NCBI RefSeq assembly: GCF_037975245.1
Contig: NC_092572.1
Span: 1,651,501-1,715,500 of the forward strand
Origin: Apostichopus japonicus
Taxonomy: Eukaryota > Echinodermata > Holothuroidea > Aspidochirotida > Stichopodidae
Direction: 5' to 3'
Length of the DNA: 64,000 bases
Shown: in pieces, positions 1 through 64,000 of the stretch
Position numbering within the stretch: position 1 is the stretch's first letter
How the letters are laid out: each line of letters starts with the position of its first letter
Notes under the pieces: generated by a model
Database searches by the model: none
Told to the model about the DNA's origin: nothing
Seen by the model: only the letters and a program-made list of their open reading frames with translations
Program-made: the position numbers and the translations under genes

Positions 1-2
1 TC

Positions 3-7613
<7,611 letters not shown>

Positions 7614-7671
7614 ATATAAATCTGCAACTAGTTTATCTATTTATGTATTTCAATACTTTAATTTTCAAACT

Positions 7672-10600
7672 TATCGGTCATGTGAACCAAGGTCATCAAA
7701 GTTCAATTAATGTTAAAAATATAGTACTTTCGGTGAGAAAATAGACAAAGAAAAAATGTTTGAATTTTTATAGTTTTGATGCTATATTCACAGTCTCACC
7801 AATCAAAAATGTCAATGGGTTGACCCCAGGTGACTTTAGTATGTGAAGTTATGAGGTCATAGTTAAATTTCAGACACTTACTGCAATAACTCCCAGTGCC
7901 AAGGAGTGACATGGTTGATATTTTGGGACAAGTTGCAAATGGTATAGGGGAATATTTTCAAACTAAACCGTCATTAATCAGAGGTCACCAAAGGTCAATT
8001 AATGTTAAAAAAAAAGTATTTTGGGGGGAGTAAATAGGCAAAGAAAAAATGTTTGAATTTTTATAGTTTTGATGCTATATTCACAGTCTCACCGATCAAA
8101 AATGTCAATGGTTTGACCCCAGGTGACCTTTTTGTGTGAATTTATAAGGTCAAAGTTAATTTTGAGACATTTAGTGCAATAACTCCCAGTGACACGGTTG
8201 ATATTTTGGGACAAGTTGCAATGGTATAAGGGTATATTTTCAAGCTTAACAGTCATGTGATCCAAGGTCATCAAAGGTCAATTAATGTTAAAAAAAAGTA
8301 TTTTGGGGGTGAAAATGGGCAAAGAAAAATATGTTTGAATTTATATAGTTTTGATGCTATATTCACGTTCTCACCTATCAAAAATGTCAATGGGTTGGCC
8401 CCAGGTGACTTTGTTTGTGAAGTTATGAAGTCATAGTTAATTTTCAAACCTTTATTGCAGTAACTCCCAGTGCCAAGGTGTGATATGGTTGATATTTTGG
8501 GACAAGTTGCAAATGGTATAGGGGAATATTTTCAAACTTAACAGTCATGTGATCCGAGGTCAGCAAAGGTCAATTAATGTTAAAAAACTGTATTTTGGGG
8601 GGAGAATATGGGCAAAGAATTTTTTTTTGAATTATAGTTTTGATGCTATATTCATGGTCTCACCGATCAAAAATGTCAATGGTTTGACCCCAGGTGACCT
8701 TTGTGTGTGAAGTTATGAGGTCACAGTTACATTTCAGACATTTTGTGCAATAACTCTAATTGCCAAGGTGTGACCCGGTTGATATTTTGGGACAAGTTGC
8801 AAATGGTATAGGGGAATATTTTCAAACTTAATAGTCATGTGATCCGAGGTCACCAAAGATCAATTAATGTTAAAAAAAAAGTATTTTGGGGGGAGTAAAT
8901 GGGCAAAGAAAAAATGTTTGAATTTTTATAGTTTTGATGCTATATTCACAGTCTCACCGATCAAAAATGTCAATGGTTTGACCCCAGGTGACCTTTTTGT
9001 GTGAATTTATAAGGTCGAAGTTAAATGTGAGACATTTAGTGCAATAACTCCCAGTGACACGGTTGATATTTTGGGACAAGTTGCAAATGGTATAAGGGTA
9101 TATTTTCAAACTTAACAGTCATGTGATCCGAGGTCATCAAAGGTCAATTAATGTTAAAAAAAAGTATTTTGGGGGTGAAAATGGGCAAAGGAAAATATGT
9201 TTGAATTTTTATAGTTTTGATGCTATATTCACGTTCTCACCTATCAAAAATGTCAATGGGTTGGCCCCAGGTGACTTTGTTTGTGAAGTTATTAAGTCAT
9301 AGTTAATTTTCAAACCTCTATTGCAATAACTCCCGATGCCAAGGTGTGATATGGTTGATATTTTGGGACAAGTTGCAAATGGTATAGGGGAATATTTTCA
9401 AACGAACAGTCATGTGATCCAAGGTCACCAAAGGTCAATTAATGTTAAAAAAACTGCATTTTGGGGGGAGAATATGGGCAAAGAATTATTTTTTTGAATT
9501 ATTATAGTTTTGATGCTATATTCATGGTCTCACCGATCAAAAATGTCAATGGTTTGACCCCAGGTGACCTTTTTATGTGAATTTATAAGGTCGAAGTTAA
9601 TTTTGAGACATTTAGTGCAATAACTCCCGGTGACATGGTTGATATTTTGGGACAAGTTGCAAATGGTATAAGGGTATATTTTCAAACTTAACAGTCATGT
9701 GATCCAAGGTCATCAAAGGTCAATTAATGTTAAAAAAAGTATTTTGGGGGTGAAAATGGGCAAAGAATTTTTTTTTGAATTATAGTTTTGATGCTATATT
9801 TCACGTTCTCACCTATCAAAAATGTCAATGGGTTGACCCCAGGTGACCTTTGTTTGTGAAGTTATGAGGTCACAGTTACATTTCAGACATTTAGTGCAAT
9901 AACTCTAATTGCCAAGGTGTGACCCGGTTGATATTTTGGGACAAGTTGCAAATGGTATAGGGAAATATTTTCAAACTTAATCGTCATGTGATCCGAGATC
10001 ACCAAAGGTCAATTAATGTTAAAAAAAAAAGTATTTTGGGGGGAGCAAATGGGCAAAGAAAAAATGTTTGAATTTTTATAGTTTTGATGCTATATTCACA
10101 GTCTCACCGATCAAAAATGTCAATGGTTTGACCCCAGGTGACCTTTTTGTGTGAATTTATAAGGTCGAAGTTAATTTTGAGACATTTAGTGCAATAACTC
10201 CCAGTGACACGGTTGATATTTTGGGACAAGTTGCAAATGGTATAAGGGTATATTTTCAAGCTTAACAGTCATGTGATCCGAGGTCACCAAAGGTCAATTA
10301 ATGTTAAAAAATAGTATTTTAGGGTTGAAAATGGGCAAAGCAAAATGTTTGAATAGTTTTAATGCATTATTTAGGTCACACTGATCAAAACTGTCATTGG
10401 GTTGAATTCGTGGGTGACCTTTGTGTGTGAAGTTATGTATACAAGCTCAGAGTCAATTTTTAGACATTTATTGCCATATTAAAACTCCCAGTGCCAAGGT
10501 CTGACATGATTGATATTTTGGGACAAGTTGTGAATGGGGTGGTGAGACATTTTCAAACTTAACGGTCATGTGATCTGAGATCACCAATGTTATCATATAT
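7672..10600. repeat. Tandem array of ~283-292-bp monomers with higher-order structure
   Basis: The phrase CAATTAATGTTAAAA recurs at 7704, 7996, 8279, 8571, 8861, 9145, 9436, 9721, 10010 and 10295, giving periods of 283-292 bp. Monomer classes can be told apart: a short B form with CCCAGTGACACGG, a C form with TTCTCACCTATC, and a D form with AACTCTAATTGCC. After a related first unit, the order is B-C-D-B-C, then D/B and C/D hybrids, then B, then a degenerate end unit. The array starts just downstream of the recombinase-like gene. No coding sequence is supported inside it. Confidence 0.9.
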
Positions 10601-10850
10601 GTTGACCCGCTTGTAGGTGACCTTATATTTCTTACATTTTCGACACCATATTCAGATCTCAAAAGTACCCTCCGGTCAAAAATCTGATCACAATTTGTGA
10701 TCACAAAAGTGTTGGCTATAGTGTTGGTTACTTTATGGGTACATGTAGGAACACAATTACTTGGACTATTTGAGCCCAATCTTGCTACGATAATATTATG
10801 TGTATTGGCATATATCCCTACGCAAGGAACCACAGTGCCCTTGGGTTCTT

Positions 10851-11150
10851 GTTTATTAAATGTTTAAATGTTCATATCAGTTTATATGTTGAGAAGTAGT
10901 CCTATTTTTTATTAAATGTTTTAATGTTCATATCAGTTTATATTTTGAGATGTAGTACCTTTTTTTTATTAAATGTTTTAATGTTCATATCAGTTTATAT
11001 TTTGAGATGTAGTACTTTTTTTATTAAATGTTTTAATGTTCATATCAGTTTATAGTTTGAGATGTAGTTCTTATTTTCAATAAATGTTTTAATGTTCATA
11101 TCAGTTTATATTTTGAGATGGTAGTCCTTTTTTATTAAATGTTAATTCAA
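10851..11150. repeat. ~60-bp minisatellite, five copies
   Basis: The unit contains TTAAATGTTTTAATGTTCAT followed by ATCAGTTTATATTTTGAGAT. It repeats about five times directly after the degenerate end of the 290-bp array, with small changes in the T-run between units. Confidence 0.9.
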
Positions 11151-12829
11151 ACAAAGACCAATGTCCTGTGTACTTCTTTCATTCATATTTACATTTTTAA
11201 GCTGTTTGGAAGAGATAAACCAACTTAAAGCAACCTGATGATATTTGTTGTGTATGATCCTTTTCTTGGTTTTCTTTTGCTTTGCTCAATAAGAATTTGA
11301 ATGCACATACTTCGTGGACCATCCACAAATCTTATACACGTGATCTTGCATTATTAAATAGGCTTAAACCAAAACTATTTGAAGGTGTTAGAAATTTATC
11401 ATGCGAGAGAGGAAGTCAAAATGGTGGTGCTTTCGACACGGAAAAAAATCCATGTAAAAATAGGTCTTTTCTAAAGGTTCTGTCAATTTCACGTCGTTTT
11501 CTGCTTCCTGCTCTACGCTGTCTCAAAAGGCGTACAGCGAGTTACAAACTATCCTCTTTGTGCACAAAACCAGACAATTGAGGGTCTCAACAGATATATG
11601 AAGAACTTTCCCGATGGTCAAATCCCCCGTGTAAGGCCTCTCCGTGATACTGGGATGCTTGAACACCCGTGGGGTGGAACACTGTGAATTTGGGGCCCGT
11701 CGGGTAGGGCGACGGTAACGATTTAAATGCCGAAAGAAAGGGCAAGTTTGAAGCAATAAATACAAAAAAAATATATATATACAAGCACTGATCACTATCT
11801 ATAATTTATTGAGGGAGGGAGAGGGGACGGCCTTGTCATTCCCGGTGGTAGCCTTTCGGAGTCTATAATTTATGGAAATTCACAGTGCACCCGCCTGAGG
11901 TCTCTATTTCTGGGCAAAGAGGGGGCTTTAAATCAAACATTGGGATGGGGGTTGTAATTAGATTGTATTGGTCATGTCGGTAAGTGTGTGCATCGCGTCC
12001 TAGAGAAAATATGCAAGAGACTAAGGGTAAGCTTTCTGTTGGGAAAAGTATGGGGTGGTGGAAAGGGAATGGTAGGGAGACTAGTGAACTTTATATGAAT
12101 GCAATTAGGAAAAAATGTTGATAGGATAGCTCTGTTAGAGGGTGCAGATAGGATGGAAGGGGCAGGAATTAAAATGCAGGAGGTAAATATTTGCAGTGCT
12201 ATATCATGAAATCAAAATTTCAGACAAAATTACCAGACATCAGTCTGGTGATTGGTGTGAGCAAAAACAGTGGCACAGTGATGAACAAAGACTACCACCT
12301 TCATGAGGTTTTCCCTGATCTTTCCTTGCCTACATTTCAGGGACTTAGTGAACCACCTCTTGTCCATCGCTGCATACCACGATTTATTCGAAACCAGAAT
12401 GAGAATCGATGTTTCCTTGGTGTTTTTTTTTCTTCTAAAAGTTTATGTTTGTACCTTCATATAGTTATATAAAAGGCACACTTAATCTTCATTATTCGCA
12501 TCGAAAATGAAAGGATGAAGTAACACTTTATGGGAGGAGGGGATGGTACCTTTTAAGTAATTTCTGCTTAAATTTGGGCGAAACCTTTTCCAACCTTCTA
12601 CAAACCCCCTCCCCCCGCCCCTCCCGCTTCAAGTGCTCTCTAACGATTCCCATTGTCCATTTCCTTTTTCATAGATTAGTCAAGGATAGATTTTAACAGT
12701 CCGTTTATTTGCACTGTCGATTTATCTGAATAAGCCGTCAAATGATATTCGAAGAAAGTATTTTAAAGGCCTATATCATGCACGTATAGCGATATATGTA
12801 CGAGACAGAAAAGTAAACTGCATACTATA
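11151..12829. other. Intergenic stretch with one outlying satellite fragment
   Basis: No gene is supported here. Bases ~11306-11370 match the neighbouring palindromic satellite in degenerate form (GTGGACCATCCAC, then CTTATACACGTGAT and AAACCAAAAC). The rest is unrecognised sequence with short open frames lacking splice or domain support. Confidence 0.5.
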
Positions 12830-15800
12830 AATACCATTTCCAGATAACCAAACCCGTAATTGAATATATTAAAAATTTATTAAACTACTATAATTCACAA
12901 CAAGAAGAATCTGGGAGGGACGCCCCACCCATAAAATCTCAATTTTCTACAGGAAGACTTAAACCGGTCAAATATGGGACTGTTAATATCCGTTATTTAC
13001 CGAACTGGTAGATTTGTTTAATTCATGTATGACTGAGCATCAATAGATTCAAATTAAAAATAGATAACCATATCACATTAACGTGGTGATAGTATTGACG
13101 TTTTGTTTTTAGTAATCCACTTACTCTCAATTAGAATATATACTCGCAAGTGTATGAACTGATTATGTGGACAGTCCACATAATCTGATACACATGATAT
13201 TGTATAACATATTGATTCTAAGACAAAGCTCCTCTTGAATTTATTCAGGAATGATCAGCTAATCTAATTCACATCGACATCCTTCTGAACAAGGGTCAAA
13301 CCCACAAATCTCGAAATATTTCAGTTAATCAACACTCTGTCAAACAAGGGTCTGTTATATCTTTTATTTTCCGAAGTTGTAGTTCTGTGTATTGAATGTA
13401 TTGAATGTTTTAATTGAGTATTTTTTTTTTTTTTTTTGTAACACACGTAATCTCAATTGGAATATATAATCGAAAGTGTATGAGCGGATTATGTGGACCG
13501 TCCACATAATCTTATACACATTAAATTGTTTTATTTATTGATTATAAACCAAAATGAGGGTTGAAAATTTAACAACTACATTAATTTTAAATAACTGTGT
13601 TCTTAGGAAGGATCTTACACAAAATATCGATAGAGTCAGTAAGGAATCAACCCGTCAAATAAGGGTCTGTTTAATATCCTGTATTTACCGAACTCGGAGA
13701 TCTGTTTAAATCATGTATCATTGAGCATATTAAGATTAATATTAAAAACAAATAACCATATCAAATATTTATTTTTGGGGGCATGTCATACGGTTCACCT
13801 TTAGGTAAAATATTCTTAACAAAGCTTTATTTAGGGACATTGGGAAAGAAAAATTGTAAGCTGGCATCAACAATCCTCGTTAAATGGGTTAGTATTATTA
13901 TAGGAAACCCCGAAAAAATAATCCTAATCCTTATCCCTTAATATTAGTACGATAATACTGTTGACCGTTCACATAATAGTTATCTTAAAGCAGTTGGTTA
14001 ACAAACATCACAACCTAAATATTTTCTTTTGGTCTATAGAATGTAATTGGATGGTAGTTTTACGTGTTTTTTTTAGTATCACACGTAATCTCAATTGGAA
14101 TATATAATCGTAAGTGTATGAGCGGATTATGTGGACCGTCCACATAATCTGATACCCATAATATTGTATAACATATTGATTCTAAAGCAAAGCTCATCTT
14201 GAATATATTCAGAAATGATCAGCAAATCTTATTCACACCGACAGCCTTCTTAACAAAGGCCAAACCCTCAAATCTCGAAATGTTTCAGGTAAAAATCACT
14301 CTGTCAAACAAGGGAATGTTTATTTCCTTTATTTTCCGAAATTGTAGATCTGTCTATATCATGTGTCATTGAGCATAGAAAAATTGAAATTAAAAATAGA
14401 TAGCCATATCATATTAAATTTGCGCATGAGAGTCGGTTTACCCACATTGTAATGAAACTTGATAACAACTTTAATTGGGAACATTGGAAATGAACCACTC
14501 CTGTAAACTGACCACAATGACCACCGGTGCACGGGTTATGGTCGGTATTGGTGCCCCCAGACCCTTACCCCTCAGACTTAGAAAAAAAAGTGAAAATAAA
14601 ACTAACGATAACCTATCCTATAAGATAATACTCATAAACATATTTATTTATTAATTGGTTGAAACGATGCTGTTAAGAAGAAAAAAAGCTAAGTATTACC
14701 TTTTGGTGTATAAGTGTTCATTAGGATAGTAGTATTAACTTTTTTTTTGAGTAATGCACGTCATCTCAATTGAAATATATAACCGTAATTGTATTATCGG
14801 TTTATGTGGACCGTCCACATTATATTATACGTATGATATTGAATTGTTTATTGATTCTGAACCAAAACCGTAATTGAAAATATTACAAATTAATCAACTA
14901 CATTAATTCACAATAACGGTCTTCTGAATAAGGGCAACTCACCCTAAAAACTCTATATGTTTCAAGTAGGAATCACCCCTCCAAATATGGGTCTGTTCTA
15001 TATCCTTTTTTAAACGAACTCGTAGATCTGTTTAAATCATGTATCATTTAGCATATTTAGATTAATATTAAAAACAGATAACTATATCAAATATATATTT
15101 TTGGGGGCATGTCATACGGTTCACCTTTAGGTTAATATATTCTTAACAAAGCTTTACTCAGGGACATTGGAATAAAAACTGTAAGCTGGCATCAACAATC
15201 CTCGTTACATGGGTCAGGATTATCATAGGAAACCCCGAAAAAAATAACCCTAATCCTTATCCCTTAATATTAGTATGAAAATACTGTTGACCGTTCACAT
15301 AATAATTATCTTAAAAGCAACTGGTTAAGAAACCTCACAACCTAAATATTTTCTTTTGGTCTATAGAATGTAATTGGAGAGGAGTATTAACCTTTTTTGT
15401 TTAGTATCACACGTAATCTCAATTGGAATATATAATCGTAAGTGTATGAGCGGATTATGTGGACCGTCCACATAATCTTATACACATTTCATTGCATTAT
15501 GTATTGATAATAAACCAAAATGAGGGTTGAAAATTGATCAACTACATTAATTTAAAATAACTGTGTTCTTAGGAAGGGCCCCACACCAAATATCGATAGA
15601 TTCAGTAAGGAATCAACCCGTCAAATATGGGTCTGTTTTATATCCTGTATTTACCGAACTCGTAGATCTGTTTAAATCATGTATCATTGAGCATATAAAG
15701 ATTAATATTAAAAACAGATAACCATATCAAATATATATTTTTTGGTGCATGTCAAACAGTTTACTTTAGGTTAATATATACTTAACAAAACTTTATTTAG

Positions 15801-17173
15801 GGACATTGGGAAAGAAAAAATTTTAAGCTGGCATCAACAATCTTCGTTAAATGGGTTAGGATTATTATAAGAAACCCCGATAAAATAACCCTAATCCTTA
15901 ACCCTTAATATTAGTATGGAAATACTGTTGACCGTTCACATAATAATTGTCTTAAAAGCTACTGGATAAGAAACATCACAACCCAAATATATTTTCTTTT
16001 AGTCTATATAATGTGATTGGATGGTAGTTTTACGTTTTTTAGTAACACACGTAATCTCATTTGGAATATATAATCGTAAGTGTATGAGCGGATTATGTGG
16101 ACCGTCCACATAATCTGAAACCCATGATATTGTGTAACATATTGATTCTAAAGCATAGCTCCTCTTGAATATATTCAGATATGATCAGCTAGTCTTATTC
16201 ACACCAACAGCCTTCTGAACAAAGGCCAAACCCTCAAATCTCGAAATGCTTCTGTTAATCATCACTCCGTCAAACAAGGGTCTGTTTATATCCTTTATTT
16301 TCCGAAGTTGTAGTTCTGTGTATTGAATGTATTAATATAGTAGTATTAACGTTTTTTTGTTGTTGTAACACACGTAATCTCAATTGGAATATAAAATCGT
16401 AAGTGTATGAGCGGATTATGTGGACCGTCCACATAATCTTATACACATTTCATTGTATTATTTATTGATTATAAACCGAAATGAGAATTGAAAATTGATC
16501 AACTACATTAATTTAAAATAACTGTGTTCTCAGGAAGGACTCCACACCAAATATCGATAGATTCAGTAAGGAATCAACCCGTCAAATATGGGTCTGTTAT
16601 ATATCCTGTAATTACCGAACTCGTAGATCTGTTTAAATCATGTATCATTTAGCATATAAAAATTAATATTAAAAACAGATAACCATATCAAATATATATT
16701 TTTTGGGGCATGTCATACGGTTTACCTTTAGGTTAGTATATTCTTAACAAAACTTTATTTAGGACATTGGGAAAGAAAAATTGTAAGTTGGCATCAACAA
16801 TCCTCGTTACATGGGTCAGGATTATTATAGGAAATCCCGAAAAAATAACCCTAATCCTTAACCCTTAATATAAGTATGAAAATACTGTTGACCTTTCACA
16901 TAATAATTGTCTTAAAAGCAACTGGATAAGAAACACCACAACCTAAATATTTTTTTTTTTGGTCTATAGTAACACACGTAATCTCAATTGGAATATATAA
17001 TCGTAAGTGTAAGAGCGGATTATGTGGACCGTCCACATAATCTGGATTTGATTTTAGTATTAAAATGTACCCATATTGTGTGCATTGCATATACAATCGT
17101 TTTACATTGCCTGCTATGTATAATGTATATAAAGTTAGTATAAAGGGGGATTATGTGGACTGTCCACATAATA
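12830..17173. repeat. Palindrome-bearing satellite array (~320/640-bp units)
   Basis: A conserved ~45-bp block (CACACGTAATCTCAATTGG, then AATATATAATCGTAAGTG) leads into a 25-bp palindrome: GATTATGTGGAC, one spacer base, then its reverse complement. Palindromes start at 13161, 13487, 14125, ~14800 (degenerate), 15453, 16091, 16414, 17018 and 17149. Spacings of ~320-675 bp reflect two kinds of filler. A long one carries GGGGGCATGTCATACGGTT and CTGGCATCAACAATC. A short one carries TTCAGAAATGATCAGC and ACAGCCTTCT. The part from 12830 to 13160 is a degenerate edge unit. Confidence 0.9.
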
Positions 17174-17351
17174 ATGTCCACACTGTCTTGTATACCGATT
17201 TTCCTCTCAATAAATAAAATTGCAATTCTGAAGGTATAGATAGCTTCACTCACCATAACAGCAAAACCACTTAATTTTTACGGGCCTAGCATGTGTACTT
17301 CTAGTAGTCCCCGTAACCCTGTCATATGCCAACGTCCACATAAACCAGGTA

Positions 17352-17352
17352 A

Positions 17353-17408
<56 letters not shown>

Positions 17409-17424
17409 GTGTATATATATATAT
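17352..17424. repeat. (TA)n microsatellite
   Basis: Two TA runs (about 17359-17404 and 17410-17424) are separated by AAAGTGTG. They lie between the satellite array and copy 1 of the segmental duplication. Confidence 0.9.
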
Positions 17425-17907
17425 GTAGTTGTTTAATGTTTTCGCAGCAGATGATTTACCCAAACACTTTTAGCTTGCTTAAGAATATTTCAGTTCATAC
17501 ATTTCTTGCATTCCGACACCTCAACAAGCATGAATAAAAACAACACACACACTGCATAGCATAGATTAAAAACGCTTTCAGAATATGTTTATGATTATAT
17601 AACTTGTTTAACTAAATAATACATCATACACACCATGATACCCATATGCCTTCTAAACAACTTCGAACCTGTTAGTAAATTACTAAATTGAGTACATGAT
17701 TACATTTCCTAAAACCAATTAACATCTTTTTCGTCTTCTTCGTGTTAAGAAAATCATTAAAGATATTTACAACATAGTATTTGACGAAACAATGTATTTG
17801 AGCTTAATAATTGTTATCAAATACAAATTAAATTAATGAACTGCATGTGTAGTTTACATGGTGAATTGTAAAGAACTAAAACATGATTAAAGGAAATAAA
17901 ACTAGAA

Positions 17908-19059
17908 CCAATCAATCAATCAGAAGACATTTATAGAGCGCAAAAATAAATAAAAAAATTCAAAGGCGCTAAAGACAGTTATATGAAATAAATTACAATA
18001 CACTTGTTGAAAGAGATAACATTTGAGCAGTTTCTTGAAAATATGAACAGTCTGAGCATCCTTGATGTGATTTGGAAGAGTGTTCCATTCTTTTGATCCA
18101 TAGCAGAAGAGTAAGCGATCTGCAAATGACACAGCATGGGACAAACTGGGAGAAGATGTATATGATCTAAGCTGTCTGCCTGGCGTTTGTAGCTGTAGCA
18201 GGTCAGAGATGTAAGCCGGCGACTGTTTATGTTGAGCTTTGTACACAAGAAGAACAACTTTATACGTTGTTGTATGGAGAGCCAATGAAGAGCAACGAGT
18301 TCTAATGTTATAGAGTCATAGTTCTTACGCTTGACAATGACGCAGAGGTGCGTTGGACATTCTGAAGTTTGGTGATGAGAGATTTGTAAACACAAATGAA
18401 GAGGCTGTTTCAGTAGTCCAACCTGGAGGTAACCAAAGTGTGCACAGCTAGCTTGGCTGCTCCAGTCGTGAGCATTTGGCGTGCACGACTAATGTTATTT
18501 AGATGATAGTTAGCAGATTTGATGGTAGTTGTGACTTGTGCACTCATTGTCATACCAGAGTCGAACATAACCCCTAAATTTCTGACAGGGTTTGTTTTGA
18601 CGGTAACATCAACACCAGCAACAGTCACTGGGGGCAGATTGAACTTAGCCAATTGGTGTCTAAACCCAATCACCATAACCTCAGTTTTGTCGGCATTGAG
18701 TTTCAGGAAGTTTCTTGACATCCATGCTTGCACATTGGAAACACAGTCTTCAAGTTTCGAAACTGCCTGCTTAACTCCCTCCTCAAATGTTGGACAAACT
18801 GAAACATACTCTTCTGTATCATTAACTAGATTTCCGAGGGGTAAAATGGCGAACAGAAAAGGACCTAACACTGATCCCTGAGGCACGCCATATACCAAGT
18901 TCTGAACAGAAAAATTTGCCATCTACGAGGTCACGCCGAGATCGATCAGATAGGTACGATCTGAACCAGGCAAGCGGAATTTCATGTACACCCAGCAGAT
19001 ATTCCAAGCGATGTATAATAACTTTATGGTCAATAGTGTCAAATGCACTGCTCAAATCC
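17908..19059 (-). mobile_element. 5'-truncated, dead Jockey/CR1-type LINE
   Basis: Read on the minus strand, the insert opens inside reverse-transcriptase motif A (LLDLSSAFDTIDH). It continues through motif B (GVPQGSVLGP) and the family C-terminus (ALHWLSIQQRIK and SDLLQLQTPGRQLRS), which need frame changes near 18290 and 18400. Motif C is damaged: a few residues are lost and the expected ADD reads VND, so it cannot be active. The 3' end has GCGCTCTATAAATG and a (GATT)n tail, as in CR1/L2-like elements. Target duplication AGAA lies at 17904-17907 and 19060-19063. Copy 2 preserves the empty site near 59295. Confidence 0.85.
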
Positions 19060-19969
19060 AGAAGATGTAAGCCAATCAAATATTTTGACTCACCTGTTAG
19101 ATAATGAAATATACCCATCAAATGAAATTATGTGGGAGTTTCGTTTCATGCACTTGCTGGCTAAAAGCATAGCGTTGCATAGTTTTGAATTGAAAAAAAG
19201 AAGGAATTAACTTGAATTTGTTATTCTAGCTAAATGAAGTAAGTTTGAATGTTGAAGGTGAGAATACAAATACATTTACATTCTAACAGAAGCTACGACA
19301 ATATTACTGAGGTCCTCAGTGATAGCGATGATGGGTTTTGATTAGAAACAGGAAACGTATAGGAAGGTTCTACATAGAAGGAATTTGTTTTGTAATAAAG
19401 AAAGTATAAACATATCTATTCAAATGTTGGTAAGTTGGTGGCACAATATTTCAGAACCTTTATTAAAAGTTGGTCAAGACCGGTCGCTTTCGAGACATTA
19501 AGTAGAATATTCCCGGTAAACATCATCTCCCGTTGGTGATCGAAAGGTTTGGCATTCATAACATTAAGCATACAAAAGGAATTTCGGTGATGTTCAACCT
19601 GCTTCCAGAAATCATAGCAATCAATTCAATTGTAGAACCTAATGAGCTAAACAACCATCGATACGATGTCCCTGCCTCATGATATGGGTGATTGCGGAAT
19701 TGCATTTATTAACAATGCAATGTATTTTCAGCTCATTTCTGTGATTACATCAATTATGCTGATGTTACCAGATGCATTCACAAAAATATCACCAAAATGA
19801 AAAATATTATTGAGGTACAAAATGAAGATGTTATTGTGATATACATATTCAAGACTGGGTAACTTTCTTAAACGTTGCTTTCTAAATTTTTAAACGTAAT
19901 CTGCAGTGTTTTTTTAAAATAAACATAACCTCCAGCAATTTGGGTAAAGCTTGAAACTCTAGAAAACCA

Positions 19970-22900
19970 TTATTGGTATTCTTTCCTTTTATCCAAAGTC
20001 CCAAATTCAAAGTTATAGATCGTCCGGGTGTCAATATTCTTCCAAGAATCGCCTGTTGAGTATACAACTGCAAAATATAAGAAATACCAACAACTATTTA
20101 GGTATCACATTCTTCGACTAACATTTCAACGGACAGAGTTGTTACTGAACGACGACAGCAAACAATATGATATTATGTTTCAGCTCATGCAAGAAGAAAT
20201 TCAGCTTTACGAAGCTAAGTGGTTGACAGCTATCAGATTGATACAGAATATAATATAACTAAAAGTTAATATTCTTCGGTTTTAAAACTATTAACTTTCA
20301 ATTTGAAAATAAAGGTGTTTTTTAATTACTTACTTGTAAACTTTTTCTGCCTCTTTACAAAGTTACCAAGCTTTGTAATAGTTTCTTGAGAAAATTTATC
20401 CATAGCGCAATTGTGAAACCTAAGAAAAGGTAGGAAAACACATTTATTTATTTAGCACATAACCTGTCTAATATATGCGTGATAACCATCTGAAAGACTT
20501 TCATGTTTTAAGCTTCACATCTGAAAATGAGGAAACAATTACGTTATAGTTAAGCAGCTTACACATGAATTAAGGAATAAGGCGTTAGTCGTTCAAAAAG
20601 GTAACTAGAATATCAATGGTATTGTAGACCAATTGGATTTCCCAAAGTGAATTGTACAGTCTGTTTCAAACAAGGAAACATTTCATTTTGTCTGTTTGTT
20701 TAAAAACAGATAATAACTCAAGATAATGAACAGTCATTTGTCGAAACACTGACCACTTGCAAATAATGGAAGCTTGTAAGTATAACGTCCATGTTTCACC
20801 TGAGAAACACATGATAAGACTTTTGTTGGTTCTGATTTGATCTGACATGACCTTGAATTTATTTTCACCTTTCAAATGTTTACCATTTGTGACATGAGCA
20901 TGTTTGGACCTGGCATCATCTCAACCGACCTTCAATCTTCATCTCGTGTGAATCATAAAAACAACCCTAACATGGGCAACAAAGTGTACAACTTTCTTCG
21001 TGATCAAGCACACATTGTAAGAGTATAACCCTCAGAACTAATGTTGACATACATATTGATAGCTACATAGACATTTTGCTGTGGCGTTAGCATTTACAAG
21101 CACTTTCTACCGTATGCCCTAATCTCGGCATCGAGTCCACGCAGTAATTAGCTAACTGTTACTTACAAAGGGACTAGCCCTTGTTCCTGGATACGGGTGT
21201 TTCCCCCAGAATCTCCATCCATGTTGTAAATGAAGTTGCTCAAGTTCGTTTTTCGTCACATAATAGGCTTAACCATTAAAACAAGCTGTTACAAAAGTAT
21301 AGTTATACAATAGTATTGTTATATGCGCCAATAGAACTGAGCTGTATTTGCCTGTAAATACAATAGACCGGTAAAATGACTTGCAGAACAAAGGTAAGCG
21401 CTATCTTACCAGCTGTACACTCCGTATGGCAATTAGCGTGAAACGCGAACGACAATAATCGACTATTACAGTCTCATCACATTCCGTAGTGTTTACTTCT
21501 GACGTAATTTGAATTGTCCGGCAAAACATCAGATATTTAGACGGCCTCTAACGTTCCTTTTTGTAAGATGTTGCTTGAAACACAACACCCATATCAAGCA
21601 TGTAAAATGACTTCAAATACTATGTTCAAACCTTCTACGAATATAAGGAGACTGTTATATATAAGATACACAATAACTTACTGGAGCGTTACGTTAATAA
21701 TTTTAGAGATGTACGTTGCGATCTCAAGTATGTCGTTGTCTTCAAGTTTGTTCTTACTGATCACAACTCGTTCAGCATTTGGTAATGATAAGCTCCTGAG
21801 AAACTGTACAGAGAAGTCTCCCTCAAAAACAAATGTCCCATTTGGAACCTATTGAAACATTAAGAGAAAACAATATTTAATTAGGATTATATTCATTAAG
21901 CATTAACACGAGGAGCAGAATCCCATGTCCACACACGGGCCTAAACACAAACACACATACACACATTACTGGTTGATCCCACATCATAATGTGAAGTCGA
22001 CTCCATATTATTGTGCAAACCTATGATACCTCCGATTAAGTCAGACCACCAATCCACCTAGTTTTAGTTCAGTCCTCCAAAGGTGTGAGTTTGGCAGCAA
22101 TTGTAGCACAACATTTAGTAAAAGTGTTCGATAGAGTACAGTATATAATGCCCAGAAGGGCATCGCTTCTCGAGATCGCTTCTCGGCCTTTTGGCTAAGA
22201 TCATGTGTAGTATCTGTTCCCTTCGGGAATGGTGATACACACCTGACGATGATCACACAGTCACAGTCCCGATGCAAGGGGACTGGGGCTGAGAGCGGAT
22301 CAGTCGTTTGGTAGTTTAGTTTTCGTGCCCAGGTTCTTTCCTGGGTGACTTTATCTTAAAAAGTATAATGCCCAGAAGGCTGTGTTATGTATGAGATCAG
22401 TATAACCGTATTTTCTACTACGTATTAAATGGAATAGAGACAACGTTCATCGGTGCAGTTATATCTATGGATTATTTATGTGAAGCACTCATTTAACAAG
22501 TTGATGTTGTTAATGTCTTAAAGGTAAATACGTATTTTTAGTTGATTTGGACAGAGGCTGAATTTGTTTCATTAATTTACTATATATGCAACTCGTAAAA
22601 CACGTAAAACAAAACAATCTAAGACTTACATTTTCCTTTCTACAGAAAGTGAGAAAGTCTTCAATATTATGTTGATGATATGGGATCTCCGTCTTTGTAA
22701 TAGTAATCTCTACCTTCTTATTTATGATATTAATTATTCGTTGTCTTACTGGAAGGTCAACTTCATGAAAGCAATCAATAAAGACATTCCACATTCCCTG
22801 TTTTTTAAGTGCATCAAGAATTTGTGTTTGCTGAGCCTTATCGTCGCTTAAACCAGAAACGAACATTAAGGCTGAATTGTAATCATCGTTTGTCAATTTA

Positions 22901-25900
22901 GTGTGGCAGAGTGAAATAGTTTCTGATTGCTCCTGCAGCAAATAATGTCCCAAAAAGAATTCCTTAAGAACAGGATACGCAGCATCGATACAATTGTCAG
23001 GACTCACAGTCGCCTTTGAATGGTATGAATCTACATTGTTTAAATCTACTTTAAGGAGTCCAATTGACAAAGCCTCTTGAAAAGAATCGTTCCGACTTTC
23101 TTCTTGCCAATACTCGATTGATCTCTTCCCTTTACAGAACGCTTCTCCAATGGTCTTTCTTAGTGCTGAAAACTCAGACTTTTCGCAAAGTTTGTTGTTA
23201 CGCTTTGAGACATAATGTTTTTCCATGCTATTGACGTGTGCTTCCATGATCTTTGACATACGACAATGATCGCCATGTTCATTGTCCTGTTTCGTTACTT
23301 CCAGGGCGTATAAATACAACCTAGTTGTAACGAATAATGGAACCGTATACAACTCTTTCAAGAATTCTTTTGAATAACTGAGAGAATAAATCATTTTCTT
23401 TACGAGGTTGTCGTCTACCTTTTTATCGTGTTCTTTCTGACACGAGTATGACTGCATTCTCACGACAGTCTTGCCAAGTTCACCTGTACCACTTTCATCA
23501 TTTATAGTTTTACGTTTGATAATAAAGTCCCAAGGATCAGTGCTTGGCTCTGAGCTAGCCAAAAGAGAACTATTTTCCGTGATTGGTTTCATATTTTCGT
23601 CCTCGTAATCTCCAGTTCTTGATCGATCATGGTATAAATACATTTTTGCACATAAGTCCTTAACTTGGTTCTCATTGAATCCTCTCAACTCAATCGCGAG
23701 GAATTCACCGGGATATGAGAAATTTAAGTTACGCGATGTTACCCACATTCTCATTTTGTGATATTGCTGTACTGTTGTTGTTAATTGAGCAAGTAGCTTA
23801 TATTCATTTCTTTTAATGTTCAATTGTGTACCCGAAGCGCTTGCTTTAGTTAGGTGTTCTTCCGTTGGCATTTTGTTCCATTTGTAGATATTTATTGCAC
23901 TGCACAAGTCACTCAATCCGTCAATAAGAACAATTACAGGTTGATCTGACAAGATTTTCGTCACGTCGTTAGTTTCTATTCCTGAGTCATCGGGAATGTC
24001 AGTCATTATTGTATCAACGAGACTCATCTGATAATTACTGTCAGTCAGATGTATGTAAATCAAAACGTAAGTTTTTTCGTCTTGTTGGATCCATTGGCTT
24101 AACATCTTCAGAATCAATGTTGTTTTCCCAAATCCTAGACCAGCCGTCAAAGCCACCCATTTTTCTGTTGGTGGGTTTGAATACAGTGTTTCTGTAGATA
24201 CATTGTGATGTCCCTTGTCTTTCGGTCTTTTAACTATACACTGGCTGTCCACGTAGATGGTATCAATATCAACAGATAACGTTTCATGGTGAAAGAGGTT
24301 GATATGCAAGTGTTTAGAATAACTATCACAAAGACAAGAAATGAACCTTGATAGATTCTTATCTTTTTCTGCAAAATAAAAAGATAAAAAAGAACTTTCT
24401 CAATAAAAAAGGCATCAGTCAATTCGAAACTTACAGAGAACACACCTTACACCTACAGAGAATCGGCTCTTGTTAAAATATTCTTTAATGCCTTTCTTCC
24501 TTTACTATAAATGAGTTTTTCTTCTTATTCCCTTTATTCGCCAAATGACTAAACAACCATTTTCAATTCCTGCACACCTCATATTGTGTCATAGGGCCGT
24601 TATTGACAAGCCAGCACCTACCCAGAGACACCAACATAACCTGCTGGATTTGATAGTTCATGCTGCTGCACCATCGTTAACGTCCAACTCCACCTCTGTC
24701 ATCATGGTACTTTCAAATGTTCCTTTCCCCACGGTGGATTGTCTGCAAGGTCCACCTCTCGGAATCGGATTTTTTTTTACCAGTCACAACATACACGCAA
24801 TACAAAGTGTTACATCACTTGAAATATATCGAGGTTTTCCTTCCTAATCTTCTTTTTATCACCCCATTACTAATTACCTCATTTTGTTACTACCTTCAGA
24901 TTTGATCTCCACAGCGCTGAATCCTCTCATTGATTTTTCCTATCATAATTATTTCCTCTATCTTGATATGTCTATTTTTGTTATATTCATTGCTAACTTC
25001 CCTAGTTCATATATATGTCCATCTTCGTGTTTTTATATGTTCTTAGTTTGTATTCGTTTCACTTAGCTCTGAAGATATTGCTGGTATCAAAACGTCATAC
25101 CCTCTAAATTGTGCACATTTATATATATTTTTTGTCCTTTATTAGCAGTAGACAAGCAATTTGCTAAAAATTGTGCCCTTTGTTTTACAAATTTGATATC
25201 AATGAATCAACGAACTTACTATTAAGTGATCTATGTTTCTGCGATCTGGTGTTGAATTTTTCAACATTTTCATGTGACCCCTCCTGAAAAAGTTAAGCAT
25301 AGTAAATTCTCAGATGATTATTTTAAGAAATTGTGTTAGGCTACATGATATCTTCGATCGAACATTTCCGAAAATGTAAAGAACATATTACATTTAAATT
25401 AATGTACAGCTACCTCTCTCATATGCCAATGTCAAGTATTACTTTATAATGCTGACATCATATAGGCTTTAGTAATTAAACACAAATACAAAACAAAATA
25501 TTACTGTTGAAAATTACCTGTACACTCATTCCAATGGTTACTTCATCGCTCTTTGCACGCTCACCCCCTAAAAGGGAAATGAAACTTTCTTGGTAATATC
25601 GTCAATGTAAGAGCTAATGCATTATTCATTTATTTCTGTTGAAGTGACGCATTAATATATATGTGTGAAGGTTGAATACTAAAGTGTATATTATGATATT
25701 TATTATCAACCCTAACAAGTATCTTACCAGGCTTTTTCGTTTCTTGCTTTCCATTGGTCTTCTTTCGTACAAAACAAATCAGAAGAATTAGAGAAACTAC
25801 TAAAATAACCCCGACGAGGGATATCACCAACCAAAACATCAATGGTGGATTATGCAATTTTAGAGATACTGTAGAAGTATTTTCAACAGCTGGCTTTCCT

Positions 25901-28374
25901 GCTGGACAGGGATCTGAATAGATGAAATCAAACAGTTTAAAATGAAAAACGTTATCAACTATACATTTCACAACACAACAAGTGTACAATCTGGACAATA
26001 CTTGTATCATACTTGTTTACTTCAGTGAATGCCTACTGTTTTATCACTTGGATATATTTCAAACCGTTGGTTTGACTTACAGACACCACGTAGACTGTTA
26101 GACACCTAGTATTTCTCTAATAATCCTTAACGAACGCTATCCTTCTGAAACTGTTAGTTGTTTGTTTTTGTTTTTGTTTTGTGTTTGGTTTCTTATTATC
26201 GCTTGTTTTGCATATTCTTATGTATATGCTACATGCTTTAACAGAACATTTCTTTTATCTATTTACTAAAATGGAAGTCGACAACTATCATGTCATTTGA
26301 TTGAACATTCATTAATTCATGCTCTAGACGATATTAAATTGACTATAGTTGGTCAACATAAACATAGGCATGTATATTACAAACGCGGTCACAATTATAT
26401 AGAAAGATCGATTGGATAGACGCGTTCACTGACACTTAATTTGGACTTACCAGAGGTTACCCTGATGTAACTGTCTTTACGGTGCAAAACGTTTATGCCA
26501 TCTTGTGCCAGACATCTTATATCCGCAAAACCGCCACATTCGTCGAACGAGTATTTGGCAGATGTAGATGTGTCCCATGTGCCCAATATTTCATTTTTCT
26601 GTGAAGTGGATTCGCCTGTAGTAAACTGAAGATGCTTGCTACGTCTAATCTCCAATCGAAGCGGAAATTTTGGTCGAGATTCAGTAACTGAACACTGTAA
26701 CTGACCCGTTCGGTTTATTTGTAGTGAACAATTCAAACATGAAGAACACTTAGCAATCAGTGGACATCCCTGTAGTGGACTGACTGGAAAAAAAATATAT
26801 GCAATTCATATTGGCTGTTTTTTTGCAGTAAATGAAAAGTTGCATTCCAAATTCTATGTTTTAATAAACTATTGCTCTCTGGGCTGTTTGAACGCGTTCT
26901 TCTCTTAGTCGAACAGCAGAGGCACCAATATGACACGTGCAAATATTTACAACAGAAAATAATCTTTATATTTCAGGATGATTTTATAAGTGAACAATAC
27001 TTTAAATAATGTCATCGTCTATTGGTTTAACCACTTACAGAATAATCAGATAAGGGGACATACTGAAAATCAATTTCAGACTTTGAACCAAGACATACAC
27101 TAATAAGAGAAGCAAATCTCCATTCATCAAAAATGTTCATCAAATGCTTCTCATTTAAGTACTTGGCTGGATTTCGTATAGATTTGTTGTTGCATCTACA
27201 AGTGATAATTAACTGTAAAAGTGACAAGTGAAAGAATATGAAGTACCTTGTATGCTAACGGTAATATTTTCTACTTCGTAATTTCCTGTTGCAAAGAATG
27301 CTACAACGGTATATGCAGCCTCATCCCCAATTTGAGCGTTCGAAATGATTACATCGCCGTTTGATGTGATATCAAATCTACTGCTGCTATACATAGTTCC
27401 TGATTTGAGGTTGTTCTCCAAAGAAAGGATAGGACTTGTACTGGATGGCGATCCAACGTACCAAAACACATCTGTTGGAGGTCCAGCTGTGTTGCATCCG
27501 ATCGTTGCATTGTGTCCTTTCTCGATGACAATATTTGACGGACAGCTAAGCTGTTCACCTATGTTCAATTAAAGATCATTCATGTTGTGTAACCTGTTGG
27601 CAGGCAACCAATTATTGGTATATAATTGTTAAATAATATTATATTTAATATTGCGCAGTTATTATACATTACTAGGTTTCATTTCAATATTTCAGTGGTT
27701 GTCAAAAACGAAAACAAAATTGACATCATCTAGTTTCCCTTTTTTGGATAAACCGCTCACATAAGTAGGAACTGTTTTATATGGTGGAGATCGTTATCCA
27801 TGGGTGGATCTGTTTCAAATGTTTTGAACGTTTAATGCAGCGTTGATCAACGGAAATCCCACAAATGAAAAATAGTATGGCATACTATGTCATTTGACGA
27901 CTCGTTTGCTAATACAGTTGCGTGGGAGTTTACATTTTGTTGTATTGTGTTAAAATGTAGTTTTTTTAAAATTTTATTTCCATTTCCCTTTCCTCCTCTT
28001 TTCCTTACCTCCCCTTCCCCTGTTGAGTTAGAATTCGATATGCAAATATATTTCAACAATTACCCAATATGCTTCCACATATATCCATCCCAATATGTTT
28101 TTACTTCATACCCACCCCCCTCCCCCTTCTTTGTGATTAAGAAGAAAAAAAACAGTTAGTAAATTTCCTCAGTGATGACGTGGTCTTATTTTAAATTTTG
28201 TGGATCATATTTATTACGCTACTGATTAATCAATCAAACAGTCAACGTGTCAAAGCCCTGGCCAATGCTTATTACCATGTTACGGAGTAAATTTAAACAA
28301 TCATACTTACCTGTGAAAGCACTAGGTGCAAAAACGATGACAAGCCAAGTCGAGGTTATGACAGGCACCATCAT
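19970..28374 (-). CDS. Ig-Ig-TM-NACHT-LRR receptor (copy 1, apparently intact)
   Basis: Ten coding exons, in transcript order: 28311-28374, 27247-27558, 26451-26783, 25728-25913, 25518-25567, 25220-25283, 22630-24368, 21682-21848, 20334-20419, 19970-20067. All borders are GT-AG, the phases agree, and the CDS is 3099 bp (1032 aa). The start MMVPVITSTWLVIVFAPSAF is a signal peptide, with an in-frame TAG five codons upstream. A pyrimidine tract plus AG before 28386 suggests an upstream 5'UTR exon. Residues ~22-126 and ~127-236 are Ig-like; 261-284 (LMFWLVISLVGVILVV...) is the membrane helix, followed by RKK. Walker A GLGFGKTT is at 413-420, Walker B VIVLIDGLSD near 481-490, and LRR-like repeats are at the C-terminus. 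Predicted role: a surface receptor signalling through NTP-dependent oligomerisation. The domain calls are well supported; ligand and function are unknown. Confidence 0.85.
20334..21848 (-). CDS. LRR-like exons 8 and 9 of the receptor, copy 1
   Basis: Exon 21682-21848 encodes ERVVISKNKLEDNDILEIA and exon 20334-20419 encodes QFHNCAMDKFSQETITKLG, each matching a leucine-rich-repeat strand-turn-helix. Copy 2 keeps both exons at identical lengths (167 and 86 bp) and open, at 61703-61869 and 60532-60617. Only about two repeats are present, far fewer than in typical NLRs. The last exon (19970-20067) ends in a short tail of unknown role. Confidence 0.75.
22160..22363 (+). mobile_element. Retroposon with U2 snRNA-derived head (SINEU-like)
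   Basis: Bases 22175-22219 match the first 45 nt of U2 snRNA (ATCGCTTCTCGGCC through GTAGTATCTGTTC) with one change (A to T at position 30). The branch-point-pairing GTAGTA is kept. After base 45 the sequence is not U2: ~140 bp of unrelated body with a CCCAGG/CCTGGG hairpin near the 3' end. The first 11 nt of U2 also occur just upstream (22162-22172). A 16-bp target duplication (TATAATGCCCAGAAGG) flanks it at 22144-22159 and 22364-22379, and copy 2 has the empty site near 62095-62110. It lies in the intron between the NACHT and first LRR exons, antisense to the receptor gene. Confidence 0.85.
22630..24368 (-). CDS. NACHT (STAND NTPase) exon of the receptor, copy 1
   Basis: This 1739-bp exon encodes residues ~337-915. 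It shows Walker A (GLGFGKTT) and a Walker B ending DGLSDL, where NACHT proteins usually have DGLDE. The sensor-like TSRNLNF is near 547 and is followed by the family pattern IELRGFNENQVKDLC. A winged-helix-like EFFLGHYLL is near 806. The exon starts after TTTTGCAG at 24369 and ends at a GTAAGT donor (AAAT|gtaagt, exon end 22630). Animal NLRs carry the same module, normally without a signal peptide or membrane segment. Bases 24258 down to 22630 have a counterpart in copy 2. Confidence 0.9.
25728..25913 (-). CDS. Transmembrane exon of the receptor
   Basis: The phase 1-1 exon encodes a short stalk, a hydrophobic helix of about 24 residues (LMFWLVISLVGVILVVSL and onward to ICF) and a basic stop-transfer stretch (VRKKTNGKQETKKP). 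Two small exons (25518-25567, 25220-25283) link it to the NACHT exon. The topology places Ig domains outside and NACHT inside. Confidence 0.85.
26451..27558 (-). CDS. Two Ig-like ectodomain exons
   Basis: Exon 27247-27558 encodes an Ig V/I-type domain. It has a B-strand Cys (ATIGC), core Trp (VFWYVG) and the DEAAY turn, but the F-strand Cys is missing: AAYTVVAFF stands where YxC is expected. An extra Cys near the N-terminus (LSCPS) might replace it. Exon 26451-26783 is a second, Cys-rich Ig-like domain (CPLIAKCSSCLNC, then LQCSV and DIRCLAQDG). Both exons are phase 1-1, the usual shuffling phase of Ig exons. Confidence 0.75.
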
Positions 28375-28386
28375 GATGCATGTGCG

Positions 28387-29765
28387 CTATGAAAAAAAAA
28401 AACATTCTGAGTTAACATGCATGGTTTGCTGAAGTCGTCTGATGCAAGTTACACGTTAGCATCCCATACACATGATAACATATAGTTTTCTCTTTCGATG
28501 TCAGTAGTGTGCTTACTACTAGACAAAAGAAAGGTAACAAGTATTGAGGAAGGCGAGGATTAAACAGAAAGTATATATTATGTCTTAGCATAGCAATGAG
28601 AAGTTATAATACTTTTGCTAAAAGTTGGCTCTATGAACAGCTTGGAGCGATCATATTTATTAACAAGTTTGAGCTATCAGTTTAGTTTACCAACATGAAG
28701 CGTCCAACGTTGGTTAGATTGAGAGCCTTATGTAAAATGATTTGAAATATCACCGTTCATTCCAAACGTCTCACATGAAGCAGTATCAATACGTTAGTTC
28801 TAGTTGTGATCGTCTATCAAAATTATCGTCTAAATGATTGTCCTACAGTTGATGAATGCTAAGGCATTTGTAATTGCCGTACTGCCTTACACGAGTTGTT
28901 ACACATTCCTTCTCGGTAGCCGTATACGAATGATGCTTTCACCTAGACTATCAGCGGAGTAAAACCCAATTGTCCTTCCTGTTCAACTTTCATTCATATA
29001 TCTGTTTGTGTTTTCTCAGTAGGAGCTAAATAGTAATCAAGTGACATGTTTCTGTGGTTTCAGATACATTGTTCGCTGTTGCATTGTTCAATTTACTATT
29101 GATCTTCTTGCCAAAGGTACAAATTAACTTGTAACTTACAGATAGCCACAGCTTGTTGTGTACTGATATTAATTTTGGTATATGATTCCTTCCCATGCTT
29201 CAGAAAAGCGGCAATATGACCGTGAGTGTAACAATGGGAACATGTCGACCAGAAATCAGCATGTGAACTACATATGCTCGCGTAAATCATCGTTGGTTTA
29301 ATTTTCAATGTATCGACAAATAGCAGCAATATTAATTGGTACAACGACATCAGCAACCTTGCCCTAACCAGACAATCGTTCAAGAAATTAACTAATGAAA
29401 ATGTCGCAGTAGATCAATTACCGTCACCAAATATTCAATTATGCTCTTTACGCCTTGTGTTAAAAGAAAGCAAGGAAAGACTAAGCTTATGACCTTCATC
29501 CTGACATTACAAGGTACATTTCTCAATATTACGATACGAGATAACTACCATATAAACATATTGTAATTATGATATATTTGAAAGGTAGACAAGCTTGTAT
29601 TTATATATCAAAACTTCGAGTACTAAATTGGAGTTGAAGTACAGTTATACATTATATTGTAACTTTATCTTTTAATCATTTCGTTTCTTTAATAACGACA
29701 CAAGTATAAACAATGTATGAATAGAAGTAAATTTGAAAATATGTTATTATTATAACTCAACTTAG
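28387..29765. other. Region between divergent Ig-type genes; one possible exon
   Basis: No complete gene is seen. On the minus strand, a frame ending at a GTAAGT donor (exon end 29140) begins with a hydrophobic leader (MSLYQLILLLFVDTLKI) and continues with several Cys to ~29140. It ends in phase 1, so it could be an alternative first exon of the receptor or part of another gene. Otherwise AT-rich and unrecognised. Confidence 0.25.
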
Positions 29766-30123
29766 TTGTCCGTTGTTCTGCTCTTTTCTGTTAATAATTA
29801 TATACTTTTCTCATTGGTGACGCCAATTGTTATTATAAATGGAAACAAATTGAACAAAGAGAATTCGTTATCTGTTAATTCAGATAAGAATATAACATTT
29901 GAATGTATTGTGATTGAAGCAGTTTTACCAATTACATCTACATGGTACACAGACAATAAAATAGAAACGAACAATTTCAAAGAAGTCTTCAACCACACAA
30001 CAATCGTAATTTCATATTACACTATGAGTGCCACCTCAAATTTTAAATTACATTGTTCTGTGGAAGGTCCTTTTATATCGAAGCGAACGACGTCCTTATC
30101 GATAACTGTTGAACATACCGTTG
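29766..30123 (+). CDS. Isolated Ig-like exon, divergent from the receptor
   Basis: A 358-bp open frame lies between a CTTAG acceptor and a GTAAGT donor. It encodes a C2-like Ig domain with Cys (ITFEC), Trp (STWYTD) and Cys (FKLHCSV), plus several N-glycosylation motifs. It leaves in phase 1, and the phase-1 acceptor before 30576 could continue it. No start or further Ig exon was found. It may be an exon of a head-to-head Ig gene or a relic of one. Confidence 0.5.
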
Positions 30124-30575
30124 GTAAGTTGATCATTTATACACCAATTAAAGCTTTGTTTTGATTTGAGAAGGGAATTAAGATACTGCTAAATGTAAGA
30201 TACCTTTCTTCAAAACAAAATCATTATTAACGTTTATTAGGGATACAACATTTGCTGTATTGGATAATAAGATTTTCAAAACAGATATCAGCACATTGTT
30301 TTGACACGTTTTGATGAATGTTGTTACATTATAGTGCATGAATCTGCGTTTCCCAGTCACCAAACGGATGACAAAAGTCGCAGGTTTGTATTAATTTTGT
30401 AAGAGGTTTCCCACAGTCTGCAAGCAAATACGTATTGGCAGTATAGTCTCCGCAGAGGCCCTCTAAAGGTAGTTTCCCTAACGTTTGGTTTTTATATATG
30501 CCCAAACTCATTAGCTACAACTGATTTGTTGTTCTAATGAACAATTGTTCATATTCCGCCGTGCTTTACCCCATA

Positions 30576-31088
30576 GGTGAAGGGAAAATGATAAAGTGTG
30601 CTTTTTACGTGACCCGCCATGCGGGATCCAAAACGTCACGGCCAAACGGCACTACTGAACCATCCCATTCTGATAAACGAAACTCAAGTCAAGCGAGCCA
30701 AAAAAATAAATATGCCCACCGTCCTGCAGAGACAAACCCCCAACCACCCACTGAAACATTTCAAAAAACCACAAAAGGACGACCAGCACGCAGCAAAACG
30801 AAACAACCCTCCCCAGCACACCATCGTCCAAAAAAGGCAGCCCCAGATAGACGGCGAAAATCGCCTTCAAACGGAAGGCGAAAGTCACACCATACCGCCT
30901 CCAGGACTGCCAACAAACTGGCAAATTTCCCCCTAAAAACCACATCACATCTGTTCCTCCAAACAAGTTTTTTTTTTGTTCACAAAAGAGCAAAAAAAAA
31001 ATACGGTGTAACAGAGCAACAGAACAAACTGGAGGATCTACCGCATATGAAACAAAACCCTGTCCTATCGACCATGAACGGAAAATGA
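30576..31088 (+). CDS. Low-complexity A/C-rich open frame, possible exon after the Ig exon
   Basis: The frame follows a CCCCATAG acceptor and reads GEGKMIKCAFYVTRHAG, then a long Lys/Arg/Pro/Thr-rich stretch. Between 30640 and 30960 the plus strand is strongly enriched in A and C, which leaves few stops in several frames. The phase fits the preceding Ig exon, but coding status is unproven; an element-derived segment is equally possible. Confidence 0.25.
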   Translation, partial: GEGKMIKCAFYVTRHAGSKTSRPNGTTEPSHSDKRNSSQASQKNKYAHRPAETNPQPPTETFQKTTKGRPARSKTKQPSPAHHRPKKAAPDRRRKSPSNGRRKSHHTASRTANKLANFPLKTTSHLFLQTSFFFVHKRAKKKYGVTEQQNKLEDLPHMKQNPVLSTMNGK

Positions 31089-31129
31089 TAAGGTTACTTA
31101 AGAGAGGTTTAACACTGCTACACAATGGG

Positions 31130-34100
31130 CACTGCGTGACTCAGTTCTCCGAGATGTCGACATAGTAAACAAGGTAAGTATTTCAATTGCGGCAAGACCT
31201 CGATATCTTACATCACAGTATGTATAGTGGCCTAAAACAGCAACGAATCTTATGAAATATTACCAGACGGTGAGACAATCTTTTAACCATAATTAACTTT
31301 TAACTGAACAATTGCCATCTAACATGGGTTAACAAAGGTTTGAACAATTCCAACAACAATTACTTTCTCTTGTAGCTGCTTGTTTATTGGAAGAGTGAAG
31401 TTAATGAAATGTCCACTTTCTTACGAGAAGTACATGGAAAGTCAATCGTTATTATTTCGCGTTCGCGGTCCTCTCCGCACAATCACGCCACAGGGTGATC
31501 TGAACGTAATTGGGCTTTTACGCATCAAGTTCCTGGTGAGAATCTGCTAACTTTGACATCTAATTTCTTTAAATTACTCTCCCTTTCGACTAAACGGAGA
31601 CCACAGTATCGTGTGTGTACTAAAAAGTATTTTTGGATGAGGTTAAAAAATATGTTTTCTCCTCCAGCTAAGCATTCTAAGTTGATCACAATAATATAAG
31701 CAGTCTTGCAGTATTTTAGCCACTTTATGTAAATTTCTTATATTAACTAAATATATGTTTACCAAAAAACTTCAAAACCTATAGGCAACATTACAATATG
31801 CAATCGGAAAATGATAATTGACTTGTTCGCCATCATTTGTTAAGTCAAATGAACAAATTGAGTAATGAAGTGACGTCCATGACTGTAATTAATACTGAAT
31901 TGTAGGTAGAGGGATGGTCTGATAGTTTTTGCAGCTTCTTTCATGCTGTCTGAGTAATCATTCTTACTACGCCCTTATACATATCGTCATAAAGTTAACG
32001 TATTTACTTCTCAATGAAAATAACAAAGGAATGTATGGCTAGAAGGAGATTACATACCCGGGGCTTTACAAACTGAGCTACCAAGAGCCTTGTTCTTGGG
32101 ATACCTGTATACATATATGCCTTGCCAGAAACCACTGTATACCCCGTATACCTTGTAATCTGTGATTAAGTACCACTTTTCTTTCTGTTTCATTGGACTT
32201 CAAAATGTCATTCACTGTACAAAGAATACTTCTTTCACTGTTTATATTAGCACAGTGAGGATAAATAAAAATTTAAATTTTTATTCAGATAATATTGTAG
32301 CTGCAACGTCATGGTTAAGTATTGGTCAAGTTAAAGAACTTGCTTGATGTCTTTATTGGGTTCCAACTTGAAATAAATGGTTTCTAATGTTTAACAATAA
32401 TCTTACTGTGAAACCTTTATTCAGTTCAATTGTTAGTCAGTACAAACATGCCGGTATAAATCGTGCTTCGGCCAGACATGTTTGTGATTGTCAAAACGCA
32501 ATGACGTTTCGGAGCTGAATTCAAAGTCAAATCTTTCTAAATGCGAGTTACTCCGGGAAATAACATCTCTTTTACGTCATTAGGTCAACATTCAAGGTGG
32601 ATGGCTACTTTAAGGCTTGATCATGTTAGAACTAAAAATAAATTAAGATGTAAGACTGGTGATCAGTTTCATTGGTCTGTTTTGTGGAAAAAGACTATTT
32701 TAGCAATGTGCTGTCAATGTGCTGAAGAAAATTGCAATCATTTGCTTATATCGATACGTTATCACCACACAACCAATGCGGTAAATGACATTTGGAAGAT
32801 CTTTTAATCAGAAATAATCCTTTTTTATTTGATATCATTTGAACTAAGTTTACAATGATCAAATTGTGACACGAAACACAAAACAGGCGCAGGTAATGAA
32901 TGTGCACAACACTGTATACAAATTTCTATTCCATTCTTGTCGCCTTCACATGGACATACAACAACTGCAACAACTATATATAGAGTATGTAACGTTTATT
33001 ATATATTTCGTAACATAGGTCAATGTCAAGAGAGCTTGCATACTACACATAGGCCATGGTATTTACATAGACCTAGCTGTGAACAGATGTGAACTGTGAG
33101 CAAAGTTATGTCATAAGTTTACCGTATCGTACGACTACCTACGCTGAGCTAAAAACCTTTAGGCAGAAGGAAGTCAACCTAAACTTGAGGCACAAACCAG
33201 AATAAATAAGCCAAACGAGTTGACATTTTGCACAAAAAAAAGTATCAGCAACTGGTTGATGTTAACACATGATACTATCAAAAGCAAAGAAAATGCTGAA
33301 AAATAAAATACTTTTTTCCCTCAAAATGTAAACAAAATGGTGGCTATGTTGGCAATATTGAGTCAGACTGGCTAATTGACCACCATGTTATGTGCCGGTT
33401 TATGTTATACTTACATATGGCCTCACCGTATTGTCCACAACTGAGTTTGAAAATCTTCTTCACGTTGGTTAGTTTGTTATTGATTCAACCGAATTGAAAC
33501 TGGATTCAGACTAACTGTAACTCTCGGTTGTCATTGTAGGCCACGTACTAATGTTTAATGTGTTGAGCCATAGGGCTAGACGCTCGTTATACATAGCATT
33601 GGGTAATTCCAACCACGTCATATTCAAATTCAATAGAACCAGTTGGTATACCAATATAAACAAGTACAGTGACTAGCATTTCCATGGTCTACAAAGAAAT
33701 GACTACAGCGGTTCTACAACTACAATAAGTTTACCTATGCAGAAATCGTTACAATCTTAACAGACGTGCATAAGTACAATACAATGGAATAAAGCTCTTT
33801 CGTTAGCAAGGAACAAAATTGGCTATGAAAATTGTTATGTTGTACTCCATATATGCCATAGCCAAGTATATTTAGGGTGATAGTATATGTCGAGTGGGTG
33901 GATATACGTATGCGTCAGGCATTGGCGTAACTAGCGGGAGTGGAGGTGAGGGATCCCAGTCTCACCTCTGGCCCCATCCACCCAAATGATATGGAGGGCA
34001 AAAACTTTGGACGAAAATTATAAATGCATTGAAAGGCTCAGTTAAACCAATTGTAACCTTCAAATAGTTACAGATATCAAGGTCTTATTATGAATAACGT

Positions 34101-35288
34101 TAAGTCTAACTGTCTTTCAGTTGAAGCTGTCGTCACTCAAGATTCCATACTTGTGTCCGACCTTTTTATGATCTTTTTTGATGCTCTTTCACGCCAGTTA
34201 TTTATTTTTTGCTGACGATGTCAAAATTACAACTTTTGTTTTCACTGCTAGATAATGTTTGCAGAACTCACCACGGTGCGCTAATAATATGCTACTTAAT
34301 GTTGAAAATTGGTATTTTTTCATACAATGTTGTGAATTGTCAGGTCTGAAGCTTTTTTAATATTTTCCAGATAGTGATCATGTATGATCAAGTATTATGA
34401 TTTGCTAGCAAATACACAGTCCCATATATCACATGGTTTAAATTTAATCACTAGCAAGCACTATGAGTCTTTCTATATGTTTCTACTTTACCACATCTCT
34501 TTTACCACATCTTGTATATTCATGAGAGCAGAGAAAGGACTTCTGAGGTTATGTGGCGTTGAATGAGAGCCCGTAATACTAACCATATGGATGTATCAGA
34601 ACTCATCGCCTCTTTGTATAGTATACTAAAAGACGGTCTCTTTTGCGTTCATATGCGATTTAAGTGTTGTTTTATTGATGGAACAGAACAATAATGATAA
34701 TAATAATATTAAAAATAGCAACACAAATAGTTCCAAAGGCTCACTATCTCGTTGTTTATCAATATCTAACACCTATAATACCAACATTAAGTTACATAGT
34801 TGGACATATATGATCCATAACAAAATAGATGAGCAGGTTGAATTAATGCAAGGTGAGTTCAATAAATTTGCCAAAATGCAGTGTACTACTAAGCATTTGG
34901 CTGAATCAATCACGATTTAGCAGGCTAAATGTTCATTGGTACTGTTAACAGAGCTTTTAAAGTCATATTTGAGTTGATGATACAGAAAAGGGCGAGGATA
35001 TAGCAGTTGTCTGTAACTAGGATAGTTGGGCTAGTATAAGGGTCTTCTGCAATACAGTCTACTGACCATTGGTTTCGTAGAAAACGTAAATAATAATTAA
35101 ATCCCCCAGTTATATAATACATATATATACATTATGTATAACGAACATTGTGCTTGTTATTTAACTACGGGTTTGCATTATATATCATCATCCCTTGTTA
35201 CCAACATTAGTATACACATCAACGGCAAATCTTTTCTGTAGGTATATATTACGCCATTGTTCAAATACCTAAGGTATGTCAAATAAGT
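31130..35288. other. Intergenic AT-rich DNA
   Basis: No gene is supported. Short frames (for example at 32541-32807 and 34675-34920) show no family signature. Bases 32061-32088 read on the minus strand resemble a tRNA A-box region (TAGCTCAGTT), without a recognisable B box. Bases 33920-33990 look like transposon debris. Confidence 0.5.
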
Positions 35289-35305
35289 AGCTTGCTATGA
35301 ATAAT

Positions 35306-36187
35306 TTTTTTTTTTAAATCACAGAACAATTTATGTGAAAGATTTCATTAAAAATGATGGCTCGGTAATCCCATATAACACGTTTCAAGCGAAAAAATAT
35401 ATTAGAAATTTTCCTTTTACTTCGTACTTTGGGATTATTCACGCCATTCCTAGTTATTGGAGGGGGTACCATGATTCTGTTTTGCTCCCAATGAGTGAAA
35501 ATAACTTTAATATGTGCATGCGCACACATACAATAACCAAAAATGTTTATAATAAGCTAATTACCGGTCTCTGCACGCCCCCGTCGTCTATTATGAAGTG
35601 GCAAGGTATGAATTTTCCAGTGAAAATAGTTTGGAATAAGATTTTTAGGCTGCCTTATACGGCTGTGAATGACCCCAAAGTATCGTATTTACAATTGCGT
35701 TTTCTACATCGTATTTTAGGCATAAATAGCTTGCTTTATAAAATGAAAATGGTTAATTCTCCACTTTGTTCATTTTGCAAGAATGCCGATGAAACGCTTA
35801 TACATTTGTTTTATAATTGTAGTCACGTTGAGCGATTCTGGGAGGCAGTGAATTCAAATTGCATTAAAACTAATTATTCTTTTAATTTGACCAACATTTG
35901 TTTTGGTGATATAGATAATCCTGTGAACTTTTTAATTTTGCATGCTAAAAAGTACATTTATACTTGTAGGTTGGATAACAAAATCCCACATGTGCACGAA
36001 TTTTATTTTAAGTTTCGCTTTCAACTTGACCTGCACTATTTCATTTCTAAGCAAAACAACAATTTGTGTAACCTTAACGACTTCTATGATTTCTTTATGT
36101 AAGCTTCTTATGTAAGTCTTTTTGCTGATTCTTTTGTATTATGTGTTACGGTATTGTAAATAAATACAGTGGAAAAAAAAAAAAAGA
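35306..36187 (+). mobile_element. 5'-truncated L1/Tx1-like LINE with 17-bp target duplication
   Basis: The insert is flanked by AGCTTGCTATGAATAAT at 35289-35305 and 36188-36204. It ends in a poly(A) tract (36172-36185). A 768-bp frame (35335-36102) without stops encodes the ORF2 C-terminus. It has the WNKIFRLPYTAVNDPK segment, LQLRFLHRILGIN, and the terminal Cys-His motif CSFCKNADETLIHLFYNC. The intact frame and clean duplication point to a recent insertion. A run of T directly follows the left duplication. Confidence 0.9.
35335..36102 (+). CDS. LINE ORF2 C-terminal fragment (255 codons)
   Basis: This is the only coding content of the truncated LINE. It contains no reverse-transcriptase motif, only the downstream domain with a C-x2-C...H-x4-C zinc-binding pattern, so it has no replication capacity. 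The frame starts inside the ORF; no native start codon is present. Confidence 0.85.
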   Translation: MKDFIKNDGSVIPYNTFQAKKYIRNFPFTSYFGIIHAIPSYWRGYHDSVLLPMSENNFNMCMRTHTITKNVYNKLITGLCTPPSSIMKWQGMNFPVKIVWNKIFRLPYTAVNDPKVSYLQLRFLHRILGINSLLYKMKMVNSPLCSFCKNADETLIHLFYNCSHVERFWEAVNSNCIKTNYSFNLTNICFGDIDNPVNFLILHAKKYIYTCRLDNKIPHVHEFYFKFRFQLDLHYFISKQNNNLCNLNDFYDFFM

Positions 36188-36599
36188 AGCTTGCTATGAA
36201 TAATACTTTAACCTTGTAAGGTATATTGTCGTATATACGTAAGGTATATTGTCGGTAAATAAGCCATAACGCTCGTCTTTGAAAGAAACCTAGCTTTTAA
36301 CAGCTTCTCATGCATATCATGTTTGATATAGCGCATGCCGTTTTTTACTTTACAAAACAGTAACAAAGAAAACCCCAACAGGCATAGACCAACCTTAAAC
36401 AAACATTTAAACAAACTGGTGAGGGTGGATTTTCAGCTTCGTGTTTACGCTCAACTGAAGAAAAACGTTTATGATTGATACTTAACACAAGTAAAGTAAA
36501 AAATACGCTTTCTTTGCCTCTATATAAAGGAATGGGGCAGACAAATGATGTCAAAGTAAGCATACACCAAGCAGGAGTCACATGTTATATGGCAGGGGA

Positions 36600-36880
36600 A
36601 GTGGCGTAGGAAGGTACTTTGAGTGGGGGGTCTGAAGACTGATGGCCGGCCTGGGGGAGGGGTCTAAGGGGACGGGGTGTTCCCCTCCTCTTTGGATTTT
36701 TTTTTTGCATTTTCACCTGGCCTTAGATGCAATTTGGTGCTCCAAATGAGATTTTTTCTCATTTGGAAATGAAAAAGGGGTTTTCTGACTTGCGGAGCAG
36801 GGGGGCGGAATGACACTTCCGCCCCACCATATTTTTCACTGGGGGGCTGGCGCCCCCAGCCCCCCGGTTCTACGCCCTTG
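36600..36880. repeat. Small G/C-rich repeat with weak inverted ends
   Basis: The left end AGTGGCGTAGGAA and the right end TTCTACGCCC are near-complementary. The interior has GGGGGCTGGCGCCCCCAGCC hairpin-like sequence. It resembles a non-autonomous DNA element of unassigned family; no target duplication was fixed. Confidence 0.4.
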
Positions 36881-36884
36881 GGCA

Positions 36885-38637
36885 CGGGCGTATCCAGGAT
36901 TTTCTAACCCGGGGGTGCGAATTACTATCTAAGCGGAGTGCCACCATCGGTTGGCGCTGAGCGTACAAGAACATTTCTGGGTTTGTTACCCCCCAGATCA
37001 CCGGAAATGGCACTTCTCGGTCTTGACAAAGACCAACCAGATGTACACTTTTGCCTGAGAACCAAGTATTTCCCAATAGTTTTGTTTTCATCCATAACCT
37101 TTTTGAAGATTGCCACCAGTCACACATCATGTTCGACCTCATCGCATGTCCTGTGGATCATTGCTTTTGTATAGGTGATTCTACGTCGCGGCCCACAATA
37201 CCCGAAAGCCCCACTTTTCAAGGTTTTAAGCCCATTATTTGTACAGAATGTTGGTCAGGAAATTTTTGAAAATTCCGACACAGTTAATTTATTGGTGTAC
37301 AAATATTAAAACCTTTTATAACGGCTATTATAAAACTTGGTTGAAGGAAATGAAAAATAGCAGAAATTTCCGATATCAGATTTCAGTTATTTCGAAACCG
37401 AACACTACACGCAATGGCGAAGGAGGCGGGGCTACAGCCCCCCCCCCCCCCAACCAAATTTGTTTTCCCTGAAAATTCGGGCAATATGCTGAGAATTGTT
37501 CGAGCACCTACTGAAAGAAAAATAAATTGCAATGATGGAAATGAATAGTTTAAAAATTATCTCCTTGGTAATTAAAATAAAGTTCTAAGCTTGTCCGACT
37601 AATTCGCCATTACTAATGTAAAAGAGAGTTTTGACATAATTGGATCTCCATGCTTTTTCTCCATCTACATAAGACATTCGTTGTTTACATCAGCATCCGG
37701 TGGTATACTGCGCAACTTTTACGGACCGTACGGTACACGCTGGCATGCGATGTAATAACCGATGCTTGCATGATATTGCCATGAATGTGTTGAACGCGCG
37801 CGAAGCGCGCGAAAAATTTTAGTTATATTTTGCGGGCAAGTCGTTACAGCCCCCAAATCTAATTGGGCTCCTACGTCTTTGACTACACACATAGACAGTT
37901 TTGAGGCTGATATGATGTGATATCTGCTCTTTGCTTTACAAATTCGAACAGGCGTGTATCGAGTAATTTGCCAAGGGAGGGCGAAGTCTGTAGGCAAACT
38001 ATCTAAGCGTAGCGCCACAACCATAAGTTGGCGGAAGCGTACAAGAACACTTTGGCCGAAAATGCATCCCAGATCGCTGGAAATGACACTTCCCAGGCCT
38101 TGTAAGTTGCATCTAAGCATTTTCTATTTTGAAAATTACTAGCGATATCATAAAGAAAATTTGCTCTGGGGGGGGCGGTCGCCCCCTTCCCGAATTGCGT
38201 CATGTTCCCCGACGACTCGGTCGAGTTCAAGACCAGCCACAGTTGGTTATGATAGACCATATATAGTATGTATATAGATACATTAGTGAGAGAGGAAAAA
38301 TGGAAACGTCAAAAATGTGTATCGGTGTAAGGATTAGTGTGAGGCGCACGTCCCCTCCGTAATCCTCGATCTATCACTGGCTACCCTGTGTATATAATAG
38401 GGATCAGCGCTGTAATTATGACTGTTCCTCTTTCTCTTCCCGGTGTCTTGGCGTTTATCTTCTACTCACTCTTTTTCTCCTTTATCTCTCTTTCTTCTTT
38501 TTCTTTTCCCTTCCTTCCTCTCCTCCTCTTCTTTTACCCCCTCTTTTCCCCCTTTTTTCTTCTCTTTTTTCTCTCCTCTTTTTCTTACCCGGGGGGGGGG
38601 GCGCGCCCCCAACGCCCTCCCTGGATACGCGCCTGTA
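36885..38637. mobile_element. Degenerate element with GGCGTATCCAGG-type inverted ends
   Basis: The left end CGGGCGTATCCAGGA and the right end (reverse complement of CCTGGATACGCGCC) share CGTATCCAGG and are followed by G-rich runs. Inside, related blocks repeat at ~36925-37035 and ~37998-38105 (CTATCTAAGCG, GCGTACAAGAACA, then CCAGATC and GGAAATG). Minus-strand frames over these blocks encode similar short peptides and may be fragments of an old element protein. The family is not recognised. Confidence 0.4.
38460..38600 (+). repeat. Pyrimidine-rich low-complexity tract and G run
   Basis: About 125 bp of nearly pure C/T are followed by a run of G at 38590-38601. The open frames here are compositional artefacts. 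Confidence 0.8.
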
Positions 38638-38917
38638 TGGTTAAGTTAATAGCTATTAAATATTATTGAATGACGGTTCATTTGATTCCTTTCCAATCAA
38701 ATAATTTATTCAATTACCGATTGATAATTGCATGATTTAGTCATTTATAAGGTTAAGTAGGTGTATGTAGGAAATTACAGAGGTGAAAGGCAATCCCGTA
38801 ATAGTGTAGGTACACTGTAATTCTGTACATGACACTTCCTCCACAGCCGTACTACGTATTCCACCATCACTCATAACCCTGACTCTATGATCCTGTACGT
38901 TAAATTTGAGTGAAAAC

Positions 38918-39010
38918 AATAATAATAATAATAATAATAATAAACAGTTCTTATTAAGCGCCCGTAACAGAAGTCTCAGGGCGCTTTACAAATAAAAAGG
39001 TCAAAAAATA
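38918..39010 (-). mobile_element. CR1/L2-type LINE or SINE 3' tail
   Basis: On the minus strand, TTTGTAAAGCGCCCTGAG and GCGCTTAATAAGAACTG precede a (TTA)n run. This is the usual 3' end of CR1/L2-like elements and SINEs sharing their tail. The body may extend to ~39240 but is not recognisable as coding. Confidence 0.5.
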
Positions 39011-39249
39011 CATAAAAGAATACAAGTCAAACACACAGCTAAAGAAGCATATGACCGAATGATAAAAAGTAAAATAGCACACAAAAGGCAATAACCATGG
39101 ATAAAAAAGCACTAACATATATAGACAATGAATTACTGGGTAAAGAGATGAGTTTTCAGTTTTGAAAAAAACAATGATATAGCATATTAACTTTTTATCC
39201 CAAGAATTACCCTCATGTGTTGATCTGTTTATAGAATAAATCAAAGAAA

Positions 39250-42200
39250 TAAATACACATGTTGAATTTGTTACTTACAAAAACTGCATTAAAAAATAAG
39301 GTATAATTCAAAAAAACATAAAAATGGTAGTTCATGGAATTGCAGGTTTTATTTCAAATGTTTGTTATATGACAAATATGACGTCACGATAAGCTATTTT
39401 GCACACATTTCCAAGTTCTACTGACCACGTTATCTATGATGTTGTCCATTAATCAATCAAAGTTATTCTTTATACTTTGATATCTTAGCTAAATGGTACT
39501 AATGATATCGGCCATATTCTCATTTTGACATGCGCGCAATGTTAAAAATGTTGTGTTGTTATTTGTCATAAATCGCAGAGTAACTAGATCTTTTGTTTAG
39601 GCTGTATATGGCATTGTCCCGTACAATTTTGTATTACATATTGATGCTTCTCTTATGATTTAGTTTTTTTCAAACTGCCCCCAGGGTCCATCAGTCGTTA
39701 AAATAGTGTCAATAACATCTCACTTACCAACTGTATCTAACTAGGGCAGAATAATCGAAACACTAATGTTTACTGCGTTATCGCAATCGATCGTAAAGGT
39801 AGCCTTTTTCTTCAGCTTAACAAACTTGGTGGCGGAATGAAACAAACAACGACGTTACACAACGAAAATACAGTTAGGAAGAAATGTGCGACAATCTGTG
39901 TAAGCACTCTCCACCATGCCTCACACACACATACCTCACACAAACGGCAACGTTAAAATACTTGCCACCTTTCTCTCCCAATTCAAAATGGAATCTTGGT
40001 CAAACTATTACTGTCTCATCACCATAGACCTTTTTGAAATTTCCACACAATGCATTTTCATGACAACTGTTGCTATGGTAAACGATAGAATTTCAATATA
40101 ATGCAACAGCCTTACAACAAAACCATATCTCCCGTGTACATTGCAGGTTGGGTGCATGAATTAAGTAACTTAGGTCTTCCTTATAGCAAAATAGCGAACG
40201 AAATATTTTTCGTACTTACAAACTAAGCATAACGTTAAATAATGCTTTCATTGATCTTTTCCAAAGTATTATTTAACTATACCGCCAAGCAGTCGTTCCT
40301 TTCAAAGTAATCGGCAATAGGAAGAAGAATTGGCTCGAGGCGATTTATTCAATCATATTAAATTAATAATAATTGCATTATTAAAAGTATTATTTATTAA
40401 ATATTACTGTTGGGCATATACTCCTTTGGGAGATTCGAGACGTAACGGAACAGAAATGTTCGACAATAATCTTTTTTGAAATCGGTATTGCAATTATTAG
40501 TTGTAAACAATCCCTTTCCAGTTTTTGTATAAGTCTGCCTCTGAAAGGTCATGCTATTATCGAGTCGTTACGATTAGAAATCTCGTTTCCTGCTATTATC
40601 TCTCTGCGGTAACAATGACGTCAAAGTGAAAGTCAAAGTGAAAGCTCTTGTATCGTTTATATGTTATTACTTAAATTATGCTTCAGTTCTATTATATTAC
40701 TCTCTCAATACAACATAAGGGGAAATAATGAACTAACATTTCGAAGTCATTGTACTATACGATAATGATGTATTAGTGTTTTAATCTTCCTACGAGAGAA
40801 CAATAAATCACTGAAACACTGCGGCTACATCCCCTCCCCACCCAAACGCAATATATATAGTGCTGAGATATATTCCAAGGTTTACAAGAGGAGTAATTGA
40901 CATTTATGTGTGTGCTTCAAATTGCTAAGAAGCAACTAGCTGAAAGTGCTGGAACTCTCGGGAGCTTCCTCGTTGTGGTCCCAGCCAACAATTTACACCA
41001 TTGAAATACTTCATACACGTAAAGATTCATAAGTTACACAATTATAAAAGCAAATTTTACTTTTTAAAAAGGTGAATCGAACAGTCACTGCATTCGATCC
41101 TTAAAAGCTAAGTGGTATCGAAAGCGACGTTACTAGGTAAATGCAGCCGGTCCCGACAAAGAAAAACACCCATCCACTGATGCCGACCCAGTAAAAGAAA
41201 TATATAAAATCTCTCCACCAAACTGGAAATTGAAAGGAAATTCTTTCTCATGGAGAAAGCATGAACGTTCCATATCCGTGCGTCCAGGGTGTAAAGTATC
41301 AAGCAAAATTACCAAAGGTCAAACCAAGGTTGGACTTGATGATTATGGTTTGTCCTTTAAGGGTCATATTATATTCCTGTTCATCTTCTTGCTACGTTAC
41401 TACCACCCTATAGTAAGAGGATTGACACGGATCCAACCTAAATACGACCTAAATACGAATCATATAGCACGTGAGTTCAGCATGATGCCTGCGTGATATA
41501 TTAATCGCATAACTACACTTATATTTCAATATTAGCATTAATGTCTACGTTATTTGAAGGTACTACAACTACAACCTGACTTGTTTGTGTTTCATAAGGT
41601 ATTAGCTAGCATTATCCATTGCAAAGCTCAAGATATATTTTCCCACATATGAAACTGTAAGTGCATTCATATTTAACGGAAAGCAATTTCTGTATGTATT
41701 GTGATATTAGAATAACAAATTATCATTTTTTTTTATAGATTGTCAAACAAATATCGAAATAAGAAACAAACCTGAATTATCTGTGTTCAAAGGGAGCACT
41801 GCATCGGCATCCATTAGTTGCAACAACTTTTAGGGTATCCTGTATCGTAAATAGCAATTGCGAAATCCTAGAAAATACAGCTCTAAGGTGAGAAAAGTTC
41901 TAACAATCAATATTTACAGCATGCCTTTACTACATTATGAAGAATGATCAAATTAATTAAAAATTGTATACATATGCAGATCAATTACATTGAAAAATAC
42001 TTCAAGTTCTCCATTCTAAGTAACTTTGTTATATAGTTATATTGACGGAGTGGTGGTGGGGGGGGGGGGGTAGATGTTGGAAATTAGGACTAAAACATTA
42101 CTCCTCTCTTTACACTTTACGCCAAAACCTTAATCTAATGACTATCGTGAATAAGATTCCATTTCGTTTGCAACACTCAGGTTTAAAACAAGGAAGTTGG

Positions 42201-44930
42201 TAAAGTGCTATGCAAATTTGCCTTATTATCGATGGATTGGACCATCGCACAACTTATGACTTCATTAACTACTGTACTGCTTTAGTGATATAAAGTGATC
42301 AATAAATAAGGACAACGATTCTGAAACGTTTGCAGTTCGTTTGACCAGGGAGTTGTTATGGAAAAACTCCCTGGTTTGAAAAAGTTATTCATTTGTAAAG
42401 GAAAGTCGAAAGTGATCGGCATGGCACGTTTCCATAATTTCCGGGTGATTTTGTCATGCCCGACTGTTGATATATTGCAGCATTGTAAATCCATTCGTGG
42501 TACGTCGTCCGTTAATCGTTTATCATAGCGTGTTTGTCAGAAACATACATAGTGTTTTATTCAGTTTCCTTCTTAAACTATTTAAACGATGCCACTAAAC
42601 GGATGAAGGCTAACCATTTCTCAAGATACAAAATACATCTGTGTGACATAGTAATAGCTTTATCTTTGCACACCATAAATTTTACAATAATTTTATAGGG
42701 AAATATTGTTTCTCAAATAGATGCTTTGGTTTCAAAACAAAACAAATAACAAGAAAGCACATATTATAAACCTGTAAGCAATGTTGGTGCCCCTCATAAA
42801 TTGTTGGTGCCCCTCCAACTCGGAGTATCTGCTTCCCAAGGGCCCAAACATTTCAGTAAAGCCGTCTCTCTAACATTTCGGTCTTATCAAAGCCAGCATG
42901 ATGAAAAATATAGACGGCTGGGCTTCGTGCTTTATGTATAAAGGTAAGTGACTAACATCAGATTGTACAACATTTGCGAACATGTAGGAATACCTTGTTT
43001 ATTTTGTTTAAAAAGTAAGAACAACTGTGTAAGTCGCGGCTAAAATCTAGTGAGTTGTAATCCATTACAACTACATTTTTCACACAAATTCGAGCTAATA
43101 TGCTGCATCAAGTGTTTACATATTTGAAAATGAAAGACATTTTGACAATTAGATCAGGATTTTGTCGAAACCTGGTTGTTATAACGTAGGCACCCTAGTG
43201 CGAGTCCTTGTTTTGGGTGTTACAAGATGGCGCTAGTGACATTTATATCGCTGCAAAGCGTATTGTTCTTTGCAGGTGCGATATGGCTTCTATCTTTACA
43301 TTTCTGTGTCACATGTACCTACAGGGTTTACTTACAATATAGTCTGCAGTCAAGTACACTATGAATATTCAATATAACACAAACATCAATATATAACTAG
43401 TTGGAATTTTCCATTTTTATTGGGGGTTGGGAAAGATTATACTTTAAAAGGTATATGTATGATAGCAGTGTAAACAGTGTACTTGCGATTATAGTTTTTC
43501 GACCAAACCACCTTTGTCATAGTGAAGAGAGCTGAAAGCTTACTTTGCACGCCTTAGAGATGGAATTGGGAGGAAGTGGGAGTAATATGGAAGAATTAGG
43601 GAGAAGTAGGAAGGTGTAGGGAGAGTAACTGTAGCTTAAAAGGTAACTGAACTCCAAGGATCATTCTCGGCGTGCAATGAACTCCAAAATAGGAACTACA
43701 GGTCAGCTGGGCTGCTCCCTGAAGGTGTGGTATTTTAGGTTAAAGAATGATCCCCAAAATGAGCTACATCATTCCAAACGGTAACCTCTTGAAACCACGT
43801 TGTACTTGATGACCATCATTATAAGGTCTTTAAAACAAGATTGGTGACGTTTAATTGGTGGAAGTGTCTGCCTGACATAAATTTTGGCTCCATAACATTA
43901 AAGTCAAACAAATCTGTTTTAAAATTGTGTAATATTTCAATATATAAAATTATGTACACTCCAACGCTATCGCAAGAACATTTAAGCAACATATGTTGAG
44001 ATTGCATACACCATGAAAGTACTTTAGAACTTCATTATTTTTCTTAGATTGGGTAAATACCAATAGACCTGTGTTTGCTGCAGTATTGTAGTACTCTAGA
44101 AGTGTTAAGTGTTGTGTAAACAAGTAGTACTCAGCACTAGCACGTGATCTAAAGTACTCAGACATTACAGTACTCTTACTCATCAGTAAGAACTTTTATT
44201 CGGATGTACAAATACTCATACTTGAACTCGATTTAAAGCATATGGTTCTCGATTAGGACGAGTACTTAAAGATTACTTGAGAGTACTAGATTAAAAGAGA
44301 GCTATGTTCTTTTGAAGTAATAACAAGAAGCCGAGGAATTTTTGATTATTTACATATGAATTACAGTATAGTTTTACTATAATACTTCTCTCATGCACCT
44401 ATACCCCAGCAGAATATAATTTACATGCCTCCTATTACATTACACAATATACATGAGCGATGTTTGTCGAACAGTTGTTAGTACACACGTTTTAGCCAAC
44501 AATCTTGCATCTTTTCCATTGACACCAGCAAAAGTTTGATGATATTGACACCTTATGAATTTTGAGAGCAATATCAAGGTCCGAGCAATGTCGTCATATT
44601 AAATATTACATTATTTGACTACAAGGACTTCATAAGGGAGCGGAAGTTTCTAAAATATTTCACAACAAATACTACAAAAGTATCGCATGAAAAGAACACC
44701 TAGTGAGTATTCGGATTCTAAAATGTTGAACTTAGACACTGTTACTCGTCACTCGGATCCTAAAGTGTAGTATGGTACTTGGTCGTGGGAACCACAAACC
44801 CTCGGAAGCACTCGATAATCACAGACATGTCCTCATCCACCACTGGCTTAGTGTGCCTCAAATGTATGCCCATCTTGATGTTTTGATGCTGTGACTTTAA
44901 AGGTAAGGGAATAAACCACAGAATCACCTG
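39250..44930. other. Intergenic AT-rich DNA, no gene seen
   Basis: Short frames only, none with domain or splice support. A G run lies near 42056-42070. Bases 44089-44290 are enriched in the palindrome AGTACT and close variants (44090, 44126, 44153, 44169, 44285). Confidence 0.5.
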
Positions 44931-45100
44931 AATACTTTGTAATTTCTGTAATTCTTAGGATGCAATATTTTTAGACTGTAATATTTTTAAGCTGTAACAT
45001 TTTTTAGTTGTATCATTTTATGCGTTTCTGTGAAGCTGCTTTGAGATCATTCTTTTTATGTAAAGCGCTATATAAGAATAAACTATTATTATTATTACTT
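44930..45100 (+). mobile_element. CR1/L2-type LINE or SINE 3' tail
   Basis: TGCTTTGAGATCATTC, then TGTAAAGCGCTATATAAG and a (TTA)n run at 45085-45096. These form the same conserved 3' tail type as at 38918-39010, here on the plus strand. Confidence 0.55.
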
Positions 45101-47324
45101 CTCTTTGTAGCGAAACTTCCTGTTCTAATATGAATGTCTTTCATCAAACCACACGTTTTATTCAGGCTACTTCGTTTTAAAAAAGTCAACGCATGGGCAC
45201 CTTTTAGGAAAATTTGTCTCGTTACTCGCAAAATGGGTACTTTTCAAATAATAAAAGGCCACAATTTATTTACACTACTTTAAAAGGGGTACTACAAATA
45301 TGCATGTTATGCAAATATCTGAAAATACACGCCTTTGAATGAATCAAACTTACACCATCGACATCCCACACACTAAGTTGTGGACAGAGAGATGTCAGTT
45401 GTGATTCAGTATTAGTAAACCAAAATGTAGTACATAAAACAATCAGAAACGTGTTGAGTTCCCTTTATATCTTATAAATAGTAGCACTTCAAATACTATC
45501 AAACAAATTGAGTCTGTAACTGATATTGTGCCTGTATACCAGTGCTTAACAAGCTGAAGGCCTAGACCTAAAGGCACTATTCCTGGATCACGCAGATAAT
45601 ACTAATACCCATTTATATCTCTCGTGAGCTATCTCTACTATGAGTTTCCTCACTATGGACCTATGCTCGAATTAAAAATTTTTCCTTCATGTAAAAGCTA
45701 GGGAGGGTTGTCATTTGAAAGAATCCAAGAAAGAGAATCATGTTCCACGTAAAGAAGTAAGCTAATAACACAGATTCAGATTCGGATTTGTTTGAAATGA
45801 TGTCATCATAACTTTTTTTGGCGATTTTATATTCACTATTGTTATGTACGAAGCTGTAAGTTACCTCAGATGTCCCACTATTTTGAAGAGTGAAGTGCTA
45901 GATTAGGTAGTGACAGAAACAAACCTTCATGTATATTCATTTGGTATTCTTCCTGAACTTTAAATAGTCCACGCAATGATGATAACGTTTGTATAAAGCG
46001 ACGCGTTTGTTTCCCTTAGACTTTAAATCCGATGACTCATAACGTACGTGGTGGCTTAACGTTTATACTTGGAATGAGGATTCATCATCGTTATCTTGTA
46101 GTGAGGGTCACTCTAAGCTGTTGTTAAGTACATAATCTAGGTTTATATAATCCCACACCCTCCGCCTGACTAAAAGAGAAATGACATTTCAGTTGTATTC
46201 GGTCTACATTACGTCTACATTAGTGTTTGGAAGATCTAACATGGACAGTTGCTCTGCATTGGCTACTTTGTAATATGACAGTCGCAATTTTCTGAACAGA
46301 CTATACAAAACAACGGCGCCTATTGTTAATTTCTCGTCAACTTTATATTCAGATGAGTTCTATTGGCGCTTTCAAATAAACTGACTCGTACAGATTGGTC
46401 TACGACTCCTTACGTTATCGCGATAGTCACTGTTAGATGTCTTCGTACGCTATCGCGAAGTGGTCTATGCACCTACGTAACTTCATATACCTGTATAGCA
46501 AAACTATGTAATTCCAAAGTATCAATTTTCAAAGTACTTTCGATTGGAAATGTCAACGACGCAGCTTTCTGTTAATTGCGACGTAGTTTTATAAAGTACA
46601 GATGGAAAGGCTGAACTAAATAAAGTGAGCGAAATATAGTAAGGTTACAAAGAAGTATGATGTTATCCATAGAAAATCTTACAAAGAAGAGTATTCTGAC
46701 GAAGAGAGGATCAAAAAAGCCAATTCATAGTACATGTTTATCCACATAGTATATTTAATCCAATTAAGGAAACTAAATTATAGCAAGTTAACGTTTTCCA
46801 TCGAAACCAAAGCCCACCCAACCATGAAAAGCAACTGAGAAAGAATTCAAGCGTCCAGCTACACTTAAATAGTAATTAAGTCTTAAGATCACATACACAT
46901 CTGTAGTTATTGAATGTTTTCGCTGCAGTTTTAGCAAAATGACTTTATTACATCATTTACATTTAAATCACCATCATGCCAAAGTTAGTTACCCATGTTT
47001 ATGTCATTTAAAACTAATAATTGCGATATTCATGTTGTGTCAAATAATGTTACCCCCAGCTTTAAAAAAAACAAGGTTGAACATTGGCAGATAAATAGAT
47101 ATAACCAACTGTATTATACTCTTAAAGCAATGGAAAAGCGAAACGATTAAAACAAATTTGTAAGATCTGATATATTTTGCGGGATAAAAAAAAACCACGA
47201 TTTGTGGAAGCATCCGGTAATCACTTTCGTACAATACGAGGGATAACAACAATGTTACAATTCATAATATATGGGATGCTTGTTGTCGCTACTAACAGAG
47301 TTTAAGCTTAGGCTCAAAATGAAG
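45101..47324. other. Intergenic DNA, no gene seen
   Basis: AT-rich, with short unsupported frames only. It ends at the left boundary of copy 2 of the segmental duplication. Confidence 0.5.
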
Positions 47325-47738
47325 TTGCCGTTTGCTGATTTTTTTCCACAAACACTTTTAGCTTGCTTAAGAATGATTCGATTAGAACATTTCTTGCCTT
47401 CCGACACCTCAACAAGCAATGGATGAAAACAACAAACACTGCAAAGCATAGATAAATAACAATTTTAGATTACGTTTATGAATATTTAACTTGTTTAACT
47501 AAATAATACATGTGGTCTTACGAAGCAACTTGATCACCATACACACCACGATACCTACATGCTTTCAAGACACATTCGACCCTGTCAGTAATAATTACTT
47601 CAATGAGTACAGAGTTACATTTCCTAAACTCAATTAACATCTGTTTCGTCTTCTTCATGTTAAGAAAATATCTAAGAATATTTAAAAGCACACTCTCAGC
47701 TAGGAAATTTTTAGAGGGCGGGCCAATTTCATAGGTTT

Positions 47739-47770
47739 CAGAGCCTTATATAGAGAGAGTTGCGACAACT
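47739..47770 (+). promoter_or_regulatory. TATA-containing promoter-like module at the element's left end
   Basis: CCTTATATAGAG supplies a TATA box (47746-47752) 136 bp before the THAP ATG. The 32-bp block recurs exactly, inverted, at 50690-50721. A nearby CCATTTTGGGGCCAA motif is shared too. CACGTGA lies downstream of the block here and on the other side of it in the inverted copy. A promoter role is inferred from the TATA box and the gene position. Confidence 0.5.
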
Positions 47771-47887
47771 CGGGTCCCGGAATTTTCGATCACGTGACCT
47801 CATGGCACCATTTTGGGGCCAACTAATTCTGGCCGTATGATCGACAACGTACGTTCGAGCAGTCAACATCTGCGCTGCCATCACAAA

Positions 47888-48040
47888 ATGCCTGGCTGTT
47901 CAGCGTGGGGCTGTTCAAATCGTCCCGAAAATGGTTCTAAACTTTTCAGATTCCCAACAAACCTAGATAGGAGGAAAACATGGGAGGCAAAAGTAAACAG
48001 GCTTCACTGGAAGGCGAACTCCAATCACAAACTTTGTGAT
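47888..48040 (+). CDS. THAP-domain exon
   Basis: ATG plus 51 codons encode the N-terminal part of a THAP zinc finger. MPGCSAWGCSNRP gives the first two Cys, FRFPTNLDRRKTWEAKV the core with FP and W, and HKLCD the third Cys. The exon stops at a GTGAGT donor directly after LCD, so the final His of the C2CH set must come from the next exon, which I could not locate. THAP domains bind DNA in P-element and Kolobok transposases and in host proteins. The position inside the TIR-bounded element makes transposase origin likely. Confidence 0.75.
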
Positions 48041-49984
48041 GTGAGTACTTCACCTAGGCCTAGTACAATGAACTAAGATTCGTAACACTAGGCCTAGCCT
48101 AGTCCATAACCACAGGGATGTAAGTCTTCCGTATTTTTACGGAAATCCGTTTTTTTTTTAATTCCAATAAAGTTCCACAAAATTGTACAAATATCAAATA
48201 CACAACGCGGCAAAAATGCCTGGCCCGTTGCAGCAAGCTAACTTCAATTTTCACTCATCGATCAACCAAAATACCATTTCCTGTTACACATCGCATTGCA
48301 CTGTACAACATTGTGTGTGTCATGTGAACATCGTTGCGTACGTGCGAACTTCAAATCGCCATAGCTCATTTCTGTCGTTGAAAAACCTTGCCTAATTCAC
48401 GTTGATTCGTAACTGCTGGTGCTCGACATAAGTTTCGGAAATAACGCTTGTGATATTTGTGAGCGGCTAAATCTACGGGATACGCATATGATAGTCGATA
48501 TTCGTGATCGCTTTCAAATGTGAGACTGTTTTTTATTCCGGATTTCGCTGCGACGTATTCGTTACTTGGAGCTAGCCTAACATAACGATAGTGTGTAAGT
48601 AGTCAGAACTAGGGGTATGATGTGTTAGAGCGCTAATACTTTTGAGCTAGCCTAACATAACGATAGTGCGTAAGTATTCAGAGCTAGGAGTAGGATGCGT
48701 TAGGACGATATTCCCCCGGTTTCTCCGAATAGTTTTCCGGGGTTTTTTTTGGCTGCACTTTCATCCCTGATAACCAGGACTGTGGGTTACACCACACAGT
48801 CCTTACAGCTATGTATGGTGCACTGTGCAGTGTACATACACGCATAGTTAACATCACAGAAAACAGAGCATAAATTTCAGGCATGAAAATGGTCTATTTT
48901 TAACAAGTTCTGATCAAGAAAGTTGCGATGTTGGGATGAGATCTGTTATAAGGTGCATAAAAATATCTCTGCAAAGTTTAGTTGGTATATTCCTTAAATT
49001 GAAGGCTCCAGCGTGGCAAGACAAATCGGGGATCTACGAAGCACAGTGTGCAATACAAATCACCAAGGGCTAGCCTAGCCCCCTAATGAAAAACTGCTTG
49101 GCTCCATTGAGTCCATTGGCTCCATTGAGCTTGTTCGGATTATTATTTATGAATATTTGGGTGGCGATCTGGCAGACCATTGAAATGATTAATCATTCCG
49201 CTTTGCACTTGATGATTTGAATTGAACTGGTCCAGAACTCACTATCTTTTATGAAATAATATTGAAAAATTAGGTTACTAAAATATCACTGTAGGCTAGG
49301 TAAAAATATTTCCTAGAACATTGTGTCCTGTTAGAGGATAGCAGGTAAAACTAACAGAGTCAACTGAAAACCATAGGCCAAATTAGGCTCAGGAATCATG
49401 TTTGTCCATGTCATACATAGGTACGGTATACAGATCCTAATTCATATTCTTACAACCGGGCAGTTCCAAGCAAAAGAGGACATAACCTGAATTATTCTGT
49501 TCAAAAAAAAATCACTGCAAATTAAGTATTTTGGTGGATCAGAATTTGCTTTGCCAGAGTTGACCACTTTTTGATGAAAATAATTTACTTTTATTTTGGC
49601 CTTCCATGTCCCATGTACTGTGGAATGCCCCATTTCAAAGCTGTTTAGTTTTATTTTGGTGTTATAATGTAAAACAGTTTTTAGTTTTGCTGCTATGCAG
49701 AAATGATTAGTTTACAAAATATAGTGTTGCATGAAAATCTTCATTTGTTTTACTTTAGTATTTGTCTGTTTACTCTTTGTCTGTTTAAATTGTATTTTTT
49801 ACTGGACTTATGGGTTACACATCTTAAACGTGTTAAGGCATAAATGTGTAATGCCTGGTAGGAATTGTAGATATACTTCCACAATTTTGTCCGTATATAC
49901 TGTAAATGCCCTTCCTTTGCCCTATTTCATTGCCCTATTTCCCGGCAGAGAGTTATATTAAACAGATATGCAGAGGATTGTGCA

Positions 49985-50118
49985 AGTAACCACAATGTAA
50001 TCATGATTGTAATCACGATTACATTACAATGTAATCGTAATCGATTACTTCAACTTAAGGCTGTAATCGTAATCGTAATCATACATTCTCAAGTAATCGT
50101 AATCGATTACATTTAGAT
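49985..50118. repeat. TAATCG/CGATTA repeat cluster
   Basis: GTAATCG and its complement CGATTAC alternate many times over ~130 bp, giving several overlapping palindromes (for example GTAATCGATTAC-type centres). Confidence 0.8.
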
Positions 50119-50689
50119 GTAATTGCCCCAAGCCTGATGTGATTGGTCCATTTAGTTACCATAGCAACCAATTTTCAAAGACCTAGCTTCATGATTCTGT
50201 GCACCATGTCAGTACCAGTCACATGTCCAAATATCAACTTCATCATCCATTGCTAGCTCAAGTTACAGTTAATCCCAATTTTGACCAATCACAGGCTTTG
50301 TTTGGTTACTATGGCAACAATGGAAGAATGTACATTATTCAGCAACTGTGCAATATGTGTTACAATATGATATATAACCAGTCATAATACAATTTTACCG
50401 TACCAGAATATCAACTGTTGAATTTGGACTTCCAAATGTGCCAACCTCATCCCCTTGAACTTGAGCGCAGCCAATCCCTCCCCCCCCCCCCCTCCCGTTC
50501 GACACTCGACGCCCTACTTACACAGCCTCGGCGCCCAAATGCACCACAACATTATCAGGCCAAAAATAAAACCCAGAATCCCGCTCACACTTCTACAATG
50601 CCATCGAAAAATTACCCTATCCACTTGAACGCCCATTCCCACACATACTGTATGTTGCCCATTTGGCCCCAAAATGGCGCCCAAATTTC

Positions 50690-50721
50690 AGTTGTCGCAA
50701 CTCTCTCTATATAAGGCTCTG
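50690..50721 (-). promoter_or_regulatory. Inverted copy of the promoter-like module
   Basis: Exact reverse complement of 47739-47770 including the TATA box. Flanking GGCCCCAAAATGG matches the left module as well. Read on the minus strand it would fire toward the THAP exon. No minus-strand gene was found beneath it. Confidence 0.5.
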
Positions 50722-53700
50722 ATAGGTTTCGATGGTTCACCGTTACTCACGTGACACGGTATTTGTAATATACTGCCAGTGTACAGTGTGAACCCTGTAT
50801 GTAAATATACGTAATGTATAGCACAGTTTCATGCAGTGGTAGCATAACACACGTAACGTGTATATTGCGACCGCGTCGCCGCGCTGTTGAGGTGGAAGGC
50901 ACAGGTTGCTTTATTGTGGGTCCCAATGCCAAAAGCAGTGAGCGACAAAACGGACATGAAATGAAAAGTGTACTTGAGCTGGTGCTACGTACGTGGATTG
51001 GGTCTCCGAAAACGATCTACTGGAACAGAGATCGGGGATCGACAAAATGACCAATGCTACCTTCGCGGAGCATTTACTGGAATGGCAGATCATACGAGAA
51101 GGTATGCAGCAAATTATGCTAACGACTAACGTTACATATTTACTATTTAGGCTACAGTATACTGTTTTCCGGCCGAATTGTTTGGTCTACCGAAGGCTTC
51201 CTTGTTATATTGTTCAATAGATCATGCTAGCTAGGCCTACTACTACTAGTATAGTAAAGGCTTCATAATTGACGCACCCCCGTAATTGACGCATCTTCAA
51301 TTATTACTAGCAACGATACAGCAGGCCACCTAAACTTTTTGCAGTCAAGTAGAATTACGTATTTCATGAGTTTGAATCCATTTCAGCTATTTGCTGACCA
51401 AATTGTGGTATTTTTTAAGCTTTTAACACCCTCCCCCCAGTTTTGCACGTTTTTTGGGCATTTGAAAATCTTACACCCTAAAAATAACCAACATTAGCTC
51501 AATATGATAACACTTCTCTCTGGGACCTGACCTGTCTGAGCTTAGAGGCTCAGAGCATAGCAAACATCATCTAAAGTCAATGGATGTATACTAAGGCCTA
51601 CACTACAGTTAGCTTATCGACGGATGTGTCAATTTAGGGGTATGAAAGAACTTGACACGGCAGACATTTTGTGGTCAAATTCTGCTCAATTGTACGGTGC
51701 ATAAGCACAGAACCTTAAATATTTTGAGATCATAACATTTCTGAGGAACTACACATATGAGTGATTTGGATTTTTCCTTCATAGACATCGTTGGTCAAAT
51801 CCTTAAGTGCGTCAATTATGAGACCACCATGCTACTACAAACTATGGCAACTAATACACCGAGAGACATAGGCTAGTACAGTAGTAGTATAGTCAGTTTT
51901 GCGAAGTTTGGAACACTGCGAAGTTCGGACATCCCTAAGAAAAATACACGATTTCACGATGAGACAACCTACAGCAAGAGCCAATTGCACGAAAAACTAC
52001 GAAGCTACAGTTATTTTCTCTCCAAAATGACCCAACCATATCAAGTATAGTTTCAGGTGATTTAGGCTATACCATGAGATATAGTTTTGGGGTGTTTTAA
52101 GGCTTAGGTGTCCGAACTCCGCAGTGTCCATGCTACTGCAGTGCAGGCTGCTGTACAAACTGTAGCCTAGCCTAGGCCGAACATTTCATGAAGTGTTATT
52201 TATGCTTTTCTACTTATATTCGCCTACTAAGCATGATCAGTATGGAAGTTTTTGGTATCCTGTGTTTGGTTTATGATTCGGTAGCTTTGCAAATATGAAT
52301 AGGACTTAGCCTACATTAGTGTATTATGGATTTGGTAGGGAGATCTCCCCACAAGAAAATTAAACTCGAAAGAAATGCAACTTCTCATGAGCGGAGCAAT
52401 AGCAAAAGTAGGACTACTGTAGCCTAGCTCCAGGCCCAGATTTATAAAATTATGCACCATGGAGGGCCTATAATTTGGTGGCTATTCCTGTCAAGAGTAT
52501 TTTTGATATGGGCATATTTATTTTGTAACTGTAAGTCTAGTATGCAATGAGATACGTGAGGGACAGGGCCCTATACGCAATAAAGTAACTGTTTTCATTT
52601 CCTACTCTAGTTTACCAGCACAATTATAGAGTTCCTAGCAACAAATAAATTGGTGTGACAAATTTACTGCATATTTGCATGCATGGTCATTCTCAGTTAT
52701 AGACTACTAATTTGTGTAGCCATTTCAGTTTTGTCTTTTTTTGTTGTCTGAGAATGGGTTCTTAAGTGGTGAAATAACCTCGAATCTGCTGAGCAACTCC
52801 AAGATGAATTAAGTTACTAAGGCATTGGGTTCTTTTACTTTTTTAAGTCTAATATGCATAGGCTAGGGTATTTACTTTGCTTCACTTGTTTGTCAATCCG
52901 CATAGCAACTTTAGCTGTGGATGATTCTCCACTTGCAAAGAAAAAATGTACCCATTAATTTAAACTCTTTCTATCCCAAATTAGAGTATTGCCTATAATA
53001 CTCCCAACTAATTGGAATAGTAACTTAAAAAACGGTAGCAGCTTTTCCTGGTAACTGTAGTGTAAAGTGATAACTGATATAACTAAGTTTTCCAAATTAA
53101 TTCAAAACTCAAAAGCCTTCTCAGAAAGAAGCTACACTAGCTCTACAGGCCCCTTTGTTGAATTAGTGAAGGATAGTAGATACTGTTCACATATTTATGC
53201 ATTCATAACATGATAGTTTGCTATCATCGTTGTTTAATCATAAAATCAAGGACAACATAAACAAATCAATGTCACCAATAATTGTGAATGCCACCATTTT
53301 ATGTTCGACAAAATTTATCACATTTAATTTAAAGGATACACCATGCATGGCGCATTGATGGACACTGACGCACATCTTGTAGTTGTAATAACGCACCAAA
53401 TATGCGCTTCATCGGACATGACGCACCATTCCGGGGGGTCGTTGAGTCCATCTTACAAAAATTGATAATTTCATCATGATATAGAAATTAAAGACATTTG
53501 CCAAAATATAACAACATCATAGGCTTCATACAGTAGCTCTACACATAATCTGATCATGCAGTTCTCAAAATTATACAAAATGAAAATGATACTACTGATT
53601 TGTGAGAGAACTAGAATGGTCGCCCATTATATACCATATAATGTTTCTATAGTATCTTTTAAACACTCATTGTTTAGGGCACACCTGTAGAATATTCCGT

Positions 53701-56700
53701 AATTTTTAGTCTTGGAAATAAGCAAAACCTAGCTATATTTTTGAAAGCGATTATGCATCCCTGAACATGATGAAATTTGGTGACATATTAGTGTATGAGC
53801 AAGCCTACTGGGACATTGCCATTGTAACATCAAACGTTATGACATTTAGTGTAAGGTATTAGTAGATGAGTAATAATAATGTAGGTGTATACTACTAACA
53901 TAGAAATAAGAAATATAATAGAAATTGTTGCACATCACTAGTTTACTAGATTAGTAAATGAACCATTATTGAGTACTTGCAGAGTTGACACTATACATAC
54001 TGTAAATCAAAAAGCACATGTGATGAATTTATGCTGCCAATAGCAAAGTTCTGTATTAACTAGTAGTGTAATTACTGTTCTGTGTTTGCAAAATTGTTTT
54101 GAATTGTTGACTGTTTAGTGAAGGGCAAAATGTGGTATTCAGTAATTTATGTTGGAAGTTATATAATTCACTATGTCAGGGATTTGCTCACACTGGGCAG
54201 CTGCGCCCAGCAGTTCTTAATGCCCCCCGCACAAACAGTATTTAACCTTTTTCGCCCAGCACTTTTTGATGATAATTTAATAAGTTTTACCATAACCAAA
54301 ATCTGGGAGAATATATGGCACAGAATAGGAATATAGCACCACCTAAGCATACTTCATGTGCAAAATTTGTCCATTGGGGGGGGGCACCCCACCCATGAAA
54401 TCCCTCTCCCAGGGTGTGGATCACACTACCGCCCAATCTGCCTGGCACTCAAATATTCATGAGCACTTCCCTGCTATGTGTACAGTATGCATTCTGATAT
54501 ATTATTAACTTTGCACATTCCGGTATTATTGGTCTTTTTCAGTTGAAGGTGTGTGCCCAATTAAGAAACTTCAGAGGTTGGTATCTGGTACCAACTGATC
54601 AACCAGAAAAGATAACACCAGTTCCTCAACAAAAGGCTATGCCCAACAGAGGCTGATGCAGCAATGCACTCCAGCAGCTATACCCCAGTGGAGACTGGTA
54701 ATTTTTTTTTATGTTCATACTGTAACCATTCCATGCTGTAAATAAGTCTACATTTTATCTAGGTCTGCAGTTTACTACTGTAGGACTGTATATGACTAAC
54801 CAGATTTAGGACATTGGACACATTTATTCATTTATTGTATTATGTTATATTAATGACATAGACATGTAGTGCTAAATATTGTGCTAATACATCCACTGGA
54901 GGTCTGTAAATGTGAGGGACCCAAAAATGTTCAAACCACACAAGTTAATGATAACAGTACCTGTAGCATTTTTCCTTATCTCTGAAAAAAAAAGACATTT
55001 ACCAATCTTGTAGAATGTGTTACCTACCTGTCTCAAGCAGTTTGTGTTCAAAAATTGCACATTTATTCTTTTCTTTTTATGTTTTCTTTTTATGTTTCAT
55101 GATGATGTGGCATCATTTGTACATACAGTACTTGCACTGCTTAAAGATAGTTACTCTTAACTGCCTATACTGTAGTTGTCATCCGATCAGGTTGTCATGT
55201 GCATATAGTTTCATATCAGCAAAGACATTGACATTTTTGGCAAATTTTGAGTGTGAGCTATATTTCTAGTTTAACATGTTAGGGGCATCATTAAGGGGTC
55301 TACTTTCACCCAGATTTGAACAATAATTTTTAGTTATTACAATGAGTGCAAGTTACAATCTCAGTGAATAAACAAACATAGCATTTATGCTGGCTCCAAC
55401 CCAGTTACCTTGGCTATGAGCCTGAATGTCTCTTTTGCAATTAAAATCAAATAAATCATATCTTGGAAAATCATTTGAACAGGTATATCTTTGTGACACT
55501 TTTGTCCTCACACAATGCCATAATTATGTCTTGTTTCCATTTTCATTTCACATTACAGATGTACAGAACATCCTTTAGAGGAACAGTACAGCACAGCATA
55601 TCGTTATGGCATGATGGATGTTTTGCAAGCAGATATAAGGGTTGGAACTGGAAGTATTTGTGTTGGATTGTTTCATTAATAAATGTGTGCTTCTCTACTT
55701 TACGTAAGATGATTGTCATATTTCTTGTTCTCCAGTGAAAGCTATGGATTTGCATAGTGAACGTTGTTAACATGGATACGGACAATTTTGAAAAAGCTGA
55801 TGTCAAAGCAGTTTCTCAGCTTATTTAAATACCATACATCAAGGACAGAAGAGTGGACAATGGGAGTAACAAGTATCCAGAATGTAGATATCACAAGGCT
55901 TCAAGACAATTGAACAAACTGTACCATAACAGACAACAACAAACATGGTGTCTCAGTAAAATGAAGTTACTAAGCTAGTGCAATGTATCATAACAATTTA
56001 TCTTCTCCATGGTGTAAAACATTGATTGTTGCATTCAGTGCGTTATGTATCCTTCTCCTTTCTGTAGTATTTAGCATTGATACGCATGTTCATTCATAGT
56101 GTAAGTAAACTACATAATTGATGTCATCAAAGTTACAACTGTGTCATATTAATTAACTAAATGATTGAATATTGGTTTCACTACATACTTAATTGTACAC
56201 TAATTGGCTTTCCATGATAGCAATATCTGATCTTTTTAATTACTGTAGTTTGTTCAGTCATACCAGTAGTTCTAATGTGACATTGATCTTGGGTTATTTA
56301 TTGTTGGTACAGAATAACTTGTCTTTATTTTGTATTGTGTGAGATCAATTTAACATAACATATATTGTGATGTAATAGAGTGTTGAAGAGGTACTATAAC
56401 TTGCAGCTAGTAGTGATAATGCAATTCATTCAGTGCTCTCATGGTAACCCCAGTGGCAGATGGTGATAGTGGCAGATGGAGATGTTTGAAATGCAGGGGA
56501 CATTATAGGGTCTTTTGAAGTTTTGGCAAAGTTTCTTTTGCATGTAAAGCTGCTATACTTATCATGGAGAAGTTCCACAATGGAGGCATGGCGTCTCCTA
56601 GCCTTATTTGGGTATATGTTATTGCATTCCGTATTTGGAACACTGCCCAACTATTGCTTGTATTGCTTATTCTAAAGTTAGGTAAGTCAGTATTGTAACA

Positions 56701-57028
56701 TGTTTTTATTTTTAACACATTGATTGCATCGGTACAGTTCTTACATTGAGTTCAACTACAATAACCATGAGCAGGGAAAACTTACCACTATCTCACTTGC
56801 ATTTCTTAATGTTCAAGTGACCATATTCATACTTTAACCAAAGCATTTCTTCCATATTAGATAGTGTTTATCCAGAGTAGGTTACAGGATATTTTCAAGG
56901 TGGGCTATGTAGTATTGGCCCCAATTTAGCATGCTATAATTGCTAGAATATTTAATATCGGTCAGCTTGCGAGTCTACAAGCCTTCATGGCTTCTTTCGC
57001 GAGTTCCTGCTTGCGGGAAGATCACATA

Positions 57029-57236
57029 TACATACATACATACACGCATACATACATACATACATACACACATACATACATACATACATACATACATACA
57101 TACATACATACATACATACATACATACATACATACATACATACATACATACATACATACATACATACATACATACATACATACATACATACATACATACA
57201 TACATACATACATACATACATACATACATACATACA

Positions 57237-57267
<31 letters not shown>
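57029..57267. repeat. (CATA)n tetranucleotide microsatellite
   Basis: About 240 bp of nearly perfect CATA repeat with a few early variants. It gives long artefact frames (YIHT and CMYV repeats) on both strands. Confidence 0.95.
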
Positions 57268-59129
57268 GTTCCTAGAGGTCTTTACTTTCCAAATTGTTCT
57301 AAGGCATTCTAATTGAAAGAATAAGATGCCTGAATGTCCCAGGGAGGTAAATTTCCTGGAAGGTGGTAATAAAACCAGTTTCAAAACTTTGACCAAAGGT
57401 AACCATATTTGAATATCTGGTTTATTTGGGGCCAATACAGCATACTCTGGTCGAGAGTTGGCGTGGAAGCCACCATATGTTTGTAGTAATGCAGTAAAAT
57501 GTTGTAAAGGCAGCTGAAGGAGTCCAGTTTACCCCTGTGCTGAAGGTCATTCATCTTTTGGGTTTTTTGGAGAACACTTCAACCTTCCCAACCACAGAGC
57601 TCCCAACTGACCCGCAATTCGCGGGTTGGACCCACATTCTAACACCCAAACCCCCTGACCTGCGCAAGCGTCCCAAAAACCTGCATTGTAATTGACAAGT
57701 ATACATAAAAAATTGCATCAGATTTTGACTTAGCAACCATCATTTCTTTAGCATTTAGCATAATAGAGTATAAAACCTTCTTTACATCATCATTTGAACC
57801 TCAAATTAGGCTATATTTCATTTCATTGGGGCGAGCAGCAAACATTTTCATGCCACGGGCAAGAATGAATTATCACCTACTATTCAATTTATTGATGTTA
57901 CACACACAAAAATGCATATTTCTCAGAAAATTTTGGGTGACAAAAGCCTTTCTAGGTGCCACCATTTTACATGTAGGCATCACCAGGATTCCAAAAAAAA
58001 ATCAAAAGGGGAGGGAGACACCCCCATATACCCCTCCCCCAGGACGGCAATTCGTGGTATGGACCAGCATTTGCCTTCTCAAGAGTTGGGAGCTATGCAA
58101 CCATACCATTAACGACATGTCTCTCTAGGGGATTGAATCCTTAGGTTGCCGTCCTATGCTAGTGCGAATCAGCAGAGAGAGTTTGTGGATGCTACGCCTT
58201 CGCACCATTCAACCTCATGGGCTCAACATTCAGGAAGGACATGACTAACTTTTCTTCATTCCCCCTCCTTCTCCCCTTGCCCCCCCCCCCCCCCCCATTA
58301 CTCCTCTTCTCATAGCTTTTTCCACCTTTTTTTCTCCACACTTTTCTGTCTTTGTCCTTATCCCGGTTTATTCCCTACCCCTTCCCTTAATCCTCTCTTT
58401 GTCCCTCCACTGTTTATCTCCTACCTCTCCTCTTCCCCTGTTGGTTTTTATCTTTCATTCTTCTCTCCATCCCTTGTCTACTAATCCCCTTACATCTATC
58501 TCTTTGTGTTCACCATGCTCATTAACCTGTCTGTATTATGTGCGTGTTTTTTTTCTACACAGGCTCTCTAATGGATAAGCTGTTTGCTCACAGTTTTATT
58601 TTATTTTGAACTCAAGTATTGAAGAACGTTAGGCCAGAAGCAAGTCGTTTCGTCAAATAACAGTACATAAGCAGCACACATTCAGTCACATGTTTATAGA
58701 GAATTACACGACGAAACTATTCGCATTTTATTTCTTCAGCAATTTCTCCAACAACAATCGGCAGCACGAGATCATACGGCCCATATGACTCCTTCCATAA
58801 CAACTACCTGCTCCCACGAGCTGGAATAGCGTTTTCCCAGCAGTACAATATGCACTGTTCCATATAGCCAATAGAAAAATTGCGTAACTTGCATAGCACA
58901 CAGTACAATTACACAGTATGCCTATAGGTTACGCAACACTGAGAGGCAGATTAGAATCTCGGACACCTGATACCTTCGCGGTAACGGTACCCATTTGCGT
59001 ATGCTGTTTATAGCTAAGGATGAGAATGCCATATTAAAGAAATGAATATGTTGCCGCTGTGAGAAGAGGGCAGCATTGTTTTTACTTTTTAATCGGGGAA
59101 TACGTTGAGACAAGATTTTTGATTTTAGC
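57268..59129. other. Right part of the Kolobok-like element, no gene seen
   Basis: Holds a pyrimidine-rich tract with a poly-C run at ~58255-58480 and unrecognised AT-rich sequence up to the right inverted repeat. Confidence 0.5.
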
Positions 59130-60129
59130 AATTTCCTAGCTGAGAGTGTGCCTTTAACAAAATGGTATTTGACGCAACAATGTATTGTAGCTTAATAAAT
59201 GTTATCAAATATAAATTTAATTAATGAACTGCATGTGTAGTTTACATAGTGAATTGTAAGGAAACTAAAGTATTATTAATCGAAATAAAACTAGAAGATG
59301 TAAGCTGATGAAGTATTTGGACTGATTTGGAAGATAATGAAACACCCTTCAAATTAAATTAAGTGGGAGTTTCCTTTCATGCACCTGTTAGCTTAATGTA
59401 CAGCGTTACATAGTTTTGAAGGAGGAATTAACTTGAATTTATTATTCTAGCTACATAAAGCAAGTTAGAATGTTCAAGGTGAGAATAAAAATACACAATT
59501 AAGTCTAACAGAATCTACGACAATAGTAATAAGGTCATTCGTGATAGCGATGGTATTTTTTGTTTATTAGAAATAGGAAAAATATAGGAACGTTCCACAT
59601 AGAAGGAATTTGCTCGTAATAAAGAAAAGATAAAAATATCTATCCAAATGTTGGTGAACTGTTTGGCACAATATTTCAGAACCTTTATTGAAAGTTGGTC
59701 TAGACCGGTCGCTTTCGAAACATCGTAAACATCATCTCATGTTAGTGATCGACAGGTTTGGCATTCATAACATTAAGCATATGTTAGGATTTTTGGTGAT
59801 GTTCAACCTGCTTCCAGCAATCATAGCAACCAATTCGATTGTAGATATAAATGAGCTAAACAACCATCAATATTATGTCCTATACCTAATGATATGGGTG
59901 ATTGCAGAATGACATTTATAAAAAATGCAATGTATTTTCAACTCACTTGCTGTGATTACATCAATTATGCTGATGATACCAGATGCATACAAAAAAATAT
60001 CACAAAAAAAGAAATATATATCTGTGGTTCGAAATATAGATGTTAGATTCAAGACTGGTTGACTTTGACAAACGTTGCTCTTTAATTTACGTTAAAAGTA
60101 ATCTGAAGTGTTTTTCAAAAGAAACATAA

Positions 60130-63100
60130 CTAACTGGGTAAAGCTTCAAACTCTGGAAAACTGTGACTGGTTTTCCTTCTTTTTATCCAAGTACCATGTT
60201 CAAAGTTATAGATCGTCTGGGTGTCAATATTCTTCCAACAACCGCCTATTGAGTATACAACTGCAAAATATAATAAATACCAACACTTGATTAGCTATCA
60301 CATTCTTCGACTAACATTTCAACGGACTGAGTTGTTACTGAACGACGACAGCAAACTATATGATATTATGTTTCAGCTCATGCAAGAAGAAATTCAGCTT
60401 TACGAAGCTGAGTGGGTTGACAGCTATTAGATTGATAGAGAATATAATATAACTGAAAGTAAATATTCTCTTGTCTGAAAAAAAACTATTAACCTTTCAA
60501 TTTTAAATTAAACTTGATTTTTGATACTTACTTGTAAACCTTTTCTGCCTCTTTACAATTTTACCAAGCTGTGTAATATTTTCTTGAGAAAGTGTATTCA
60601 TAGCGCAATTGTGAAACCTAAGAAAAGGTAGGAAAACACATTTATTCATTTGGCACATTATCTGTCTCACTTTCATGTTTTAATCTTCATATCTGAAAAT
60701 GAGGAAACAATTACGTTATAGTTAACCAGCTTACACATGAATTCATGAATCAGGCGTTAGCCGTTCAAAAAAGGTAAACTAGAACATCAGTGATATTTCA
60801 GATCAATTGTATTTCCCAAAGTGAATTGCACAGCCTGTTTCGAACAAGGAAATATTACACTGTGTATGTTTGTTTAGCGACAGAGAATAACTCAAGTTAA
60901 TTAACAGTCACTTGTCGAAACACTTGTCGTCCACTTGCAACTAATTGGAAACTTTGGAGTATTACGTCCATGTATCACCTGAGAGACACATTCTAAGACT
61001 TTTTTTGGTTCTGATTTTATCTGACAAGCCCTTATTTACCGTATGTGACATGAGCATGTTTGGACCCGGCATCATCTCAAACGACATGCAATCTTTATCT
61101 CGTGTGAATCATAAAAGAAGCCCTAACATGGGCAACAATGTGTACAACTTTCTTCGTGATCAAGCATATATTGTAAGAGCATAACCTTTGGAACTAATGT
61201 TGACAAACATATTGATAGATACATAAACATTTTGCTGTGGCGTTAGCATTTACAAGCATTTTCTATCGTATGTTCTAATCTCGGCATCGAGTCCACGCAG
61301 TAATTAGCTAACTGTTACTTAAAAAGGGGCAAGCCCTTGTTCCTGGATACGGCTGTTCCCCCCAAACACAACTGCAAACACAACAGACCGGTGAAATGAC
61401 TTGCAGCACAAATTTTAGCGCTATCTTAACAGCTGTACACTCCGTATGACAATTAGCGTGTAACGTGAACGACAATAATCGACTATTACAGTCTTATCAC
61501 ATGCCGTAGTGTTTACTTCTGACGTAATTTGAATTGTCCGGCAAAACATCAGATATTTAGACGGCTTTTAACTTTCCTTTCCGTAAAATTTTGCCTTTAA
61601 GCACAACACCTATATCAAGCATGTACAATAACTTCAAATACTATGTTCAAACCTTCTACGAATCTAAGTACACTGTTATATATAAGATACACAATAACTT
61701 ACTGGAGCAGTACGTTAATCTTTTTAGCGATGTAAGTTACGATCACAAGTATGACGTTGTCTTCAAGTTTATTCTTACTAATCACAACTCGTTCAGCATT
61801 TGGTAATGATAAGTTCGTGAGAAACTGTACAGAGAAGTCCCCCTCAAAAACGAATGTCCCATTAGGAAACTATTGAAAAATTAAGAGAAAACAATACTTA
61901 AGTATGATTCTATTCAATAAGTATGAACACGAGTAGCATCAAGTGTGAAGTCGACTCCATATTATCGTGGCAACCTACGGTATCTCCGATTAAGTCAGAC
62001 CAATCCACCTAGTTTCAGTTCAATGCCCCAAGGGTGTGAGGTGGGCAGCAATTGTAGCACAACATTTAGTAAAAGTGTTCGATAGAGTACAGTATATAAT
62101 GCCCAGTACGCTTTGTATTGGATGAGATCAGTTTAACCATAGTTACTACTACTACGTATTAAATAGAATAGAGACAACGTTCATCGGTGCAGTTATATCT
62201 ATGGAATATTTATGTGAAGCACTCATTTAACAAGTTGATGTTGTTTATGTCTTAAAGGTAAATACGTATTTTTAGTTGATTTGGACAGTGGATGAATTTG
62301 TTTCATTATTTTACCATATATGCAACTCTTAAAACACGTAAAACAAAACAATCTAAGTCTTACATTTTCCTTTCTTCAGAAAGTGAGAAAGTCTTCAATA
62401 GCATGTTGATGATATGGGATCTCCGTCTTTGTAATAGTAATATCCGCCTTCTTCTTTATAATATTAATCGTTCGCTGTTTTACTAGAAGGTCAACTTCAT
62501 GAAAGCAATCAATAAAGACATTCCACATTCCTTGCTTTTGAAGTGCATCAAGAATTTGTGTTTGCTGAGTGTTATCGTCGCTTAAACCAGTAACGAACAT
62601 TAAGGCAGAATTGAAATCATAATTTGTCAATTTAGTTTGGCAGGATAACATATTTCTCGGTAGATTCTGCAGGAAATAATGTCCCAAAAAGAATTCCTTA
62701 AAAAATGGATACGCAGCATCGACACAATTGTCAGGACTCACTGTACTAAGAGTCGTCTTTGAATGGTGTGAGTCTAAATTGTTTGAATCTACTTTAAGGA
62801 GTCCTATTAACAAAGCCGCTTGAAGTGAATCGTTCCGACTTTCTTCTTGCCAATACTCGATTGATCTCTTTCCTTTACAGAACGCTTCTCCAATGGTTCT
62901 TCTTAGTGCTGAAAACTCAGACTTTTCGCAATGTTTGTTGTTTCCCTTTGTGACATAATGTCTTTCCATACTATTGACGTGTGCTTCCATGATATGTGAT
63001 ATACGACAATGATCGCAATGTTCATTGCCCTGTTTCGTTACTTCCACGGCGTTTAAATACAACCTTGTTGTAACGAATAATGGAACCTTATACAACTCTT

Positions 63101-64000
63101 TCAAGAATTCTTTTGAATAACTGAAGGAATAAATCATTTTCTTTACGATGTTTTCATCTACCATTCTATCGTGTTCCTTCTGAAACGAGTATGACTGCAT
63201 ACTCAAGATTGGCTTGTCAAGATCCCCGGTACAACTTTCATCATTTATAGGTTTACTTTTGATAATATAGTCCTCAGGATCAGTGCTTCCCTCTGAGCTA
63301 GCTAAAAGAGAACTATTTTCCGTTATTGGTTGCTTAATTTCTTCCTCGTGGTCTACAGTTCTAGATCGATCATGGTATAAATACATTTTTGCACATAAGT
63401 CTTTAATTTGGTTCTCATTGAATCCCCTCAACTCAATCGTGAGGAATTTATCGGGATATGAGAAATTTAAGTTACGCGATGCTACCCACATTCTCATTTT
63501 GTGATTTTGCTGTACTGTTGTTGTTAATTGAGCAAGATGCTTATAATTATTTTCTTTAGTGTCCAATTGAGTCCCAAAAGTGCTTGCTTTAGTAAGGTGT
63601 TCTTCCTTTTGCGTTTCCTTCCATTCGTGGACATTTATCGTACTGCACAAGTCACTCAATCCGTCAATGAGAACAATTACAGGTTGATCTGACAAGATTT
63701 TCTTCACGTCGTTGGTTTCTATTCCTGAGTCATCGGGAACGTCAGTCATTATTAAATCAATGAGATTCATCTGATAATTACTGTCGGTCAGATGTATGTA
63801 AATCAAAACGTAAGTTTTTTCGTCTTGTTGGATCCATTGGCTTAACATCTTCAGAATCAATGTTGTTTTCCCAAATCCTAGACCAGCCGTCAAAGCCACC
63901 CATTTTTCTGTTGGTGGGTTTGAATACAGTGTTTCTGTAGATACTTCGTATTGTCTCTTGTCTTTCGGTCTTTTAACTATGCACTGGCTGTCCACGTAGA
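60130..64000 (-). CDS. NACHT-LRR receptor copy 2 (5' outside the window, premature stop)
   Basis: Four exons in the window, in transcript order: 62364-64000 (NACHT, continues past the edge), 61703-61869, 60532-60617, 60130-60260. Walker A GLGFGKTT, Walker B VIVLIDGLSD and ASRNLNF are intact. The codon for Cys in copy 1 (TGT) is TGA here (62376-62378), four codons before the exon end, and would remove the LRR exons. Those exons are still open with the same lengths and phases as copy 1, so the stop looks recent. The last exon differs: a one-base difference lets it run to TAG at 60130-60132, with a longer tail (GTWIKRRKTS...). Whether the Ig and membrane exons exist lies outside the window. Confidence 0.85.

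Follow-up and report, generated by a model that had tools for sequence, protein, structure and literature searches.

Animal NLRs are textbook cytosolic sensors, and the locus described here raises the question of whether such a switch could be worked from outside the cell. The window, a stretch of 64,000 nucleotides at 1.65–1.72 Mb on contig C12 (34.6 Mb; genome 671.6 Mb) of the sea cucumber Apostichopus japonicus, which lacks adaptive immunity, carries on its minus strand (19970–28374) a gene predicted to join two Ig-like domains, one membrane helix (TM), a NACHT NTPase and LRR-like repeats in one chain. With an extracellular Ig region covalently tied to a NACHT-LRR, an NLR-type switch could be driven from outside the cell, and such a family would allow one to ask what an NLR switch does at the membrane. 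The Ig-TM-NACHT order itself has already been published; the new findings are the family and how far it extends, and chiefly the modular exchange among its genes. The open-licence titles and abstract openings surveyed describe neither family size nor module exchange in A. japonicus.

Gene model, predicted topology and fold

Ten in-phase exons with AG/GT borders form a frame of 1032 codons, from a start codon at 28374 to a stop codon at 19970; the single 1032-aa frame proposed in the first-pass annotation is thus upheld, with GT-AG sites and consistent phase throughout. Exon 1 (28311–28374) carries the start codon and a signal-peptide-like segment, followed by a membrane-distal, V-set-like Ig1 (exon 2, 27247–27558), a Cys-rich Ig2 (exon 3, 26451–26783), and the stalk and membrane helix (exon 4, 25728–25913; KD 3.3). 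Exons 1–4 all end in phase 1, so that exons 2–4 (each phase 1-1) are each a symmetric module. Two cytoplasmic linker exons (exon 5, 25518–25567, 50 nt; exon 6, 25220–25283, 64 nt) are also present in the NCBI model P0001, a paralogue. Exon 7 (22630–24368) encodes the NACHT NTPase with its Walker motifs and a following region, modelled with low confidence, that by analogy may correspond to WHD/HD2. Exon 8 (21682–21848) encodes LRR-like beta-alpha units, as judged from the paralogue model, exon 9 (20334–20419) an LRR-like unit, and exon 10 (19970–20067) the C-terminus and stop codon. The receptor intron 3' of the NACHT exon also holds a U2 snRNA-like piece on the plus strand (22175–22258; RF00004, 53.3 bits, cut-off 46; 84 bases against a 192-position model), which is probably a pseudogene. 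An Ig-like frame lies 1.4 kb from the receptor start (29766–30161, plus strand; Ig_3 21.4 bits, cut-off 30), and is possibly another, divergently placed Ig gene.

Within the window protein, NACHT was detected at 27.0 bits (Pfam cut-off 26.7) and V-set at 24.9 bits (cut-off 26), and neither Ig2 nor the C-terminus had a Pfam match above cut-off. For P0001 (81% identical) the V-set score of 35.2 bits was over the cut-off and the NACHT score of 26.6 bits slightly below. The signal segment, Ig domains and TM occupy the N-terminus, where NLRs carry an effector domain, and the Pfam search of the window protein gave no death-fold domain between membrane helix and NACHT. Sequence searches of the PDB matched Ig1 weakly to V domains (best E 2e-4) and NACHT to NLRP3 with E 0.24, and folds were therefore compared. 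Residues 337–1021 of the paralogue model have the fold of mammalian NLRC4, NLRP3 and NOD2, its Ig2 resembles two-Ig proteins, and its C-terminus has an LRR-like fold; from the first AlphaFold run (nine rows, pLDDT 35.8) the C-terminus alone was used. Unlike the mammalian NLRs, the window gene has no CARD or PYD and is predicted to carry a surface ectodomain and membrane helix at its N-terminus. All 18 sequences (the window protein and 17 others) carry a single hydrophobic segment close to the N-terminus and, further in, a single dominant helix. Prediction thus agrees with the surface topology suggested at first pass (N-terminal hydrophobic segment, Ig pair, one helix, NACHT), and the NACHT switch and the putative LRR-like C-terminus proposed with it are likewise supported, the former by the Pfam score over cut-off and the NLR fold of the paralogue model, the latter by the model fold in a region where Pfam had no match.

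The Walker A motif of the window protein (GLGFGKTT) is intact. Its Walker B motif reads DGLSDL, as against DGLDEL in most other members; the window clade thus differs in the acidic pair that follows Walker B from the remaining aligned rows, which have DGLDEL or DGLDEI, with the exception of P0008. ATP turnover may thus be altered in the window gene, and with the altered pair the switch of the window clade may hydrolyse slowly and stay on after assembly. By eye, Ig1 of the family and of the published receptor AjNLRC4 conserves a Cys before and a Cys in the B strand, and the usual F-strand place is mostly without Cys, a pattern that suggests an unusual disulfide.

Family extent and linkage of Ig and NACHT exons

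The NACHT exon matched 24 pieces of the genome, every one of them on C12. Three more copies are ∼82% identical (1.22, 1.26 and 1.71 Mb) and the remaining relatives 36–47% and 23–30%. The 1.71 Mb copy is the neighbour at the right edge of the window, on the minus strand, with a NACHT exon (62376–63998) that exits the window edge and has an in-frame TGA at its end, and LRR-like exon matches between 60172 and 61866 (61702–61866, 60524–60622 and 60172–60267). Ig1 exon identity to the window gene is 91% for this copy and 81% for that at 1.22 Mb. A search with the Ig2 exon (E ≤ 1e-3) produced 48 matches including the window's own, or 47 sites after two pieces at 1.435 Mb were merged, of which 44 are on C12, two on C20 and one on C21. 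The expanding family with an adjoining duplicate that had been suspected from the window alone was borne out by these sites and by the ∼82% NACHT copies.

Linkage was counted against 64 NACHT sites compiled from two genome searches. At 41 of the 47 Ig2 sites (40/44 on C12) a same-strand NACHT exon follows downstream at no more than 12 kb, and none of the sites has one on the opposite strand; when the 44 C12 sites were rotated 1000 times, on average 1.29 and at most 15 of them had NACHT downstream. Among the six non-linked sites, two (1.284 and 1.135 Mb) have a NACHT ∼1.5–2.2 kb downstream that was found in a later search, and for a third (7.594 Mb) the distance to NACHT is 14 kb; both C20 sites and that at 22.63 Mb on C12 have none among the compiled NACHT sites. 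Eleven loci were stitched from overlapping fetched pieces, non-contiguous ones (e.g. 0.92, 2.03 and 2.14 Mb) being left out. All 11 have Ig2 followed by NACHT, nine also have Ig1, and their NACHT identity to the window gene falls as low as 23%. Under a strict rule, a right-phase membrane exon lies between Ig2 and NACHT in nine; a tenth uses another donor, and no membrane exon was found between Ig2 and NACHT in the eleventh. The hydrophobicity of these exons was reached by 0/220 shuffles, 0/11 reverse strands and 0/100 intergenic stretches.

The spliced window sequence itself retrieved eight proteins, seven of them named A. japonicus. When four diverged family members were used to search proteins more widely, 21 were retrieved: P0023, three from Holothuria leucospilota and 17 from A. 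japonicus. The H. leucospilota proteins (P0022, P0024 and P0025), whose contigs are equal in length and hence probably one chromosome, are 31–33% identical over 97–99% of the query and have a matching domain order. P0023 is a 983-aa Ig-Ig-TM-NACHT protein on a contig of 3,538 bases, which we infer to be a spliced transcript since fewer than 590 non-coding bases are left and the genomic genes are intron-split. Of 30 distinct proteins retrieved, 17 unite the NACHT region, TM, Ig region and N-terminal segment in one chain, eight are without the N-terminal part (P0005, P0007 and P0016–P0021), and five short ones (P0009 and P0026–P0029) were left unread. In the protein searches, which worked by shared 5-residue words and two of which scored only ∼8000 candidates, every named relative belonged to A. 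japonicus or H. leucospilota; absence in other groups does not follow from this. The window gene is a member of a large sea cucumber Ig-Ig-TM-NACHT-LRR family clustered mainly on one chromosome, with a predicted domain order shown to be kept in paralogues of deep divergence and also in another sea cucumber genus.

Modular exchange of ectodomain parts

An array of 12 loci at 7.55–8.15 Mb on C12 (L048–L058 and L060) contains three Ig1 types on a single class of Ig2 exon, each type with its own intron and 39–62% alike between types. Nine loci could be typed directly from their Ig1. The other three, with no Ig1 within the fetched stretch, were assigned to type A indirectly: L055 because its Ig2 is 100% identical to that of P0010, L051 by its resemblance, judged by eye, to the NCBI model P0012, and L048 by upstream DNA common to L051 and L055. 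The introns and TM area that follow Ig2 show no sorting by Ig1 type and were therefore excluded from the type definition. Over the 70 nt 5' of the Ig2 exon, the 21 within-type pairs were 81% identical and the 45 between-type pairs 42%, while Ig2 itself was 91% alike within and 90–91% between them. Using blastn, all 66 array pairs aligned downstream of Ig2 over 729–1468 nt, and upstream of Ig2 the 21 within-type pairs all aligned and the 45 between-type pairs never did. Between L051 (type A) and L054 (type C), for instance, the downstream alignment spans 1403 nt at 91.9%, introns included, and there is none upstream. This combination of shared downstream and type-bound upstream DNA places the switch in homology at the 5' boundary of the Ig2 exon. 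Unequal crossing-over, a conversion of the 3' part and a swap of the 5' part are each a possible route.

By sequence comparison, a second exchange point lies after Ig2. P0008 (2.17 Mb) has an ectodomain 78–86% like that of the window family and a NACHT only 20–23% like it, the latter being 78–84% identical to those at 1.43, 1.45, 1.99, 2.06 and 2.19 Mb. Upstream of these P0008-class NACHTs, a window-type Ig2 was found in two pieces at 1.43 Mb; Ig2 exons 27% like the window's lie near 1.45 and 2.19 Mb, an Ig1 35% like that of P0008 lies near 2.06 Mb, and no Ig exon was found for the NACHT at 1.99 Mb. In Holothuria, P0025 and P0022 are 73% identical in NACHT, 29% in Ig1 and 39% in Ig2. At the level of gene sequence, outer modules are shown to have been exchanged between genes.

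Such exchange points to a way in which echinoderms could diversify their receptors. Symmetric phase-1 introns could serve as swap sites for whole ectodomains between NACHT classes, V-like Ig1 exons with upstream DNA of their own per type could be moved onto a common chassis, and exchange would then couple new outer specificities to different inner switches. We put forward only tentatively, at rather less than even odds, that this amounts to a germline combinatorial repertoire, with Ig1 placed onto a common Ig2-TM-NACHT chassis, ectodomains distributed across NACHT classes and a presumed role in recognition. A parallel is provided by the zebrafish NLR-B30.2 family, in which the recognition domain was reported in 2016 to be exchanged across NACHT groups by gene conversion (PMC4852459). 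Both families thus have NACHT groups with an exchanged recognition module, as far as the zebrafish report describes it; the module is the C-terminal B30.2 in zebrafish and the N-terminal, predicted extracellular Ig in sea cucumbers, at the opposite end of the protein and, by prediction, across the membrane.

Relation to published receptors and possible mechanism

The first-pass annotation knew of no described family with this domain order, a view that does not stand. AjNLRC4, an Ig-TM-NACHT membrane receptor of A. japonicus, was described in 2021 as residing at the coelomocyte membrane, where its Ig region is reported to bind microbes, dimerise and internalise (PMC8699970), and was afterwards tied to caspase-1 and MLKL (PMC11932488). 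A second A. japonicus protein, AjNLR-new (PIK48001.1; 1197 aa), was reported in 2026 by authors who state that several such genes were screened (PMC13133943). Like the window gene it is described as combining Ig, TM and NACHT in one protein; it differs, on a comparison by description alone, in a reported NACHT outside and Ig inside. The apodid sea cucumber Chiridota heheva was reported in 2022 to have V-set NLRs, a combination said there not to occur among sea urchin NLRs (PMC8913654); compared by description alone, they share V-set Ig and NACHT with the window gene.

We rejected identity of the window gene with AjNLRC4. Four AjNLRC4 primers (EX-F, EX-R, qF and qR) map to C16 at 4.497–4.499 Mb (24/25, 24/25, 22/22 and 20/20 bases), and the best primer matches in the window cover only 13–18 of 19–25 bases. 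Next at the C16 locus come a hydrophobic frame resembling a membrane helix and a NACHT exon (66.4 bits). Family profiles each match twice in its ectodomain (Ig1 42.9 and 17.0 bits; Ig2 36.4 and 23.0 bits; at most 8.0 and 6.8, respectively, among 1000 shuffled decoys), and AjNLRC4 therefore looks to be built from two copies of one Ig1-Ig2 unit. Its NACHT lies on the side of eight other genome NACHTs (L001–L008, the best Pfam scorers), across a long 100/99 branch from the window family, and a tree with five of these gave a 100/100 branch. In the five-NACHT tree the Ig family plus AjNLRC4 stood against the rest at 51/84, with long branches; a single origin of the Ig-NACHT fusion, AjNLRC4 included, is neither shown nor rejected by these trees. 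The two genes have in common the species, the Ig-TM-NACHT order (in the window gene by prediction) and a homologous ectodomain. AjNLRC4 differs in its chromosome, doubled Ig1-Ig2 unit and deeply separated NACHT, and in being reported without LRR, as far as the published description goes, whereas the window gene has an LRR-like end. Given the C16 locus, the doubled Ig unit and the separate NACHT, the window gene is a relative of AjNLRC4 in architecture and ectodomain, and not the published gene itself.

Both AjNLRC4-IN primers as printed (PMC8699970) match C14 exactly at 1.474 and 1.477 Mb (positions 1565 and 4551 of L066, C14:1472600–1482500), with no other genome site at ≤2 mismatches. The gene at these sites encodes a ZZ finger (45.7 bits) and a C-terminal UBA similar to that of sequestosome-1/p62 (E 2e-13), and the printed primers would amplify part of p62, not NACHT. 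The discrepancy may be a mere table error; if it is not, the beta-actin binding reported for the intracellular part of AjNLRC4 (PMC8699970) would concern p62. The siRNA found no placement, its best match in the AjNLRC4 locus being 15/19. The primer discrepancy bears on the published biochemistry of how such a NACHT acts inside the cell, and it weakens the analogy with AjNLRC4 for mechanism.

Selection was assessed between the window gene and the 1.22 and 1.71 Mb copies. Values of dN/dS were 0.36–0.53 for Ig1, 0.30–0.38 for Ig2, 0.52–0.77 for NACHT and 0.49–1.02 for the short TM exon, and thus below 1 in all three pairs for the Ig1, Ig2 and NACHT exons, with the TM exon at 1.02 in one. The contrast of ectodomain and NACHT gave p = 0.002, 0.09 and 0.14 in three non-independent pairs. 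If anything, the ectodomain appears to evolve more slowly than NACHT in the window clade, contrary to what is predicted for a fast-evolving outer sensor.

We consider it probable that, taken as a whole, the window gene encodes a type I single-pass surface receptor of the Ig-Ig-TM-NACHT-LRR family in which Ig binding clusters NACHT. In family membership and surface topology our confidence is high; the outside-in mechanism driven by Ig, proposed by analogy with AjNLRC4, we rate at even odds. The Ig pair would bind a microbial or self ligand on coelomocytes, and clustering in the membrane would bring the tethered NACHT domains together. These could then exchange nucleotide, form an NLR-type oligomer beneath the plasma membrane and recruit uptake or death machinery, with the short LRR serving autoinhibition rather than sensing. 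Since Pfam gave no death-fold domain between membrane and NACHT, the output is probably a scaffold interaction. The reverse direction, in which NACHT-LRR senses a cytosolic cue, oligomerises and clusters the Ig ectodomains for greater adhesion or phagocytic avidity, would fit the NLR order kept in NACHT-LRR and the slower ectodomain of the window clade, in which the NACHT exon outpaces the Ig exons. We regard it as unlikely, as the 7.5–8.1 Mb array swaps Ig1 while Ig2 stays ∼91% alike, and the Ig region of AjNLRC4 is reported to bind microbes (PMC8699970).

The sole NCBI protein identical (100%) to the window locus, P0005, begins inside the NACHT exon, past the P-loop, and omits the Ig/TM exons, as might be expected of a tandem Ig-TM gene and NACHT gene joined by the exon model alone; we take it as a truncated prediction. 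Matched phases, the order conserved across loci, the 983 aa of P0023 from a 3,538-base contig and the 17 complete chains leave very little probability for two such units. The separate transcripts that the first-pass annotation named as a challenge to its model are countered at family level by P0023 and these chains, and separate Ig and NACHT genes were rejected for the family alone. Inverted topology, with NACHT outside and Ig inside, has in its favour the published surface-binding and TMHMM data on AjNLR-new (PMC13133943); set against the N-terminal hydrophobic segment and single dominant internal helix in 18/18 sequences, and with a signal peptide misread as a TM helix able, we infer, to yield just such a prediction, it is very improbable for the window gene. 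In-frame stops in several family members, the neighbour included, and the altered Walker B would suit a decaying copy without function, an improbable reading for a gene with ten exons and all splice sites intact and with dN/dS below 1 in Ig1, Ig2 and NACHT, if 1.02 in the TM exon of one pair.

Elsewhere in the window, LINE-type pieces were observed at 18413–18922 on the minus strand (RVT_1 29.5 bits, slightly below the cut-off of 29.6) and at 35305–36099 on the plus strand (zf-RVT 37.1 bits), together with plus-strand Myb-like (7371–7610; 23.5 bits) and THAP (47798–48073; 27.9 bits) frames. A long tetranucleotide repeat at 56985–57281 contains several open frames on both strands.
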